A DNA stretch of 64,000 nucleotides, from the NCBI RefSeq assembly GCF_000374085.1, contig NZ_KB893389.1:2274-66273 (forward strand), read 5' to 3'. The notes beneath the pieces are model-generated. The model searched no databases and was not told the DNA's origin. It was given only the letters and a program-made list of their open reading frames with translations. Source of the stretch: Spirosoma spitsbergense DSM 19989. Lineage in GTDB: Bacteria > Bacteroidota > Bacteroidia > Cytophagales > Spirosomataceae. Positions 1-64,000 of this stretch are shown in pieces. A program made the translations under genes and the position numbers. The stretch's first letter is position 1; every line of letters begins with the position of its first letter.

Positions 1-381
1 CTGATGGAGAAACGAAGTAATCACCTGCCGGAGAGACAGGCAAAAGAGATTGGACCAGGTAGTGAACAAAGCCATTGACGTAATCGGTACTAGATGGCTC
101 CTTGAAGGTGCGTTTTGACCTGATCCCATCCTGATGAGAGGATAGGCAAGTATTCCATTTGGACCAAACCGCTTACCTATTTTCGACAATTGTGTCCCTC
201 GATTGTGCTGAACTTGGGCTTTTTCAGGCAGGTCAGAAGCCATGCAACAAAGCCCCAACGATTTGTTATTCTGAGGGACGAAAAATCTTCGGGTAAGTCC
301 ATTTTTTAGGCTCATAACGCAGAATCTTCGTTCCTCAGAATGATAAAAATGCTTCAATTTAGATTTACCTGACTGCATCCA
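1..381. other. Left-edge stretch without a recognisable gene
   Basis: No complete gene is visible here. On the minus strand a frame of about 40 codons stays open to the left edge (roughly positions 145 to 1) and could be the start or a fragment of another gene, but I do not recognise it. The part next to the beta-helix gene contains an imperfect inverted repeat, listed separately, which lies just past that gene's stop codon. Confidence 0.4.
268..341. repeat. Imperfect inverted repeat 3' of the beta-helix gene
   Basis: The arms at 268-282 (ATTCTGAGGGACGAA) and 327-341 are reverse complements with one mismatch, separated by 44 bases. The sequence resembles the ATTCTGAGG-ACGAA intergenic repeat that recurs in many bacterial genomes (recalled, not searched). 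Its place just downstream of the minus-strand stop at 382 would suit a dispersed palindromic element that also acts as a transcript end, although no clear T-run follows. Confidence 0.5.
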
Positions 382-3300
382 TCACTTTAGCACTTTAATT
401 GTTTGTTTCTCCCACTGAGTACGTACCTGCACCAGAAAAAAGCCCGTCTGCTGTTGAGCAATCGGCAGTCGGCAATGCTCAACAAAGCCAGCACTTTCTA
501 CCTGGTGGTGGGAAATAAGCCGCCCCTGCACGTCAGTAAGCGACACCCAAACACTCTGCCCTTCGACCCCTCTTACGTCTACTTCGACAGCCTCACTCCC
601 CCCCTGAAGCGGATTGCCCAGCACAACTACCTGCAACCCGGTTTCGGGTTCAGCCGCCAGCCGGGCGTTACCTGATCCAGTTCCTCCACAGCCGGGCACA
701 ATATATTCTTTATAGTCGTTGGCGTTATCGTAACCTTTACCATCACTTTGCAACTGACGCGCCTGAATGGTAAATTTTTTATTATAATCGGGGCCTTTTT
801 TCTTGTCGGGGAAGGGATCCATTACGGTATTGGTAGTCCAGCCGCTGGTTACCGACGACACGTTGAATTCGACTGGCTGCCCGTTGCCGCCGATAGTGTA
901 GAGCGTCAGCAAGCCCGTGGTACAGTCGTAGGCCGGGAGGAGAATCTGCAAGGCAGTAGCCTGACTGCCCGACCCGCAAACCGGTATCTGATAGTCTTTG
1001 TACTCCTGGGCATTATCGTTACCCTTTCCATCACTTTGCAACTGACGGGCGTGGATGGTGAATTTCTTTTTGTAATCGGGTTCTTTCTTCTTATCGGAGA
1101 AGGGGTCTAGCACGGCATTGGTCGTCCAGCCGCTGGTCACTGAACCCATTTCAAATTCTACGGGCTTGCCGTTTCCGCCAGTAGTGCGCAGGGTCAGTAA
1201 GCCCGTGGTGCAGTCGTACTGGGGAGCTATTACCCGCAGCTGATCGGCTACAACAGTCACCGTAACGCTGGCGGGTGCGCTGGTACACGTACTAAGCTGG
1301 CAGCTTACCCGGTACACAACCGAGCCGGTAACAGTAGTAGGTACGGCCAGATTTACCTGTCCATCGGCGGCCGCAATCGGGCCACTCCAGCGCAGCGTAC
1401 CACTGCTGCAGGCCGACGCCTGCAGGGTTACCGTACCCGAGTATTGTGCTACAGTAATAGCCTGTTTGCCGACTGGATATAGCCCACCGCTGGCCGTGGC
1501 CAGAACAGGGGCCTGAGGTGGCGTCAAATCGACCGAAACAGTAGTACTGGCCGATGCGGTACAGCCGTTGGGGCCCGTCAGGGTTACTGAATACACCCCG
1601 CCAGCGCTGACCAAAATACTGGAGCTGCTCACGCCGGTATTCCATTGGAGCGAACCGGCTCCGCTGGCGGTTAGCGTAGCAGTAGGATTGGCACAGGTAA
1701 GAGTCCCAACCTCATTTATTGAAACCGTTGGCAAGTCGATGTCCTGCGTTACCCCAATGGATGCCGTTGCCGTGCAGCCGTTCGTATCCGTTAGGAGCAC
1801 CGTATAACTTCCCGGCTGGCCAACTGAAGCCGTGTTATCCTGCCCCGATATAGTGCCCATTGGCCCGCTAAACGCAAAATTACCATTCGCTGCTGCACTG
1901 GCGCTGATCGTAACGGTAGTCAGGGCACAGGTAAGCGGCCCGTTCGTAGTCAGGCTAACCTGCGGTTTGGCATTGACCGTCAACGTAAAGGCCGTGGAGG
2001 TAAGGCTATTGAAACCTGTAATAGTAACCATGTAGCTGCCCTGGTCAGACGCCGACACGTTGGGTAGCAACAGGGTGGCCGTAGTAGCCGAGGCAACATC
2101 CGTCAGCACCTGACCATCTTTATACCATTGATAGGTTTTCACAGGTCCGTCTACGCTCACCGAAACGTACACGTCCGTACCAGTACAAACCGCCGAACTA
2201 CTGGCCGGTTGCTGGGTAATAGAAATTGGGGTTCCCTGAAGCTCATACGCTCCCATATCGGGACTGGTACCCTGCGGACGGTCGATGCCGAGGATATCCT
2301 TCGTCGCATACTGGTCCGGAATGGTACTTCCGGCATTGACAGCCGGGCTGGTGGACATCAGTTGAAAATTGCCGTTGGCCGCATCGGTAAACTGCGGATC
2401 GACCCCCGTCAGACTTTGAGTACCGGTAAGGAACGGGGTATCTGTACCACCAAACGTCAGGTTATTGCTCTGCAACAGACCGGGTGAATTAACGGGTGTA
2501 CCGGTGGCTTTGTTAGAACGGGTGTAGAGAATATTATTGTAGATGCGGACAGAAGCGGAATACCGCATGGCAAACTCGGAGGTGATTTCGGGGCTGGCTG
2601 CGTTCTGGTAAAACGTGTTGTTGCGAACCGTAGCGTTATCGCTATAATTGATATTGAGACCCCGTCCCCCATTTTGATAACAGAGATTATTTTCGATCAG
2701 GAACTTGCCATTATAAGCTCCGTTGGGGTTTGTCGTCCCAAACTGATTATTATTGTTGTCGAGAATAATACCGTTCCCATCGGTAATACCCCGGCAAACC
2801 CCGGCACTTATCCATCTAACAAACAGCCGATTACCATAACAAATGTTGTTGCGAATAATTATCTTGGGTGTATCGGTATTCGTATCATAGTTCCAGCTGT
2901 TGAGGAAACTGATGCCGCTGGTGCCGAAGATAGTATACCACGAATTGTTGTAAACCGTGTTATTCTCGACCGTTACATAGTCGCTCTCGATGGCCGAGAT
3001 ACCTCCTCCGCCACAGTCGTGAATACTGTTATTGGCAAGGACGATGTGATGCGGACGCGCATTTCCGCCCGTCCGTCCGTTGACACCTATTCCGTTTCCG
3101 TTGAACGCCGGGTTGACGGTGCCGGTCGGGTTATCACAGCTACCGGGTTGCGTAGTAGCCTGGGGTAAGGTCACGTTGGCGTTGTTACCCACGATCTCAA
3201 AACCCTGAATTTTTATATAGGCCGCCCCGGCTACCAGATTGAAACCCTGATAGCCATTGAACGACAGTTTGGGTTTGTCGTTCCGATAGCTGGTCAATAC

Positions 3301-3984
3301 GATCCAGTTGGTGGGTGTTCCGGTTCGACGAATAACGACAACATCGCTTCCGGCCGTATTCGTGTAGGTACCCGCCATCACAAAAATACTGTCGCCGGGA
3401 GCGGCTGCATCAATACCCCGCTGAATCGTATTAAACGGAGCCGCCAACGTGCCGGCGGTACCCGGACTGGCCCCGGCCTGCACGTAGTATTTTTTGTTGC
3501 TCGCTGTGTTGGGGGCGTACACATCGACCCGACTATAGCCAGTTCCGCCCTGAACGGCGGTAGCTCCGGTGGAATTGGTGACCTTCAGGCTCAGTTCATT
3601 ATACGAAATCTGCCCGGCGGGAATTGTCCAGGTGTAGGAGAAGGGAGCCGTCAGGTCTTCGCCCAGTTTAATGGTTTCTTTGCTGCCCCCCGGCCCGGTA
3701 AACGTAGCCAGAAAAAACTCAACTTTGGTTACTGATGTACCCGCGGGCGTATTTGTGGTAGCCTGGATATTGACCGGTGTTCCGGTAATGAACGAAGTTC
3801 TGAAAGCGGGGAACGACATGCTCACCGAGAGCGACTGCGCCCGAATACCGGTTGAAAAAACCAGCAACAGCAGCGTAAAAACCAACGAGGTTCCGCCAAA
3901 ATGGCCCGATATTCGGTTGCGGAAGAAACCGGCCAATACTATTCCAACCGAGTTAAGCTGGTCTAAAGGAGATGTTTTCATCAT
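382..3984 (-). CDS. T9SS-exported right-handed beta-helix protein with Ig-like domains
   Basis: 1200 residues. A signal peptide (hydrophobic stretch ending at RAQS, about residue 50) is followed by an Ig-like region, then a right-handed parallel beta-helix (about 165-560) opening with a YYVQAGASP...PFNTIQRGID segment and rich in N-x-I/V turns. The helix ends in an APDxGAYE-like closing motif (SPDMGAYELQG). Next come an Ig domain (QWYKDGQ), PKD/Ig-like units, two near-identical units of about 90 residues, and a C-terminal T9SS-type sorting domain. It is the last gene of the pectin-type locus, so it probably acts on or binds plant cell-wall polysaccharide at the cell surface. Pectate-lyase-like activity is inferred from the fold and neighbours; I cannot identify catalytic residues. 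The beta-helix is homologous to the 27593-28954 product. Confidence 0.85.
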   Translation of the reverse strand: MMKTSPLDQLNSVGIVLAGFFRNRISGHFGGTSLVFTLLLLVFSTGIRAQSLSVSMSFPAFRTSFITGTPVNIQATTNTPAGTSVTKVEFFLATFTGPGGSKETIKLGEDLTAPFSYTWTIPAGQISYNELSLKVTNSTGATAVQGGTGYSRVDVYAPNTASNKKYYVQAGASPGTAGTLAAPFNTIQRGIDAAAPGDSIFVMAGTYTNTAGSDVVVIRRTGTPTNWIVLTSYRNDKPKLSFNGYQGFNLVAGAAYIKIQGFEIVGNNANVTLPQATTQPGSCDNPTGTVNPAFNGNGIGVNGRTGGNARPHHIVLANNSIHDCGGGGISAIESDYVTVENNTVYNNSWYTIFGTSGISFLNSWNYDTNTDTPKIIIRNNICYGNRLFVRWISAGVCRGITDGNGIILDNNNNQFGTTNPNGAYNGKFLIENNLCYQNGGRGLNINYSDNATVRNNTFYQNAASPEITSEFAMRYSASVRIYNNILYTRSNKATGTPVNSPGLLQSNNLTFGGTDTPFLTGTQSLTGVDPQFTDAANGNFQLMSTSPAVNAGSTIPDQYATKDILGIDRPQGTSPDMGAYELQGTPISITQQPASSSAVCTGTDVYVSVSVDGPVKTYQWYKDGQVLTDVASATTATLLLPNVSASDQGSYMVTITGFNSLTSTAFTLTVNAKPQVSLTTNGPLTCALTTVTISASAAANGNFAFSGPMGTISGQDNTASVGQPGSYTVLLTDTNGCTATASIGVTQDIDLPTVSINEVGTLTCANPTATLTASGAGSLQWNTGVSSSSILVSAGGVYSVTLTGPNGCTASASTTVSVDLTPPQAPVLATASGGLYPVGKQAITVAQYSGTVTLQASACSSGTLRWSGPIAAADGQVNLAVPTTVTGSVVYRVSCQLSTCTSAPASVTVTVVADQLRVIAPQYDCTTGLLTLRTTGGNGKPVEFEMGSVTSGWTTNAVLDPFSDKKKEPDYKKKFTIHARQLQSDGKGNDNAQEYKDYQIPVCGSGSQATALQILLPAYDCTTGLLTLYTIGGNGQPVEFNVSSVTSGWTTNTVMDPFPDKKKGPDYNKKFTIQARQLQSDGKGYDNANDYKEYIVPGCGGTGSGNARLAAEPETGLQVVVLGNPLQGGSEAVEVDVRGVEGQSVWVSLTDVQGRLISHHQVESAGFVEHCRLPIAQQQTGFFLVQVRTQWEKQTIKVLK
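690..1245 (-). repeat. Tandem coding repeat, two units of about 270 bp
   Basis: Two adjacent units (about 975-1245 and 690-960) encode residues of roughly 913-1003 and 1008-1098 of the beta-helix protein. Both carry YDCTTGLLTL, then GGNG-PVEF, SVTSGWTTN, DPF-DKKK, and ARQLQSDGKG. The protein copies differ at only a minority of positions, and the DNA is also clearly repeated. They sit immediately before the T9SS tail and look like a duplicated surface-stalk or binding module. Confidence 0.85.
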
Positions 3985-4117
3985 GGTTTGTTTTAAGGTA
4001 ACGGGTAAGCATTGATAGTTAAGACATAAGGAAAGATTGGCAGTAGATAGGCAATAAGGAGCTGTCCCGCCTTAATCAGCGGGTATTCACGGTGTTCACT
4101 TCGGTTTGGGCCGATTG

Positions 4118-5614
4118 CTACTCGAACGTTAGCTTTCGCACGTATTCATTCGTATTCATATTGGCCTCCTGGAGCGAAGACACGGGCTTGCCAGCCATTT
4201 TCAGGTTTTTAAATGTGAGATCGTTAACAGGCCCTTCGGTCGTTCCGTAGATGTCGCCTTCGTCGGAGTTTTTATCGTCGAGGGTGATGTTTTCAAACAG
4301 CCAGTTCGTCAGGGTGACGGCATATTTTTCGGGATTCACGCCAATACGGACGAATTTATTGGTGTTGTAATCACTGGTTTTGGGATGGGCCTCGACCCGA
4401 ATATTTTTGAACGTAAAATTGTCCAGCTTAACCGGATTGCTGCGATTCCCTTCTACCAACACCAGTTCCGGACCACCATCTTTTCCGATCATATCTATAT
4501 TCTCAAAGGTCAGATTAGACGACGAATGCCAGTCGGTGTGCATAAACAATCGTCCCCATGGGCCGCCCCACGCGACAATGTTGGAGATTTTGCACTTGTT
4601 GGAGCCGTGGGTCGTCACGATATCGTCGTTGTTGAAGATGAAGCAATCATCCACCACATTGTTGTCCCCATCAAACCAGATACCATCCGAATTGCCATTC
4701 CAGCACACTAATTTCAGGTTACGATACTGATTATCATGCGATTTATTGTCCCGATTATCGATGGCAATCGTCCAGCCGGTACTGTGGGCGATGATGAATC
4801 CCTCCAGTACCATATTGGCGGTAGCGCTTGACCGGATGGTACTGTGATTGGTTAGAAACTCGACCGATGTAGACGTATGCGGCCACTCCCCCATCGACAG
4901 CACCCCGCGCCCTTTAATGCTGACATTCGTGGAGCCGGTGGCCAACCGAAACGATCCTTCCACTACGGCTCCCCCCGCGATATAGACGCTCTCGTTCGTG
5001 TTCAGCAGCTTGTTCAAGCCAATGTTATGCACTCCCGGCCCGTAGTAATACGTGGCCTGAGGATTAGGAGTATCGGGCGTGTCGGCAAAGAGAAACAGCG
5101 GGTTAATCCGGTCGTTGATTTCGACGGACAGTTTCTTCGGCGTGGCCATGCTGAAGGTAATTACATTGCCGCTTTGCTTAAAATCAATCCCCAAATTTAA
5201 GGGTCTGATTTTCACCGAAGAAACCGGAATTTTACTGACAATCCGAACATCGACGGCTGTTTCAGCGAAGGAAAAATTAGTAAATGCGGCCGACGCCTGT
5301 GGTCTTTTGGGGCCGGGTTTCGCCGTTGAAGCCCCGAAGTAGGTGTTCACAAAGGAGTTATCCGATTTATAGACGAAGCAGGTTTTGTAGTTGGTATCGC
5401 CCGACCGTTTCACCTCCACCACATATTCATCTGACTGTTTCAGGTGTTCTACCGTGCTCAAATCGCCGGGGCTGGGGGGTATCACCAGCGTGCCAGTACC
5501 CGTAGTTACGGCAGTTTGGGCCATAACCATCGAGCCTTTGCCAACGCTACAACTGGTCAATAAAACCATCCCGACAACGGTAGCCAATAGGCTACTACTA
5601 CCAGTTTTTTTCAT
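4118..5614 (-). CDS. GH28-like polygalacturonase-type lipoprotein
   Basis: About 498 residues from the ATG at 5614, chosen because it opens with MKKTGSSS followed by a hydrophobic stretch and lipobox LLTSC; an upstream ATG at 5656 would add 14 residues. The body is a parallel beta-helix with NSDGIWFDGDNN and FNNDDIVTTHG, which match the NxDG and DD catalytic-site motifs of glycoside hydrolase family 28 (polygalacturonases). The family's usual GHG and RIK motifs are not obvious, so the exact substrate is uncertain. It follows SusC/SusD pairs in the same operon direction and probably cleaves pectin-type galacturonan at the outer membrane or in the periplasm. Confidence 0.75.
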   Translation of the reverse strand: MKKTGSSSLLATVVGMVLLTSCSVGKGSMVMAQTAVTTGTGTLVIPPSPGDLSTVEHLKQSDEYVVEVKRSGDTNYKTCFVYKSDNSFVNTYFGASTAKPGPKRPQASAAFTNFSFAETAVDVRIVSKIPVSSVKIRPLNLGIDFKQSGNVITFSMATPKKLSVEINDRINPLFLFADTPDTPNPQATYYYGPGVHNIGLNKLLNTNESVYIAGGAVVEGSFRLATGSTNVSIKGRGVLSMGEWPHTSTSVEFLTNHSTIRSSATANMVLEGFIIAHSTGWTIAIDNRDNKSHDNQYRNLKLVCWNGNSDGIWFDGDNNVVDDCFIFNNDDIVTTHGSNKCKISNIVAWGGPWGRLFMHTDWHSSSNLTFENIDMIGKDGGPELVLVEGNRSNPVKLDNFTFKNIRVEAHPKTSDYNTNKFVRIGVNPEKYAVTLTNWLFENITLDDKNSDEGDIYGTTEGPVNDLTFKNLKMAGKPVSSLQEANMNTNEYVRKLTFE

Positions 5615-5781
5615 CCTTTTTACAGAGTAGATCTTGACCAAAAAGAGCTGTGTCATTCAATAGTAGAAGAAAGTACTTCCGCAATAGGTAGCCTGGCCAC
5701 AAGAGCGGAAGCATTTGCTGAACCAACCTATGCTATTATGTAAAATGATGAATTATTACATGAGCCATTTTCTTCCCAATA

Positions 5782-7512
5782 CTACCAGAGTGGGTTCTGA
5801 GTCAGGTTACCAGCAATGTTCAAATCAGTCTGAGGGATCGGATACAAGTACATTTTTGAGGTAAATACCCGGTCTTCCACCTTAACCGGTTGGTAGGTGA
5901 ACGTGTTGGTAGATGTCTGGGTAACGTTTACGCCCCGCAACGGTGCGTTGAAATAGGCAGGAGCCTGCATCCACCGCCGAACGTCCCAAAACCGGTGATC
6001 TTCAAAGGCAAACTCTACCCGTTTTTCGTTGCGTATCTTCTCCCGCACATCGGCCTGCGATAAACCAGAGGGCAAGCCCGGCATGGCTATCCCCGTCCGG
6101 CTACGGACACGGTCGTAGTAGGCTTTGATGTCGGCGTTGCCGGGGCTCCACTCGTTGAGGGCTTCGGCGTAGTTCAGGTAGATTTCCGGGTAGCGGAACA
6201 GAATCCAGCTATGAACGCCCGTGTTCCCATTCAGCAGATTCAAACTTTCGATCTGGTATTTACGCAGGTAGTAGCCGGTTTTGGTGGCGTTGATAATTGG
6301 GCGCGCATCCAGGCCACCAGTCCAGGTTTGCACGGTACGGGCGGGTGTGCCAAAGGATGAATTGTTGACAACAACGGTCAGCGCTAAACGCGGGTCGCGG
6401 TTAGCGTAGGGGTTGGCAGCCATTGCGGGGTCATTCCAATTGAACGGAACTGCCGTAGTGGCATTTACTCTCACCTCGTAGGCATCTACCAAATCCTGCG
6501 AGGGCGTGTTGCCGCTTTGGCCCAGGTTGAACCCAATAGGCGAGTTGTTTCGCTCGAACTGATTGCTGGCGGCATTACTTCGGGTAAAAATAATCTCGCC
6601 ATTATTGAAGGTGTTGAACAGCGATTTATAGGCTCCCAGCGTAGGTAATGCCCCGGCGTCGATAACGGCTTTAGCCGCATCAGAAGCGGCTTTCCAGCGG
6701 GCTATGCGGTCACCAGCGGGTAGGGAAATCAACTCCGGTTTGCTATAGCCACCTGCCCAGGTCGAGGTGTTGAACAGGTCACTGGCAGCATAGAGTAACA
6801 CCCGGCTTTTCAGTGCTAAGGCTGTTAGTTTCGTTACCCGTCCCAAATCGGTAGCGGCCACGTATGGGGGCGTGGAGGCATTTAGCGGCAGTTGAACAGC
6901 CGCCGAGTCGCACTCGGCCGCAATAAACTGGATGCACTCGTTCAGCGAATTCCGCTGTACTTTTGAAAAGTCATCGTCCAGTGACAGAGACTGGTTCAGA
7001 AGGGGTACTCCACCGTAGCGTTTGACGAGTTCGAAGTAATAATAGGCCCGTAAAAACCGTGCTTCGTAAGTCCACCGCTTAATGGTGGCCAGGTTATCAG
7101 TGTACACTTTCTGGGCCGAGGCCGAGGGATCTAATTTCCAGGGGTCGAGGTTTATTTTGCCGGTCGATAACAAAAACTGGTTAACCTGACGGATACCCCG
7201 GTAATACGTTCCCCAGACCAAATCGGGGTTGTTGGCCGCGTTCCAGCTACCCGTATTGAAATTCTGTATTGGGTTGGTTTCCTGCGCAAACTCGGCTTCG
7301 TCCGTGGCCGAAGCCATCATGGCACTCCCGCTAATGTACAGCGTACCGTCGGGCAGGTTAGAGTAGATGGCCGTGAGCAGTGCCTGAACATTCGTGAAGG
7401 ATTGTTCGATTTCATTTTTCCCGATTGTCGTCACAAAATCCCGGTCGAGATTCTGACAGGCTGTTGCCAGGATACCTGAAAACACGAGGAATATGTAGGT
7501 GTATTTTTTCAT
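5782..7512 (-). CDS. SusD/RagB family nutrient-binding lipoprotein
   Basis: 576 residues with lipobox ILATAC near the N-terminus, the TPR-like helical body of SusD proteins (FLRAYYYFELVKRYGGVPL; YPEIYLNYAEALNE), and the family's typical C-terminal VRRWMQAPAYF and PIPQTDLN-containing region ending LTQNPLW. SusD proteins cap a SusC channel and bind glycans at the cell surface. It lies 23 bases after the short SusC at 7536-10448, so the two are a matched pair, and is followed by the GH28-like gene. The particular ligand is inferred to be a pectin fragment from that neighbour. Confidence 0.93.
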   Translation of the reverse strand: MKKYTYIFLVFSGILATACQNLDRDFVTTIGKNEIEQSFTNVQALLTAIYSNLPDGTLYISGSAMMASATDEAEFAQETNPIQNFNTGSWNAANNPDLVWGTYYRGIRQVNQFLLSTGKINLDPWKLDPSASAQKVYTDNLATIKRWTYEARFLRAYYYFELVKRYGGVPLLNQSLSLDDDFSKVQRNSLNECIQFIAAECDSAAVQLPLNASTPPYVAATDLGRVTKLTALALKSRVLLYAASDLFNTSTWAGGYSKPELISLPAGDRIARWKAASDAAKAVIDAGALPTLGAYKSLFNTFNNGEIIFTRSNAASNQFERNNSPIGFNLGQSGNTPSQDLVDAYEVRVNATTAVPFNWNDPAMAANPYANRDPRLALTVVVNNSSFGTPARTVQTWTGGLDARPIINATKTGYYLRKYQIESLNLLNGNTGVHSWILFRYPEIYLNYAEALNEWSPGNADIKAYYDRVRSRTGIAMPGLPSGLSQADVREKIRNEKRVEFAFEDHRFWDVRRWMQAPAYFNAPLRGVNVTQTSTNTFTYQPVKVEDRVFTSKMYLYPIPQTDLNIAGNLTQNPLW

Positions 7513-7535
7513 TTTTCGGTCAGTTTTACGGGTAC

Positions 7536-10448
7536 TTATAACTGGATAGTGGCACCCACCGTCAAGGTTCTCGTTACGGGATAGCCCGTCAGCGACTCAG
7601 GATCGCCGTATTTCACCTTATCGATGGAAAAAAGATTAGTGCCGTTCACAAAAAACCGGATACCGTTGATCTTGATTCGGTTAGATAGACTGGTGGGTAG
7701 TGTATAGCCAATTTCGGTGCTGCGCAGTTTGATGAAACTACCGTCGCGCTGCCAGAAGGAGGAAAACTGGTAGTTATTCAGGTTATTCTTCGACGACAGG
7801 CGCGGGTAGTCGGCCGTGGCTGCCGTTTGGGCAGTCCAGCGGTTAAGGGCAATGTCGCCAATCTGTCCGTTGTTCTGAAACGCCTGAAAGGTGCTGCCGC
7901 CCAGATAGGTCGATGTGCCGGTTACGCCCTGAAACACCATATCGAGGTCGAAGCCTTTGTAGCGCAAGCCCGTATGCAGGCCGGCAATCCATTGGGGCAA
8001 ACCGGGGTTACCGATGGGTGCCCGGTCATAGCTGTCGATAATACCATCGGGCTTACCTTCCGGCCCGCCAATATCCTGGTATTTGATGTCGCCCGCCTGA
8101 ATTACTTCCGTTAGCACACCCGGCACACTCGTTGGGTCGGCCTGGCGTTTGGTAATGTCGTCGGCGGTATAAAATCCAATGGCTTTCAAACCAATCGGTT
8201 GCCCGATGGCCTGTCCGGTTGCGTACAGGCCCGGATTAAGTTGCAGTGCTTCGGCATTAAAGACAACTTTACTTTTGGCATACGAGAGGTTAGCCCCCAC
8301 AAAAAACTGGACGCCTTTCGTGGCTGTCGTACGATAATTTACCGCTAAATCGAAGCCCCGGTTATTGGCTTTGCCCTGATTAAGATTCGGTGTGGTCACG
8401 CCCAGGAACAATGGTGTGGTACTGTTCGATGCCACCAGAATATCGTAGCGGTCGCGGTTGAAGTAATCGAACGAAACATCGAGCTTTTTAAACAGCGTAA
8501 CATCGACGCCTACGTTCATCGACTTCTCTTTTTCCCAGGTTGCATTGGGGTTAGCTACGATATTTTCGGCGTATCCGCCAGTAGCCGTGTTGCCTGTTCC
8601 AAAGAAGTAACCACCACCACTATACGTCGCCGTATAAAGATACCGGGTCGATAGGCCCTGCGAGGCAATAATGTCGTTACCTACCAATCCGTAGGAACCA
8701 CGCAATTTCAGGAAGGTAACCGCTTTGCTCTGCTTCAGGAACGACTCGTTGGAGGCTACCCAGCCTACCGATGCCGCCGGGAAAAAGCCGTAGCGGTTGC
8801 CGGAAGCAAAAATATCGGTACCCATGTAGGCCGCCGAGAACTCGGCCAGATACGTGTTGTTGTAGGCGTAGCTGAACCGACCAGCCCCATTGTTGTGCTT
8901 ATAGGGATCGGTTGAGTTAGCCGTTGGATTGGCTGGGTCCGAAGCGGGGCCAAAAACGGTCACGTTATCGGAATTGAACATCAACATCCCCGACACGTCG
9001 CTCTTGCCAAACGTCCGTTTGTAGTTTAGAAAACCCTGAACAATCAGGTTCCGGTATTGGTCGAGCGTTTCTTCAGCCCCGGAGATGGACGTTTTCTGGC
9101 CAATGGCGGGGCCGTACAGCGTATCACCGGTGGCACTTCTGGAAATCGCATACCGGGGATACTGCTGGGTTTTGCGCGAACCCGATTCAAAAAAGTTGTT
9201 AATTGAAATAGCCGCCGATGCACTCAACCCTTTGACGATCATGTCTAACTGCTCCGTAAGTTTCAGCGAGCTCAGAATAGTGCGGGAATTATCCTGATAA
9301 AAGCCCGTCGACAGCAAGTTACCGACCGGGTTGGCAAACTGCGAACTCCCGCCAAACGTACCGTTCGGATTATAGACCGGAAAGGCGTTTGGTGGCAGGG
9401 ATTGCACTAAACTAAAAGTCGATGCTGTGTTATAATCCGCCGGATTTTTCGCCTGCTCAATCGATCCGGCAATCTTGAACTCGGCCGTCAGCCTATCGGA
9501 GAGCGACACATCCAGGTTGGTCCGAAAATTATATTTCGAGTATTTCGAGTTGGAACTCTCGCTGTTCTGGTCGCCAAATTTTTTGTACAGGCCCTGGCTG
9601 TTGAGGGCGTTCAGTACCACATAATACCGAACAAACTTATCGCCCCCATTGAACGATAAATTATAGCTCGATACGGGAGCCGTGGAACGCAATACCTCCT
9701 TGTACCAGTTTACGTTCGGATGAAAAACGGGGTCGCTGCCGTTTTGGTAGGCCGTTATATCCTGATCGGTGTAGCGGGTGGGCAGGCCGTCATTCGTCAG
9801 GGCTTCGTTATAGAGCGTGGCATACTGGCCAGCATCCAGGAATCCGGGCAGTTGACGGGCCTGCGTGAAACCCTGCCGGGTAGTAAACGAGATGCGTAAT
9901 GGCCCTTCCTGCCCTCGCTTAGTTGTCACCAGCACTACGCCGTTGGCGGCCCGCGCTCCATAGATGGCGGTGGCTGAGGCATCTTTCAATACCGAAATAG
10001 TCTCGATTTCTTCGGGTACCAACTGCATGAAAGCGTTTGATGTACCCGTGCCATTACTGATGTAGCCGTCGATGATGTACAACGGAGCATTACTGGCTCC
10101 ACCGAAGGTATTGAGGCCCCGGATAGACAGGTTAGGAGTAGAGGCTCCCGGCTCTGAACCACCCTGGGTTACGGATAAGCCCGCCAGGCGGCCATAAAGC
10201 GTGTTACCCAGGTTGAGGTTGAAATTCTGCTGTAAATCACGTCCAAAGACAGTGGCGATGGAGCTGGTAATTTGCCGGATGGGCTTGATGCCAAACCCGA
10301 TATCAATAGTAGCCGACCGGGGATTGAGCATGACGGTATCGACCCCGACCGGACCTGTTGTGCCGCCCTGCTGCGCCCGTACCAGCGCGGGCATAAGCAC
10401 CGTCAGGAGGGCTGTAGCGAAAATATTTCCTGTATAGCGTATGTTCAT
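7536..10448 (-). CDS. SusC/RagA family TonB-linked outer-membrane transporter, short form
   Basis: 970 residues from the ATG at 10448 (MNIRYTGNIF, then a signal peptide ending VRAQ). I chose this start because the longer reading frame would run back through the end of the preceding SusD gene; from here the gap is 17 bases. It has the plug region with SIRGLNTFGG, PLYIIDGY, LKDASATAIYGARAANGV and a beta-barrel ending TLTVGATIQL. Unlike the other complete SusC proteins here, it has neither an STN domain nor an N-terminal carboxypeptidase-like beta-sandwich; the plug follows the signal peptide after about 45 residues. It pairs with the SusD at 5782-7512. Confidence 0.92.
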   Translation of the reverse strand: MNIRYTGNIFATALLTVLMPALVRAQQGGTTGPVGVDTVMLNPRSATIDIGFGIKPIRQITSSIATVFGRDLQQNFNLNLGNTLYGRLAGLSVTQGGSEPGASTPNLSIRGLNTFGGASNAPLYIIDGYISNGTGTSNAFMQLVPEEIETISVLKDASATAIYGARAANGVVLVTTKRGQEGPLRISFTTRQGFTQARQLPGFLDAGQYATLYNEALTNDGLPTRYTDQDITAYQNGSDPVFHPNVNWYKEVLRSTAPVSSYNLSFNGGDKFVRYYVVLNALNSQGLYKKFGDQNSESSNSKYSKYNFRTNLDVSLSDRLTAEFKIAGSIEQAKNPADYNTASTFSLVQSLPPNAFPVYNPNGTFGGSSQFANPVGNLLSTGFYQDNSRTILSSLKLTEQLDMIVKGLSASAAISINNFFESGSRKTQQYPRYAISRSATGDTLYGPAIGQKTSISGAEETLDQYRNLIVQGFLNYKRTFGKSDVSGMLMFNSDNVTVFGPASDPANPTANSTDPYKHNNGAGRFSYAYNNTYLAEFSAAYMGTDIFASGNRYGFFPAASVGWVASNESFLKQSKAVTFLKLRGSYGLVGNDIIASQGLSTRYLYTATYSGGGYFFGTGNTATGGYAENIVANPNATWEKEKSMNVGVDVTLFKKLDVSFDYFNRDRYDILVASNSTTPLFLGVTTPNLNQGKANNRGFDLAVNYRTTATKGVQFFVGANLSYAKSKVVFNAEALQLNPGLYATGQAIGQPIGLKAIGFYTADDITKRQADPTSVPGVLTEVIQAGDIKYQDIGGPEGKPDGIIDSYDRAPIGNPGLPQWIAGLHTGLRYKGFDLDMVFQGVTGTSTYLGGSTFQAFQNNGQIGDIALNRWTAQTAATADYPRLSSKNNLNNYQFSSFWQRDGSFIKLRSTEIGYTLPTSLSNRIKINGIRFFVNGTNLFSIDKVKYGDPESLTGYPVTRTLTVGATIQL

Positions 10449-10465
10449 GATAAGTTCGAGGGGGT

Positions 10466-12250
10466 TTACCAGCCGGGGTTTTGGATCAGGTTTCCTTTGA
10501 GTACTTCCGGTTGTGGAAATGGGTGCAGGTACATCTGCTTGTTGAACCGCCGAACCTCGAAGGTGTAGGGCTTCCAACTGTATAGATTACCCACTTTCGT
10601 AATTTGCAATCCTTTGAAGTCACCCTGCATTACACCTTCCTCTTCGGCAATCAGCCACCGTTTTACGTCCCAGAACCGGTGATCGTCATACGCCATTTCT
10701 ACGGCAATTTCGTTGCGAACCCGCGCCCTGAACTGCTCCTTCGTTAGGCCGGTGGGCAGGTTGGGCATCCCCGACCGGGTGCGGATGGTGTTTACGGCGG
10801 TGTAGGCTTCTGCCGTAGGGCCACCAAACTCATTCAGAGCCTCAGCATAGTTCAGGTACAATTCATTGACCCGGAACAGCACATCGTTTAGCACTACGTT
10901 GGGACTACCCGTGCGGGCCGCTCTGGGAATGTATTTCCGCATCCATAGCCCTCCTTTGCAGTTTTTGTAGTCTTTCCCCCCGTCGTAAATCAGCGAAACC
11001 GGATTCTGGGCGTTGAAGTACGAGTTGGTGTAGTTCAGGGTTTGTTTGAAGCGGGGGTCTAACTGAGCATACTTGGCGATGAGATCCGTGCCACCGGCAT
11101 CGTCCCAGGTTTGGGGCGTCCCGTCGAGTTTCTCATACTTTTTCAGGAAGTTGAGCGGTACGCTAATCCCCGACCAGAACGCCCCGTAGCAGGTGGGCGT
11201 AATCAGGGTTAGCGGTGCATTCGAGATATTACTGGCGGCAAGCCCCTGATAGGTCAGAATCAACTCTTTATTATTGTAGATTTCCCATGAATCGCGGTAG
11301 TTACCCGCCGGACCAGGTGTGCCGTTATCCAACTCTTTGGGATTCCGATTGGCCGGGTCGTTAATAAGGCCGTACCCATTGGCCAGGGCAAAGTCAAGGG
11401 CCACTTTGGCCGCATCAGCCGCTAACTTCCAGCGGTTTACATCATAGTTACCGTAGCAAATCAATTTGTTGTCGGCGGCATTAGTCATGCTGATGTAGGG
11501 CGTAGCCGTATTATACTGCGGGCTGGCCGCATACAGCAATGCTTCTGATTTGAGAGCCAGGGCAGCCAGAGCAGGTGCCCGGCCTGTTTGCGTGGGCGAA
11601 TACGCAGCTGGTAATTTAGGGAAAGCGGCATCGCAGTCGGCAACGATGAAGTTGATACAATCCTCCAGCGAACTACGGGGCACATCGACCTGTACCCCTG
11701 GCTCGTACACTTTATCAACAATGGGCACGCCCCCGTAGCGTTTCACCATTTCCATGTAGTTCATGGCCCGTAGAAACCGAACCTCGCCAATAATCTGGTT
11801 TTTGTATGCCTCGTCAGCATCGGGTACTTCGTTGACTCGCTTTAGTACAATGGCGATCTGACGCAGCGCAATCCAACGGATGTAGTACCGATAATCTTCC
11901 CGTACTACGATGTTCGACGGCAGAATATCACCCTCATTCCAGCGATTGTTGTTGACAAAATTGGCTTCTGAGGCATCACCTTCGTCGCTGATACTGGCCG
12001 AGGGGTGAATAACGTCCGTCCCACCTACACCTACCGTGGTCGAGTAATTGTTCTGATTCCGGTAGCGGAAGTTGGAGTTCATGGCGTACCCGTAAATAGT
12101 AGCCATAAAACTCTCCAGACTGGCCTTGTTCTGAAAGGCATTGTCTTCGGTAAGGTCAACGCCGGGCGCCTTATCCAGAAACTGGTTGTTACAGGAAGCC
12201 GTAATCAGCGAAAACACGACGACTAGACCTACGAAATAGCTCTTTTTCAT
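10466..12250 (-). CDS. SusD/RagB family nutrient-binding lipoprotein
   Basis: 594 residues, with signal peptide and lipobox LITASC, SusD helical body (FLRAMNYMEMVKRYGGVPIVDK; VNELYLNYAEALNEFGG), and C-terminal HRFWDVKRWL and LHPFPQPEV segments ending LIQNPGW. Only 5 bases separate it from the upstream SusC stop, so they are translationally close and form the first SusC/SusD pair of the locus. Surface glycan binding is the known family role; pectin-type ligand is inferred from the operon. Confidence 0.94.
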   Translation of the reverse strand: MKKSYFVGLVVVFSLITASCNNQFLDKAPGVDLTEDNAFQNKASLESFMATIYGYAMNSNFRYRNQNNYSTTVGVGGTDVIHPSASISDEGDASEANFVNNNRWNEGDILPSNIVVREDYRYYIRWIALRQIAIVLKRVNEVPDADEAYKNQIIGEVRFLRAMNYMEMVKRYGGVPIVDKVYEPGVQVDVPRSSLEDCINFIVADCDAAFPKLPAAYSPTQTGRAPALAALALKSEALLYAASPQYNTATPYISMTNAADNKLICYGNYDVNRWKLAADAAKVALDFALANGYGLINDPANRNPKELDNGTPGPAGNYRDSWEIYNNKELILTYQGLAASNISNAPLTLITPTCYGAFWSGISVPLNFLKKYEKLDGTPQTWDDAGGTDLIAKYAQLDPRFKQTLNYTNSYFNAQNPVSLIYDGGKDYKNCKGGLWMRKYIPRAARTGSPNVVLNDVLFRVNELYLNYAEALNEFGGPTAEAYTAVNTIRTRSGMPNLPTGLTKEQFRARVRNEIAVEMAYDDHRFWDVKRWLIAEEEGVMQGDFKGLQITKVGNLYSWKPYTFEVRRFNKQMYLHPFPQPEVLKGNLIQNPGW

Positions 12251-12255
12251 ACGAT

Positions 12256-15200
12256 TTAAAAGTTGACGTTCAGGCCCGCATTTATGGTTCTGACCAGGGG
12301 GTAGGGTTCGGTATTGACATCACCAGTAGGAGTATTTTCCGGGTCGACGCCCTTGTACATATGGCTCCAGGTAATCAGGTTGTTCGAGTTGACATAGATG
12401 CGAGCCGAACTCATACCGATTTTCTTGAGGAAGTCCCCATTGATTGTGTAGCCGAGTTCTACGTTTTTTAGCCGCACATAACTGGCATTAGCCAGGTAAA
12501 AGCTGGACCCGGTATTGTTAGGCGTGGAGCTAACGGAAAACCGCGGAAAGTTGATGGGTAGTCCGGCGGCATAGCGTTCGGGTGTCCAGCTCTCGTTGAG
12601 GTAGCTGGCGGCTCCCGCTGGTGGGCTTCCGCCAAAACCCGCTGTACGCTGAAATGAGGAATAGTAGGAAGATACGTTGCCTACGCCCTGAAACAGCACC
12701 GACAGGTCAAATCCCTGAAAGTTACCGCCCAATGAAATCCCGAACGTTTTTTCGGGGATGTTGGAGTAGCCAATTGGAACGGCATCGAAATCATTGACAA
12801 CACCATCGCCGTTTACATCCCTGAACCTGAGGTCGCCCGGCTGAATTTTATCATTGATGTATTGATACACCGGGCGGGCGGGGTCGTTTATTTCTTCGAA
12901 GGTATTGTAGATGCCATCGGCAATCAGGCCAAAATTCTGACCAAATCGCTGGCCGGTACGGTTCTGGTATTCGTACTGGTTTTTTATCTCATCCTGGAAA
13001 AGGATTTTGTTGCGGGCAAAGCTGAAGTTGGCCCCGATTCGATACCCGAATTTCCCCTTTTTATCGCTGAACGTTATATCCGCTTCGAAGCCCTTGTTCT
13101 GCATTCTACCCAGGTTGGTAGCCGGTTGCGAAAAGCCAACAACGGACGAAATGGTTTTTGGCGTAGCGAGGATGTTAGAGCGGTCTTCGCTGAACACATC
13201 GCCGGTAAACCGGATTTTATCCCGGAACAAGCGCATTTCCAGACCAATGTCTTCTTTTACAGCCCGCTCCCAGGTAACATCAGGATTGCCCGTCACGCCT
13301 TCCCGAATACCCTGATAGCCCGTGTAGCTGGTTCCTACATCCCCAAAATAGTAGATGTTACTGTAGGTTCCGTAACTCGTTGGCCGGTACAGAAACCGAT
13401 TGCCCCCAATGTTATCGTTACCCACCACGCCGTAGGACCCCCGAAATTTAAGGAATGTAACCGCCTGATTCTTTGGAAAGAATGCCTCTTCCGACGCTAT
13501 CCAGCCGACCGAAAAAGCCGGAAATAAACCGAACCGTTTTTCGGGCGAGAAATTCTCCGTGCCGTTATAGCCTACATTGACTTCTGCCAGATACCGACCG
13601 GCATAATCGTACGTGGCCCGGCCCACATAACTCTGGTAGCCCTTCGGGATCAGGAAAGCTAAATTCGGGTCAAACGTTTTTTGCTGGTTATACAGCAGCA
13701 AACCCGTTACGTCATGCTTCCCGAAACTTTGTTTGTAGTTCAGACCAAGCTCGGCCGTAATGCGTCGGGAGTAGGTTCCGACCTGGCTGAAGGTAAATTG
13801 GGCATCGGTATTATTAGGAATGTAATTGACCGAGCCGCCATTGAGTGGACCACCATTAATGGGCACAGCTAAATACTGTATCAACGTTTTGGCGTTGGTA
13901 ATCTGCTGATCGTTATAGGTCTGGATGGCAATATTCCCGTGTGTCGATAAGCCGGGGATGATAGAACCAAGGTCCAGATCGGCGCGCAAATTTCCGTTAA
14001 GGTAGTTGCGGTACGACCGTCTCACACCCCCGGCATTGTTCGGAAAGAGCAGATTCGCATACGGGTTGTTTAGATTCCCGGTTCTGATATTGACTACTTT
14101 CCCGTCTACCACCCCCGGCCCCTCCAGGGGGCTGGCGCGGGCAATATCCCCAATTACCCGTTCGGTACCACCACTGGCGTTATTATTGCCACTCCGTATT
14201 TCGGTTTGCGACGACAGGTCGAGGGTTAGTTTCAGGCGTTGGGTAACGTCGAAGTTGAAGTTAGAGCGGAGGTTATACCGGCGGTAGGTGGACTGGGGCG
14301 AAAAAGCATCGACTACGTCTTTGGTATCTTTGAACAGGCCAGACTGGTTGAAGAAACCACCGGACACAAAATAGCGCACCTTGTTCTGCCCCCCGCTGAT
14401 GTTGATATTATGCTGGGATTGAGTCGAGAATTTTTTAAACAGCAGGTCGAACCAGTTGGAATTGGGGTGAAAAATGGGGTCTTTCCCGTTGGCATACAAC
14501 TCAATATCTTCGTCGGTATAACGCGGGGTGTACACCGCTCCAGTCACGTAGGAGTCAGCTTTCAGACCCTGATTAAAGTTGCGGGCATAGTCGGCGCTAT
14601 TCATCGACTCCCGCAGATTGGTAAATGAATTGAATCCCTGGTTGAAGGTGTAGCTCACTTTGGGTGGCCCTGCCTTTCCGCGCTTCGTGGTGATAATCAG
14701 TACACCGTTGGCCCCCCTGATACCATAAACTGCTGTAGACGACGCATCTTTCAGGATGGTGACAGATTCGATCTCGTTAGGGTCGATATTGTTGTAGTTA
14801 TCCACCTGAATACCATCTACCAGCGTGAGTGGGTCGGTATTACCCGAAAACGTACCCACGCCCCGGATTCTGATCCTGGAGCCATCGTTACCCGGTTCGC
14901 CCCCGGTTTGGGTTGCAAACAAACCCGGCAGCCGACCCACCAGCGAGTTACTGACGTTGGCCACCGGCGACTGGATGAGTTCTTTGGTGCCAATGGTTGA
15001 AATAGCCCCGGTAGCGTTGATTTTCTTCTGGGTACCGAAGCCCACCACAACCACCTCGTTCAGGGATTTATTATCCGCAATGAGACTAACATCTACCTCA
15101 GAGCGATTACCAACCGTGATTTCCTGCCGCTCGTAGCCCACGAAACTAAAAACCAACACGGCATTACCATTGGGTACCGCCAGGGAGTAAGCCCCGTTTG

Positions 15201-15780
15201 CATCCGTGGTAGTACCTTTGGTAGAACCTTTCAATACAACGCTGGCTCCCGGAATCGGCTCACCTTTTTCGGTATCGATCACTTTCCCTTTCACCGTAAT
15301 GTCAGCCGGTTTAACAGCTGACAGGGATTGCAGGTTAGCCTGGGCTGAAAACGCATTTACGGCGGGTGACTGATTAGCTGCCGACTCACTGGATAAATCG
15401 TCTGGAGTTCTAATCGACTCGGTTTCAACCGACAGTTTTTTATCGATCCGACGGGGTAAAATCGTATAGCCCCCCCCCTTGAGTTTTTTGAAGCGCAGAT
15501 TGGCCGGGCTAAGTACCCGTTCCAAAACCTGTTCCAGATTCTCACTTTCACCGACAACACCGGAAAACATTTTGTTTTCCAGAAGCTCTTTCTGGTAAAC
15601 GAATGTCGTTTTGTGGATAGCCTCAAGCTTTTTGAGCAATGCACTAATAGGGGTCAGATTGTCCTGCGCTTTACTGACGGCCTGTTTCCTAGGCGAAGCA
15701 AGTGCAACTTGCGCTACGCTTACCTGCATCCCGCACAAGATCGACAGCCAGAGAGTGGTAAAGAGGATACGTTTTTTCAT
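12256..15780 (-). CDS. SusC/RagA family TonB-dependent transporter with STN signalling domain
   Basis: 1174 residues from the ATG at 15780 (MKKRILFTTLW, signal peptide ending SVAQ); the frame extends 16 codons further but lacks a signal there. Order: STN domain (about 40-125, ISALLKKLEAIHKTTF), carboxypeptidase-like beta-sandwich (VKGKVIDTEKGEPIPGASV), plug (SLVGRLPGLFATQTGG; LKDASSTAVYGIRGANGV), and a 22-strand-type barrel ending NAGLNVNF. STN domains in this family contact FecR anti-sigma factors, and a FecR/ECF pair lies directly upstream, so it probably both imports oligosaccharide and signals its presence to control its own operon. Confidence 0.94.
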   Translation of the reverse strand: MKKRILFTTLWLSILCGMQVSVAQVALASPRKQAVSKAQDNLTPISALLKKLEAIHKTTFVYQKELLENKMFSGVVGESENLEQVLERVLSPANLRFKKLKGGGYTILPRRIDKKLSVETESIRTPDDLSSESAANQSPAVNAFSAQANLQSLSAVKPADITVKGKVIDTEKGEPIPGASVVLKGSTKGTTTDANGAYSLAVPNGNAVLVFSFVGYERQEITVGNRSEVDVSLIADNKSLNEVVVVGFGTQKKINATGAISTIGTKELIQSPVANVSNSLVGRLPGLFATQTGGEPGNDGSRIRIRGVGTFSGNTDPLTLVDGIQVDNYNNIDPNEIESVTILKDASSTAVYGIRGANGVLIITTKRGKAGPPKVSYTFNQGFNSFTNLRESMNSADYARNFNQGLKADSYVTGAVYTPRYTDEDIELYANGKDPIFHPNSNWFDLLFKKFSTQSQHNINISGGQNKVRYFVSGGFFNQSGLFKDTKDVVDAFSPQSTYRRYNLRSNFNFDVTQRLKLTLDLSSQTEIRSGNNNASGGTERVIGDIARASPLEGPGVVDGKVVNIRTGNLNNPYANLLFPNNAGGVRRSYRNYLNGNLRADLDLGSIIPGLSTHGNIAIQTYNDQQITNAKTLIQYLAVPINGGPLNGGSVNYIPNNTDAQFTFSQVGTYSRRITAELGLNYKQSFGKHDVTGLLLYNQQKTFDPNLAFLIPKGYQSYVGRATYDYAGRYLAEVNVGYNGTENFSPEKRFGLFPAFSVGWIASEEAFFPKNQAVTFLKFRGSYGVVGNDNIGGNRFLYRPTSYGTYSNIYYFGDVGTSYTGYQGIREGVTGNPDVTWERAVKEDIGLEMRLFRDKIRFTGDVFSEDRSNILATPKTISSVVGFSQPATNLGRMQNKGFEADITFSDKKGKFGYRIGANFSFARNKILFQDEIKNQYEYQNRTGQRFGQNFGLIADGIYNTFEEINDPARPVYQYINDKIQPGDLRFRDVNGDGVVNDFDAVPIGYSNIPEKTFGISLGGNFQGFDLSVLFQGVGNVSSYYSSFQRTAGFGGSPPAGAASYLNESWTPERYAAGLPINFPRFSVSSTPNNTGSSFYLANASYVRLKNVELGYTINGDFLKKIGMSSARIYVNSNNLITWSHMYKGVDPENTPTGDVNTEPYPLVRTINAGLNVNF

Positions 15781-15957
15781 AGTTAAAACGGGAATCGTAT
15801 AATTGACTGGGCTGTTATTGATAGTCAAACAGAGCAGGGTGACGCTTTTCCCGTTTTTTCTATGATTATTTTCGGTTAAACTTTAAATCTTTTTACCGAT
15901 ACCAGAATCGGGCGAGTTAGTCGCTCAATTGGTTATTCCGGCGTAATCAGCCATAAC

Positions 15958-15987
15958 AAAAAGGTCAGGTGTGAACCTGACCTTTTT
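15958..15987 (-). terminator. Rho-independent terminator between fecR and susC
   Basis: A perfect 13-bp stem (15958-15970 with 15975-15987, AAAAAGGTCAGGT) with a 4-base loop, flanked by A and T runs, so it can work in both directions. On the minus strand it ends transcripts leaving fecR (stop at 16023) 180 bases before the susC start. This separates the sigma/fecR unit from the transporter operon that the sigma presumably drives. Confidence 0.88.
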
Positions 15988-16022
15988 GTTGCCTTAATCT
16001 CGTTATCAGAAAATCCGACAGT

Positions 16023-17090
16023 TCATTGGTTAATTACATATGTACTACCATCTTTCTGAACGTCGGCATCCAGAATCAGTGCCAGGTTATCGATGCAGTC
16101 TTCGATGACGCTGGTCCGTAGTTTTCCGCTTAGTTTTTTATCGGCCAATTGTTTGTCACCCAGCCTGATGGTCACGCCGAAGGTATCCTGCAGCGAGTTT
16201 ATGATTTCGGGCAGGGTTTTACCATCAAGCACAAGGTACGATTCTTTCCAGGCATCGTACTGAGCGGGTTGCACCCGCTTTAGCTGAATCTGCGGCCTAT
16301 GAGGAGTTACAATGGCCATATCGCCGGGTTTCATTACAACGGGTGGGGCATTATTGGCCGTCAGTTGTACTTTCCCTTCGTGCAATACCACATTGGTTTG
16401 CGCCCGGCGGCTGTTTACGTCGAACTCTGTACCCAGCACTTCTATCTGTGCTTCGGCCGTGTGTACAATAAACTTAGCCCCTTTACGCTTCGCAATGTCG
16501 AAGTACCCTTCGCCGTCAAGCCATACCTCACGAACCGGGCTTTGGGCCAGATTCTTCGCCACACGCAGGGTCGAGTTTCCATTAAGTGTTACTACTGATC
16601 CGTCAGCCAGCTGGATTTCCTGAATTTTGCCGTAAGCCGTCTGGTACGAGAAATCGGCGTTGTACTGCCACCAGACAATGCCCAGCGACGAAACCAGGAG
16701 TAAAATGGCAGCCGCAACCCAGTAGGGCCGCTGGTACCAGGTGATAACCCTGACGGGATAGTCCCTGACTAACTGGTCCGGAACCGTCCAGTCAGGGACC
16801 AGCCGGCCCGGGCCACTTTGCTGGTCAACAGGAAGGGCTTTGACCGGATGGTCGATATCATCCCATATCCGCTGTTTAAGTCGGGCAAGGTCTGCTTCGG
16901 ACGGTTCTATTTCGCGAAACTGAATCGTTTTTATGTAGTCGGTAGCCATCTGGATATCCGTTATTTTATGAGGGTGCTGAGCCATAAATGCCTGCCAGAA
17001 CTGGTTCAACTCAGGCGTTGGCCGCATAACCCAATGGATAAATGTCGGGTCTTCACAAAAATCTTCGACTGTAAACGTCGGATAATGCAT
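16023..17090 (-). CDS. FecR-type anti-sigma factor with DUF4974
   Basis: 355 residues. An N-terminal cytoplasmic segment (about 1-120) of the sigma-binding type is followed by one membrane helix (PYWVAAAILLLVSSLGIVWW), the periplasmic FecR domain (LADGSVVTLNGNSTLRV; EVWLDGEGYFDIAK; VLGTEFDVNSR), and a C-terminal DUF4974 module (KTLPEIINSLQDTFGV). It should hold the ECF sigma encoded 65 bases upstream until the STN domain of the downstream SusC signals that substrate is bound. A short inverted repeat, GTCCCTGACT at 16761-16770 and its complement near 16790, lies in the linker-coding part. Confidence 0.92.
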   Translation of the reverse strand: MHYPTFTVEDFCEDPTFIHWVMRPTPELNQFWQAFMAQHPHKITDIQMATDYIKTIQFREIEPSEADLARLKQRIWDDIDHPVKALPVDQQSGPGRLVPDWTVPDQLVRDYPVRVITWYQRPYWVAAAILLLVSSLGIVWWQYNADFSYQTAYGKIQEIQLADGSVVTLNGNSTLRVAKNLAQSPVREVWLDGEGYFDIAKRKGAKFIVHTAEAQIEVLGTEFDVNSRRAQTNVVLHEGKVQLTANNAPPVVMKPGDMAIVTPHRPQIQLKRVQPAQYDAWKESYLVLDGKTLPEIINSLQDTFGVTIRLGDKQLADKKLSGKLRTSVIEDCIDNLALILDADVQKDGSTYVINQ

Positions 17091-17155
17091 CGGGAAAGCA
17101 TACTGTTACATTCGTTAAACATCCCACCCGTTCGGTTTTCCCGGTATTAGGTTGA

Positions 17156-17782
17156 TTAATTATTCATGTATTGAGTAAGCACCATTCCAAGCAGGCTCAG
17201 TAGTACGTTTCGATGCTGAAGCGATGCCTGAACATGGGCCCGCAAGGTAGTAAGGGCCGTGTTGATGGTGTTGTACACACTCTTCATGGTAATACCCATC
17301 ACCTCGGCCGCCTGCTGGTAGGTAAGCCCCTTCATATACACCAGATACAGAATTTCCTTCTGGCGTTTAGGCAACTTATTCAGTTCATCAATTAGCACTG
17401 CTTTCTGCCCCTCGATCAGTTCATCTTCCACTACTTTACTCTCGTGCGACTCAATCAAAAACTCAGCATTATCGAACAGATACTCGTCAGAATCCAGTTT
17501 GTTCAACCGACCAATGGCATCCAGCAACCGACGACGTAATGCCCGAAACAGGTAGAATTTAATATTGTCGGTTGGCCCCAGTTTCTCCCGCTTTTCATGA
17601 ATATGCAGAAAAAGTTCGTGCAGACAATCTTCCACCACCTGCCGGTTGCGTACCAAATTATAACCATATCGGTATAAACCGGCCGCAAATAACTCATACA
17701 GTTGCGAGAAGGCCTCCCGATCTCCCCTGCGAAACGTGTCCCAAAGTAAAGTATGTTCGGCGGGAGTGAGTTGATTTTTCAT
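17156..17782 (-). CDS. ECF RNA polymerase sigma factor
   Basis: 208 residues with sigma-70 region 2 (FSQLYELFAAGLYRYGYNLV; VEDCLHELFLHIHEKREKLG) and region 4 (LPKRQKEILYLVYMKGLTYQQAAEVMGI). It is the first gene of the sigma/FecR unit and probably directs transcription of the SusC/SusD operon downstream. Its DNA is strikingly similar to the orphan sigma gene at 35346-35981, especially around 17563-17650. A TAAATATA element at 17805-17812 (minus strand TATATTTA) is close to, but does not match, the Bacteroidota -7 consensus TAnnTTTG. Confidence 0.95.
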   Translation of the reverse strand: MKNQLTPAEHTLLWDTFRRGDREAFSQLYELFAAGLYRYGYNLVRNRQVVEDCLHELFLHIHEKREKLGPTDNIKFYLFRALRRRLLDAIGRLNKLDSDEYLFDNAEFLIESHESKVVEDELIEGQKAVLIDELNKLPKRQKEILYLVYMKGLTYQQAAEVMGITMKSVYNTINTALTTLRAHVQASLQHRNVLLSLLGMVLTQYMNN

Positions 17783-17993
17783 ACGCTATGAACCCCGAAA
17801 GATGTAAATATACGCAGAAAAAATAGACGCAAATGTGGTCTTTTAGGGAAGAAATAGCGTAAGGCTCCATCAACGGGCAGCAATTAGTAAGCACACACCA
17901 ATGCTAATGCTACTACGAATAAACAGCACCGAATTTAAGCCCGATGCTGCGTAAATCATAAGACAAAAACCGGCATAAGCGCTTGTTCTTTCC

Positions 17994-18830
17994 TTATTTC
18001 AGGATTTTCAGATACGCAATCGTCTGCGGCACCTGGGTGGCATAACTCGGGCTTTCGTCTTCGATGTAATAATGCTCGATGCCCGATTTTTTGGCTGCTT
18101 TCAGAATCGCCGGGATGTTGATCTGACCGGTGCCGAGCGCTACATCATTCACCACCGGCGTACCGCCCGAAAGGTTACCCGTTACGCCCTTGCGCAGGTC
18201 TTTGAGGTGCATGAGCTTATAGCGTTTCGGATATTTTTTGAGCAGCGCCACGGGGTCAGCACCCGGAAAAAACGTCCACAGGATATCCATCTCGAAGCTT
18301 ACATACTGCGGGTTGGTGTTTTGCACGATGTAGTCGTACAGGGTGCCGTTTTCGTAAGGTTCAAACTCGTACCCGTGGTTGTGGTAGCAGAACGTAAGAC
18401 CAAAGTCGTCTTTTAGTTTCTGGCCAATCTGATTAAAATCAGCCACGGTTTTCTTAGCCATATCGAGCGTAAAAGCTCCCTGATGTGGCACCCAGGCTAC
18501 CCGCACAAAACTGGCGCCGAGGGTTTTGGCATTTTGGCCAACCTCGGCCGTTTTATCGAGCGCGTCGCCATAGCTCACACCAAACGACGAGCATTTCATG
18601 CCGCGCTCATCAAGCAGTTTGCGGATATCGGCCGCCGTTTTACCGAACAGGTTCGAAAACTCCATGTCGGTCACACCCAGCGATTTGATCGTATCGAGAG
18701 TGGCTGCCATATTCTTTTGCAGGCTATTGCGGAACGTGTACGACACCATACCGGGTTTCTGTAAGCCCTTTTGGGCAATGGCCGGGGTGAGTGCCAGGAA
18801 GAGAAGCAGGGGGAACAGGTTTTTTTTCAT
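17994..18830 (-). CDS. Exported TIM-barrel sugar isomerase/epimerase
   Basis: 278 residues from the ATG at 18830, which gives a clear Sec signal peptide (MKKNLFPLLLFLALTPAIAQ); the longer frame adds unrelated residues. The body is the AP-endonuclease-2-like TIM barrel shared by sugar-phosphate isomerases/epimerases, with likely metal ligands in CYHNHGYEF, FEMDILW, LMHLKDL and YIEDES. It is last in the operon after the Tat-exported Gfo/Idh/MocA oxidoreductase. Such pairs are known to handle 3-keto sugars in the periplasm; that role here is inference. Confidence 0.88.
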   Translation of the reverse strand: MKKNLFPLLLFLALTPAIAQKGLQKPGMVSYTFRNSLQKNMAATLDTIKSLGVTDMEFSNLFGKTAADIRKLLDERGMKCSSFGVSYGDALDKTAEVGQNAKTLGASFVRVAWVPHQGAFTLDMAKKTVADFNQIGQKLKDDFGLTFCYHNHGYEFEPYENGTLYDYIVQNTNPQYVSFEMDILWTFFPGADPVALLKKYPKRYKLMHLKDLRKGVTGNLSGGTPVVNDVALGTGQINIPAILKAAKKSGIEHYYIEDESPSYATQVPQTIAYLKILK

Positions 18831-18969
18831 TGGTTTTTGGGGAGAGCAATAAAGCGTATTTCGTTTACCGGGTGAAGTTTTTGACTGGCAAATTCCCCCC
18901 TGATAAACGAAATATGAATACAGTATGGCTACTTGTGTAAAGCTCATACTGCTGATATCTACTACAAAC

Positions 18970-20307
18970 TTACACGCGCACCTGCCAGCCTTTATCGTAT
19001 TCGCGGCCCCAGAGTTGCATCGCTTCTTTGTCGTTTTGAATGTGGCCATTCTGCGGGTCGCAAACCAACGCCCGACCGACGCGCTGCGAAATATTGCCCA
19101 GGTGCGCAATCACGGTCGATTTGTGGCCCGTCAAAATGTCGGCGGTTAGTTTCGCATCTCCCCGGATCGAGCTCACGAAGTTTAGGAGGTGCGTAGCGTC
19201 CAGCTTTTCAGTAGGGCTAACGGGGTTGGTTGGATCAGCGATAATGTCGTCTTTCACGTCTTTCACGACTTTGCCCTTCTGGTCATGGATGGTGTAACTG
19301 TTGGCACCGGGATACACCAGGGTACCGGTTGTGCCGTAGAAGATGACGCCCCGGCCATATCCTTCGGAGTTATAGCCGTTGCACGAACGCCCCTCCCAGG
19401 TCATGGCCGTATTGTTGGCAAAGTTAGCCGTAATGGTCTGGGTGTCGGGTGTTTGCCAGTCGTCCTGAAACGCAAACCGTCCCCCACCCGATACTACTTT
19501 GGTCGGATAATCGACATCCAGCCCCCAGCGCATCACGTCGATTTCGTGGGTGCCGTTGTTGAGGGCTTCGCCGGTGCCCCAGTTCCAGAGCCAGTGCCAG
19601 TTGTAGTGAATCAGGTTGTCTTTGTAGGGCTGACGCGGAGCCGGTCCCTGCCAGAGGTCGTAGTTGAGATTAGCGGGTACCGCCACTTCTTTACCGGTGC
19701 CGATGCTGGGTCGCCAGTTGGTGTACCAGCCACGGGCAAAATAGGGTCGGCCAATGGCTCCCGCCCGCAGGTCGGCAACCAGGGCCTGAACGTTAGAAAA
19801 CGACCGGCGCTGACTACCCATCTGCACCAGACGTTTGTACTTGCTGGCGGCTTCTATGGCCATTTCGCCCTCGTGGGGGTTGTGGCTGCACGGCTTCTCA
19901 ACGTAGACGTGTTTACCCGCCTGACAGCCCATAATAGTGGCGGGCGCGTGCCAGTGATCAGGGGCAGCAATGGCCAGCGCGTCGAAGTCTTTCTTCTCCA
20001 GCAGTTTGCGAATATCTGTAAAGCCCTGGGGTTTTTTACCCGTAATTTTCTCGATATCGGCGATGGTTTTATTCAGTACGTTCTGGTCGACATCACAGAT
20101 ATAGCCAACCTCAACGTTGGGCAATTTGGCGAAGGTTCTGGCCAGAAACTCGCCCCGGCTGTGGGTACCCATCACCCCGATGACGACTTTATCATTAGGT
20201 GAGCCAGTGAAGAAACTCCCGGCCGACAGTGAGGGAGAAAGCAGGAGGCTGGTACCGGCTACGGAAGCCGTGCGCAAAAAATCACGCCGGTTAGTTTGGT
20301 CTGACAT
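18970..20307 (-). CDS. Tat-exported Gfo/Idh/MocA family oxidoreductase
   Basis: 445 residues beginning with a twin-arginine signal (NRRDFLRTASVAGTSLLLSP). An N-terminal Rossmann fold (VVIGVMGTHSRG) is followed by the family's EKP motif in VYVEKPCSHNPHEGE, and by a C-terminal alpha/beta domain (WHWLWNWGTGEALNNGTHEID). It should oxidise or reduce a sugar or sugar derivative with a bound nicotinamide cofactor in the periplasm. Encoded 99 bases after SusD and ahead of the isomerase/epimerase, it belongs to the second SusC/SusD operon and probably modifies the imported sugar. Confidence 0.92.
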   Translation of the reverse strand: MSDQTNRRDFLRTASVAGTSLLLSPSLSAGSFFTGSPNDKVVIGVMGTHSRGEFLARTFAKLPNVEVGYICDVDQNVLNKTIADIEKITGKKPQGFTDIRKLLEKKDFDALAIAAPDHWHAPATIMGCQAGKHVYVEKPCSHNPHEGEMAIEAASKYKRLVQMGSQRRSFSNVQALVADLRAGAIGRPYFARGWYTNWRPSIGTGKEVAVPANLNYDLWQGPAPRQPYKDNLIHYNWHWLWNWGTGEALNNGTHEIDVMRWGLDVDYPTKVVSGGGRFAFQDDWQTPDTQTITANFANNTAMTWEGRSCNGYNSEGYGRGVIFYGTTGTLVYPGANSYTIHDQKGKVVKDVKDDIIADPTNPVSPTEKLDATHLLNFVSSIRGDAKLTADILTGHKSTVIAHLGNISQRVGRALVCDPQNGHIQNDKEAMQLWGREYDKGWQVRV

Positions 20308-20406
20308 AAGAAGTTAGTTTAGTAATTTGGATACGGAGAACATTGGCAACCGGAAACCGCAGACAATAGAAACGGGTGCCGTTAAACGTAAAACAGTTGA
20401 TTTCGC

Positions 20407-22053
20407 TCAATATCCCGGATTCTGTTCAACTTTCGCGTTTAGGTTAGCGTCAATGAACTTTTGTGGGATTGGAAACAGCGCGTGCTGGGGCTGAATAGTA
20501 GGGCCGCTTCTCGAATTATATTTCTTTACCCGCTCCACTAATTTCCCCATCCGACTCAGCGTCAGCCGCCGAAGTTCTTCCAGCATCAGTTCGCGTGCCC
20601 GCTCATCCAGAATGTAGTCGAGAGAGACGTCTGCCAGGGTTGCCGGTTTGGCTTTCGCCCGGTTCCGTATCACGTTAATATCATCCAACGCCTTTTGCGT
20701 ATCACCTTTGAGTAAATAGGCTTCTGCCCGATATAAGTACGTTTCGGCCAACCGCATCAGGTAGTGTTCCTTGAATGTTCGGCCATAGGTGGCTCCGGCC
20801 AGGGCTTCACCCTCAATTTTACGAATGTATGGGTAGTACCAGTACAGCGTGTCAATGTCTTTGGCCGTAGCCGGGTTTACCTTCTGCCTGAAGTATTTGG
20901 ACGTTGGTTCATTGTAGAAGAAATCCCGCCGTATATTATAGGACGAGTTGCGCATATCTGACTTGTCTGCCCAGATGGTATAGTTGAAATAGTTCGTGGG
21001 CCGATACCAGCCAACTGGTCGGCCTAAACTATCAACCACGGCCATTGCCGTTTTGCCGTCCGGGTCTTTGATGGCGAAGTAACGCGGTCCCCACGCCCGA
21101 ATCATACCATTCCCACCACCCACCTTCGGAATTCCGCCCGGTGTCTGATAATCGAACTGGAGTGTCCAGATGGTTTCTTTATTGCCCGACGTAGCACGGT
21201 TCTGGTTATTGTCTTTGAATAAATCGGAGAACACATCGCCCGGCTGGGTCGCGTATTTGCCAAAACGGGTGGTCATCAACTGGTACTGCCCATCGTTAAT
21301 GACCGCCGAAGCACTGGCAATGGCTTTATCGTAGTTACCGGTACTGATATAAAGCTCGGCCAGCAGGTGATCGGCGGCAGCTTTCACAATCCGGCCATCC
21401 TGCGAGGTACTTTTGGGTAACCACTGCGAGGCAAACTCCAGATCAGCTACGGCAAAGTTGTACACCTCTTTACGAGGTTTACGCACGAAATCGAGCACGG
21501 GCTGGGTTGCTACCTTATCCACTATGGGTACGTCGCCGTATAGATTGGCCAGCACATTGTAGGCATAGGCCCGAAAAAATCGTGCTTCGGCAATAGCCGC
21601 GTTTTTCTCAACCTCATCTTTCCAGACTGCCGTGGGTCGGCTGGCGTAGTCGATAATCGTATTGGCGCGGGGAATAATGGTCTGGTACGCCCACTCCCAA
21701 TGGTAGTTGACAGCGGCTAAGGTAGGGGTAAGCCAGATTCGATAGTCTTTAAACATATTCTGGGCCGGGTCGCCGGTACCGCCCACATCGGTACCAATCT
21801 GAAAATCCCAGATGTTGGTACCATCACCCACGTTGTCGTTCAGAAAATAGGCCTCCCGTAGTCCGGCGTGCAGTGAGGTGATGTAGGTATCGAACCCCGT
21901 CTTGTTAACCAACACGGCCTGTGGCGACAGGAAATCTTTGGGCACTTCGGTAAGTACATCGTCTTTACAGGCAATGGGTAGTCCCAGTAGGGCAATCAGC
22001 CAAAACCCTCTCCGGAGAGTCTTGAAAATCGGGTTGAAAAAGGAATAATTCAT
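20407..22053 (-). CDS. SusD/RagB family nutrient-binding lipoprotein
   Basis: 548 residues with lipobox LGLPIAC, helical SusD body (ARFFRAYAYNVLANLYGDVPIVDK; YLMRLAETYLYRAEAYLLKGD) and a C-terminus with LFPIPQKFIDANL ending VEQNPGY. It pairs with the SusC at 22108 and is followed by the exported oxidoreductase and isomerase. The ligand is not evident; the lack of an adjacent glycosidase suggests a small glycoside or oligosaccharide already released elsewhere. Confidence 0.94.
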   Translation of the reverse strand: MNYSFFNPIFKTLRRGFWLIALLGLPIACKDDVLTEVPKDFLSPQAVLVNKTGFDTYITSLHAGLREAYFLNDNVGDGTNIWDFQIGTDVGGTGDPAQNMFKDYRIWLTPTLAAVNYHWEWAYQTIIPRANTIIDYASRPTAVWKDEVEKNAAIAEARFFRAYAYNVLANLYGDVPIVDKVATQPVLDFVRKPRKEVYNFAVADLEFASQWLPKSTSQDGRIVKAAADHLLAELYISTGNYDKAIASASAVINDGQYQLMTTRFGKYATQPGDVFSDLFKDNNQNRATSGNKETIWTLQFDYQTPGGIPKVGGGNGMIRAWGPRYFAIKDPDGKTAMAVVDSLGRPVGWYRPTNYFNYTIWADKSDMRNSSYNIRRDFFYNEPTSKYFRQKVNPATAKDIDTLYWYYPYIRKIEGEALAGATYGRTFKEHYLMRLAETYLYRAEAYLLKGDTQKALDDINVIRNRAKAKPATLADVSLDYILDERARELMLEELRRLTLSRMGKLVERVKKYNSRSGPTIQPQHALFPIPQKFIDANLNAKVEQNPGY

Positions 22054-22074
22054 GGAGTCAATGATTTATGAATA

Positions 22075-22100
22075 AGTAAGTGTACGATAGCACGCTTACT
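22075..22100 (-). other. Intercistronic stem-loop between susC and susD
   Basis: Arms 22075-22083 and 22092-22100 (AGTAAGTGT with ACGCTTACT) pair over 9 bases with one G-U, loop of 8 bases, no T-run. It lies in the 54-base gap between susC and susD and could be an mRNA-stabilising or processing hairpin. Confidence 0.5.
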
Positions 22101-22107
22101 CGTTGGT

Positions 22108-25100
22108 TTAGAAACTCAAATTGATACCTGCCGTAACCGTTCGGGCCAGTGGGTAACTTCGCCGGGGATCGGTCGTGTTTACCCCAACTTCAGGGTCAAA
22201 GCCAACCCAGTTTGTGAATGTGTACAGATTTTTGCCACTGACATACGCGCTCAACGTACCAAGTTTCAATGATTTCACCAGGGCCGACGGAAACTGATAG
22301 GTCAGGTTTACATCCTGAATCCGGATAAAATCCCGGCTTTGGTAATAGCCGTGGCCAACGGGATTGGTATAGGTTAAGGACGGGCGGGTATTGGACTTAT
22401 TCTCGGGTGTCCACCAGTCGGCGTCCAGGCCATTGAATGAGCGTGACGGATAATTGTAGTTGCCGTTCGTTTCCAGCAACGGCAACGCCTGCGACCAGCC
22501 CTGCATGGCGTTGATGAAGACCGTCAGCGATAGATTGCCATAACGGAGTGTGTTGCCGACCCCCCAGCGATATTTGGGCTGCTGCTGGCTGATGACACTC
22601 CGGTCTGCGGGGTCGATTTTGCCATCCCCATTGATATCTTTTATTCGATAGAAACCCGCTTTGTAACCCGCTGGCAAGGCATCATTGGCCTGATAAACGC
22701 CGTCAAGCGTGTAGTCATAGTTAACGCTGATGGGCTGACCGATAAACCAGCGATTGCCCAGGTCATCATCTTCTTTGCCGTCGCCATTAGTATCACTACC
22801 GTAAAGATGGGTAATGCGGTTACGATTCCTAGAGAAAACCACGTTGCTGTTCCACTCAAACTTACCCTGACGGAAGTTGGTCGAATTCAGCGATAACTCA
22901 AAGCCTTTATTGTTGGTAGCGCCCAGGTTAGTGGTTACCCCGGCAAAACCCGTCGGGCTGGGCAGTTGCCGGTACAGCAACAGGTCTTTGGTATTGAGAT
23001 TATAATACTCGACAGTACCGCCAAGGCGCCCTTTGAACAGGTCGAAATCCATGGCAATATTCGTAGAGGTCGTTGTTTCCCAGGTCAGGTTGGAATTTTC
23101 CATCGAGGCCGTATAAACCCCGGTACTGGTAGGACCTCCGTCACCAAATACGTATTGAACCGTACTGCCCCGGCTCAGTGACTGGTAAGGGTTGATGGCC
23201 TGATTACCTACCGAACCATACGAAAGCCGGAGTTTAAGCAGGTTGACGAATGAGAGCGATTTGATAAATGGCTCATCCGAGGCTACCCAGGCCAGAGCCG
23301 CCGACGGGAACGTACCAAATTTCTGGTTAGTACCAAAAACGGAGGTGCCATCCCGACGGGCAGTCAGGGTCAGTAGGTAGCGATCCATAAACCGGTAATT
23401 CACCCGTAGCATGGACGAAATACCTTCCTGCGCCTGCGCGTTGGAAACAGTTTGTTGCACCTGCGCCAGATTAAGGCTATTCCAGCTTAGCACATCGGTG
23501 AAAAACGTGGCACCACTGGCCATTGTGGATTCCCAACCCCGGTGATTACGCCCATACAGAGCCGTTACGTCGATACTGTGGTTGTTATTTATCTGTTTAG
23601 AATAGGTCAGGATGTTTTCCAGCACCCAGTCCAAATCTTCCCGGTTATACTTACTGGCCGTCCCTCTGTTATTGAGGCCATTGCGCTGGTAAATGGGAGA
23701 CGAGTTATAATTATGCTCCCAGCGATAGTTAGGCGAGTAATTGACCCGGTAGTTTAGTCCTTTCAAAAACGGGGCATCGACGATAGCATAGAAATTCGCA
23801 AACAGGTTATGGTTAATTTCTTCGTTCTTATTCAATTGGGCATAAAACAGCGGATTGAAGGACAACTGATCGTCGGACGGGTAAGGCACCAAGTCCGTTT
23901 TAGCGGCATCGTAGTACAACTTTCCATATGGACTCAGATAATAGCCACCGAACAGATCGGCCTCCTGGCCCGACAGATTCCGTTTGGCGTACAGCGAGCT
24001 GACCCCAATCCTCAACCACGGACTGATGGTATTTTCCAGGTTGAGCCGCAAGGAAGTCCGGGTGGCATTATCATTGTAAATCAAGCCTTTCTCATAAACC
24101 TGTGCCCCTGAAAACAGGTAACTCGTCCGCTCGGTACGGCCCGAAATACTCAGGTTATACGATTGAACTGACCCTTGCTGCGAGATCACATCCAGCGGAT
24201 CGACACTCTGACCATTCTTGTAATTATCTACCTCCGAGTTTTGTAGGTAACTGGCTACCTGAGTCGGATCGGACGTTTGCCCGTTCTGCTTCCGAAAATC
24301 CAGCAGACGCTGCACGTAGCGATCAGGACTCAGTAGTTTTAGCCGGTAACTCATGTCCGATAAACCTGCGTAAGTACTTAGCCGAATGGTGGGCTTATCG
24401 GTAGTGCCACGTCGGGAGTTGACCAGAATAACGCCATTGGCGGCCCGTGAGCCGTAAATAGCGGCCGCACTGGCATCTTTCAGGATCTCCATCGACTCGA
24501 TATCATTGGGGTTTATGTCGGCCAGGCTCCCATTGAAGAAAATTCCGTCGAGAATAATCAGGGGATCGTTGGAGGCCGTAATGGAACGTTGTCCACGCAC
24601 CAGAATCGTTCCACCCTGGCCTGGTCGGCCATTATCGACAAACTGCACCCCCGCTACGCGTCCCCGCAACGCCTGCGAAATATTCGTGTTGGGCAGGTTC
24701 TCGGTTTGTTTCAGGTCCACCTTGGCGACCGACCCCGTTACATTACGCCGGGACTGCGTACCGTAACCTACCACCACCACCTCATTCAATGTTTTATCAT
24801 CGGCCTTCAACGTGACATTGATAGTAGAGCGGCTTCCTACTGTTTCTTCCTGCGAGGCATATCCCACGAAAGAAAACACCAGAATAGTCATTTGCGATGC
24901 ACCATTGCGATCGGGAATACTGATACGGTAGTTGCCGCTGCCGTCGGTATTGGTGCCTTTGGTGGTCCCTTTCACCACGATACTTACCCCCGGCAGCACC
25001 TGGCCAGCATCGTCAGTGACGGTTCCGGTAATGATTTCGTCGGCCGGGGCGAGAGTACCCGCCAGATTGGCTAACCCAGGCAGCTTTGTTTCGGGCAATA

Positions 25101-25467
25101 AACCGGTTTCGTCAAGCATACTCAGGACAATCTGCTGATCTGAGATGCTGTATGTAATAGACAGCGGTTTCAGGAGTCGGTCCAGTACAGTACCCAACTT
25201 TTCATCGTGCGCTTCCACACTAATTTTTCGGTCGGCGCGAATGCGCTGGGCACTATAGATAAACTGAGCCGACGTGCTTTTTTCAAGCAGGCGCAACACA
25301 CTTTTTAACGATTGATTTCGGCACTGGATGTTGACCCGTGTATTCAACTGATCCTGTGCGTTGGAATTACCCGCGTGAGCAATTCCAGCGAATACCATCG
25401 CAAAGCAAAATTGACGGACTGTTAATGACATAACATTCCAAATTTGGACGGTCAAAGGGTTTGGCAT
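22108..25467 (-). CDS. SusC/RagA family TonB-dependent transporter with STN signalling domain
   Basis: 1119 residues from 25467; an in-frame ATG at 25431 (MSLTVRQFCFAMVF) is an alternative, since the signal peptide (ending NSNAQ) starts about there. Order: STN domain (about 40-115, VNIQCRNQSLKSVLRLLEKS), carboxypeptidase-like beta-sandwich (ITGTVTDDAGQVLPGVSIVV), plug (ALRGRVAGVQFVDNGRPGQGG; LKDASAAAIYGSRAANGV), barrel ending TVTAGINLSF. The STN domain matches the FecR/sigma pair upstream, indicating transenvelope regulation as in the first locus. It pairs with the SusD at 20407-22053. Confidence 0.94.
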   Translation of the reverse strand: MPNPLTVQIWNVMSLTVRQFCFAMVFAGIAHAGNSNAQDQLNTRVNIQCRNQSLKSVLRLLEKSTSAQFIYSAQRIRADRKISVEAHDEKLGTVLDRLLKPLSITYSISDQQIVLSMLDETGLLPETKLPGLANLAGTLAPADEIITGTVTDDAGQVLPGVSIVVKGTTKGTNTDGSGNYRISIPDRNGASQMTILVFSFVGYASQEETVGSRSTINVTLKADDKTLNEVVVVGYGTQSRRNVTGSVAKVDLKQTENLPNTNISQALRGRVAGVQFVDNGRPGQGGTILVRGQRSITASNDPLIILDGIFFNGSLADINPNDIESMEILKDASAAAIYGSRAANGVILVNSRRGTTDKPTIRLSTYAGLSDMSYRLKLLSPDRYVQRLLDFRKQNGQTSDPTQVASYLQNSEVDNYKNGQSVDPLDVISQQGSVQSYNLSISGRTERTSYLFSGAQVYEKGLIYNDNATRTSLRLNLENTISPWLRIGVSSLYAKRNLSGQEADLFGGYYLSPYGKLYYDAAKTDLVPYPSDDQLSFNPLFYAQLNKNEEINHNLFANFYAIVDAPFLKGLNYRVNYSPNYRWEHNYNSSPIYQRNGLNNRGTASKYNREDLDWVLENILTYSKQINNNHSIDVTALYGRNHRGWESTMASGATFFTDVLSWNSLNLAQVQQTVSNAQAQEGISSMLRVNYRFMDRYLLTLTARRDGTSVFGTNQKFGTFPSAALAWVASDEPFIKSLSFVNLLKLRLSYGSVGNQAINPYQSLSRGSTVQYVFGDGGPTSTGVYTASMENSNLTWETTTSTNIAMDFDLFKGRLGGTVEYYNLNTKDLLLYRQLPSPTGFAGVTTNLGATNNKGFELSLNSTNFRQGKFEWNSNVVFSRNRNRITHLYGSDTNGDGKEDDDLGNRWFIGQPISVNYDYTLDGVYQANDALPAGYKAGFYRIKDINGDGKIDPADRSVISQQQPKYRWGVGNTLRYGNLSLTVFINAMQGWSQALPLLETNGNYNYPSRSFNGLDADWWTPENKSNTRPSLTYTNPVGHGYYQSRDFIRIQDVNLTYQFPSALVKSLKLGTLSAYVSGKNLYTFTNWVGFDPEVGVNTTDPRRSYPLARTVTAGINLSF

Positions 25468-25549
25468 AGTTTTGTTTGTTTTTGTTTAGGAATAGACAAG
25501 AGCACCCTGGCGACAACTGCTGGTTTTGGCCAGTCGCGGAGGCAGTTCG

Positions 25550-25580
25550 GAGCCGATAGTGCTGGAACCACTATCGGCTC
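25550..25580. other. Strong stem-loop between fecR and susC
   Basis: Arms 25550-25561 (GAGCCGATAGTG) and 25569-25580 pair perfectly over 12 bases with a 7-base loop. A T-run follows on the plus strand (TTTT from 25581), but none follows on the minus strand, where the neighbouring genes lie. It occupies the same place as the terminator at 15958-15987 in the first locus, so it may slow or process the fecR transcript, or stop antisense transcription. Confidence 0.65.
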
Positions 25581-25635
25581 TTTTACTTGATCAAGATGTT
25601 TACTGCATAGATTATCAGGGCTTTAGTGCGTGTGC

Positions 25636-26715
25636 TTATTGATTACAACTTTCTGCGTGAATGACAATCGTTGTTCCTACCGTTTCGTGCGTACCACCAA
25701 TCGCCTGGCAAACAAGGTTGAGTTTTTTGTACATCGACTCATTCGTCAGCCGTGCCGTAAGTGTACAATGCTTCAGCTTCTCCCGATCAAAATCAATCTG
25801 AATACCGTAGGCTGTTTGTAGCTTATCAAACACATCGGCAATGGGGGTTTCTTCAAAGACGAAGTCGGTTTCCTGGCTTTTCTGATTGACTAAAACCGGA
25901 GCTTCCACGAGGGTTTTGCGAAAGACATTATCCTGCGCTGAGAACGTCACCTGCTGGTTAGGAATAAGTAGAACTGCCGTCTGGTCTGAGCTGGGTACGC
26001 CAGTGGCTTTTGATACGGCCACTTTACCCGTTTTTACAACTACGTTCACTTCGCCATTACGCCCTGAAGTACGCACGTCAAAGCTGGTTCCCAGTACTTT
26101 TACATTAACGTCACCGGCATGAACGATAAAAGGCCGAAGGGGTTGGCGGACGACCTCGAAAAAGGCATCGCCCGTTAGTTTTACGTCCCGTACCTGTCGG
26201 CCAAACTGCGCGGGAAATAATACCCGGCTGTTTGGTGCCAGCACTACGCGGCTCCCATCGGGCAGTTTAACGGATAGCGGGCGTTCTGTACGATTTTCCC
26301 TCGACAGCGAGTCATTGGTTTTTTCGGGGAGAGCTGCCAGATCAGAAGTCGATCTGTTTACGGACAATCCGTACCAGCCAATGCCCAGTACAACCAGAAT
26401 GGCGGCTGCTATTCGCCAGGCAGATACCAACCAATGGCGACTGGCAGAATTAGAAAAGGGCAAATGGTCTTCGGAAAGCTGCGCCTGCACCCTGGCTACC
26501 GCAAGCCGAACGGCCTGATCGGCTGGGAGTTGTTCGTTTACAGCCAGGTTCGCAACCCAGTAGCGGGCCTCCTGCAAAACTACAGCCCGGGTCGGGTGCA
26601 TCAACTGCCATTGCTGCCAGAACGAATCTGATTCGCGGGTTGGGTGTTTTACCCAGGCGACAAACTCATTGTCAAGCAAAAAGTCAGCAATCTCGTAGGT
26701 TTCGTAGGACTTCAT
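25636..26715 (-). CDS. FecR-type anti-sigma factor with DUF4974
   Basis: 359 residues: cytoplasmic N-terminal sigma-binding segment, one membrane helix (WRIAAAILVVLGIGWYGL), FecR domain (KLPDGSRVVLAPNSRVLFP; VKLTGDAFFEV; VLGTSFDVRTSG) and C-terminal DUF4974 (TPIADVFDKLQTAYGIQIDF). It is 143 bases after the sigma gene and 168 bases before the STN-bearing SusC. Known role of the family: membrane anti-sigma that releases its sigma after a signal from the outer-membrane transporter. Confidence 0.92.
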   Translation of the reverse strand: MKSYETYEIADFLLDNEFVAWVKHPTRESDSFWQQWQLMHPTRAVVLQEARYWVANLAVNEQLPADQAVRLAVARVQAQLSEDHLPFSNSASRHWLVSAWRIAAAILVVLGIGWYGLSVNRSTSDLAALPEKTNDSLSRENRTERPLSVKLPDGSRVVLAPNSRVLFPAQFGRQVRDVKLTGDAFFEVVRQPLRPFIVHAGDVNVKVLGTSFDVRTSGRNGEVNVVVKTGKVAVSKATGVPSSDQTAVLLIPNQQVTFSAQDNVFRKTLVEAPVLVNQKSQETDFVFEETPIADVFDKLQTAYGIQIDFDREKLKHCTLTARLTNESMYKKLNLVCQAIGGTHETVGTTIVIHAESCNQ

Positions 26716-26858
26716 AAAAAAAGGGTCTCAAGTGGGGAGACACACCTTTTCTGAATAACTACTGAACTTTACGGCGATTTTTTTTAACTTTTTCACGCAG
26801 TGAAATAGCCGCTGTAGCGCGGCCAGCAACTCAGTAAGGAATTTTCACGTCAAGGAAG

Positions 26859-27458
26859 TTAGGCGTTAGCCTCTAGAAGTGCCACCAGCGCAGGCAAAAG
26901 GGTACCCTGCCAGTTTTTGCGAAGCCGCAACAGGGATTCCCGGAGTAGGTTATAGACCGATTGGCGGTTGAGTTGCATCAGCTCCGCAATCTCATCGAAA
27001 TCCAGGTCCTGGTAGAACCGCAGGTAAATGAGTTGTTTTTGCCGGGGCGATAATGTCTCAACTAACGCGGCTAACTGCCTGGCCTTTTCTGCCTGCTCCT
27101 GACGGCTGATAAGGTCCGCTTCGATGCTGAACTCTACACTAAAACTGGTATCTGGATTAATAATTTCTGCGTTGTATAACAGGCGATTACGGTGTATAGC
27201 CCGGTGGATTTTACGCTGTAATGCCCGTAGCATATAGAACCGGGGCGACTCGGCGCTGCCAATCGCAACCCGACGGTGCCATAACTCCAGAAAGACTTCC
27301 TGGATGCAGTCTTTCACTAATTCCTTATCGAAGACAAGTTTTGTACCGTAGCTATAGAGCGGCCGATAATGCCGTTCCATCAGGATCGTATACGCCTGCC
27401 TATCACCTTGCCTGAAGGCTTCCCAAAGTTCGATATCGGTAGCGGTTAACAAATGCAC
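26859..27458 (-). CDS. ECF RNA polymerase sigma factor
   Basis: 199 residues starting at a GTG (MHLLTATDIELWEAF), with sigma region 2 (YGTKLVFDKELVKDCIQEVFLE) and region 4 (LSPRQKQLIYLRFYQDLDFDEIAELM). It pairs with the FecR downstream and probably drives the SusC/SusD operon at 17994-25467. It is clearly different in sequence from the two near-identical sigma genes at 17156 and 35346, so its promoter target should differ too. A perfect palindrome lies 75 bases upstream (27533-27550). Confidence 0.94.
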   Translation of the reverse strand: MHLLTATDIELWEAFRQGDRQAYTILMERHYRPLYSYGTKLVFDKELVKDCIQEVFLELWHRRVAIGSAESPRFYMLRALQRKIHRAIHRNRLLYNAEIINPDTSFSVEFSIEADLISRQEQAEKARQLAALVETLSPRQKQLIYLRFYQDLDFDEIAELMQLNRQSVYNLLRESLLRLRKNWQGTLLPALVALLEANA

Positions 27459-27532
27459 GGGTTACACATGAAGTGACTGAAAAGATCAACGAGACGAGTC
27501 AACAGAAAGATAAATCAGACGTGTACTTACTA

Positions 27533-27550
27533 ATTTTACAGGTGTAAAAT
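27533..27550. promoter_or_regulatory. Perfect 18-base palindrome upstream of the sigma gene
   Basis: ATTTTACA, GG, TGTAAAAT: 8-base perfect arms with a 2-base spacer, between the sigma start (27458) and the stop of the beta-helix gene (27593). The size and symmetry suit a dimeric repressor or activator site, but no regulator is identified. Confidence 0.4.
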
Positions 27551-27592
27551 AAGGGTGATTTTGGCCGAATCTACCCGACAGACCAATTTGTT

Positions 27593-28954
27593 TTACTGTT
27601 CAAAGGCACCCCGGTCCCGACCCGGCCCCTTTGGCCGTGCTTTGCCGGTAATATCCGTTTTCAGGGCCACAGCAGCAGAGCCGGTGTTATGGCCTTTACT
27701 ATCCTTCGTCAGCCGGAAATTACCCTTCGTTATATCAGTTTCTACGTCGATAAAATTGGGGTCGGCAATGATGTCATTAGTCCCCACTAAAACATTCTGC
27801 GCCACTGGATATAGGTTGTAATCCCACTTAACATCAGTGTTCCGATTGTTGGAGGTTACCTTGCCAGCAGGCCGGGGAGTGATAATGTTGTTCATTATCA
27901 CCACATCGGTCGATCGGTTGGCAAACAGTTCGGGGTAGCCAACAATACCGCCGTTCCAGTAGGTAGTGTTGTTGATAATATCGACGTGCCGGGTCCGAAA
28001 TGTGTGAATCCCCGACCCACCGTTGAAGGCGCTGATGTTGTCGGCAATCAGTGCCCGGCCTTTCCACTCCGGGCGTTTGGGTTTGGCAGCCGGAGCGGGC
28101 TTGGTGCTGTCTGGTTTGACGACGGCGTCAGCGTTGGGGTTAGTGGCCCCCTGACCCTGCTCCTGATCGGTTACATCGAGAATAATTCCATTACCGTCGC
28201 TGAGTTTACCGATTTGCTCCCAGGGCACCAGCGTTTTATTGTTCCACACATAGTTGCGCTGAATCACCACATGATACCCCGGCGCATCGTCATGCGCCCA
28301 GTTGTTGAGCGTAGTAATGCCCGAGCCACCATAGCGCATAAACCAGGCGTTATTATAAACCCGACAGTCTTCGACCGTAAAATAATCGATTTCAATGCCG
28401 ACAATCCCACCACCGGGGCACTTGGCAACTTCGCAGTTCCGAATAACTAGATGGTGCGGCTTTTCATCTGGTTTCTTACCCCGGCCATTGAAGAAGATGC
28501 CGTTGGTATTGAAGTACGGGTCAGGTTTGGGCTTTCTGGCGTCTTCCTGTGCTTTCAGCAGTACAATCGAATCGTTACTGCCAATAACCCGCAGTCCGTC
28601 GAAGATGTGATACGACCCCGAAATCTGAATACCAGCCCAGCCCGTTGGGCGAATTTCGGGATGCTGACCCGGCAGGGCTTTCCAGGTAATCCAGGCTCCG
28701 TCTTTCCCCGACCGGGTGATATTCAAAACCGCGCTACCGTTTCCTTTATCGGAGTTGGTGTAGATGCCGTTTCCGATTAAAACCACTTCACCGGGCTGCA
28801 CCAGATCGGCGGCCTTTTGCAGATTACGGAATGCCGTTTTTTCGGTTTTCCCATCGTTGGTATCATTACCCGTGCCGGATACGTACCAGGTTTGGTCATG
28901 GGCAGCCAGGTTAACAAAGAGCAGTAGAAATACGACAAATTGGGAATTTTTCAT
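27593..28954 (-). CDS. Exported right-handed beta-helix protein
   Basis: 453 residues with a signal peptide (MKNSQFVVFLLLFVNLAA), a short opening motif (WYVSGTGNDTNDGKTEKTAF) and a parallel beta-helix rich in NNxxY/W turns. It closes with GRDRGAFEQ, equivalent to the SPDMGAYE end of the 382-3984 beta-helix. The central PHHLVIRNCEV...DYFTVEDCRVYNNAW and SDGNGIILD segments match that protein region by region, so the two are paralogous. A proline/lysine-rich loop (STKPAPAAKPKRPEW) interrupts one turn. It lacks a T9SS tail and Ig domains, so it is probably periplasmic. Polysaccharide lyase or hydrolase activity is inference from the fold. Confidence 0.82.
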   Translation of the reverse strand: MKNSQFVVFLLLFVNLAAHDQTWYVSGTGNDTNDGKTEKTAFRNLQKAADLVQPGEVVLIGNGIYTNSDKGNGSAVLNITRSGKDGAWITWKALPGQHPEIRPTGWAGIQISGSYHIFDGLRVIGSNDSIVLLKAQEDARKPKPDPYFNTNGIFFNGRGKKPDEKPHHLVIRNCEVAKCPGGGIVGIEIDYFTVEDCRVYNNAWFMRYGGSGITTLNNWAHDDAPGYHVVIQRNYVWNNKTLVPWEQIGKLSDGNGIILDVTDQEQGQGATNPNADAVVKPDSTKPAPAAKPKRPEWKGRALIADNISAFNGGSGIHTFRTRHVDIINNTTYWNGGIVGYPELFANRSTDVVIMNNIITPRPAGKVTSNNRNTDVKWDYNLYPVAQNVLVGTNDIIADPNFIDVETDITKGNFRLTKDSKGHNTGSAAVALKTDITGKARPKGPGRDRGAFEQ

Positions 28955-28987
28955 GCTATTTAATCGAGTCAGATTGGTATTTTTATT

Positions 28988-29247
28988 TTAGAGAAGGTCG
29001 GTATTTAGCACCATCGGCAATGACCCGTACTGCATCGACTGGGTATACAGGCCGTTGTGCATAAGGGTCCCGTACTTTTTGGCTTTTAGTAGACTATGAT
29101 GGAGGTAATCAGCCGGAGAATAACCTGGCCCCTGCCTACAGGAAATGCGTTGTCGGTTTTGGGACCTACCTCAACGACGGAGCAGGGTTGAGCCAGCAGC
29201 CGCGACGAAACCAGTATGCAGAAAAACAAGCTAATTCGTTGAACCAT
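28988..29247 (-). pseudogene. Frameshifted fragment of a small exported protein
   Basis: From the ATG at 29247 the minus strand encodes a good signal peptide (MVQRISLFFCILVSSRLLAQ) and then CSVVEVGPKTDNAFPVG, but the frame closes after about 53 codons. A second frame, starting near GYSPADYLHHSLLKAKKYG and running through MHNGLYTQSMQYGSLPM to a stop at 28988, carries protein-like sequence that looks like its continuation. I do not recognise the family. The two halves suggest a short exported protein, or the two ends of a longer one, joined out of frame. Confidence 0.4.
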
Positions 29248-29252
29248 GTTCG

Positions 29253-29390
29253 TTATGAAGCGGGTTTCCTGACCGTAGTCGCTGTAAAAGAGCCTGGCAG
29301 CGTGTAGGCCTTGTGGGCGTACTGAAACGTCCAGGCTATGTAATCATCGCCCAGCACTTTACCGACGTTGAACCGAAGCAGAAATTTCAT
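29253..29390 (-). pseudogene. Possible GH10 xylanase fragment
   Basis: A 45-codon frame contains KVLGDDYIAWTFQYAHKA, which closely resembles the helix that precedes the FYNDY segment in family 10 endo-xylanases (WY-xLGDDYIAKAF-YAHEADP, recalled from the family). Nothing before or after it in the three minus-strand frames continues the match, so if the identification is right it is a small remnant. It ends 6 bases before the start of the fragment at 28988-29247. Confidence 0.35.
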
Positions 29391-29540
29391 GGGAATAGCC
29401 GATTAGGGAGAGTTTGCCACCGGGACATTACTGGTAAAACGGAATAGTCCTGATTTTTCCCGGTTTTCATCCGTATTTCTTTGGGCAGCCACAAATGAGT
29501 CGGCAGTACAGTTGGCCGAAGGAGCAGATTCAGTAAATAC

Positions 29541-29567
29541 AAAAGAGCTGAAGTTTGTGCTTCAGCC
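29541..29567 (-). terminator. Rho-independent terminator
   Basis: A 7-base stem (GCTGAAG, arms 29547-29553 and 29560-29566) with a 6-base loop, followed on the minus strand by CTCTTTT. It lies about 85 bases past the stop of the small membrane protein gene at 29652 and probably ends that transcript. Confidence 0.7.
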
Positions 29568-29651
29568 CTGCTTGTGTCAATTTCCCATTATAGGTGTTAT
29601 CTACTCTGACAGTAGGGGCTGCCCAATGGCAATCGCTACTGTCAATATCTA

Positions 29652-29921
29652 TCATCCGGGCACTTTCTGATCGAGGTAATACGCAGACAACAAGCCCAAA
29701 CCGGCTCCCCAGAGTATCAGGGCTGCTCCGTGTAAAGCGACCTCGAACGATTCACTATAGAGTTGTCTGAACCAGGTAAGCGCAACACCATCTAAAAATA
29801 TGGCCGTAAACGTTATAACGACCACCGGCCTCAGAAGCTCGTTCCAGGGCAGACCACTGGTTTGTTTGGTGACGTACAGAAACGCTCCGGTTAGGGGACC
29901 CTTCTTTAGCGAATAACGCAT
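29652..29921 (-). CDS. Small two-helix membrane protein, unknown function
   Basis: 89 residues with two hydrophobic segments (PVVVITFTAIFLDGVALTWF and EVALHGAALILWGAGLGLLS) and a short charged tail. I do not recognise a family. The start is uncertain: no ribosome-binding sequence stands out before 29921, and an overlapping frame (29755-29970) begins MLNENKKSWILTGYALFAKEG, so the N-terminus may have been altered by a one-base change near 29905. A terminator follows at 29541-29567. Confidence 0.55.
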   Translation of the reverse strand: MRYSLKKGPLTGAFLYVTKQTSGLPWNELLRPVVVITFTAIFLDGVALTWFRQLYSESFEVALHGAALILWGAGLGLLSAYYLDQKVPG

Positions 29922-30165
29922 AGCCGGTTAAAATCCAGGATTTTTTGTTTTCATTGAGCATAGCGCACAATCATCTGGTTGGTAACCCTAAAGTTACGGC
30001 TACTAGCCAGTTCTACGAAAGACTGCGGCTTCTACAAGTTTGGAGAAGGCATTCTCATCTTTTTGTACGGCTAAAAGATTATTGTGATAGACATCATTCG
30101 GTATAAATTCTCCGATTCCGGGTTAAACCTCCTTCGCAAACGTTAAAAAATAGTACCCCTGATCT

Positions 30166-31008
30166 CTAGCGGCCAGTCAATGTTCCATTTCCAATTCGTC
30201 GTAATAAATTAACGCCCATCAGAAAGGGCATGACAAAAGGAATAGCCGGAATCGATACCGCATAACCAGCAATGGTAAGTGGCTCAATGGAGAATGAAGG
30301 CAATACACACAGAAAAAAACCGAGCAAGTTCATTCCTATATAGACTCGGCAAGCCATTGGCTTTAACCACCCTACGCGTCCCAGAGATACGGCAAAAGAA
30401 GCTGTGGCCAGGTAGATTAATGCCACTTCAATGGAGCTAATCCAGGCAAACAGGGCGCGAAGGGGTAAGTACCAGTCCGGCCGTTTCGGGGAAGCCGCGT
30501 CAACGAACAGCTTAAATGACTCCGTCAAATAACTACCCCAATAGATCATGTTGAGCATAAATAAAGGCATTGCCAGCAGGACTAGCAGCAAGCCCAGTTG
30601 GGAATATAAATCCTAGCCAGTCCGTTTCAATTGATTTCTCAATAAAGCAAAGCCAAGTGTGAAGAACACACCACTGCCTAGCAGAATAGCATAACGGACC
30701 TGCTGTTCAATAGCGGTAGCTACCCAGCCTTCCGCCGTAGCTGGTGGCGGACCCATGCCCCCAAACAAGGCAATAAATACCCAGGGGATCACGAACAAAT
30801 AAGCGCATATCACCAATTGTTTAGTGTCCTCATCCTGGCTTGGAAGGGCCTTCGAACTCAGTACCCAAGCTGCCAGTAGCATCAGACAGACATGGATCAT
30901 CCAGATTGGCAGATAGATGGTATAGCTGGTGTGGCCAATCGTAAAGGCGAGGAGAGCCGCCAAGAATGGGACAAGCGTTAAATAAAGCTGACTCAAAGTC
31001 CGTAGCAT
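30166..31008 (-). pseudogene. Polytopic membrane protein interrupted by one in-frame TAG
   Basis: Two open stretches, 30616-31008 and 30166-30612, are in the same frame and are separated only by a TAG at 30613-30615. Read together they give about 280 residues with roughly eight hydrophobic segments (for example LVPFLAALLAFTIGHTSYTI, YLFVIPWVFIALFGGMG, LGLLLVLLAMPLFMLNMIYW, FVMPFLMGVNLLRRI). The residues around the stop (LKRTG*DLYSQLG) read as a normal loop between helices, so this is one gene rather than two. The second half has only a TTG as a possible start at 30591. Function not recognised. Confidence 0.75.
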
Positions 31009-31324
31009 TGGCTTGGCTGTTCTGAAGATGACTGGTTTGGTCAGCTAATTTACTACCGGTTCCAGGAAAGAGTGCTGCCCGTTCATTGCGAGTGGCTGAG
31101 TAGATGCAAATTTAGCTTGTAGTAATTTTTTAACCTGATTAACGCCCTGGGCCTATCTTAAGAGAGGATTTAACATTGAGCTGATTACGTACCAGACGTA
31201 GGCTAGAGCCAGAAACTTGCTCAGCCCTTTTTTTTACGGATTAAATCAGTGAGGTATAAACCTCTACTGATGCAATTCATATCTTCGCTACATCCCTGTT
31301 GACGTTCAGTTAAACGCCCTCCAC
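31009..31324. other. Intergenic stretch without a gene
   Basis: 316 bases between the membrane-protein gene and the GMC oxidoreductase stop. No frame with protein-like sequence is apparent. It should contain the promoter of the membrane-protein gene (see 31107-31114) and the 3' end of the oxidoreductase transcript; an AAAAAAAAGGGCTGAGC block near 31228 on the minus strand is not followed by a clear hairpin. Confidence 0.5.
31107..31114 (-). promoter_or_regulatory. Possible Bacteroidota -7 box
   Basis: TAAATTTG on the minus strand fits the TAnnTTTG consensus of the Bacteroidota housekeeping sigma and lies about 95 bases before the membrane-protein start at 31008. No clear TTG -33 element is seen at the usual spacing, so confidence is low. 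Confidence 0.25.
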
Positions 31325-33055
31325 TCACAAATCCCCCTTCTTCCCTTCCCGAACGGCATAATCGACAGCGCGGGCGGTGAGGGCCATGTAGGTCAGTGAT
31401 GGGTTCTGGCAGGCCGACGAAGCCATGCTGGCCCCGTCCGTTACGAAGACGTTCTTTACGGCATGAAGCTGATTCCATTTGTTGAGCATCGACGTTTTAG
31501 GGTCATGCCCCATCCGTGCCGTGCCCATTTCGTGGATGGCCAGACCGGGATTCTGGTGGTTGTCGATAGCCGCCGTTACCCGGATGCCCGCAGCTTCCAT
31601 CATCGCTTTGGCCTGGGTTATGGCGTCCTGCGTCATCTTATCTTCATTATCGCTCCAGGCGCAGTCGATATCCAGCGTCGGCATACCCCACTGATCTTTG
31701 TTCGTCTGGTTTAGCCGGACGTGGTTTTCATAGCGGGGCAGCATCTCGCCCATCGCTGTCATACTGAACGACCACCCGCCGGGCGTTGTGAGCGATTCCT
31801 TGAAATCGGCCCCGAACCCTTCCTTGCCGCGCCCTCGCTCCCAACCGGCCCGTTGGCCTCCACAGGCATAGGCGTAGCCACGCACAAAATCGGTCTGTTT
31901 ATCATCCAGCACGTTACGGAAACGGGGCACATAGGTACCGGTGGGTCGCCGACCGTAATAGTATTTGTCGTCCAGGTCAGAACCGTCATACACGCCACTC
32001 ACCCGCCCCCGGTAGTTATGGTCCATCAGGTAATGACCCAACACGCCACTATCGTTCCCCAGCCCGTTTGGAAACCGGTGCGAGGTCGAGTTGAGTAAAA
32101 TCAGCGTTGAATTGAGCGTTGCCGCATTCACGAAAATAATCCGGGCGTAGTACTCGGTCATTTCCTTCGTGTTGGTGTCGATCACCCGAACGCCGGTTGC
32201 TTTTTTCTTTCGCTCATCGTAGATGATGGAATGAACTACTGAAAACGGCCGAATGGTCAGCTTGCCTGTTTTGGCGGCTGCGGGCAGCGTAGCCGCATTG
32301 CTGCTGAAGTAGGCTCCGTACAGACATCCCCGCCCGCACCAGTTGCGCGACTGACAGTCGGCCCGGCCCAGTGCCAGATGAACAGGCTGTGCTTTGCTCA
32401 GATTGGCGGTGCGGCTAATGATGAGGTGACGATCGGCGTATTCTTTTTTCCAGGCATCGCGAACGCTTTTTTCGATGCAGCTCATCTCGAAGGGTGGTAA
32501 AAATTCACCGTCGGGCAGCGTCGATAAGCCATCCCGATTGCCACTGATACCGGCAAATTTCTCGACGTAGCTGTACCAGGGCGCTAAATCCGGGTAACGA
32601 ATGGGCCAGTCTGCGCCGTGACCGTCTTTGAGATTATCCTCAAAATTGAACGGTGCCCAGCGTTGCGTCCAGCGCGCCCACGACAGCGATTTACCCCCCA
32701 CCTGATAGCCCCGAATCCAGTCGAAGGGTTTGGTCTGCTGGTAGGGGTGATCAGTATCGCGGATAAAAAATTGCCCGGAATACTCATTGAAGGCGTAAGC
32801 CACTTTGGCCTGTATCGGGCTTTTTTCCAGTACCTCCAGCGGGTAGCGGCCCCGGTGGGCCATCTCCCACGGACTCGACATCGTGGTCGGATAGTCTTTA
32901 ACGTGTTCAACGGGTCGCCCGCGTTCCAGCACCATTGTCTTCAACCCTTTCTGGGTCAACTCTTTAGCGGCCCAGCCTCCGCTTATACCGGAGCCAATCA
33001 CAATGGCATCGTATTGGTTAGCGGTCGGTGATGTTGTATTTCCAGTCAGATTCAT
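31325..33055 (-). CDS. GMC family FAD-dependent oxidoreductase
   Basis: 576 residues. N-terminal FAD-binding Rossmann motif (AIVIGSGISGGWAAKELTQKG), a substrate region with GGKSLSWARWTQRW, a cluster of cysteines (DCQSRNWCGRGC), and the C-terminal GMC domain (GTARMGHDPKTSMLNKWNQLH; VFVTDGASMASSACQNPSLT) with a likely active-site His in AIHEMGTARMG. Related enzymes oxidise sugar alcohols or sugars, often at C3. No signal peptide is seen, and the small 'gluconate dehydrogenase subunit 3' partner often encoded next to such genes is absent. It is 58 bases after a broken Gfo/Idh/MocA gene. Confidence 0.9.
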   Translation of the reverse strand: MNLTGNTTSPTANQYDAIVIGSGISGGWAAKELTQKGLKTMVLERGRPVEHVKDYPTTMSSPWEMAHRGRYPLEVLEKSPIQAKVAYAFNEYSGQFFIRDTDHPYQQTKPFDWIRGYQVGGKSLSWARWTQRWAPFNFEDNLKDGHGADWPIRYPDLAPWYSYVEKFAGISGNRDGLSTLPDGEFLPPFEMSCIEKSVRDAWKKEYADRHLIISRTANLSKAQPVHLALGRADCQSRNWCGRGCLYGAYFSSNAATLPAAAKTGKLTIRPFSVVHSIIYDERKKKATGVRVIDTNTKEMTEYYARIIFVNAATLNSTLILLNSTSHRFPNGLGNDSGVLGHYLMDHNYRGRVSGVYDGSDLDDKYYYGRRPTGTYVPRFRNVLDDKQTDFVRGYAYACGGQRAGWERGRGKEGFGADFKESLTTPGGWSFSMTAMGEMLPRYENHVRLNQTNKDQWGMPTLDIDCAWSDNEDKMTQDAITQAKAMMEAAGIRVTAAIDNHQNPGLAIHEMGTARMGHDPKTSMLNKWNQLHAVKNVFVTDGASMASSACQNPSLTYMALTARAVDYAVREGKKGDL

Positions 33056-33113
33056 AAACTGTCAGAGTTAGAGGGTATGAAGATTCGGTAACGGCTGGTG
33101 CCGAGACCGGGCA

Positions 33114-34343
33114 TTAGTCAAGGCTAACCGGTTCTTTCGGCTGATCTTTCTCCACGATTTTTCCGTTTGCCTTATCTTTCAAAATCAGCTTGTGCCGACC
33201 ATCGTGGGTGATTTCTTCTTTAATCAGGTAAAAATGATCGTCGTAGTCCGTCAGCGTTTTTTCGGCGCTCAGGCCTTCCTGTCCCCGCCAAACGGCCAGG
33301 TTAATGGGCTCCCACTGCTTCGTTTCGGCCGAGCGATAAGCCGCGTCCAGAATGGCATTGACCACATAGCCATCATAGAAGGTTTCGGCGGGTTCGCGGC
33401 CATTCTCGCACGCATCAAACATGTCGGCAAACATGTGATTATAGCCTAAATCGTTCACTTCGTCACCCACCGGAAAAAGCCAGCCGGAATTCGATTCGGC
33501 TTTTTCGGCCACGTAATCGGCCCCTTTGCCACCGGAATGCCGGCCAGAGGTGTACATCTCGAAGCCGGTACGCAAAAAATTGTTGATCCAGATAGTGCCC
33601 TCGGTGCCCATCACTTCGTCGCGCAGGTCCATACCGCCCCGAAACACCCAGCTCACCTCGAATTGTCAAATGGCCCCGTTTTCGTATTTGACCAGGGCAA
33701 TGGCATGGTCTTCGGCGTCGATAGGCTTCACCTGGGTGGCAGCCCAGCACATCACCTCGACGGGCCGAACGTCTTTACCGATGAAACTCCGGGCAATTTC
33801 GACGCAGTGACAACCCAGATCGAGCATACACCCGCCACCCGCCTGCTCCTTGTCCCAGAACCAGTTAGAGTGCGGACCGGGGTGCGCTTCCCTGGATTTG
33901 GCCCACAAAATTCGGCCAAGCGACCCCGACTTAACCGTTTCCAGGGCTTTCAGAAACTTGGGCGAATACCACAAATCTTCGAGATAACCACCGAAAATAC
34001 CCGCTTCTTCCACCAGTTGCATCATATGCAGCGCTTCGTCGGCAGTGCGGCCCAGCGGTTTGGTACAGATGACATTTTTCCTGTGTTTGGCGCATAGCGC
34101 AACGGCCGCAGCGTGGAGATTGTTGGGCAGAGCTACGCACACCATCGTGATATCGGAATGCGAGATAACCGCTTCCATATCAGTCGACCAAATGGCACAG
34201 CTATAGTCGTTGGCAAATTTTTTGGCCGTTTCTTCCCGACGGGCGTAAATGGCGACAACACGGTCTCGGCTGCGTTGGCCGTGGAGCGATTCGGCATAAA
34301 AACGACCGATGAAACCGCCCCCAAGCATGGCAATTCGTTGCAT
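33114..34343 (-). pseudogene. Gfo/Idh/MocA oxidoreductase interrupted by one in-frame TGA
   Basis: Two open stretches in one frame (34343-33669 and 33665-33114) are separated only by a TGA at 33666-33668. Together they give about 409 residues with the N-terminal Rossmann motif (IAMLGGGFIGRFYAESL), NVICTKPLGRTADEA in the EKP position, and a C-terminal domain ([22 protein letters not shown]). The stop falls in [18 protein letters not shown], where this family commonly has Gly-Gln-Phe; GGA to TGA would explain it. No signal peptide, so it would have been cytoplasmic. It lies between the GMC oxidoreductase and an isomerase and probably belonged to the same sugar pathway. Confidence 0.85.
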
Positions 34344-34379
34344 ACGTACTGGTTTTTTAATGTAAAAATGTTGGTCGCC

Positions 34380-35276
34380 TTACACGCCAAACTGTTTTTT
34401 GATGGTCTGTCGGCTCATTTTCAGGCTTTCGCGAATGGGGCGCGTTGGTTTAAAACCCGCTGGAAACGCCAGCTCGACCAGCATGTCGCCCGAATAATTA
34501 AGCGCTTTCAACTCGCGGGCAATCGCGCCAAAATCCATGATGCCTTCGCCCACCGATTCCGACCAGACACCCGTCCAGAGGTGGTCGCGGAGGTGCATCG
34601 ATACAATTTTATCTTTGTACACTTTCAGAAACGTCGGCACATCGACCTTCGCCTGAAACAGCCAGTCGAGGTCGGGACCAAGGGCTATGTCTGGTACGCG
34701 CTCCAGCGTATTTTTCAGGTCGTAAAGCCCATCGGCGACTTCGTAGACGTGGTTATGCAGGTTAGGTACCACGTTATGCTGTTTGCCAATAGCCTGAATT
34801 TTTTGCAGCGTTTCGCCCTGAACATCCAGTTCTTCGGGCGTTTTTTTGCGTCGGGCATCGCCCACGGAAATGCCTAATGTGCGCCCCTTGAGTTTGGCGA
34901 TTCGTTCGATAACCAGACCCGCATCGTCAATAATTTCGGCCTGTTTCTGTTTGTTCCACATCGGTTGACCGTAAGATGCCCCGCTTACGGCTACGCCGGT
35001 TTTCTGAATCAGGTCGCCAATTTTTTCAACCGAATCATCGTGCCGCAGGCTAACTTCCATCAATTCGATGGCATCGAACCCCGCGTATTTCACATCGTTA
35101 AACACCTGGTCGAGTATCGGGAAACAGTCATAATTTGGCTTGTCCGACGAAAATGCCCAGTCGTGAATACCCAATACCCGCTGGCCAGCCAACGGCTTAT
35201 TATCATTCGGTTGCCAGTAATCAGTAAAGGCAATTGTGCCAGCCGTAGCTCCTAAAAAACATCGACGATTCATCAT
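34380..35276 (-). CDS. Tat-exported TIM-barrel sugar isomerase/epimerase
   Basis: 298 residues with a twin-arginine start (MMNRRCFLGATAGTIAF), then an AP-endonuclease-2-like TIM barrel (YAGFDAIELMEVSL; VVPNLHNHVYEV; ALGPDLDWLFQ; IVSMHLRDHLWTG; LVELAFPAG). Expected metal-binding acidic and His residues fall in the ELMEV, NHVYE, DLDW and MHLRD segments. It is 37 bases before the broken Gfo/Idh/MocA gene and in the same direction. Probably a periplasmic enzyme acting on an oxidised sugar; the substrate cannot be named from sequence. Confidence 0.87.
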   Translation of the reverse strand: MMNRRCFLGATAGTIAFTDYWQPNDNKPLAGQRVLGIHDWAFSSDKPNYDCFPILDQVFNDVKYAGFDAIELMEVSLRHDDSVEKIGDLIQKTGVAVSGASYGQPMWNKQKQAEIIDDAGLVIERIAKLKGRTLGISVGDARRKKTPEELDVQGETLQKIQAIGKQHNVVPNLHNHVYEVADGLYDLKNTLERVPDIALGPDLDWLFQAKVDVPTFLKVYKDKIVSMHLRDHLWTGVWSESVGEGIMDFGAIARELKALNYSGDMLVELAFPAGFKPTRPIRESLKMSRQTIKKQFGV

Positions 35277-35345
35277 GTGTATTGCGGGATAAACAGGGTT
35301 AACAGGTAGGCTTAGGCTGTTGTATATGGCTTGGAAAGTGGGTAA

Positions 35346-35981
35346 TCAAAGTAATCGAATCGCCAGCAGGAAGCTAACCAGCAGGCTGATACAACTCAGA
35401 AAAGCCCCTTTACTCTCAAACGAAGCCCGAACGCCAGACCGCAGGGTCGTCAAGGCTATGTTGATGGTGTTATAGACGCTCTTCAGCGAAATCCCCATCA
35501 CCTCGGCAGCCTGTGGGTAGGTCAGTCCTTTCATAAATACCAGGTATAGAATCTCTTTCTGGCGTTTTGGCAGTTCATTCAGGGCCATAACGACCAGCTC
35601 TTTTTGCCGTTCCACGAGCTCACTTTCAATCAGCGTGCGCTCATACGGCTGCACCAGAAAAGCGGCATCCGTAAACAGATAGTCGTCGGAGTCGAGTTTA
35701 TTCAATCGCCCAACGGTATCCAGCAGCCTCCGGCGCAACGCCCGGTACAGGTAAAACAGAATATTATCGGTTGGCCCCAGTTTCTCCCGCTTTTCATGAA
35801 TATGCAGAAAAAGTTCGTGCAGGCAATCTTCGACCACCTGCCGGTTGCGCACCAGGTTGTAGCCATACCGGTACAAGTCGCCCGAAAACAGGTCGTATAT
35901 GCGCGAAAAAGCGTCCCGGCTGCCGCCACGAAAATCATTCCAGAGGTGAGTATGCTCCGATTTCGTGAGTTCCTTTTTCAT
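35346..35981 (-). CDS. Orphan ECF RNA polymerase sigma factor
   Basis: 211 residues from the ATG at 35981 (MKKELTKSEHTHLW), chosen because it aligns with the start of the paralogue at 17156-17782; an upstream ATG at 35993 adds four residues. Region 2 (LYRYGYNLVRNRQ; VEDCLHELFLHIHEKREKLG) and region 4 (LPKRQKEILYLVFMKGLTYPQAAEVMGI) are both intact. A C-terminal hydrophobic stretch (CISLLVSFLLAIRLL) is present. Unlike the other two sigma genes it has no FecR gene next to it, so its control and target are unknown. DNA around 35761-35850 is almost identical to the 17156 gene. Confidence 0.93.
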   Translation of the reverse strand: MKKELTKSEHTHLWNDFRGGSRDAFSRIYDLFSGDLYRYGYNLVRNRQVVEDCLHELFLHIHEKREKLGPTDNILFYLYRALRRRLLDTVGRLNKLDSDDYLFTDAAFLVQPYERTLIESELVERQKELVVMALNELPKRQKEILYLVFMKGLTYPQAAEVMGISLKSVYNTINIALTTLRSGVRASFESKGAFLSCISLLVSFLLAIRLL

Positions 35982-36074
35982 AATAACAGCCATGAGAATT
36001 TTAATAAAAATAGAGACACCGAGGAAAAAGAATAAAAGTGAGAAAACTCAGTTCATCTCCGTATCCCACCCTTT

Positions 36075-36911
36075 CTACTTCAATGCCACATCGGCTTCTT
36101 TAGCCAGAAAATCGGCGCCTTCTTCGGCCAGACCAGCGGTCCCCCAGGTCAGCAGGGCATCGTTAGGCACTACCTCAATGGGTGTAATGCTCGACATTGA
36201 GGAGGCCGAATCGTTGTAACCGATGTTGGCCTGCCGGTTGTAGCACGAAATCATCGACCACCGCGGTTTGTCCGATAAATTAGCTTCTGATCGATGGAGA
36301 ATATTGCTATGGAAGAAGAGAACGTCGCCCTCCTTCAACTCCACATATACCAGTTCCATCGTTTTCAGAGCCAGATCGACGTAATGTTGCGACGCGCCCA
36401 CCTGTTCGCCGGCAAAGCCGTGCTCAACACGACCCATTTTGTGCGAACCTTTGATGACCTGGAGGCAACCGTTTTCGATGTTGGCATCGGTAATAGCCAC
36501 CATCACTGACATCATCTGGTTAGGCAGCAGAAATTCGTTTTTGTACCAGTAGCCATAGTCCTGATGCCACTCCCAGGCTCCACCCACGCGGGGTTCTTTC
36601 TGCATCAGTTTGGAATGAAAATGACAGACTGCCGTGTCGCCATCGAGCAGGGCATTGGTCGAATCGACCAACTGTTGGCTACGGGTGAGCAGCCCGTAGG
36701 TATCATCGCCGGGGTTGTACCACAGCGATAGCTTACTGCGTTTCCCCGTGCTATCGTTGACGTTGATGGCGTGTCTGCTCGCGGTACTGTCATCAATGGC
36801 GACATGGTATAATTTTTCGACCTCCTCCCCATTCAGGAAGTTGCGGATAATGAGGTAACCGTTCTGGTTGTACTGGTCGATTTGTTCGGGTGTTAATGGC
36901 TTGTTTATCAT
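36075..36911 (-). CDS. Phytanoyl-CoA dioxygenase (PhyH) family protein
   Basis: 278 residues. The Fe(II)/2-oxoglutarate facial triad is visible: HxD in WEWHQDYGYW and the distal His in FFHSNILHRSEANLSDKPRWSM, whose Arg should bind 2-oxoglutarate. No signal peptide, so it is cytoplasmic. It would hydroxylate a small organic substrate; in this neighbourhood of sugar-oxidising enzymes the substrate may be a modified sugar or plant metabolite, but that is a guess. Its start faces the GxxExxY gene across a 92-base divergent gap. Confidence 0.88.
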   Translation of the reverse strand: MINKPLTPEQIDQYNQNGYLIIRNFLNGEEVEKLYHVAIDDSTASRHAINVNDSTGKRSKLSLWYNPGDDTYGLLTRSQQLVDSTNALLDGDTAVCHFHSKLMQKEPRVGGAWEWHQDYGYWYKNEFLLPNQMMSVMVAITDANIENGCLQVIKGSHKMGRVEHGFAGEQVGASQHYVDLALKTMELVYVELKEGDVLFFHSNILHRSEANLSDKPRWSMISCYNRQANIGYNDSASSMSSITPIEVVPNDALLTWGTAGLAEEGADFLAKEADVALK

Positions 36912-37003
36912 GGCATTTGATTTTGATGGAACAGGACCGGCGGATTTTGATGGAACGCGGATTCTTATGATTATTAAGATTTTATTGCGACCTACGGACA
37001 GCT

Positions 37004-37405
37004 ATGAATAGTAACTACCAGCATTCTGATATTACTCAGTTGATTTTGAAAGCTTTTTACAAAGTGTATAATACCCTCGGATATGGTTTTCTGGAAAAAG
37101 TTTATGAAAACGCTATGCTCCTCGAACTCCATAAACTGGGTCTGAACTGTCTAAGGCAACAACCCATTGATGTTTTTTACGACGACCAGAAAGTAGGTTT
37201 GTACTACGCCGATTTGATTGTTAATGACTGCGTTATTATTGAGTTGAAAGCTGCTGAAGGAATTGCGCTGGAGCATGAAGCCCAGTTGACTAACTATCTC
37301 AAGGCCACCGAAATTGAAGTCGGTTTACTGCTCAACTTTGGCCGTGAACCGCAACAAAAACGTAAAGTCTTTGCCAACAACCGTAAAAATCATAATCCGT
37401 CTTAA
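37004..37405 (+). CDS. GxxExxY family protein
   Basis: 133 residues with the defining GxxExxY motif in GYGFLEKVYENAM, followed by LYYADLIVNDCVIIELKA, a PD-(D/E)xK-nuclease-like core (D...E-x-K). The biological role of the family is not established. It is one of the few plus-strand genes, sits between a divergent PhyH gene and a convergent GH36 gene (12 bases between stops), and looks like an independent insertion into the sugar cluster. Confidence 0.9.
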   Translation: MNSNYQHSDITQLILKAFYKVYNTLGYGFLEKVYENAMLLELHKLGLNCLRQQPIDVFYDDQKVGLYYADLIVNDCVIIELKAAEGIALEHEAQLTNYLKATEIEVGLLLNFGREPQQKRKVFANNRKNHNPS

Positions 37406-37417
37406 CAATCATAAAAA

Positions 37418-39550
37418 TCAGCGGTCTATCGATTGAATCTCAAAAAGCTCTCCGGCATACAACCAGTTGATCGTTACGGGAAAGCCAGTCGTTTGTAGCG
37501 CCTTTCCCGTCAGAGAAGTCACGGCTTTGCCATCCATTGTTTTCACCTGATATGTGGTTGCCGGGTCTAATTGCCCGACCGTCACCATTCGCTTCGTTTC
37601 GGTAGCCCCCTGCCGGAATATACCCACAATACCACCCCGTTTGGTGTCGGTATTGACGCGCTGAAAACCGTCCCACATGCCGTCCATGGGCTCCCCGAAA
37701 CCAGCTAAATCCTGCCGGTAGCTCATAAAATCGTGTTTCATCTGCATAGCCTGAAGCCAGTCGGCATAGGCCCGGTACTTTTTCAGTTCAGTTCCGGATA
37801 GTTTGCGGGGGTCACCGAGCATGATGGGCAGGGCACCGGCCAGCGATTTGATGTGCATTTCCCAACCAGCATCCTGCATCTCTGGATTACCAATGACCAA
37901 TGCCGTAGCGGGCATAGCGGGAGAACGCCACCAGGCCATATTCCGAACGCGCAGGTCGACATTGACATCGGGTGGGCCGTAGAAATTAGATAGCCAGTCA
38001 CCCTCCGCGTGTTTGAGCATGGCATAGTCGATCAGTTGCAGACCGCCCATCGTCTCGAACGTACAGTCGATAAACAGGTTTGGCTTTGCGGCATGTAATT
38101 CATCGAACAGTTTCCAGACGGATTCGTAGCTGGTAAACAGCGATTCGTTACGGTCGGCATGGCCGGGGTGATTGGTGGCGTAACAGCCCGTCGTTTTATT
38201 GCTGAATCGGTATGGGCTGGTCACTACCGTAAAATCGAGTTTCAGGTACTCAAGGCCATACTCCAGAGCCAGTTTTAGTAACACCTCTTTAATATAACCC
38301 GGCCAGCCGGTGCCGAAGCAGGCCGTGCGCATACTCAGGTTGTCTTCGTGCAGGTTGGCGGGTTGCTGGTTTTCGTCCAGCACGAACCAGTCCGGGTGCG
38401 CTTTGTAGACCTTGCTGTCGGGCGAAGCACTCCCCACGCTCACCCACATGCCGGGCTTCATACCCAATGATTTGATGTAGTCGAAAACGGGTTTCAGGCC
38501 GTTAGGGAATTTGGCCTTGTCAATGATCCAGTCGCCATAATTTTCCGCCCAGCCATCATCGATAATAAACTCTTTCATCCCGGCATCGGCGGCTGCTTTG
38601 GCCAGTTCCCTAATCAGCTTTTCGTTGATATCCTTACGAAAGGGAACCCAGGTGTTATAGACAAAAGTGGGTTTCTGGATCAGTTCTGACAGGCGGATGC
38701 CCATATGTTTTCTGATGAAATCGGGTACGGCCGTGTTCAGGATTTCGTCGGGGTCTTTGTGGTTGTTGTACACCATCGTGAATACCTGAGGTGTCGTAAA
38801 TGACTCCCCTTTATCGATGTATTTCCGAAACGGGTAGCGGGCATCTTTGTGCGTTAGTCCACTGAGAATCACCGGTTCTTTCCAGAAAACCGATGTGTGC
38901 TTCACCACGCCAGCGGCCTCATTGCCAATCACAATTCCCTGTTGCCAGTCGCTGTTGTGAACCGTCAGGAGGGCATCCTGCATGTTTCCATCGTAGGGGC
39001 CAATCGCCCGTCGGCGACCGTAATCGTGACAAATCCAGCTAAACGTAGTGGCGTTATAATCGGTGATGCTGAATTTTTCAACATCTACCGATTCAAGCGG
39101 CACCGTTTCGTTGGTGAGGTTTTTAATAACCAGATTTTTACGAATAGCCGGTGAGTCAGGGTACAACAAAAACCGCAGCGTCAATTCAACTTTGCCATCT
39201 TTGCTTTGGATGGTCACAGCCGCTCCATCGCCCTGTCGGGCATCGCTGATGCGCTGAATACCCACCTGTTTCCAGGCACCGGAACCGCTATACAAAATGC
39301 CGTTTATCTCAAACCCAAAATCGGGGTTTATTGGCTGGAAATAACGAAAACCACCCGTAACGGGCTTATACGTAGTGGTTAAAAACGGTCCTTCTGAAGC
39401 GGGTAGCTTTATTGTTCGCTGCACCACGCCATTGTTCAGGGTCAGTTCTGAATTGGTCCATATTGCATAGGGCGCCACCGGTGCATAGCGCGCCAGCGCA
39501 ACTGACAACAGGACGAAATTCAGTAAAAATAAACACAGGACACGCTTCAT
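37418..39550 (-). CDS. Exported GH36-type alpha-galactosidase
   Basis: 710 residues with a signal peptide (MKRVLCLFLLNFVLLSVALA), an N-terminal beta-sandwich, and a catalytic TIM barrel: EFIIDDGWAENYGDW, the nucleophile motif LEYLKLDFTVV, and a likely acid/base region around LKHAEGDWLSNFYGPPD. A C-terminal beta domain follows. It should release alpha-linked galactose from oligosaccharides or galactomannan in the periplasm. It is divergent from the AraC gene, which is the obvious candidate regulator. Confidence 0.88.
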   Translation of the reverse strand: MKRVLCLFLLNFVLLSVALARYAPVAPYAIWTNSELTLNNGVVQRTIKLPASEGPFLTTTYKPVTGGFRYFQPINPDFGFEINGILYSGSGAWKQVGIQRISDARQGDGAAVTIQSKDGKVELTLRFLLYPDSPAIRKNLVIKNLTNETVPLESVDVEKFSITDYNATTFSWICHDYGRRRAIGPYDGNMQDALLTVHNSDWQQGIVIGNEAAGVVKHTSVFWKEPVILSGLTHKDARYPFRKYIDKGESFTTPQVFTMVYNNHKDPDEILNTAVPDFIRKHMGIRLSELIQKPTFVYNTWVPFRKDINEKLIRELAKAAADAGMKEFIIDDGWAENYGDWIIDKAKFPNGLKPVFDYIKSLGMKPGMWVSVGSASPDSKVYKAHPDWFVLDENQQPANLHEDNLSMRTACFGTGWPGYIKEVLLKLALEYGLEYLKLDFTVVTSPYRFSNKTTGCYATNHPGHADRNESLFTSYESVWKLFDELHAAKPNLFIDCTFETMGGLQLIDYAMLKHAEGDWLSNFYGPPDVNVDLRVRNMAWWRSPAMPATALVIGNPEMQDAGWEMHIKSLAGALPIMLGDPRKLSGTELKKYRAYADWLQAMQMKHDFMSYRQDLAGFGEPMDGMWDGFQRVNTDTKRGGIVGIFRQGATETKRMVTVGQLDPATTYQVKTMDGKAVTSLTGKALQTTGFPVTINWLYAGELFEIQSIDR

Positions 39551-39754
39551 AAGCTTGATTTCCGAAGAGCCCCTTGCCGCGCGAGGGTGCCGACTAATTG
39601 TATTTTATGCTCACAAAATTCACCTTTTCTGGGACAGGAGAAATGAAGTATTTTGGCGTAAACATGGATTATTTTACCTTCGACAAGAAATCAAGGCTGA
39701 GCGATGCCGACAAAGAGACATAATCGAAAAGGGCGGGGATTTACCGGCGAACGG

Positions 39755-40624
39755 ATGATCGAGATTCCGAAGGAGGTGGTCGAGAAATGCCGCACAATGC
39801 CCCTGATAAACAAGTTATTTATCACCCAAATGGGTTTTTTCCCGAAGGCGTTATACCATTACTGGCAACGGCCAACGGGTATGTCGCAGGTAATTTTGAT
39901 TTACTGCACCGACGGACTCGGCTGGGTTCAGGTACCCAACGGCCGGGTAACCTTACAGGCGGGCGATGTGTATGCCATTGCGCCGGGTGTACCCCACTCC
40001 TACGCGGCCGATCCCGATAACCCGTGGACTATTTACTGGTTCCATATCAACGGTACAGACTGCCACGAATCCGTTTGGGCCGCCATGGGCAATCGGAATA
40101 ACCTGCCCCAGGTTGTCCGGGTGGTTTTTTCGGACGAACGTATTACGCTCTTCGACCTGATATTTGCTACGTTTCTGAATGGATACAGCCAGTCGAACCT
40201 GCTCTTCGCCAACCTGACACTGCCCTATTTTCTGGCTTCGTTTATCCTGCCGGATAACTTCCGACCCAAAGCACGGGTTGCGGTACAGGCCAATACCACC
40301 GACAAAGCCATTCAGTTTATGCAGGACAACCTGGCCAATCCGCTAACACTGGACAATATTGCTCAGTCAGCTCATTTGTCGATCTCGTTTTTTTCGCGGA
40401 AGTTCAAGCAGGACACTGGCTACGCGCCCATCGAGTATTTTAATCACCTCCGCATCCAGCGGGCCTGCCAGTTGCTTCACTTCAGCAACTTACGCGTCAA
40501 CGAGGTGGCCTCGCAACTGGGTATAGATGATCCGTTCTATTTTTCGCGGCTGTTCAAAAAGCAGATGGGCGTATCGCCCGCTGAGTACCGGAAGAACGAA
40601 GGTTTCCTGCCAATCGGGCCATAA
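39755..40624 (+). CDS. AraC family transcriptional regulator
   Basis: About 289 residues if started at the ATG at 39755 (MIEIPKEVVEKC); an earlier ATG at 39704 adds 17 residues that do not look conserved. The N-terminal cupin (VQVPNGRVTLQAGDVYAIAPGVPHSY) should bind a sugar and the C-terminal double helix-turn-helix (LDNIAQSAHLSISFFSRKFK; VNEVASQLGIDDPFYFSRLF) binds DNA. Its divergent arrangement with the alpha-galactosidase gene, over a gap of about 200 bases, suggests that it activates that gene and perhaps the second GH36 operon. Confidence 0.92.
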   Translation: MIEIPKEVVEKCRTMPLINKLFITQMGFFPKALYHYWQRPTGMSQVILIYCTDGLGWVQVPNGRVTLQAGDVYAIAPGVPHSYAADPDNPWTIYWFHINGTDCHESVWAAMGNRNNLPQVVRVVFSDERITLFDLIFATFLNGYSQSNLLFANLTLPYFLASFILPDNFRPKARVAVQANTTDKAIQFMQDNLANPLTLDNIAQSAHLSISFFSRKFKQDTGYAPIEYFNHLRIQRACQLLHFSNLRVNEVASQLGIDDPFYFSRLFKKQMGVSPAEYRKNEGFLPIGP

Positions 40625-40723
40625 GCGCATGGTGAACACTACTCAAAAATAGGCTTTCATGGCCGTTGGGTAACCGGGGAACACCTGCCCAGGCTCGGGG
40701 AGTTCGAGGTGCCAGCGTTTCTC

Positions 40724-41554
40724 CTACTCAAAGCTGTAATACCCGTCAAAATTACCGATTTTCAGTGCCGTAATAGCCTCCCGGAGTGGAGCCTCAGCGG
40801 CACCAATGGGTACGTATTGATGAGTGCCCTTCACGATGCGGACGTCTTTGACGTGGATATGCCGGATGTAAGGTTTCAGGTTGATATACACCTCGGCGGG
40901 GGCTTCCTGCGCATCAACCCACATATTTACAATATCCCAGATAAGCCCCACGTTTGGGCTTTGGGCGGGCTGCATAATCTGGATCAAGAGGTCGCTCCGG
41001 GTCAGTTCGCCGTGCGATTCAAGCAGCATCCCTATCCCGTTGCCATGGGCATATTGCCCGAGTTCCTGCAACCCCTCACTGATAAGTTGAAGCGTTTTCT
41101 GGCGGGGCTGGTCGGCGGGTAGCTGATCGGGAAACACCCGCATAAACGGACAATTGAGTTGGTGGGCAAGGTCAATAAACCGCCTGGCTTCGTCGAGCTA
41201 CTGTTTTCGCCTAGCGGCATCCACATGGTACAATTGGGCCGACGAACCGAGATCGCAGATGCGAATACCCTGCCTGGCAAACCGATCCCGCGGTTTGCGG
41301 GATCGGTTTGCCAGGCTGAACGCCGGGCTTTTGGTCAGGTCGAGATCGCCCATTAATCCGCGAAACTCAACGCCCTGATAGCCACTATCGACGGCTGTTT
41401 TCAGAATCGTATCCAGCCCCCAGTTGGGGCAGCCGAGGGTGGAGAACGCGAATTTCGGTTTCGGCGTCTCAAAACCAACCAACAGACTCAGCCAGGCCGT
41501 TGTGAGGCCAGCCAGCGTTGTTTTCAGGGCCGATCTTCGGGTTAGGGTATGCAT
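40724..41554 (-). pseudogene. Tat-type sugar isomerase/epimerase interrupted by one in-frame TAG
   Basis: A single frame of 277 codons with one TAG at 41198-41200. The N-terminal half has a twin-arginine signal (RRSALKTTLAGLTTAWLS) and FSTLGCPNWGLDTIL; the stop falls in DAARRKQ*LDEARRFIDLA, and the second half completes a TIM barrel (GIGMLLESHGEL; VGLIWDIVNMW; IRHIHVKDVR; NFDGYYSFE). A Tyr codon would suit the interrupted position. It lies 21 bases after the GH36 gene at 41576 and was probably co-transcribed with it. A perfect 19-bp hairpin (41273-41315) lies inside its coding region. Confidence 0.87.
41273..41315. repeat. Perfect 19-bp inverted repeat inside a coding region
   Basis: Arms 41273-41291 (CCTGGCAAACCGATCCCGC) and 41297-41315 are perfect complements around the loop GGTTT. 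They encode LANRSRKPRDRFARQ of the broken isomerase without breaking its frame. Symmetry this long is not expected by chance in coding DNA, so it may be a small mobile palindrome or an RNA structure. Confidence 0.8.
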
Positions 41555-41575
41555 AGGCAGGCGGTAAAACGGTTA

Positions 41576-43729
41576 TCAATCGACTAATTTATACCGGAAC
41601 CAGCCAAAACTATTACGCTCCGGCAACGACACTGTTAGTTTATTATCGGCAGTAACCACGCCGTTGGTTGCTTTTCCGTTACCCGCCAGGGGCTGTAACT
41701 GCACCCGTTTTCCGGCGGGTAGCCACGTTTTTATGGCGTTGGTTTCCAGGTCGTTATATTCCCTGAAAACCAGTAAAAAACCCTCCTTGTCCGTAACAAT
41801 AGACTGAAAGCCCGTCCAGGCTTTCCCGCTGGGTTCGTCGCCAATGGGCAGGATTTGCCCACTGTGAAACGCCCGCTGATTATGGCGGTAGGTCTTAATC
41901 AGCGGGGCCGTCTGCATCGCTTCGGCGGGCAGGCCAGTCCCCTCAAACCAGGCCAGCGGTTGGGCGGCCATGGTACTGGCAAACAAATAGTCGAACGAGT
42001 AATTGGCGGGCGCAAACCGATCGCCCTGCGGGTACTTGTCGGCATTGCGCCACTTGTTGAGAAACTCAATCTGAAGATTTTGGGGCGGCACATAGTTCGA
42101 CAAATCCCAAAGGTTACGCAGTGTGCAGTACGGGTAATAATTCCCCCAGTCGGTATAGCGATTTTCGAGAAATAGATTTCCGTATTCGTTAAAGTAATGG
42201 TAGCCATTGCGTCGCCCCGCCGTTACGTCCATATTAAAGGCCACGGCATAGTTGGTCGCCGTCAGCACGGAGTCGATAAAGTGCCTGAAGTTGACTTCGC
42301 CTGCCTTGTCATTAATCTGGACCCCGTCAATTTTAAAAATTCGTACGCCATAATCGCGGTAGAGGCCAATGAGGGTCTGGGCATCGCTTTTCCAGTTCTG
42401 AAAACTACTGTCAATACTGGGGTTAAACCATAAGCCAATCTCCACGCCCACTTGTTTGGCCACCTCCAGCACCGGTTTCAGGCCGTTGGGAAACCGTTCC
42501 GGATTAGGTTTCCAGTAATTGGGATTGCGCCAGATAGCCGTTAATGAACCACCCTTAAAGGCCGAATTAGCCGAGCGGCCCGTTTGCCAGCCGTCGTCCA
42601 GTTGCAAATGCGTCACACCAAGCCGGGCCGCCTGCCTCAATTCTTCTATGGTAAAGGCTTCGCCCACTTTTTTATCCTGACTGCGGTCGCCCCAGGTATT
42701 CATCAGTATCATCTCATCGCGGTCAGGTTGTCGGGGGTGTTTGGCATCCTGATAACTACGCAATACCCGCAAACAAGCCAGTTCCGAGGCCCCACCAAGC
42801 CCCAGCGTGTAGCCGTAACCCCGCAGCCAGTCGGCCGGATTACGCTTCTCATCGAGCAGATCGGTGGGTAAAATGCCCACGCCAACCGTCTGAATGCTCC
42901 CCGCTTTGACCATAAAATCGAAACCCGGGTTGGCCAATTGCACCGCCGACGTCGGCGCTTCTTTGAGCACAAAAAGCCGGGAGCCAGTCAGACCATCAGT
43001 CAGCCAGAGCAGATTACCCCGCAAAAAACCTGGCTGACGATACAGGTTATACGGTTTTTCGGTGACGAGCGTATTGTTCCGGTCGGTCATATCGGTAAAC
43101 TCGATGGCCCGCGCACGCCAGTGGTTGCCGGCCAGCGCCAGCTTATCCATCGTTGGCGTGGTAGTCGTGAGCCGGTTCATATCCTGCTGCGACTCAATGT
43201 TCCTGAAATCCAGACTGCCGCCAGCCTGTTTTACGGCCTGCTGCCAGGCTTCGGAGGGCTTGCCCCGCAGGTAAAAAGTACAGTTCAGGGCCGCAATGGC
43301 CGGGTAAATGGCAAATACCCGCCGAAGCTCCAGCGTACCCAGTTGGGTGGTTACGCTCACTTCGAGATGGTCTGTCTGGTTGGGCTGCTGTATAATTTGT
43401 TTGGTTTCCAGGGTGCCCGTACCGGTGGGCATACTATGGCCGGGAAAAACACAGTCAGGATCCTGACTTGCCCATTGCCAGGTTTGCGACTGTTGTTTAT
43501 CGGTCAGGCTCAGGGTGATCAGTTGGCCGTTATTCCAGCGAAACCGGCGGGCTATCTGGTTGTTTTCCAGGGTAAGGGTATCATTTTTCAACACCGCCCG
43601 ACACGATGCAAGTGGGGGCTGGCTAAACCCCGGCATGGGTAATAAACCGAGCAGGATAATTCCCAAAGGAGATAAACGACGTGCTAACAGGCCTGACGGA
43701 ACTAGTACCTTAAAGCGGGTAATGAGCAT
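41576..43729 (-). CDS. Exported GH36-type alpha-galactosidase
   Basis: 717 residues from the ATG at 43729 (MLITRFKVLVPS); an ATG at 43774 would add 15. A hydrophobic signal (LGIILLGLLPMPGFSQ), N-terminal beta-sandwich and TIM barrel are seen: THLQLDDGWQTGRS, VRIFKIDGVQIND (nucleophile Asp in KIDG), and NEYGNLFLENRYTDWGNYYPY in the acid/base region. It differs clearly from the GH36 at 37418, so the two may take different alpha-galactosides. Followed 21 bases later by the broken isomerase gene. Confidence 0.85.
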   Translation of the reverse strand: MLITRFKVLVPSGLLARRLSPLGIILLGLLPMPGFSQPPLASCRAVLKNDTLTLENNQIARRFRWNNGQLITLSLTDKQQSQTWQWASQDPDCVFPGHSMPTGTGTLETKQIIQQPNQTDHLEVSVTTQLGTLELRRVFAIYPAIAALNCTFYLRGKPSEAWQQAVKQAGGSLDFRNIESQQDMNRLTTTTPTMDKLALAGNHWRARAIEFTDMTDRNNTLVTEKPYNLYRQPGFLRGNLLWLTDGLTGSRLFVLKEAPTSAVQLANPGFDFMVKAGSIQTVGVGILPTDLLDEKRNPADWLRGYGYTLGLGGASELACLRVLRSYQDAKHPRQPDRDEMILMNTWGDRSQDKKVGEAFTIEELRQAARLGVTHLQLDDGWQTGRSANSAFKGGSLTAIWRNPNYWKPNPERFPNGLKPVLEVAKQVGVEIGLWFNPSIDSSFQNWKSDAQTLIGLYRDYGVRIFKIDGVQINDKAGEVNFRHFIDSVLTATNYAVAFNMDVTAGRRNGYHYFNEYGNLFLENRYTDWGNYYPYCTLRNLWDLSNYVPPQNLQIEFLNKWRNADKYPQGDRFAPANYSFDYLFASTMAAQPLAWFEGTGLPAEAMQTAPLIKTYRHNQRAFHSGQILPIGDEPSGKAWTGFQSIVTDKEGFLLVFREYNDLETNAIKTWLPAGKRVQLQPLAGNGKATNGVVTADNKLTVSLPERNSFGWFRYKLVD

Positions 43730-43828
43730 CGGGTAAAGGGATAAGTATATCAGTGAAACCAGCAAAAGAGCCATTTTCCCGGTTTTTGGGATAAAATCCC
43801 GAATCGATACCGATCTACTGATGTTACT

Positions 43829-43956
43829 TTAAATGGGTTCTACCCCAGCCCTATCGTCGGGTATAGAGTTAGCCAGACCACCCCAGAACGCCCACTGTGG
43901 CGGGTACACGGCCGGCGGGTTATACGTTCGGCTCAACGAAAACAGCGCGAAGCTGA
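43829..43956 (-). pseudogene. Unidentified gene fragment
   Basis: A minus-strand open stretch with protein-like content (SLSRTYNPPAVYPPQWAFW, then GGLANSIPDDRAG) ends at a TAA at 43829-43831. It lacks a start codon and stops abruptly where the transposase fragment begins on the other strand, as expected of the 3' end of a gene cut by a rearrangement. Family not recognised. Confidence 0.25.
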
Positions 43957-43965
43957 CAGGTCAGC

Positions 43966-44190
43966 ATGCCGATGTGGGCTTTAGCTGTGACAGGGGCTAA
44001 TGTATCGGACAATGAGGCTGGTCGACTTGTGGTTGACAGACTGAAAGGCAAAGTTCCTCGGCTAGAGATAATTGCGGCTGATCATGGTTATAAGGTTAGT
44101 TTCATTGAGCATGTTGAGAAAGAACACGGCTGGCGGGTAGAGATTGCACAAAATCGGACCGCCGATGGCTCAATTTTAGGCGACGCTTAT
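43966..44190 (+). mobile_element. IS5-family transposase fragment
   Basis: The plus strand encodes ALAVTGANVSDNEAG, RLVVDRLKGKVPRLE, IIAADHGYKVSF and GWRVEIAQ, the middle DDE portion of IS5-group (IS1031-like) transposases. The second catalytic Asp is visible in AADHGYK. The N-terminal third is missing, and after VEIAQ the match is lost: a neighbouring frame shows GPPMAQF, then a stop, where the family has a PP-AQGFVP segment. It is a dead remnant. Confidence 0.75.
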
Positions 44191-44438
44191 TTTGCGGTGT
44201 GGAGAAAACCACAGAACGTTCGCCGAGCCGCCGTTGCGGAAGCGGTATCACGGATTGGCTTTATCTCTATTCCCATCAACAGACTCACCAAATAGCACTC
44301 CAAAAAATAGGCTACTTTCCGAATGACAAGTGTGTCGCCTTCGTGAATCAATTCAGGTAGTTTGCTCAACTCAGGCCGCTCGGCCAAAATGTCCTTACCC
44401 GTTGTTTGATCGATTTCGTCGGTCCTTACGTGTAGCAA
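44187..44438 (-). pseudogene. Serine recombinase (resolvase/invertase) fragment
   Basis: The minus strand encodes RPELSKLPELIHEGDTLVI, matching the RPEL-RLLE-VREGDTLVV core of Hin/resolvase-type serine recombinases, then MGIEIKPIRDTASATAARR, matching the GI-FKSL-ENIDT-T-GR segment. The N-terminal catalytic Ser region and the C-terminal helix-turn-helix are missing and the DRLGRS motif is degraded (AYFLEC). It ends against the IS5 fragment on the opposite strand. Confidence 0.65.
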
Positions 44439-44478
44439 AGCGCCTGGCTCTGTTCATACAAGAACAGAGCCAGGCGCT
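44439..44478. repeat. Perfect 17-bp inverted repeat
   Basis: Arms 44439-44455 (AGCGCCTGGCTCTGTTC) and 44462-44478 pair perfectly around a 6-base loop. On the minus strand a short TTT follows. It lies directly next to the recombinase fragment, so it may be a terminator of the kinase gene or part of a former mobile element. Confidence 0.65.
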
Positions 44479-44565
44479 AACCCTAACAAGCAACGCTCCT
44501 ATCTGGGCTGGAACAATGCTTGATTTTACTATCCGTCAAACTTAGTAAGCAGCATGGGAGTCGAA

Positions 44566-44930
44566 TCAGACCGTTTTCAGGACTTCCTTCATTAAGAAAA
44601 TGACCGGACTAGTTTCCGATCGGGTATGGTTTAGCGAGTCATCTACTGAGCCAGACTCGAAACGTTCCAGCTGCTCCAATCGGTAGGCTAACTGAGCCAG
44701 CTTACTCAACGTAGCTCCCTGGAGCTTGTGGCCTGCCGATTTTAACCCATCCAGATTCCTGGTTCCCGCCTGTTAAAAAAGTACTGACAATGATCTGTTA
44801 AGCTCGATATCAGCCGCTTTCAGAAGCTCCTTTAGCAAATCCAGATCCTGCCCTGTTATAGTTACTAAAACTTGAGCATTAAAGTGCGTAACAGGGCTCT
44901 CACCTAATCGATCACCTGTTTTTCGACGGG
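44566..44930 (-). pseudogene. Out-of-frame HPt domain remnant of the hybrid kinase
   Basis: Directly after, and slightly overlapping, the kinase stop, another minus-strand frame carries VTITGQDLDLLKELLKAADIEL, a TAA at 44773-44775, and then LDGLKSAGHKLQGATLSKLA and YRLEQLERF. This is the four-helix HPt pattern; the phosphoacceptor His would be codon 44728-44730 in SAGHKLQG. A frameshift near the kinase C-terminus plus the TAA has cut this domain from the kinase. Confidence 0.7.
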
Positions 44931-47351
44931 TTGTATTTTCAGCCATTTCTCAAAGAGAGAGACTAGTGACTTTACAACAATGGGTTTTGTCATAAAATCA
45001 TCCATACCCGCTGCCAGACACTTCTCTCGTTCTCCTTTTACAGTGGTAGCCGTCAGGGCAATGATCGGAACCTGATGAGACGGGTCCAATTGCCGAATAA
45101 GCTGTGTAGCTTCATACCCATTCATACCCGGCATTTGGATATCCATCAAGACCAGGTCTGGTCGTTGCTTACTGAACAGGTCTACTGCCTCACGCCCATT
45201 ACCAGCCTCCAGGATCTGTGCATGGGGTATTAGTCTTATAACGATAGTTTTAACCAGCAACTGATTTATCTTGTTGTCTTCAACCACCAATATGCTGATG
45301 GCATGCCTGCCAACCTGAACCGGCGTGTTAGTATCCATAGACAAAAGACTATCGTTTGGCTGGCTTAAGTGGGATAAAGCATGGAACAAGTCCTTCATTT
45401 TAACCGGCTTCACCAAACGCTGATTGATCGCCAATGACTCACTCGCTTTAATCAGGCGTTCATCATCCGATGAGCTATGCAGGAGAATAATGGCTTGTTG
45501 ATTGGTAACCGAGGAGAAATTTCCCCGGATTTTTTCAATGGTTTCCAGGCCGTCCATAAAAGGCATATGGTAATCCATCAGAATCACATCATACGGCCCA
45601 TGCTTAGCTAGCAGTTGAAGGGCCTCGAAACCATTTCTGGCTTCATCAACACTAATTTGTTTTAATAAAAATAGTTGCCGTAAAATCAGACGATTGTTTT
45701 CATTATCATCGACAATCAGTACATGCTTAAGTAAAGTAGTATCCGGCCAGTGAATCGGATCACCGGTGGCTGTTTTAAGCCGTAGGTCGAACGAAAAGCA
45801 GCTTCCTTTTCCGGGTTCGCTCACCAGGTCAAGACGGCTGCCCATCAAGCCCAGCAATTTATTGGAGATGGTCAGGCCAAGCCCGGTTCCTCCATATTTT
45901 TTTGTCGTTGAGGCATCCTCCTGCGAGAAAGCATCAAAGATGCGCGCCTGCATGTCAGCTTTAATGCCAATACCCGTATCTCTCACTTCAAAACGGAAGG
46001 TGACATTTTCCTGGGCAGGATCGGTTAACGGCTTTATTTTTAGTTCAACTTCTCCTTTCTCGGTGAATTTGATGGCATTGCCCAGTAAATTGGTCAGGAT
46101 CTGCTTTAAGCGCACAGAGTCCGTATAAATAAACCGGGGCAAATCGGCGGGCAAATTCAATAGCACTTCAAGCCCCTTATGCTGAGCCTGATACGTAATA
46201 ATATCGGCGGCCTGGCTACTGATTTCGTAGATATCTATTTTCTCCATAGCCAGTTCCAGTTTACCCGCTTCAATTTTAGAAAAGTCCAGAATATCATTGA
46301 TAATGCTTAATAACGCATTGGCCGATTGGTCGACAATGGACAGATACTGATGCTGGGTTTCGTTGAGCGCTGTTTTCAGAACCAGGTCGGTAAAACCGAT
46401 TACCCCGTTCAGCGGGGTCCTGATTTCATGGCTCATATTGGCCAGGAATTCGGATTTAGCGACGCTGGCCTGTTCAGCCTGTTGCTTGGCTTTTTGCAAT
46501 TCCTCCCGTTGTAGACAGGATTCGGTAACATCCCGGGCAATCGCAAACAGATAGCCCGTTCCCGGCTCGGGTGTAGCGACCCATTGCAGATGGCGGTAAG
46601 AACCATTTTGACACTGGAAGCGGTGGGTAAACGTGATGGCTATGTTACCCATCCTTAACTGATTGAGTTCCTGTTGCGTGGCTAATCGGTCATCAGGGTG
46701 AACCAACTCAAAAAAAGACGTGGCTAACAGGTAGTCTTCATCCCAGCCTACTACCTGATGAAAAGCTGGATTTATTTTTTTGAGATACCCGTCGGTACCA
46801 GCGACGAAAATCAAATCATTGGAGAGCGTAAAAAGACGATCAAAATAGGCCAGTTCCTGTTTTTGACGGTTTTCAACGATAAGCGTTATGGCGATGTCAC
46901 CCAACATCACCAATGCCTTCTGTTGAGGTTCTGTAAGCTTTCTGGGTGTGCGATCGATTACGCAAAGTGTGCCTAAAGCATATCCATCAGGGTCAACCAG
47001 CGGATATCCGGCATAAAATCGGATGTTGGGGCCGGATGTGACTAATGGATTTTCCTTAAAGCGAACATCCTGTACGGCATCTTCCACCTCAAAGATGTGG
47101 CTATCCAAAATAGCGTACCGGCAAAAAGCCACATCCCGACTGGTTCCCTCTTCTTCCATGCCTACCCGCGATTTGAACCATTGTCGCTCCTTATCAAGCA
47201 ACGTGACGAGTGAGATCGGTGTCTCACAAATCAGTGATGCCAAGTCAGTGAGTCGATCGAAAGCCTTATCAGGCAGTGTATCCAGAATTTGATACCGGTG
47301 TAAAGCTTCTAATCGCTTCGTCTCGTTAGGGGGAATCAGGGAAGATGTCAC
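44904..47351 (-). CDS. Hybrid sensor histidine kinase with two receiver domains
   Basis: 815 residues. Order: GAF domain (about 20-165), PAS (about 175-285), HisKA with phosphoacceptor His near residue 305 (FLANMSHEIRTPLNG), HATPase (LKQILTNLLGNAIKFTEKG; KYGGTGLGLTISNKLLGLMG), receiver 1 (VLIVDDNENN, Asp about 593 in VILMDYHMP) and receiver 2 (LVVEDNKINQ, Asp about 735 in LVLMDIQMPGMNG). No membrane helix, so it senses a cytoplasmic signal. The C-terminus (KIQPVEKQVID) is probably shortened: HPt coding sequence continues out of frame. Neighbouring insertion-sequence debris suggests past rearrangement. Confidence 0.95.
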   Translation of the reverse strand: MTSSLIPPNETKRLEALHRYQILDTLPDKAFDRLTDLASLICETPISLVTLLDKERQWFKSRVGMEEEGTSRDVAFCRYAILDSHIFEVEDAVQDVRFKENPLVTSGPNIRFYAGYPLVDPDGYALGTLCVIDRTPRKLTEPQQKALVMLGDIAITLIVENRQKQELAYFDRLFTLSNDLIFVAGTDGYLKKINPAFHQVVGWDEDYLLATSFFELVHPDDRLATQQELNQLRMGNIAITFTHRFQCQNGSYRHLQWVATPEPGTGYLFAIARDVTESCLQREELQKAKQQAEQASVAKSEFLANMSHEIRTPLNGVIGFTDLVLKTALNETQHQYLSIVDQSANALLSIINDILDFSKIEAGKLELAMEKIDIYEISSQAADIITYQAQHKGLEVLLNLPADLPRFIYTDSVRLKQILTNLLGNAIKFTEKGEVELKIKPLTDPAQENVTFRFEVRDTGIGIKADMQARIFDAFSQEDASTTKKYGGTGLGLTISNKLLGLMGSRLDLVSEPGKGSCFSFDLRLKTATGDPIHWPDTTLLKHVLIVDDNENNRLILRQLFLLKQISVDEARNGFEALQLLAKHGPYDVILMDYHMPFMDGLETIEKIRGNFSSVTNQQAIILLHSSSDDERLIKASESLAINQRLVKPVKMKDLFHALSHLSQPNDSLLSMDTNTPVQVGRHAISILVVEDNKINQLLVKTIVIRLIPHAQILEAGNGREAVDLFSKQRPDLVLMDIQMPGMNGYEATQLIRQLDPSHQVPIIALTATTVKGEREKCLAAGMDDFMTKPIVVKSLVSLFEKWLKIQPVEKQVID

Positions 47352-47698
47352 TAATTAATTGTCTAGTTATCTAAGGTGCTAAATTAAAAACTATATATTA
47401 TATATACTCATTATACGGTAACAAAGATAGAAGTAGTTTCCTATTTCAGTCTCTATTTCAGATAAACTTTGTAGTGAGTGCTTGTTGCAAAAGGGCAAAT
47501 TTGTATGACAAGCAACAAGAAGCCCCTCAGGCCAGAATATATTCCTGGCTTAATTTCCGTTGCTGACGTTCCCGAATCAGCACATGGTTTGAGTCGAAAA
47601 GGCGCATCTCAATGCGTTGTTCCTTACCGACTTCTGACGAAAGTGGATTTGACTTTTTTTGGGGTGCCCCTAACCCCGACCATCTCACATCTTAAGTT
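47352..47698. other. Gap with a possible small ORF
   Basis: 347 bases between the kinase start and the AraC-type gene. The first 100 are AT-rich and should hold the kinase promoter. On the minus strand a 53-codon frame with GTG start (47527-47688) encodes SSEVGKEQRIEMRLFDSNHV and ends QRKLSQEYILA. It has protein-like composition, but I cannot identify it, and it may be the 3' end of a lost gene. Confidence 0.35.
47422..47429 (-). promoter_or_regulatory. Possible -7 box for the hybrid kinase gene
   Basis: TATCTTTG on the minus strand matches the Bacteroidota TAnnTTTG consensus, about 70 bases before the kinase start at 47351. A -33 TTG is not evident at the normal spacing. Confidence 0.3.
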
Positions 47699-48274
47699 TT
47701 ACAGAAACAGTAGTACCTCATTGTGAAGAGCTTCCCGGTGCTGAGCCTTAATTTGTTTAAAAAAAGTAGGGGTTAGGCCGGTGACCTTTTTGAACTGATT
47801 GGATAAATGTGCCACACTGCTGTAATGCAGTTTGTACGCTATCTGGCTAAGACTCAGTTCATCATACAGCAGCAGTTCTTTCACCTTCTCAATACGCTGA
47901 AGGATAAGGTACTGCTCAATGGTACTACCCGTCACCTGAGAAAACAGGTTGGACAGGTAGTTATAATCATAGTCGAGTTTTTTACTGATATACTCAGAGT
48001 TTTTTAGTTTAGATGGTGAGTCTGTGTACTCTACCATGTTAAGAACCGTGGTTTTTATCTTTTCAATCAGGATGGCTTTTTTATCGTCCATTAGTTCGAG
48101 TCCCGATACCAATAAAGCGATTTTCAATTGGTCACGCTGCTTAGCGGTAATAGCTTCCTTGAGCTCTACTTCACCTAATTTCACTACGCTGTAAGCCAGT
48201 CCAAGTTGATACAGGATTGCCTGCACAATTAGTTTACAGCGTCTGGTAACCATGTATTTGATGTAGAGTTTCAT
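47699..48274 (-). CDS. Small AraC-type regulator with HMA-like N-terminal region
   Basis: 191 residues from the ATG at 48274 (MKLYIKYMVTRRCKLIV); the longer frame upstream runs into transposase debris. The C-terminal half is an AraC helix-turn-helix domain (LDYDYNYLSNLFSQVTGSTIE; LSLSQIAYKLHYSSVAHLSNQFKKVTGL). The N-terminus resembles the short heavy-metal-associated-like beta-alpha-beta unit that precedes this HTH in Bacteroidota regulators, which normally reads MVCxRC. Here it is MVTRRC, so the first Cys of the pair is lost. Targets are unknown; it could regulate the kinase region. Confidence 0.82.
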   Translation of the reverse strand: MKLYIKYMVTRRCKLIVQAILYQLGLAYSVVKLGEVELKEAITAKQRDQLKIALLVSGLELMDDKKAILIEKIKTTVLNMVEYTDSPSKLKNSEYISKKLDYDYNYLSNLFSQVTGSTIEQYLILQRIEKVKELLLYDELSLSQIAYKLHYSSVAHLSNQFKKVTGLTPTFFKQIKAQHREALHNEVLLFL

Positions 48275-48429
48275 GTTGGTAGTTGTTTGGACGAACTGGT
48301 AACTGCTTTGAGCAGGTTCGAAAGGCAGGAGAAGGGAAAGTAATAGAATAGGTGGGTGAATATGCTCGCTGAACTGTGTCAGCGGGGTTAATCGAAGCGA
48401 TGGTGTTTGATCGCTCCTCAAAGATAGCG

Positions 48430-48567
48430 GACTCTAAAAAGTGCTTGAGCAAGGGCACGAATAGTCCGTTTTCGCCCGTCAATGGTTTTCCTTCGTAGAG
48501 GCCGGCACGGACCGCCCCGCTTGGTAGCCGCTTGTTTGAAGGACTCGAAATCAAATTGGTCAGTCAT
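48430..48567 (-). mobile_element. IS256-family transposase N-terminal fragment, frameshifted
   Basis: An ATG at 48567 begins MTDQFDFESFKQ, the usual start of IS256-family transposases in this phylum. After a frameshift near 48520 the next frame continues GLYEGKPLTGENGLFVPLL and KHFLESA, again matching the family, and then the similarity stops. The remaining 350 or so residues are missing. It lies just upstream of the small AraC-type gene. Confidence 0.7.
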
Positions 48568-48648
48568 GATAGTGCAGATAAAAGATTTTTCTTTTCCCCG
48601 GCTCCGGCCGCCCGGTTCTATTCACCCCATGGCCTGACACAGTTCAGC

Positions 48649-48724
48649 GATTGTTAAGCAGTAAAAACATATAGGGGGCAGATTCTCAAACCTGCCCCCT
48701 ATATGTTTTTACTGCTTAACAATC
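48649..48724 (-). terminator. Very long hairpin terminator overlapping a stop codon
   Basis: Arms 48649-48681 and 48692-48724 pair perfectly over 33 bases around a 10-base loop. The inner part (GGGGGCAG stem, then TATATGTTTTTAC) looks like a Rho-independent terminator for the metalloprotease gene. The outer part of the right arm contains that gene's last codons and stop (48709), and its complement lies across the loop. Ordinary terminators are much shorter. Confidence 0.8.
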
Positions 48725-51096
48725 CGTCGCCTGAATACGGCTTCTCCCATTCGTATCTCCACGAAGTATACACCGCTGGGAGCGTATTTGAGGTCGAGGG
48801 GTTGCTGGAAGGTGTCCGTTGTTTTCTGGTGCGCTTGCTGGACGATTTCCGTACCTGCCACCGTACGAACGCCCAGTGTGAGAACACCGCGCAGCGGGCT
48901 GCTGAAAGACACCATCATCTGCCCATCGCTGGGGTTGGGCGTTACCTGAAGGGCCTGTTCCGCCAAGGGCGTGGTAGCCGTGACCGCACCCACCCGAACA
49001 TTCACCGTTACCACTGCCGAGGTGCTGCACAGGTCCGTACCCGTACCAGAAACGGTATAGGAAGCCGTTTGGGTAGGCTGAGCCACGACCTGAGGACCAA
49101 GCGTGGCGTTCAGGGCTGGTCCCGTCCAGGTGTACAGACCCGCACCCCGTGCATTGAGCGTAACCGTTTCGCCGGGGTTGATGAATATAGACGAAGCCGC
49201 TACCTGCACCGAGGACTTCTGTCCAACACGGGCCGTAATATCGTGCGCTACGTTCAGGCCCAGGCTATCCGCATAGCGCAGCCAGTTGCCCTGCCGGTTT
49301 TGCTGCCACGAGGTGGCAAACAGCGACTGACCGTTTTTAGTCGTGATAACGGCCACAGTATCACCCGATGCGTACGGAAACGAGACACCGACATGGAAGG
49401 GTAAGCCACTGACCGGTACATTCCGGTCGAAGGTCACGGTGGTAGCCCGGTTAGCGGCTACGTCCGCCAGAATATCGCGCAGGGGTACATCTTTCTGGCC
49501 CAGAATAGCACCGGGACCATTTTGAAAACCGCGCCCGTTCCAGACCGTTACCGTTACAACCGATTCGCTGGTGGCCCCTTTGGCGGCTTTGGCAACCCCG
49601 AATTTCAGGGCGGCTCCGGCCAGGTTCAGGTAGCCCAGTTTGTTGGCAAAAAACTCGGAAACAGCCTGTACCCGGCGACCATTCTGTCCGGCCACATACC
49701 CAATCCGACTGGTATCGCGCAGGATGGTGGGCGTGCCATTGAAGTTAGTAATATCCGTGCAAAGCCCCTGATTCAATACTTCAATGTATTGGGAGCGCAC
49801 CAAAGGCTCTGACTGACCGGCTGCGTTGGAAACAACTAATCTTACGCCAAAAACACCCGGCTGCGAATACGTAACGACGGGATTCTGCTCGTTGGACGTA
49901 GCGGGTGTCCCGCCTTCGAAGGTCCAGGACCAGGCCGTTGGAAAACCGCTGGAGAGGTCGTTGTACCGAACCGAGCCACCCAGCAACACCTGTTGTGCTT
50001 CGGCCCGGAAGTTAGCCACGGGAATGGTAGCTACTACAGAACCACATACACCAGAGGTGAGCAGGCTGCTCCGGCGCGGGCTGATGTCCATCACCGCCCG
50101 CATCCGGGCTTTCTGACTTAGCGTGAAGATGTTCATACACGCATCGTTCGAATAGTCCATGTAATCCTGCACCAGATTCGTGGCACCACAACTGACCTGC
50201 CCGATTGGGCATCCCTGACTGGCCGCTGCCTGCGGGGGAGTGTCATCGCAAAAATCATCGCCACAATTGGCATCGCCCCAGATGTGGCGTAACCCCAGCC
50301 AGTGCCCCGTTTCGTGGGTCATGGTGCGGCCCAGGTTATAGGTACTACGCATGGTGGGAAAGTTCCCCTTCTCCGAATTTCCGAAGGAACGGTAATCAAT
50401 AACGACCCCATCCGTACTGGCCGGGCTATCGGTAGGAATACCGGGCAGATTGGATTTGCTGGGAAACTGCGCGTATCCCAACACTGACCCACCCCCGGCT
50501 ACCGGTTCGTTCAGGTCCACAACCCATACGTTATAGTATTTATCCGGGTCCCAGTAGGTGCTGGGTTTTAGCACGCCTTCTATATCATTGCGATTCCAGT
50601 TGGCCCGTGCGCCGTTGTACCGGTCGATACCCGGTTCGGCCATGGGCCTCCCCTGCCGGTCCAGAACGGCGGCACAAAATTCAATTTCAATGTCGGCTCC
50701 GATGGCGTTGGTGTTGAAGCCCCGCGTATTAGGGCGCCGACGGAAATCTTCATTCAGGGTTGCAATTTGCGACTGCACCTGCGCCTGACTTAGATTTCGC
50801 CCGGCTCCCACCGCTTCGCCGTTGTGTACGACATGAACGATAATGGGAATGGTAATAACGGGAGCGGCAGGCAACCGGCCCGACTTCATTTGCTGGTTGA
50901 TGATCGTTATCCGTTGCTGTAATTCCCGCTCAAAATCGTTGAGCGCTCCAAGCTCGGGATGGCGCGCCCGCAACAGGCTATCCATTTCCATGGTCACACA
51001 CTGCTGGGTAACCGGCAACGTTTGTGTTTTTACCTGGGCCTGCACCAACGGGTTGAGTAACGTGAGCAGCAACAGGCTAAGTAGTAGTCTGAACAT
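48709..51096 (-). CDS. T9SS-exported M43 family zinc metalloprotease
   Basis: 795 residues from the ATG at 51096 (MFRLLLSLLLLTLLNPLVQAQ), chosen for its signal peptide and 4-base spacing from the gene before it. The zinc motif HETGHWLGLRH (HExxHxxGxxH, about residue 257) is followed by GDDFCDDTP and the Met-turn region DYMDYSNDACMNIFT, typical of the pappalysin (M43) family. Then come a PKD domain (WSWTFEGGTPATSNEQNP) and a C-terminal T9SS sorting domain (VTPNPSDGQMMVSF ... GVYFVEIRMGE). It should be displayed or secreted and cut extracellular protein. It ends the operon of SusC, SusD and two lipoproteins. Confidence 0.93.
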   Translation of the reverse strand: MFRLLLSLLLLTLLNPLVQAQVKTQTLPVTQQCVTMEMDSLLRARHPELGALNDFERELQQRITIINQQMKSGRLPAAPVITIPIIVHVVHNGEAVGAGRNLSQAQVQSQIATLNEDFRRRPNTRGFNTNAIGADIEIEFCAAVLDRQGRPMAEPGIDRYNGARANWNRNDIEGVLKPSTYWDPDKYYNVWVVDLNEPVAGGGSVLGYAQFPSKSNLPGIPTDSPASTDGVVIDYRSFGNSEKGNFPTMRSTYNLGRTMTHETGHWLGLRHIWGDANCGDDFCDDTPPQAAASQGCPIGQVSCGATNLVQDYMDYSNDACMNIFTLSQKARMRAVMDISPRRSSLLTSGVCGSVVATIPVANFRAEAQQVLLGGSVRYNDLSSGFPTAWSWTFEGGTPATSNEQNPVVTYSQPGVFGVRLVVSNAAGQSEPLVRSQYIEVLNQGLCTDITNFNGTPTILRDTSRIGYVAGQNGRRVQAVSEFFANKLGYLNLAGAALKFGVAKAAKGATSESVVTVTVWNGRGFQNGPGAILGQKDVPLRDILADVAANRATTVTFDRNVPVSGLPFHVGVSFPYASGDTVAVITTKNGQSLFATSWQQNRQGNWLRYADSLGLNVAHDITARVGQKSSVQVAASSIFINPGETVTLNARGAGLYTWTGPALNATLGPQVVAQPTQTASYTVSGTGTDLCSTSAVVTVNVRVGAVTATTPLAEQALQVTPNPSDGQMMVSFSSPLRGVLTLGVRTVAGTEIVQQAHQKTTDTFQQPLDLKYAPSGVYFVEIRMGEAVFRRRIVKQ

Positions 51097-51100
51097 ACAC

Positions 51101-51595
51101 CTATTTGGTCGTAACGGGGTTGAACGTAAACCGATAGCTGGCATTGATATCCGGGAAATAGTATTCAACCGTCATGGTCTGGGCCGTCAGGTTTTTTATT
51201 TTCCAGGGATATACCCCATTGAGCAACGGAATGTAAAACTGTAGCGACGCATTGGCATTGACCAGCGTCCAGGTATCCGTTACGTATATATCCGGGTCGC
51301 TCGCATTACATTTTGTGGCTCCCTCACTGGCTTCAAACTTATGCTCCGCATCGGCGTAAAACGTCAGCAAGTCGTCGGTGATGCAGGGATTTGCATTGAG
51401 TTGATTTACCGGAATTACCGACGAGGCATTGCCATCGTCGATAATCTGTATCGAGACCATTTTCCAGGTCTTCTTCTCCGTTCCTGTCAGCAATTGCGAG
51501 TAGGTTGGAATGACGGGTTCAATCTGTTGAGAACAGCCACCAAGTAGCCAGCCAACCACCCCCGGAATTAGTAAAAAGCGTATAAACTGTCGCAT
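51101..51595 (-). CDS. Small lipoprotein, lipocalin-like
   Basis: 164 residues with signal peptide and lipobox (GWLLGGCSQQ), followed by a beta-rich domain (KKTWKMVSIQIIDDG; LLTFYADAEHKFEASEG; LQFYIPLLNG; MTVEYYFPDINASYRFTF) of the kind often described as lipocalin-like in Bacteroidota. It is between the Calx-beta lipoprotein and the metalloprotease, separated by 30 and 4 bases. Probably a cell-surface accessory binding protein of the SusC/SusD complex. Confidence 0.7.
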   Translation of the reverse strand: MRQFIRFLLIPGVVGWLLGGCSQQIEPVIPTYSQLLTGTEKKTWKMVSIQIIDDGNASSVIPVNQLNANPCITDDLLTFYADAEHKFEASEGATKCNASDPDIYVTDTWTLVNANASLQFYIPLLNGVYPWKIKNLTAQTMTVEYYFPDINASYRFTFNPVTTK

Positions 51596-51625
51596 CCTGT
51601 CGAATCGTTAAAGGTCAATTATTCC

Positions 51626-52486
51626 TCACTGGGGCGTATAGGTCTGGGTGTAGGTAAGGGTCGTATCTTTGGTGCTGCTGAGTGCCAGCGTAAACCGAAG
51701 ATTCAGCGTAATCTTGCGATCTTTAGGGTTCCAGGCACCGGTTCCCGCTATTTTATCCGTCGGCCCCAGTTCCGGATTGGTTTGCGAGGGTACCGTCAGC
51801 GAATTATCACCATTGTCGATAAAGGTTAGCGTTGGACGCTGGGCGTCGAAACTCAGGAACGGAATAACGAGGTTCCAGTTGCTCAGGAGGTAGTTTTTAC
51901 AATCGGTGCTGGTAATCTGAATGTTCGGCACGGTGGCGGTCTGCGCACCATATCGCTGGGTTCCCGTGTACGTGCCGCCGAACAGACAGTCGTCCTGAAT
52001 GACGAAGGTTAGCTGTTTCCCCACGATGTTATTCTTCCCAAACCCAACCTGTAAAGTGCTGGGCGTAACACTGGTCAGCGTAAACGTGAGCGACTGCGAT
52101 TCGAGGATGTTGTTGGCGTTATTGATGAGTTTCAGGACAATATTTCCCGTACTCTTATTGGCCGGAATAACCACTTTTCCTTCAGTACTCTGAATAGTAT
52201 AATCTCTGCCCGCCCGGGCGGTGCCACTCACGGTATAATTGATGGTGATGGGTTCGGCCAGAATTGGCCCAACGTTGTGTACCTGAATGGGAATAGGCTG
52301 GCTGTAACTCTCTTTGTAGGTAACCAGTGTATCCGTGAACCGGACAAAATAGGGTCCTTCGAAGACGCGGTTGACGTCACTGGTTTCGCAAGCAACCGAT
52401 AGCCAGCCAATGAGCGCAACGGCAATCCCCATTAGCCCCCAGTGGCTTATTCGCTGTAGAAAGGTATGTTTTGTTTCTTTTTTCAT
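51626..52486 (-). CDS. Surface lipoprotein with Calx-beta-like domain
   Basis: 286 residues with signal and lipobox (LIGWLSVACETSD). The N-terminal half (GPYFVRFTDTLVTYKESY; VSGTARAGRDYTI; SLTFTLTSVTPSTLQVGFG) resembles Calx-beta and DUF4843-type domains found in SusC/SusD operons, with GTARAGRDY in the Calx-beta turn. A second beta domain begins at CLFGGTYTGTQRYG. It is 27 bases after SusD, and is probably an accessory surface glycan- or peptide-binding protein. Confidence 0.72.
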   Translation of the reverse strand: MKKETKHTFLQRISHWGLMGIAVALIGWLSVACETSDVNRVFEGPYFVRFTDTLVTYKESYSQPIPIQVHNVGPILAEPITINYTVSGTARAGRDYTIQSTEGKVVIPANKSTGNIVLKLINNANNILESQSLTFTLTSVTPSTLQVGFGKNNIVGKQLTFVIQDDCLFGGTYTGTQRYGAQTATVPNIQITSTDCKNYLLSNWNLVIPFLSFDAQRPTLTFIDNGDNSLTVPSQTNPELGPTDKIAGTGAWNPKDRKITLNLRFTLALSSTKDTTLTYTQTYTPQ

Positions 52487-52513
52487 GTTTTTGTGGGCAA
52501 ACGAGCCGTTGCG

Positions 52514-53887
52514 TTAGTAACCAGAATTTTGGGTCAGCGCGGTGTTTAGCTGGGTTTCCCGCTGGGGTATGGGCCACAGTTCGTAGTGGCTGTCCCAGTT
52601 AGGCGAAAAGGCCGACATTACGGCTTGTGCCCGGCCCGTTCTGACCAGGTCGTACCACCGTTGTCCTTCAAATGCCAGTTCGTACACCCGCTCCCGCTCT
52701 ACGGCCAGCAATACATCAGCCTGCGCCGTGAGGGTTATGGCCGGGGCTTTGGCCCTGGTGCGCAGTATATTCAGATCAGCAACGGCGCCGGTGGCTCCCG
52801 TCAGTTTGCCCTGCTGCGCCCGTGCTTCGGCCCGAATCAGGTATAGTTCTGCCAGCCGCATATACACGATATTGTTGTTATCTTCCGATGCAGTGCCGTA
52901 TTTTCGAACGGTCCAGCCATTATCACTAGCCCGTTGCTGCTGGGCGTTAAAGGTAATAGTCTGGCTCCGCGTACCGGCTTCGGTCGAGATGAGTGCAGCC
53001 ACCAACTGGTTCGACGGGATAACCTCCCGTCGGCCAACGAGCAGGTTGTTCAGACCGGTAGCCGACGTTCCGGGGTCGTCACTCAAACTATAGCCCACTT
53101 CCAGGACGGATTCAGCCGTAAAATCTTTGGTGATAACGTCCGAATAATTGGTCAACAGCGTATATACGCCAGAGCTGATTACCTGCGTGGCGAGGGCTTC
53201 GGCCTGCGCCCAGTTTTTCTGATACAGGTAAAAACGGGCCATAGCCGCCCGGCAATTGACTTTATTCAGATACGTGGCGTTGGTGGTAGCGTTCGTCGAA
53301 GCCGAGGTAACATCCGGCAAATCGGTCAGCGCGGCCTGATAATCGGCTAGTACCGAAGCCAGAATATCAGCTTTAGCCGTGCGGGCTATCTGGGTGTTGG
53401 TCTGGTTATCGGTAGTGGTTACTTTGGGAATGTCGCCGTAGGTATAAGCCCCGATAAAATTAGCCCAGCCACGCATAAACCGGGCTTCGGCCAGTACCTG
53501 TTTCCGCACGTCGTCTTTAACCCCACTAACGTTCGGTAGCCGCTCCAGAATAAAATTAGCCACGTAAATGGTGCTGAACAGGTTATTCCAAAGAACATCT
53601 ACCACGCCATTGGTAGACGTAATTCGTTTGGTACCAAACTGAATGTAGTCGTTAAACGTACCATTCGCCTGGATATAATCGGCCGTAAAATCGCCTGCAA
53701 TCATAGTAGAGGCACCCATACTGCGAAACGCATTGTACAGGCCAATCCGAACGGGCTGCACATCGTTGGGTTCGTTCAACACCAGATCATCGACCAGCAG
53801 ATCGACTGGTTTAGGCTCCAGTATCTGCTGGCATGAGGCCAGAATGGCGAGTGTCAGAACGATACTATATCGAAAGAAACGAATCAT
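52514..53887 (-). CDS. SusD/RagB family nutrient-binding lipoprotein
   Basis: 457 residues from the ATG at 53887 (MIRFFRYSIVLTLAILASC); the frame extends 15 codons further but the lipobox decides the start. SusD body: EARFMRGWANFIGAYTYGDIPK; MRLAELYLIRAEARAQQG; VERERVYELAFEGQRWYDLV; ELWPIPQRE; ending LTQNSGY. Closer to the RagB type of protein/peptide uptake systems than to the long glycan SusDs in this window, judged only by its size and neighbours. It pairs with the SusC 34 bases upstream. Confidence 0.92.
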   Translation of the reverse strand: MIRFFRYSIVLTLAILASCQQILEPKPVDLLVDDLVLNEPNDVQPVRIGLYNAFRSMGASTMIAGDFTADYIQANGTFNDYIQFGTKRITSTNGVVDVLWNNLFSTIYVANFILERLPNVSGVKDDVRKQVLAEARFMRGWANFIGAYTYGDIPKVTTTDNQTNTQIARTAKADILASVLADYQAALTDLPDVTSASTNATTNATYLNKVNCRAAMARFYLYQKNWAQAEALATQVISSGVYTLLTNYSDVITKDFTAESVLEVGYSLSDDPGTSATGLNNLLVGRREVIPSNQLVAALISTEAGTRSQTITFNAQQQRASDNGWTVRKYGTASEDNNNIVYMRLAELYLIRAEARAQQGKLTGATGAVADLNILRTRAKAPAITLTAQADVLLAVERERVYELAFEGQRWYDLVRTGRAQAVMSAFSPNWDSHYELWPIPQRETQLNTALTQNSGY

Positions 53888-53921
53888 GTTGCAATTGTTA
53901 TCTTCGCCCGTGGGGCATTTA

Positions 53922-56900
53922 CTAAAAACCAATGGTCAAGCCTACAAATACCGTTTTTACCTGGGGAAGTGTAAAGAAATCAATCCCCTGCGAAGCCGTT
54001 GAACCGTCCAGCGTACTCACTTCGGGGTCGGGTCCGGAGTAGTTCGTCAGTGTCCAGAGGTTCGTGGCCGATGCATAAATCCGGGTGTTGGTTATTTTGA
54101 ACCGCTCAATCCATTTTTTAGGCAGGTTGTAGCCAACCGACACATTTTTCAGGCGCAGGAAGGAGCCATCCTCCAGAAAACGGCTGCTGGTGTAGTTGTT
54201 GTAGGTATTCTGAAAAACGTAACGGGGTACACTGGTGATGTCACCCTCTTTTTGCCACCGTTTCAGCGCCTGCCGGGACTGGTTGCTCTGAATATCAGAC
54301 CCGGTATTGACCAGCGTAACGTTCGTAAAATTAAGAATACTGTTGCCATACGAGAACTGCAGAAATGCACTCACGTCGAATCCTTTCCAGGAGACCCGGT
54401 TGGTCAGGCCGCCGTACAGTTTGGGTTGGGCATTACCAATTACCTGCCCATCATCGGGCGTGATTTTACCATCGCCGTTTTTATCGTCGTAGATGGCATC
54501 ACCCGTCGCCGGGTCGACCCCCAGGAATTTCAGCCCCCAGAAGGTTCCCAATGGCTGGCCGGGCAAAATGACGTTGGTATTGGAAACACCATTACCCGTA
54601 TAGCCCCGAAAAACGGGCTGGTCGGTGGCCAGGGACACTACTTTATTCTCGTTATGCGAAATATTGAAGTCGGTAGTCCAGCGCACCGCCTTGTTGATGT
54701 TTACGCTCGAAATTGTCAGCTCGACACCCCGGTTCGATACTTCTCCAATGTTACCCTGCACGGTACTAAAACCAGTTGTTTGCGGAATCGGCTGGGCAAA
54801 CAGCAGTTTATTGGTCAGGTTGTCATAGGCATCGATAGTAAATGTCAGCCGACCGCTGTAAAACGAGGCATCCAGGCCAATATTGGCCTCGCGGGTGCGT
54901 TCCCATTGCAGGTTTGGGTTGGCTAGGGCAGCCGGGCCAACGCCCGTGGCTCCGCTGTAGGTAGCCGACGCCCAGGTACCCAGAAACTGGTAATCGCCAA
55001 TTTGCTCATTGCCCGTAAACCCAAAACTGGTTCGCAGTTTCAAGTCGTTTAGAAAACGGAACTGCTGCATGAACGGCTCGGACGATATGCGCCAGGCCGC
55101 AGATGCCGACGGGAACAAGCCAAACCGCCGGTTCTGCCCGAATCGTGAGGAGCCGTCGTAGCGCGAGGTGATTGTGGCCAGGTACTTCTCGTCATAATCG
55201 TACCGGACTTCGCCAATAAGCGAGATTAGGCCATTGCGGTTTTTGTAGGAATCGCCCTGGTCTACTATCCCTGCCGACCGAATGTAAGTGAAATCATCGC
55301 TGGGAAACAGACGCCCCTGCAGGTTTCCACTCCGTTCAAACTGCTGCTGTAACTCAAAACCGGCGGTTCCGCTGAAATGATGTTTTTCGGCCAGTTGGTA
55401 GCTGTAATTCAGGGTATTCGTATTGACAATCTTTGACACGTTTGCGCTACTGAAAACGCCGTATCCCTGACCGCCTACGCTGGGCAAAAAGCCGCCAATA
55501 GCCGTGGTGGACGGCTCGAACTGGTCTTCGGTGATGTTATTATAGTCCGCACTTATTTTCGACCGGAAGCGTAGGTTTTGCAGGATTTCGTATTCGGCGT
55601 AAAGCCCGACCAGCATCTTGATGGTGTAGGTTTCAAAACGCGGTAGCAAAGCCTGACCAACTGGGTTAAAATTGGGGAAACCCGCATATTCGGGGTCATT
55701 GGGGCCATACAGCTTACCTTGTTCATTGTAGGGTGAATAATAGGGTAAACTCTTCAGCGCACCCGAATAAACACCATCCAGGAAGTTATCGCCTTTTACC
55801 CGCTTGTTTTTCACCTGCGACAGTGTCAGGTTCATGCCGAACGAAAGCTTGTCGGTGGCTTTATGGTCGAACTTGAACTGGCCGGTGTAGCGGGTAAACT
55901 GGCTATTGAGTTGAATTCCCTGTTCATTGCGGTAGCTACCACTGAGGTAAAACTGCGTTTTGTCATTACCGCCCTGGGTGGATAGCTGATACTGCTGGTA
56001 AACGCCTTTTCGCAGAACAGAGTTAATCCAGTCGGTATTCTGCCCATCGGTAACCCCTTTTATAAGACCCAGTTTATCGGGGTCCTGACCGGCATTAATC
56101 ACCGCTTCCCGCTGTAAGTCCAGCAGTTCGGTAGCATTCAGCAAATTGGGCCGACGAATAATATCAACCATGCCCTGCTGAACGTCGGCCGTAAATTTCG
56201 TTTTCTGATTGGCTTTTCCCCGCTTGGTGGTTATCAGGACCACGCCATTGGCCGCCCGCGACCCGTAAATGGCTTTGGCCGACGCATCTTTCAGCACGTC
56301 GATGCTCTCAATGTCGTTGGGATTGAAGAGCGCCAGTGCATTATCTGTCTGGCCACCAAAATCCCGCCCCGTAAGTGCTCCGTTTTCAACCGGCACGCCA
56401 TCCACAATGAACAGGGGACGGTTGCTGGCCGAAATAGAGGTGTTGCCGCGTACTCTGACCATGATTCCACCACCGGGCGTACCCGACGATTGCGACACCT
56501 GCACACCAGCCGCCTGCCCCTGTAGAGCCTGGTCGAAACTAGCCACCGGGATGTCTTTGAACTTGTCGGGCGAGATGGACGCAATGGAACTGGAAATATC
56601 TTTTCGCTGGGTAGTATTATACCCCGTTACGACTACCTGCGTCAGTTCATTGATGGATTCCTGCATCTGGATGTTGATCGTTGTGCGGTTGCCAACGGTA
56701 ATTTCCTGGGATACCAGTCCGATGGAGGTAGCAAGCAGTATAGCGGTACTGCCGGGAACGGTGATGGAGTAGTTCCCATTGGCATCGGAGCTAACGCCAT
56801 TGGTAGTACCTTTCACCTGAATATTCACACCGGGCAACGGTTGCCCATCCTGCACCGATATAACCCTACCCGATATACGAACACCCTGCGCCAGCAGATA

Positions 56901-56957
56901 ACCCGGTAGTATGGCCAGCAGAACTGCCCAGATAATAGCACTGTAGAATTTTCTCAT
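53922..56957 (-). CDS. SusC/RagA family TonB-linked outer-membrane transporter
   Basis: 1011 residues from the ATG at 56957 (MRKFYSAIIWAVLLAI, signal ending YLLAQG). Carboxypeptidase-like beta-sandwich (ISGRVISVQDGQPLPGVNIQ), TonB-linked QVVVTGYNTTQRKD, plug (ALQGQAAGVQVSQSSGTPGGG; LKDASAKAIYGSRAANGV) and barrel ending KTVFVGLTIGF. No STN domain, and no sigma/FecR pair nearby, so unlike the two glycan loci it is not controlled by transenvelope signalling. First gene of the operon that ends in the M43 protease. Confidence 0.94.
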   Translation of the reverse strand: MRKFYSAIIWAVLLAILPGYLLAQGVRISGRVISVQDGQPLPGVNIQVKGTTNGVSSDANGNYSITVPGSTAILLATSIGLVSQEITVGNRTTINIQMQESINELTQVVVTGYNTTQRKDISSSIASISPDKFKDIPVASFDQALQGQAAGVQVSQSSGTPGGGIMVRVRGNTSISASNRPLFIVDGVPVENGALTGRDFGGQTDNALALFNPNDIESIDVLKDASAKAIYGSRAANGVVLITTKRGKANQKTKFTADVQQGMVDIIRRPNLLNATELLDLQREAVINAGQDPDKLGLIKGVTDGQNTDWINSVLRKGVYQQYQLSTQGGNDKTQFYLSGSYRNEQGIQLNSQFTRYTGQFKFDHKATDKLSFGMNLTLSQVKNKRVKGDNFLDGVYSGALKSLPYYSPYNEQGKLYGPNDPEYAGFPNFNPVGQALLPRFETYTIKMLVGLYAEYEILQNLRFRSKISADYNNITEDQFEPSTTAIGGFLPSVGGQGYGVFSSANVSKIVNTNTLNYSYQLAEKHHFSGTAGFELQQQFERSGNLQGRLFPSDDFTYIRSAGIVDQGDSYKNRNGLISLIGEVRYDYDEKYLATITSRYDGSSRFGQNRRFGLFPSASAAWRISSEPFMQQFRFLNDLKLRTSFGFTGNEQIGDYQFLGTWASATYSGATGVGPAALANPNLQWERTREANIGLDASFYSGRLTFTIDAYDNLTNKLLFAQPIPQTTGFSTVQGNIGEVSNRGVELTISSVNINKAVRWTTDFNISHNENKVVSLATDQPVFRGYTGNGVSNTNVILPGQPLGTFWGLKFLGVDPATGDAIYDDKNGDGKITPDDGQVIGNAQPKLYGGLTNRVSWKGFDVSAFLQFSYGNSILNFTNVTLVNTGSDIQSNQSRQALKRWQKEGDITSVPRYVFQNTYNNYTSSRFLEDGSFLRLKNVSVGYNLPKKWIERFKITNTRIYASATNLWTLTNYSGPDPEVSTLDGSTASQGIDFFTLPQVKTVFVGLTIGF

Positions 56958-57033
56958 GTATAAGGTGTACGCCAAATGAAAGCGGTTTGAGGCAGGTTTG
57001 TTAATCGAAAAAACAAAGCACTAAAAATAGGGT

Positions 57034-57065
57034 AAAAGCTACTTTTTTCAAACGAAAATAGTAGC
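57034..57065 (-). terminator. Rho-independent terminator
   Basis: Arms 57038-57049 and 57054-57065 (GCTACTATTTTC on the minus strand) pair with one mismatch around a 4-base loop, with TTTT after it on the minus strand. It lies 115 bases past the stop at 57181 and should end the transcript of the broken monooxygenase gene before the SusC of the protease locus. Confidence 0.75.
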
Positions 57066-57180
57066 CTGCATCGTATAAATCTGACCTGTTGAAAAACTAC
57101 CTCTGTGTTTTTTACAGGCATCATTTAGCTGTTTACACGCAAATAAGATCGTAATGGTGGCGAGTGGTTATTTCAATGGC

Positions 57181-58452
57181 TCATTTGATATAATAAAATA
57201 CCAGATTCATCATCTCATCGGTTGAGCTCCAACCGTAGCCAACCGTACGGACCGGGTGGTTAGGATTCAGTGGATTCTGATCGGTATTATCGTAATGGGC
57301 CTCAGCAATGATGGTCGAGCCTTTGGGCAGTACGAGTGGCTCACGGAAGAAGTAGGTAAGTTGCCAGCGGTAATCCCAATCCGGGATGCTGACCAGATTG
57401 ATGGCCTCACCCGCCGGCGTTATGGCAAACGCCCTTACCGACTGACCCAGCCAGTGCATATGAGGCAGCACCGACAACAGCCGGACGGTATCGGGCAACG
57501 GTCCGTAGTTGATATAAAAGGTGGGCCTGGTATTAGCCGCCAGCCGAAAGGGCTGATTCGTAATGTTATTTTCTGTAAGCGTAAGCGTCCGCACAATTTG
57601 CTTCACCGGCTTTTTGGCGAAATATAACCGTACCTCCGACTGGTCCTGTGCGGCATTGGGCGAAGGTGAATAATGAATGTTAAGGATCAGGTCGCTACCG
57701 GCCCGAATGCGTTTGACCGACCCCGCCGGGAAGGTTACGCGGTCATTGCCGGGCACCCAACCGTAAAGAAATTCGTCGGCCAGTGGTGTTTTCTAAAAAT
57801 CGAGCAGGTAGGCATCATCCTCTGCAATGCCATCAATACCGGCCATGGTCCCCGTTGAGTCAACCATCAATCGGCTATGGTGCAACAGTTTTCGGTTACC
57901 CGGTACAAACTCAATGGCCGTTACCCATACATCCTGGGCCAGGTTCATGGGTACGTGGAAATACCGAAAATCCTCCCGACCATCACCTTTGATGGCGTAG
58001 GGTTTCATGCGCAGAACAAGATCGGGTTTTACTTCTTCAGCCGAATCGTCCGTCTCTTTTACCGCTTGTTTTATGTTGGACTTTTCCTCATTCCTCTCTC
58101 CTTCCGGCATGCCTCCCTGCACCCAGTTCTGAATCATCCTTATCTCGGTATCGGATAACCCCCTTTCGTTGGCGTAATGCTGGAAGGTACGGTCGGCCGG
58201 AAAGGGGGGCATATAGCGGCTCTGGGTCACTTTGGCAATGAATTTGCCCCGTTTCGCAACGTCCGGGTAAGTCAGTAAGCTAAATGGCCCTACCCCACCC
58301 GGATGATGGCAGGGCGTGGCACAATTGCGGATAATGATGGGCTGGATAGTGGCGGTGTAGGTAGGAATCAGTTGTGCCACAGCCGCTTTACCTATCCAGA
58401 AAAGCCCAAAACTACATACCCATAGTGCAAGCTGCCACTGTCTCATATGCAC
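57181..58452 (-). pseudogene. Cytochrome/copper monooxygenase-like protein interrupted by one in-frame TAG
   Basis: One frame of 424 codons with a single TAG at 57793-57795. The first part has a signal peptide (ALWVCSFGLFWIGKAAVAQ) and a haem-type motif NCATPCHHPGG with GPFSLLTYPDV and RYMPPFPADR, typical of c-type cytochrome heads. The second part has HHSRLMVD, LLSVLPHMHWLGQSV and AEAHYDNTDQNPLNPN, the copper-ligand pattern of type II ascorbate-dependent monooxygenases. The stop falls in YLLDF*KTPLADEFLYGWVPGND. The haem motif is CX3CH, not CXXCH. Substrate unknown. Confidence 0.82.
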
Positions 58453-58471
58453 AATTATTGAATCTTTAAAA

Positions 58472-58507
58472 ATAAAAGAAGCAAACCATATGGTCTGCTT
58501 CTTTTAT
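58472..58507 (-). terminator. Bidirectional Rho-independent terminator
   Basis: Perfect 12-base arms (ATAAAAGAAGCA at 58472-58483 and its complement at 58496-58507) with a further palindrome CCATATGG in the loop, and T-rich sequence on both sides. It closes the SusC/SusD/lipoprotein transcript between the lipoprotein stop at 58529 and the monooxygenase gene. Confidence 0.85.
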
Positions 58508-58528
58508 CAAAAACTATATACCAGCATC

Positions 58529-59203
58529 TTACTTTACATCAAAAACCAACTGGCAGTTAGCTGCCGCGTCTGAGAAAGGAGTCGTATCGCCACAAACACT
58601 GTCAGGGTTCCATGTAGTGAATACCTTACCGTCAGCAGTGTATAGCTTCCAGGTAATAACGAAATCTTCGGTTCCATTAAACCACTTACCGGTGGGGCGT
58701 GGGTTAGCCGGATTCGCAAACACCTTTACCGCGTTTACCTTGTCGTACTTGAAGGTAGCATCTTTGTAGACATTATAAATCTCAGTAGGCGAGATACTAA
58801 ACGTGCTATACTGCCGGTTAGCCGCTGCCGGACTAATGGTTTTAATGAGTTTGGGACCCAGCGAAGCCGTTTTGGGGTTACCGTCAGCATCGCTGTAATA
58901 GTCCAGCATTTCTACATAAACCTCAGCCTTGCTAACCGTCAATACATTATCGAGTGATACCCAGCGGATTTTGAAATTCACTTTGGCGGCATCAACATCC
59001 TGCCCCGTTTTGGGGAAGTTAGCCGCATATGCCAGCGAATTTTTCCGGCTCGACGAATTTTTAGCTGGCTCAGCTACATCCGCAAAAGCCGTGTAAGCAT
59101 GTACGCCTGATTCCCAGCCTGGTACCGGGTTCAACGATTCATCGCGGCATCCCAGCACGGCTACCATGCCGAAAGAGAGCGCGTAAGTAATTAGTTTTTT
59201 CAT
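58529..59203 (-). CDS. Lipoprotein of unknown function
   Basis: 224 residues with signal and lipobox (GMVAVLGCRDESLNPVPGWES). The rest is beta-rich (VNFKIRWVSLDNVLTVSKAEVYVEM; GPKLIKTISPAA; FVITWKLYTADGKVFTTWNPD). I do not know the family by name, but lipoproteins of this size and form are common as the third gene after SusC and SusD. Probably a surface accessory protein. Separated from SusD by a 59-base gap with a hairpin. Confidence 0.78.
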   Translation of the reverse strand: MKKLITYALSFGMVAVLGCRDESLNPVPGWESGVHAYTAFADVAEPAKNSSSRKNSLAYAANFPKTGQDVDAAKVNFKIRWVSLDNVLTVSKAEVYVEMLDYYSDADGNPKTASLGPKLIKTISPAAANRQYSTFSISPTEIYNVYKDATFKYDKVNAVKVFANPANPRPTGKWFNGTEDFVITWKLYTADGKVFTTWNPDSVCGDTTPFSDAAANCQLVFDVK

Positions 59204-59217
59204 ACAAGTATTGGTTT

Positions 59218-59251
59218 GTTCAGCCGGTTATGAATGACAAACCGGCTGAAC
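59218..59251 (-). other. Intercistronic stem-loop between susD and the lipoprotein gene
   Basis: Perfect 12-base arms (GTTCAGCCGGTT at 59218-59229; complement at 59240-59251) around a 10-base loop, with no T-run. Its place suits an mRNA-stabilising or partial-termination hairpin that lowers expression of the lipoprotein relative to SusC/SusD. Confidence 0.6.
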
Positions 59252-59263
59252 GAGAATGAGTGA

Positions 59264-60979
59264 TTAAAATTCCCACTTATATTTTGTCTTGTCCCAGAAC
59301 ACCGGGTCACGGTCGAAGATGACGTTTGCCACGTAGGTAGCAGCATTCGGGTTCAAATTACCCTCCTGAGCTGGGTAAGGCAACCGCAGAGCGTACTGAC
59401 GGGGTGGTTTCAGAATAGGAGGCTGAATACCGACCGAGAACTGCTTGAAGGGCCCCTGCACGGGATAACCCGTCCGGCGCATCATATTCCAGATTTCCTG
59501 TCCCTGACCATACGAAGAAAACCATACCTGCTTGGCTACTACGTTCAGTTTGGCCTGATCGCTCAGAGCGGCATCGTATAGTTTCAGCCAGGCATTTACA
59601 TAATCAGTAATAGCTTTGTCAGTAGGGGCCACTGATCTTGAATCGGCTTTCTGACTAACGCTTACTACCAGTGCAATTTGCTCGCGCATGGCGGCTTCAA
59701 ACAGGGCTTTGGCATCACCGGTTACACCGGTTCCGTCCAGGATAGCTTCGACCTGATAAAACTTAATGTTCCAGCTTGTAATCAGCGGCCATATACCATT
59801 ACCACCTGGATTGTTACCCGTCAGCGTTTTAGCTGGAGTCTCCCGGCCCGAATAGAAACCACCAGCTGGGTAAGCACCCGGCGTAGCACGCAGCGCACCA
59901 TCAGCCGGTGCACCCGTATTATCTCCCCGGTCCCGGCCAAAAAATCCCGATAAATAAGCAATGTCTGCTTTTGTTGGGTCCTGCGTATCGTTATAGAATA
60001 CCCGCTTGTATTCGGCCAGGAAAGCCGGACGCAGGGGCAGGTAAGTGCCCCCGAAAGGGATAGTACCCCGGTCAGTTGGGTTCGATGGATCGAGCGTGGC
60101 ACTGGTTTGCCGGTAGAAGTAAAATGGCAGACGCGGGTCCATGTTCAGAATCATTTCGCCCATCAACTGATGGTTGATGTAGGTCGCATCACCCGTACCG
60201 GTATAAGGTCCCTGAAACAGCGGGTGCCGGTCGTCCTGTGGCGAAATCTGCGTCGAATACTGATAAACGAAGTTCTGGGCAGGGGTAGTGATAAAGCCAC
60301 CCGCATCGAAGGCGGCCTTCAGGTCAGCATTTCCCGTTGCGCGACCTTTGCGCGAATTGAACAGCAACCGGAGTTTAACCGTCTTGGCTAAACGGGTCCA
60401 GGTAGCAGCACTACCGGCTCCAATAAAATCGCTGGCTACGGCTACGGCCTGTGGTTTCGCTAATTCAACAACGGCCTGGTCGCAGAGTTTGATTATATTC
60501 TCATAAATGGCCACGTCTTTGTCGAACTTAACGGCTTTATCCGTACCGGGAATATTACCCTTCCAGGCTTCGGAGTAGGGAATATCGCCGAACTGATCGA
60601 CCATGTTCCCGACGGCATACGCTTTAAGCACCATCGCAATGCCCCGATAAATGGGACTCTTGCCATCGTCCGTTGCTTTCAGTATTTCCTCCACGTTCTG
60701 CATACTCCGGTAGAAGGAATTCCAGGTTCCGTTATATGAGTTGTTAGTCAGGTTGTAATTGTCGGCACTGTTGCGCAGCCCGGCAAATCCCCCTGCATCA
60801 CTCACTACCTGCACCATTGAATTGGTAGCGGCCAGTTCTGCCGTTGGTAGCAGCAGTTTTAACGCTGCTGCCGATGGCTTGTTGGGGTCCTGATTGATAT
60901 CGAGTTCGGTAATGCTACAGGCACTAACTAAGGCCACGCACCCACCAAACAGGAGCGATTTAAAAAAAGTATGTTTCAT
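59264..60979 (-). CDS. SusD-like lipoprotein (SusD-like family 2 type)
   Basis: 571 residues with lipobox VALVSACS, then ELDINQDPNKPSAA, the characteristic N-terminus of the second SusD-like family; the helical body includes VLKAYAVGNMVDQFGDIPYSEAW and FYQVEAILDGTGVTGDAKAL. It lacks the usual SusD C-terminal NPGY-type ending and closes FWDKTKYKWEF. It pairs with the SusC 25 bases upstream. No degradative enzyme adjoins it, so the ligand is unknown. Confidence 0.9.
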   Translation of the reverse strand: MKHTFFKSLLFGGCVALVSACSITELDINQDPNKPSAAALKLLLPTAELAATNSMVQVVSDAGGFAGLRNSADNYNLTNNSYNGTWNSFYRSMQNVEEILKATDDGKSPIYRGIAMVLKAYAVGNMVDQFGDIPYSEAWKGNIPGTDKAVKFDKDVAIYENIIKLCDQAVVELAKPQAVAVASDFIGAGSAATWTRLAKTVKLRLLFNSRKGRATGNADLKAAFDAGGFITTPAQNFVYQYSTQISPQDDRHPLFQGPYTGTGDATYINHQLMGEMILNMDPRLPFYFYRQTSATLDPSNPTDRGTIPFGGTYLPLRPAFLAEYKRVFYNDTQDPTKADIAYLSGFFGRDRGDNTGAPADGALRATPGAYPAGGFYSGRETPAKTLTGNNPGGNGIWPLITSWNIKFYQVEAILDGTGVTGDAKALFEAAMREQIALVVSVSQKADSRSVAPTDKAITDYVNAWLKLYDAALSDQAKLNVVAKQVWFSSYGQGQEIWNMMRRTGYPVQGPFKQFSVGIQPPILKPPRQYALRLPYPAQEGNLNPNAATYVANVIFDRDPVFWDKTKYKWEF

Positions 60980-61004
60980 TTTTTAGTAAGTCAAGTCGGA
61001 TTGA

Positions 61005-64000
61005 TTAGAAAGAAGCCGATACGTTGATACCAAACCGGCGCGTGGAGGGAGCAGCTCCCAAATCGAAGCCCTGAATGTTCAGGTCCGGATAGCTCGACAG
61101 TACTTCGGGGTCGAAGTTAAGCCCTTTGAGCATGTTGGGAGCCACAAACCACAGGTTACGACCCGATGCCGAAACACGCAGACTACCAAACACTTTCGTG
61201 TACTTTTTCAGGAACGCCTTTGGTAAAGTATATCCTAAAACAACTTCACGCAAGCGAATTACCGTCGTCTCGTATACGTTCGTCTCATCTGCTCCGTAGG
61301 CACCAAATCCGTTCGAGAAGTGGTACTGGAAAGCCGTCATTGGTATAGTGTTTGGCTGCTGTTTACCATTTTCATCTAAGATGGCCTTGTACGTAGCTGG
61401 ATCACCATATACACCCGGAATTACGCGCAACCCTTCCCGATCTTCCGAGTCTTTCAACTGACCTCGCAACAGCAGCGAAGCCGCCGTAGCTGAGAAGATT
61501 TTGCCACCCTGCCGGTAGTCGATCAGTGCCGACAGGTTGAAACCCTTCCAGGAGAAGTTGTTGGTAATACCCAGCGTGAAGTTGGGGGCCGGATTACCCA
61601 GAATCTGCGATCCTGGCAGCGTAAACGGCAAACCCGAAGTAGGGTTGATGAGTAATTTACCATCTTCACTGCGGGCATTCACTGTACCATAAATCTGCCC
61701 GAAGGGAGACCCTTCCCGATGAAGGGTACCGAGCGAGGAAAGGCCCGTACCACCGAGGAAGATTTCACCGGCCGGACCGGCACTTACTACGTTGGAGCGT
61801 AGCCGGGTGAAAGCACTTGTAATAGACCACTCAAATCCGTTAGCCAGCCGCAACGGCACTAGCGTCAGGGCAATTTCAATGCCCTTGTTATCGATTTGAC
61901 CGGCGTTAGTCACTTCGTTGTAGAAGCCCGTAGCCGCCGGAATCCGGCGTGATACGATCAGGTCCGTCGATTTCCGATAGAAATACGCAAAATCGAGGTT
62001 TATCCGACTGTTGAAGAACTGTAACTCTGCCCCTACTTCGGTTTCTGTGGTGAATTCCGGCTTTAGGTTGGCGTTGTTCAGTTGATTGGGTAAGGTAGCT
62101 ATCGAATATGGGGTTGCATTTACGTATGTACGACCCAGGTCATATGCCGTGTACACATTGTACGGGTCAGCATCTTTACCCACCGTAGCATAGTTAGCCC
62201 GCAGCTTACCAAAGTTCAGGATGTTTTTTGGTAGGTTGAACGCGTCCGTAAAGACAAACGAGGTCGATACAGCCGGATAGTAATAGCTATTGTTAGCAAT
62301 TGGCAGGGTTGACGAGTGATCGTTCCGCACACTAGCCGTTAAGTACAGATAGTTATTGTAGGATAACGACAGTTCACCAAAAATACCGAATAGCCGACGC
62401 TTCCGATTTAGTTCATCGGCCGATTGACTAAGCGTGCCTCCTATTGTCAACACAGTAGGGTCAATAACCTGACTACCAAACAACCGGGACTGCTGGTACG
62501 TACGCTCGTTGAGGTTAAGTCCTACCAGCAGGCGGGCCGAAAAACGCTCACCAATCTCTTTGGTAGCCGTAGCCAGAAAAGTAAGGTCCGTCTCTGTGTT
62601 GGTCAGTTCCGTTTTTGTGATAGCTCCTAATGGAATAGCGGTACCGCCCGGACGGATATTGTTGTGACGCGTTTCGTGATAGGTGTTTACTCCACCGCGA
62701 GCGGTCAGGTTCAGCCAGGGCGTTACGTCATACGTCAGGGCCATGTTGCCATATACCCGGTTTACCTTAGAGGTGTACAGGTTATACTTGGCCGTCCAGA
62801 GCGGGTTGTCCAGCGCCCGGTAAAACACATTCGAGCCATCTACCGGGTTCTCGAACGGGTAGCCGCTCAGGTTGTAGTTACGGGGCAGGTAAAACAGGCG
62901 GTCATAAATAGAGCCGCTCGACCCGGAACTATAATCGGTAAAAAACGAAGCACCCGACTGAGGGCTTTGCTGATTGGTATTTACGTAGTTTACGTTACCC
63001 GACACATTGAGGCCATTGACCAGGGTAGCATTACCACCGAAGTTAAGCGAGGTACGCTCCGTAAACGAGTTCGGAATAATACCGTCGTTCCGTAAACGGG
63101 AAATACCGGCATTCAATGAAGTCTTGTCGCCGGTAGAACTGATGTTAATCGAATTTTCGGCTACCTTACCCTGCTTGAAAAAGCCACCGATAATGTCGTA
63201 GGGCTGTAAAGGTACTGGTACTGCATTCCCGCTGGCATCCAGAAATTCCGGGAACACGCTCTTATACCGGGCAGCCGTGTAGGGTACGCCCACAATGGGG
63301 TTAGGCACTGTGCCTTCTGGATACCCATCCTGAATTGTTTTCGAGTAGCGGTCGAAGCCTAAAGTAGCATTAACCCGGTCAACTTCCGACGGGAATACCG
63401 TACCCCAGTTGCCGATGAATCCACCGTTATACTGCTGGTTAGACCCCTGCGTGTAGGTGTCCTGATAATTGGGAACGGTAGATATTTTCTCCACCGAGTA
63501 CGAGCTTGAGTACGTAACTTCCAAGCCTTTGCGGGCTGATTTACTGCCTGCCTTGGTCGTGATGACAATTACCCCGTTTGCCGCCCGTGAACCATACAAC
63601 GCAGATGCTGCCGCCCCTTTCAGTACGGTCATAGCCTCGATATTGTTCGGATCAATATCATAAGCCCGGTTCGACACAACCGAGTTGCTGGCGTAGTCAG
63701 CCCCGGCACCATTGGAGGAGTTATCGAAGGGAATACCATCCACCACAAACAGGGGCTGGTTATTACCCGCAAAGGAGTTATTACCGCGGATATTGATTTT
63801 GGTAGCCTGACCGGGGGCACCACCACCGGCAATAATGTTTACGCCGGGTACTTTACCGGATAATGCCCGCAAGGGGTCTGGTTCTGAACGTTGTTGAAGA
63901 AGATCGCCCTTCACTGTGGTGATGGCGTAAGCAAGAGCCTTCTTTTCACGCTGCTGGCCCAGAGCAGTTACTACCACTTCGCCCAATTGCTTAGAGTCGT
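61005..64000 (-). CDS. SusC/RagA family TonB-linked transporter, 5' end outside the window
   Basis: The frame is open to the right edge (998 codons inside); upstream residues DSKQL precede GEVVVTALGQQREKKA, so the signal peptide and any carboxypeptidase-like or STN domain lie beyond position 64000. Visible: plug (ALSGKVPGVNIIAGGGAPGQA; LKGAAASALYGSRAANGV) and beta-barrel ending RRFGINVSASF. LKGAAAxALYG is the variant of the plug motif usual in SusC proteins paired with SusD-like family 2. First gene of the locus with 59264-60979 and 58529-59203. Confidence 0.93.
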   Translation of the reverse strand, partial: DSKQLGEVVVTALGQQREKKALAYAITTVKGDLLQQRSEPDPLRALSGKVPGVNIIAGGGAPGQATKINIRGNNSFAGNNQPLFVVDGIPFDNSSNGAGADYASNSVVSNRAYDIDPNNIEAMTVLKGAAASALYGSRAANGVIVITTKAGSKSARKGLEVTYSSSYSVEKISTVPNYQDTYTQGSNQQYNGGFIGNWGTVFPSEVDRVNATLGFDRYSKTIQDGYPEGTVPNPIVGVPYTAARYKSVFPEFLDASGNAVPVPLQPYDIIGGFFKQGKVAENSINISSTGDKTSLNAGISRLRNDGIIPNSFTERTSLNFGGNATLVNGLNVSGNVNYVNTNQQSPQSGASFFTDYSSGSSGSIYDRLFYLPRNYNLSGYPFENPVDGSNVFYRALDNPLWTAKYNLYTSKVNRVYGNMALTYDVTPWLNLTARGGVNTYHETRHNNIRPGGTAIPLGAITKTELTNTETDLTFLATATKEIGERFSARLLVGLNLNERTYQQSRLFGSQVIDPTVLTIGGTLSQSADELNRKRRLFGIFGELSLSYNNYLYLTASVRNDHSSTLPIANNSYYYPAVSTSFVFTDAFNLPKNILNFGKLRANYATVGKDADPYNVYTAYDLGRTYVNATPYSIATLPNQLNNANLKPEFTTETEVGAELQFFNSRINLDFAYFYRKSTDLIVSRRIPAATGFYNEVTNAGQIDNKGIEIALTLVPLRLANGFEWSITSAFTRLRSNVVSAGPAGEIFLGGTGLSSLGTLHREGSPFGQIYGTVNARSEDGKLLINPTSGLPFTLPGSQILGNPAPNFTLGITNNFSWKGFNLSALIDYRQGGKIFSATAASLLLRGQLKDSEDREGLRVIPGVYGDPATYKAILDENGKQQPNTIPMTAFQYHFSNGFGAYGADETNVYETTVIRLREVVLGYTLPKAFLKKYTKVFGSLRVSASGRNLWFVAPNMLKGLNFDPEVLSSYPDLNIQGFDLGAAPSTRRFGINVSASF

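Follow-up and report, generated by a model that had tools for sequence, protein, structure and literature searches.

The window analysed here, a 64,000-nucleotide stretch of DNA from a Spirosoma, carries five consecutive minus-strand genes that encode, in order, SusC, SusD, a Calx-beta/DUF4843-type lipoprotein, a small lipocalin_4-like lipoprotein and an M43 protease with a T9SS tail. The open reading frames and the sequence bore out the gene content reported in the earlier note, as well as its intergenic gaps of 34, 27, 30 and 4 bases from SusC through to the protease. The earlier note had also seen no glycosidase in the set, and indeed Pfam and NCBIfam gave no match to glycosidase families in any of the five proteins. 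Because the same searches assigned none of the five genes to a carbohydrate-active enzyme, the locus does not qualify as a PUL and we rejected that identity. The end of the set is marked by a terminator-like hairpin (positions 48653..48720, minus strand) with a perfect 32-bp stem and the M43 stop codon inside it; its folding energy of -54.2 kcal/mol (z -13.9) was equalled by none of 200 shuffles. Upstream, 95 bases from the SusC start, the minus strand contains a match to the promoter consensus TTTG-N19-TATTTTTA (57022..57052). We do not claim this candidate, which is unsupported, since upstream matches occur in 17 of 58 relatives as against 20% in shuffled sequence. An AraC-type gene downstream (47702-48277) was set aside as a regulator, as it was the best match above 40 bits for none of the genes listed.

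The importer itself was readily assigned. SusC (53922..56957, minus strand, 1011 aa) is a SusC/RagA-type TonB-linked outer membrane transporter with a CarboxypepD_reg-like N-terminal domain, a plug and a barrel (Pfam Plug 1.4e-20, CarbopepD_reg_2 2.8e-18; NCBIfam TIGR04056 E 1.7e-258). Searched against the PDB with phmmer, it was nearest to 8aa4 from the Bacteroides thetaiotaomicron dextran utilisome (1.3e-155, 523 bits), followed by RagA (6sli, 1.6e-99, 337.5 bits) and BT2264 (5fq6, 1.6e-45, 159 bits). The SusD-like lipoprotein lid (52514..53887, minus strand, 457 aa) matches SusD_RagB (2.5e-28) and SusD-like_3 (7.2e-20) in Pfam and has a lipobox-like LASC that we noted by eye in the sequence. 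With TIGR04056 and SusD_RagB matches on genes 34 bases apart, the two form a SusC/RagA-SusD/RagB pair.

The two lipoproteins that follow were more divergent. The first (51626..52486, minus strand, 286 aa) combines an N-terminal Calx-beta/DUF4843-type domain with a small C-terminal beta-barrel domain. The sequence alone gave no Pfam match at 0.001, and the window protein reached 16 bits for Calx-beta against a curated cut-off of 27. Across its family alignment at E <=0.1, weak matches to Calx-beta appeared in 27 of 30 members (best 1.1e-6) and to DUF4843 in 20 of 30, and Cys33 is invariant in all 30 sequences. PDB sequence searches, whether with the single sequence or a profile, returned no meaningful match. 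AF2 models of both small lipoproteins were built from 8 sequences each, and that of the Calx-type protein is of middling confidence (mean pLDDT 66.8). In this model the N-domain resembles Calx CBD1 (3ead, Z 10.0), while the C-domain resembles BT2262 (Z 10.0 to 5fq3 alone and 9.6 to the chain in complex), a match with which unrelated small barrels tie. Auxiliary lipoproteins, 3n91 and 4qni among them, are further matches to the modelled fold.

The second lipoprotein (51101..51595, minus strand, 164 aa) was placed through its family alignment. By itself it had no Pfam match at 0.001, no Lipocalin_4 match at 0.1 and no match in a PDB sequence search, and it stayed below the curated Lipocalin_4 cut-off. 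Nevertheless, since 13 of 31 aligned members match Lipocalin_4 at E <=0.1 (best 1.8e-5), kinship to this family appears likely, though remote; Cys21 is invariant in the 31 sequences. The AF2 model is poor (pLDDT 58.4). A surface glycan-binding protein ranks first against it (Z 5.5), and BT2261 gives a weak Z of 3.4. Foldseek and VIA results for the model were discarded as too weak, and a profile search of the PDB returned only PPR and ubiquitin proteins, which we took as noise.

The last gene (48709..51096, minus strand) encodes a protease of 795 aa in which a signal peptide and pro-segment precede the catalytic domain, a PKD domain, a further C-terminal region and the T9SS tail. Pfam identified Peptidase_M43 (5.2e-14), PKD (1.7e-10) and Por_Secre_tail (4e-6, 27.5 bits against a cut-off of 27), and NCBIfam TIGR04183 agreed on a T9SS type A C-terminal sorting domain (7.5e-8, 32.2 bits, cut-off 23). 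The zinc site, His261-Glu262 to His271, lies at 50284..50316 on the minus strand, and His261, Glu262, His265 and His271 are invariant in the 21 sequences of alignment A5. The HExxHxxGxxH motif is intact in all 60 M43 relatives, and the Met-turn followed by the S1' aspartate is found in 59; the exception, L112, comprises the initial portion of a gene that was called as two open reading frames. These features identify the enzyme as a lower pappalysin. Its catalytic domain is homologous to those of mirolysin (6r7u, 5.9e-42) and ulilysin (8cdb, 1.5e-36), with which it shares the zinc motif, the Met-turn and the S1' aspartate, whereas the PKD domain and T9SS tail are additions of the window enzyme. 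The pro-segment also differs from the switch described for lower pappalysins, which is Cys-Gly: Cys33 is invariant in the 21 M43 sequences, but the residue after it is V, A, I or S.

The earlier note had proposed looking for the same five-gene order elsewhere, and we found it retained in 52 of 60 stretches from the genus and family (L075-L134) and in 6 of 6 stretches of a second family, f5. The eight exceptions are accounted for by a single locus that is broken between two contigs and by six distant small-lipoprotein paralogs. The note had named a lack of conserved order as one of two refuting conditions, and on this one its reading held up. Retention in 52 of 60 stretches is more than chance would give. 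Four near-complete Spirosoma genomes that lack the Calx lipoprotein (G013, G019, G024 and G031) have no orthologs of SusC or M43 either; all they retain of these are SusC paralogs and an M43 paralog of shorter length. Judged by these sequences, the five genes occur together or are missing together in the Spirosoma genomes that were checked.

We also considered 27 more distant SusC-SusD-Calx loci without M43, selected by Calx score rather than randomly from 40 fetched non-family stretches (at least 60 bits with profile A6); seven M43 stretches (L148-L154) and six weaker ones (L161-L164, L166, L167) were left out. In 16 of the 27, an unrelated protease occupies the next position, or 13 of 22 if the five loci that were themselves rows of profile A6 (L155-L159) are removed. 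Thirteen of these enzymes are T9SS-tailed subtilases (S8), recognized by a newly built profile and confirmed by Pfam in five cases (L155, L158, L178, L182, L185). One is trypsin-like, a Trypsin_2 protein with a Por tail (L156, Pfam), and two belong to S9: that of L170, identified by Pfam with the acetyl xylan esterase family as a weaker overlapping match only, and its homologue in L179. In the other 11 loci, neither the profiles for M43, S8 and the T9SS tail nor, where it was applied, Pfam picked up a protease in the slot. The Pfam scan after SusD-Calx covered loci other than L157, L160, L165 and L173-L176, and none of the relatives' downstream proteins scanned in this way matched a glycosidase.

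For comparison, we scanned 39 proteins, one or two per locus from genes lying shortly behind SusD, in 35 further SusCD loci of the window's genome; a protease was present in 2 of these loci. The difference between 16/27 and 2/35 has a Fisher p of about 7e-6, which overstates the evidence because the loci are related. In three control loci (L215, L216, L227) a short first gene was skipped and the second scanned; for about six SusC genes, SusD was not followed on the same strand by another gene within 350 bases, L217 was unscanned, and the S9 protein of L170 was not counted as a control.

SusC trees were used to place the different protease versions. Both FastTree and IQ-TREE grouped the SusC of L155, an S8 locus, with those of the M43 loci in one clade with support of 100; this is the single S8 locus within the window's SusC clade. 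FastTree united the SusCs of M43 loci, all but two of the other Calx-linked SusCs and four controls in one set (support 98), with the exceptions, L161 and L163, placed elsewhere. In the midpoint-rooted IQ-TREE phylogeny, from a smaller set that dropped L161 and L163 and retained 12 of 42 controls, controls, rather than the S8 cluster, were the closer neighbours of the M43 clade. L155 is one locus only, and the trees do not establish the larger subtilase cluster's SusC as sister to the window clade, so the association of importer and protease may have arisen twice.

Together, these data lead us to regard the locus as probably a protein-foraging outer-membrane system that digests proteins extracellularly and takes up the resulting peptides. 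The M43 pro-enzyme would be exported by the T9SS, mature by cleavage before the invariant arginine of its pro-segment, and cleave proteins before Lys or Arg. SusD would close over the released oligopeptides and SusC would take them in with TonB, with the Calx-beta/barrel and lipocalin-like lipoproteins acting at SusC as putative capture or docking partners. Such a partner role is plausible, because in the Calx lipoprotein the C-domain is similar to BT2262, which belongs to the BT2261-2264 complex, although unrelated small barrels score equally well against this middling-confidence model. In relatives, a subtilase, trypsin-like or S9 enzyme behind a comparable importer block suggests that the protease slot is interchangeable. 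The earlier note had anticipated a layout for harvesting protein or glycoprotein; its division into cutting outside and import inside is supported by the slot proteases and by the all-or-none presence, while a cargo of peptide rather than glycan is what we infer. That the slot is filled by unrelated proteases in some distant relatives suggests that the system feeds on protein and not on sugar. Weighing against this reading are the dextran-importing nature of the nearest solved SusC and the 11 more distant Calx loci in which the slot yielded no protease.

An unlikely alternative is glycan or glycopeptide harvesting, in which the protease would remove the protein portion of glycoproteins or cell-wall material and leave the sugar for import by SusC/SusD. 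In its favour, the SusC with the closest solved structure imports dextran (8aa4), the Calx lipoprotein fold matches auxiliary lipoproteins (3n91, 4qni) and the first-ranked match to the poor model of the small lipoprotein is a surface glycan-binding protein; against this, the five genes include no carbohydrate-active enzyme, and unrelated proteases recur without a glycosidase among the Pfam-scanned downstream proteins of relatives. T9SS proteases can process surface proteins, and the M43 enzyme might instead mature such proteins or degrade the toxins of rivals while SusCD imports something else. Because the genome has 51 SusC and 5 M43 matches, a single SusC-M43 pairing need not be metabolic, but we consider this reading improbable, as all-or-none presence with SusCD fits bulk digestion better and unrelated slot proteases are better explained in that way than by one specific processing step. 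Release of a protein-bound micronutrient or hydrophobic ligand (a metal, haem or cofactor) and its capture by the lipocalin-like lipoprotein seems very improbable. The Lipocalin_4 likeness of that protein and the match of the Calx-beta-like fold to calcium-binding domains would be in keeping with it; however, Pfam and NCBIfam placed none of the five proteins in a family that handles metal or haem, SusC belongs to the SusC/RagA subfamily, and several broad protease families would be an unlikely choice for one carrier protein. Finally, we found no support for adjacency of genes without shared function, and reject it as next to impossible because families f1 and f5 keep the gene order, as does f17 for the part on its contig, and because the genes are jointly absent from four Spirosoma genomes.

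The locus could further be a modular peptide utilisome, its SusC-SusD-Calx core being a docking platform for different T9SS proteases (M43, S8, trypsin-like), such that exchange of the protease re-aims the importer and the cargo of the M43 form starts with Lys or Arg. We offer this as a tentative and rather doubtful extension. The M43 form of the gene set carries a testable chemical prediction, namely that imported peptides should have Lys or Arg at their start. SusCD loci are commonly interpreted as serving polysaccharides, and an importer block found beside different, unrelated secreted proteases could provide a genomic criterion for those that forage for protein.

Several known systems share parts of this arrangement. 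The BT2261-2264 SusCD complex of B. thetaiotaomicron (5fq6, 5fq7, 5fq8) likewise consists of SusC, SusD and two small lipoproteins. The C-terminal barrel of the Calx lipoprotein in the window resembles that of its BT2262 (Z 10.0, a score that unrelated barrels also reach), whereas BT2264 is distant from the window SusC (E 1.6e-45) and BT2261 only weakly similar to the second lipoprotein (Z 3.4). The available portions of the sources describe oligopeptide ligands in the structure (PMC7782687) and call the in vivo function an open question (PMC6080902).

RagAB of Porphyromonas gingivalis (6sli) is also a SusC/SusD-type importer, with a SusC match at E 1.6e-99. Gingipains are cysteine proteases encoded away from RagAB, and we know of no Calx or lipocalin-like partner of RagAB. 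According to the part of the source available, it is fed with gingipain-cleaved peptides (PMC11817032). The levan and dextran utilisomes, as described in the accessible text of PMC7618045, are built on a SusCD core too and combine it, within a single complex, with surface lipoproteins and an enzyme for degradation; their enzyme is a lipid-anchored glycosidase rather than a T9SS protease and their cargo is glycan, yet the dextran utilisome supplies the solved SusC (8aa4) nearest to the window's.

A further parallel is a Flavobacterium collinsii locus (TRV642_0198 to 0209), in which SusCD accompanies peptidases including M43 and for which the authors predicted oligopeptide uptake (PMC10132118); in the portion of that paper available, the locus is longer, with five peptidases (S9, S37, M24, M43), and two peptide importers are named among SusCD systems. 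Peptidase-linked SusCD loci, one of them with M43, are already published and the idea is not new; what is new here is the presence of unrelated proteases in the slot of distant SusC-SusD-Calx loci.

The five genes run on the minus strand from 56957 down to 48709, and the intergenic gaps claimed for them in the earlier note (34, 27, 30, and 4 bases) matched the ORFs and the sequence exactly. In domain searches, the first two genes came out as SusC/RagA and SusD/RagB, and the last as an M43 protease that also bears PKD and T9SS tail domains. Neither of the lipoproteins encoded between them had a significant Pfam match when searched singly. Their family alignments gave weak matches (E up to 0.1): to Calx-beta in 27/30 and DUF4843 in 20/30 members for the Calx lipoprotein, and to Lipocalin_4 in 13/31 members for the small lipoprotein.

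We searched for relatives of this arrangement using the protease neither in the conservation searches nor in choosing the counted stretches; nine loci found via the protease itself were left out of the counts. The Calx lipoprotein was present in 30/36 Spirosoma genomes, including that of the window, and the small lipoprotein in 76/150 family genomes, weak matches counted. Sixty stretches were fetched. Spirosoma supplied 30, from 29 genomes; the other 30 came from 29 non-Spirosoma genomes, drawn from 61 with a small-lipoprotein match. The order SusC-SusD-Calx-lipocalin-M43, which the earlier note had proposed looking for in other Bacteroidota, is conserved: by tblastn position it was kept in 52/60 of these stretches (SusD read as two ORFs in L076, M43 as two in L112) and in 6/6 stretches (L148-L153) from another family, f5. 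The remaining 8/60 comprised L103 and L104, which are parts of a single locus broken across two contigs, and six distant small-lipoprotein paralogs in other settings (L129-L134); five of these paralogs (L129-L133) share a different block that recurs among them, its genes being about 136, 370, and 481-489 aa long. In family f17 (L154), the on-contig part of the order agrees. A class sample of 296 genomes yielded no full-strength Calx relative outside the host family, and an order sample of 148 genomes yielded such relatives in f1 (the host family), f5, and f17. After the M43 gene, four stretches from f5 and f17 (L149, L150, L151, and L154) carry one more lipocalin-like lipoprotein gene, a second copy that matches weakly.

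Six Spirosoma genomes had no Calx lipoprotein. Because the four near-complete ones also had no SusC or M43 orthologs, the set is apparently acquired or lost as a whole; these four retain only SusC paralogs (identity about 40% or lower) and a shorter M43 paralog (43-44%). As for the two fragmentary genomes, all three genes were absent from G026, whereas in G027 one small contig carried SusC and another a fragment of M43.

Unrelated proteases occupy the slot after SusC-SusD-Calx in some of the more distant loci. A wider Calx lipoprotein profile (A6) had matches in 141/390 genomes of the order (E up to 1e-6), and 40 further stretches were fetched by Calx score, 27 of which lacked M43 and scored at least 60 bits for Calx. 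A T9SS-tailed subtilase filled the slot in 13/27, in families f18 (L155), f19, and f22. These subtilases are 1140-1161 aa long (836 aa in L178); Pfam confirmed S8 and Por tail domains, plus PKD matches, in L155, L158, L178, L182, and L185, and the other calls came from a profile made in this analysis. L156 (f14) encodes a protein with a T9SS tail and a Trypsin_2 match that, at 23.8 bits, lies below the curated cut-off of 27.6. In L170 and the related L179 (f12), an amidase precedes an S9 peptidase in which no T9SS tail was detected. No protease was detected in 11/27 loci, among them L160, L169, and L183 near contig ends and L172 (f22), with Fasciclin and MraW genes in the slot. As a control, one or two genes after SusD were scanned at each of 35 other SusCD loci of the window's genome (39 proteins): two had a peptidase (S8 in L215, M14 in L227), and no T9SS tail matched at 1e-5. 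Slot proteases (16/27 vs. 2/35, Fisher p 7e-6) and T9SS-tailed proteases (14/27 vs. 0/35, p 7e-7) were both enriched, with both p values too small owing to relatedness. A 225-240 aa gene adjoins the protease gene in the subtilase-type loci L158, L168, L171, L177, L178, L180, L181, L182, L184, L185, and L186; Pfam scans of three of these genes (L158, L178, L185) gave no match.

One subtilase locus, L155, also carries the small lipoprotein. In both SusC trees it fell in a support-100 clade with M43 loci, outside the M43 rows themselves. Because of this placement, one importer lineage appears, from this single locus, to bear either an M43 protease or a subtilase; the larger subtilase cluster may share that ancestry.

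The nearest named relative found was Spirosoma luteum DSM 19990 (93% in the protease). Among solved structures, the catalytic domain of the M43 protease is closest to mirolysin (5.9e-42), then ulilysin (1.5e-36). The zinc site is intact, HExxHxxGxxH being kept in 60/60 M43 relatives, and across 21 sequences the S1' aspartate D318 and the pro-segment residues Cys33 and Arg74 are invariant. Autolysis before Arg74 would fit a preference for cutting before Lys/Arg. In the cysteine switch described for lower pappalysins, Cys is followed by Gly, whereas no Gly follows Cys33. Two of the genome's other four M43 matches (G000:C178:28478-28990 and G000:C161:146661-147146) lie within about 1 to 5 kb of a SusC gene encoded on the other strand.

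A hairpin with a perfect 32-bp stem (48653-48720; z -13.9) takes in the last codons and stop of the M43 gene. Since several relatives also have strong hairpins there (n=59; median -26 kcal/mol, figures without shuffle control), the transcript probably terminates at this point. A promoter match spotted by eye failed its control and was dropped. Upstream, a Cu2_monoox_C-like gene (57181-58452, minus strand) is broken by an in-frame stop near 57793; its counterparts in two Spirosoma relatives encode 423 and 431 aa (L084, L087). A second pair, SusC and SusD-like_2, lies upstream on the same strand (59264-63986, minus), and the gene after it (224 aa) matched nothing in Pfam; many relatives have another SusC gene, of varying kind, ahead of the set. 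An AraC-type DNA-binding domain with no evident N-terminal part (47702-48277, minus strand) is possibly a truncated regulator.

As the best reading, we consider it fairly likely that the set serves peptide uptake: the protease would be exported via the T9SS and digest proteins outside the cell, and the released peptides would be captured and imported TonB-dependently. The sequence data establish gene content and order, the shared presence or absence of the genes, the intact zinc site, and the occupation of one slot by unrelated proteases; cargo, localization, and complex formation of the products are predicted. Two observations count against this reading, namely that the nearest solved SusC, 8aa4, is a dextran importer and that some distant Calx loci (11/27) have no detected protease. 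In the model of the Calx lipoprotein, which has a mean pLDDT of 66.8, the N-domain is Calx-beta-like (3ead; Z 10.0, rmsd 2.8, 112 aligned). The C-terminal barrel matches small barrels that include BT2262, both by itself (5fq3; Z 10.0, rmsd 2.9, 108 aligned) and within the BT2261-2264 complex (5fq8; Z 9.6, rmsd 2.9, 107 aligned). Because equally high scores go to designed barrels and to a streptavidin variant, the model shows a common fold with BT2262, not kinship. The small lipoprotein model (pLDDT 58.4) was too poor for use.

A literature search by title and abstract opening, with most subscription papers outside its scope, returned no description of this particular gene set. The concept of a peptidase-linked SusCD is already in print, because PMC10132118 describes BT2263-2264 and RagAB as oligopeptide importers and reports a SusCD locus of Flavobacterium collinsii that contains S9, S37, M24, and M43 peptidases and for which oligopeptide cargo is predicted.
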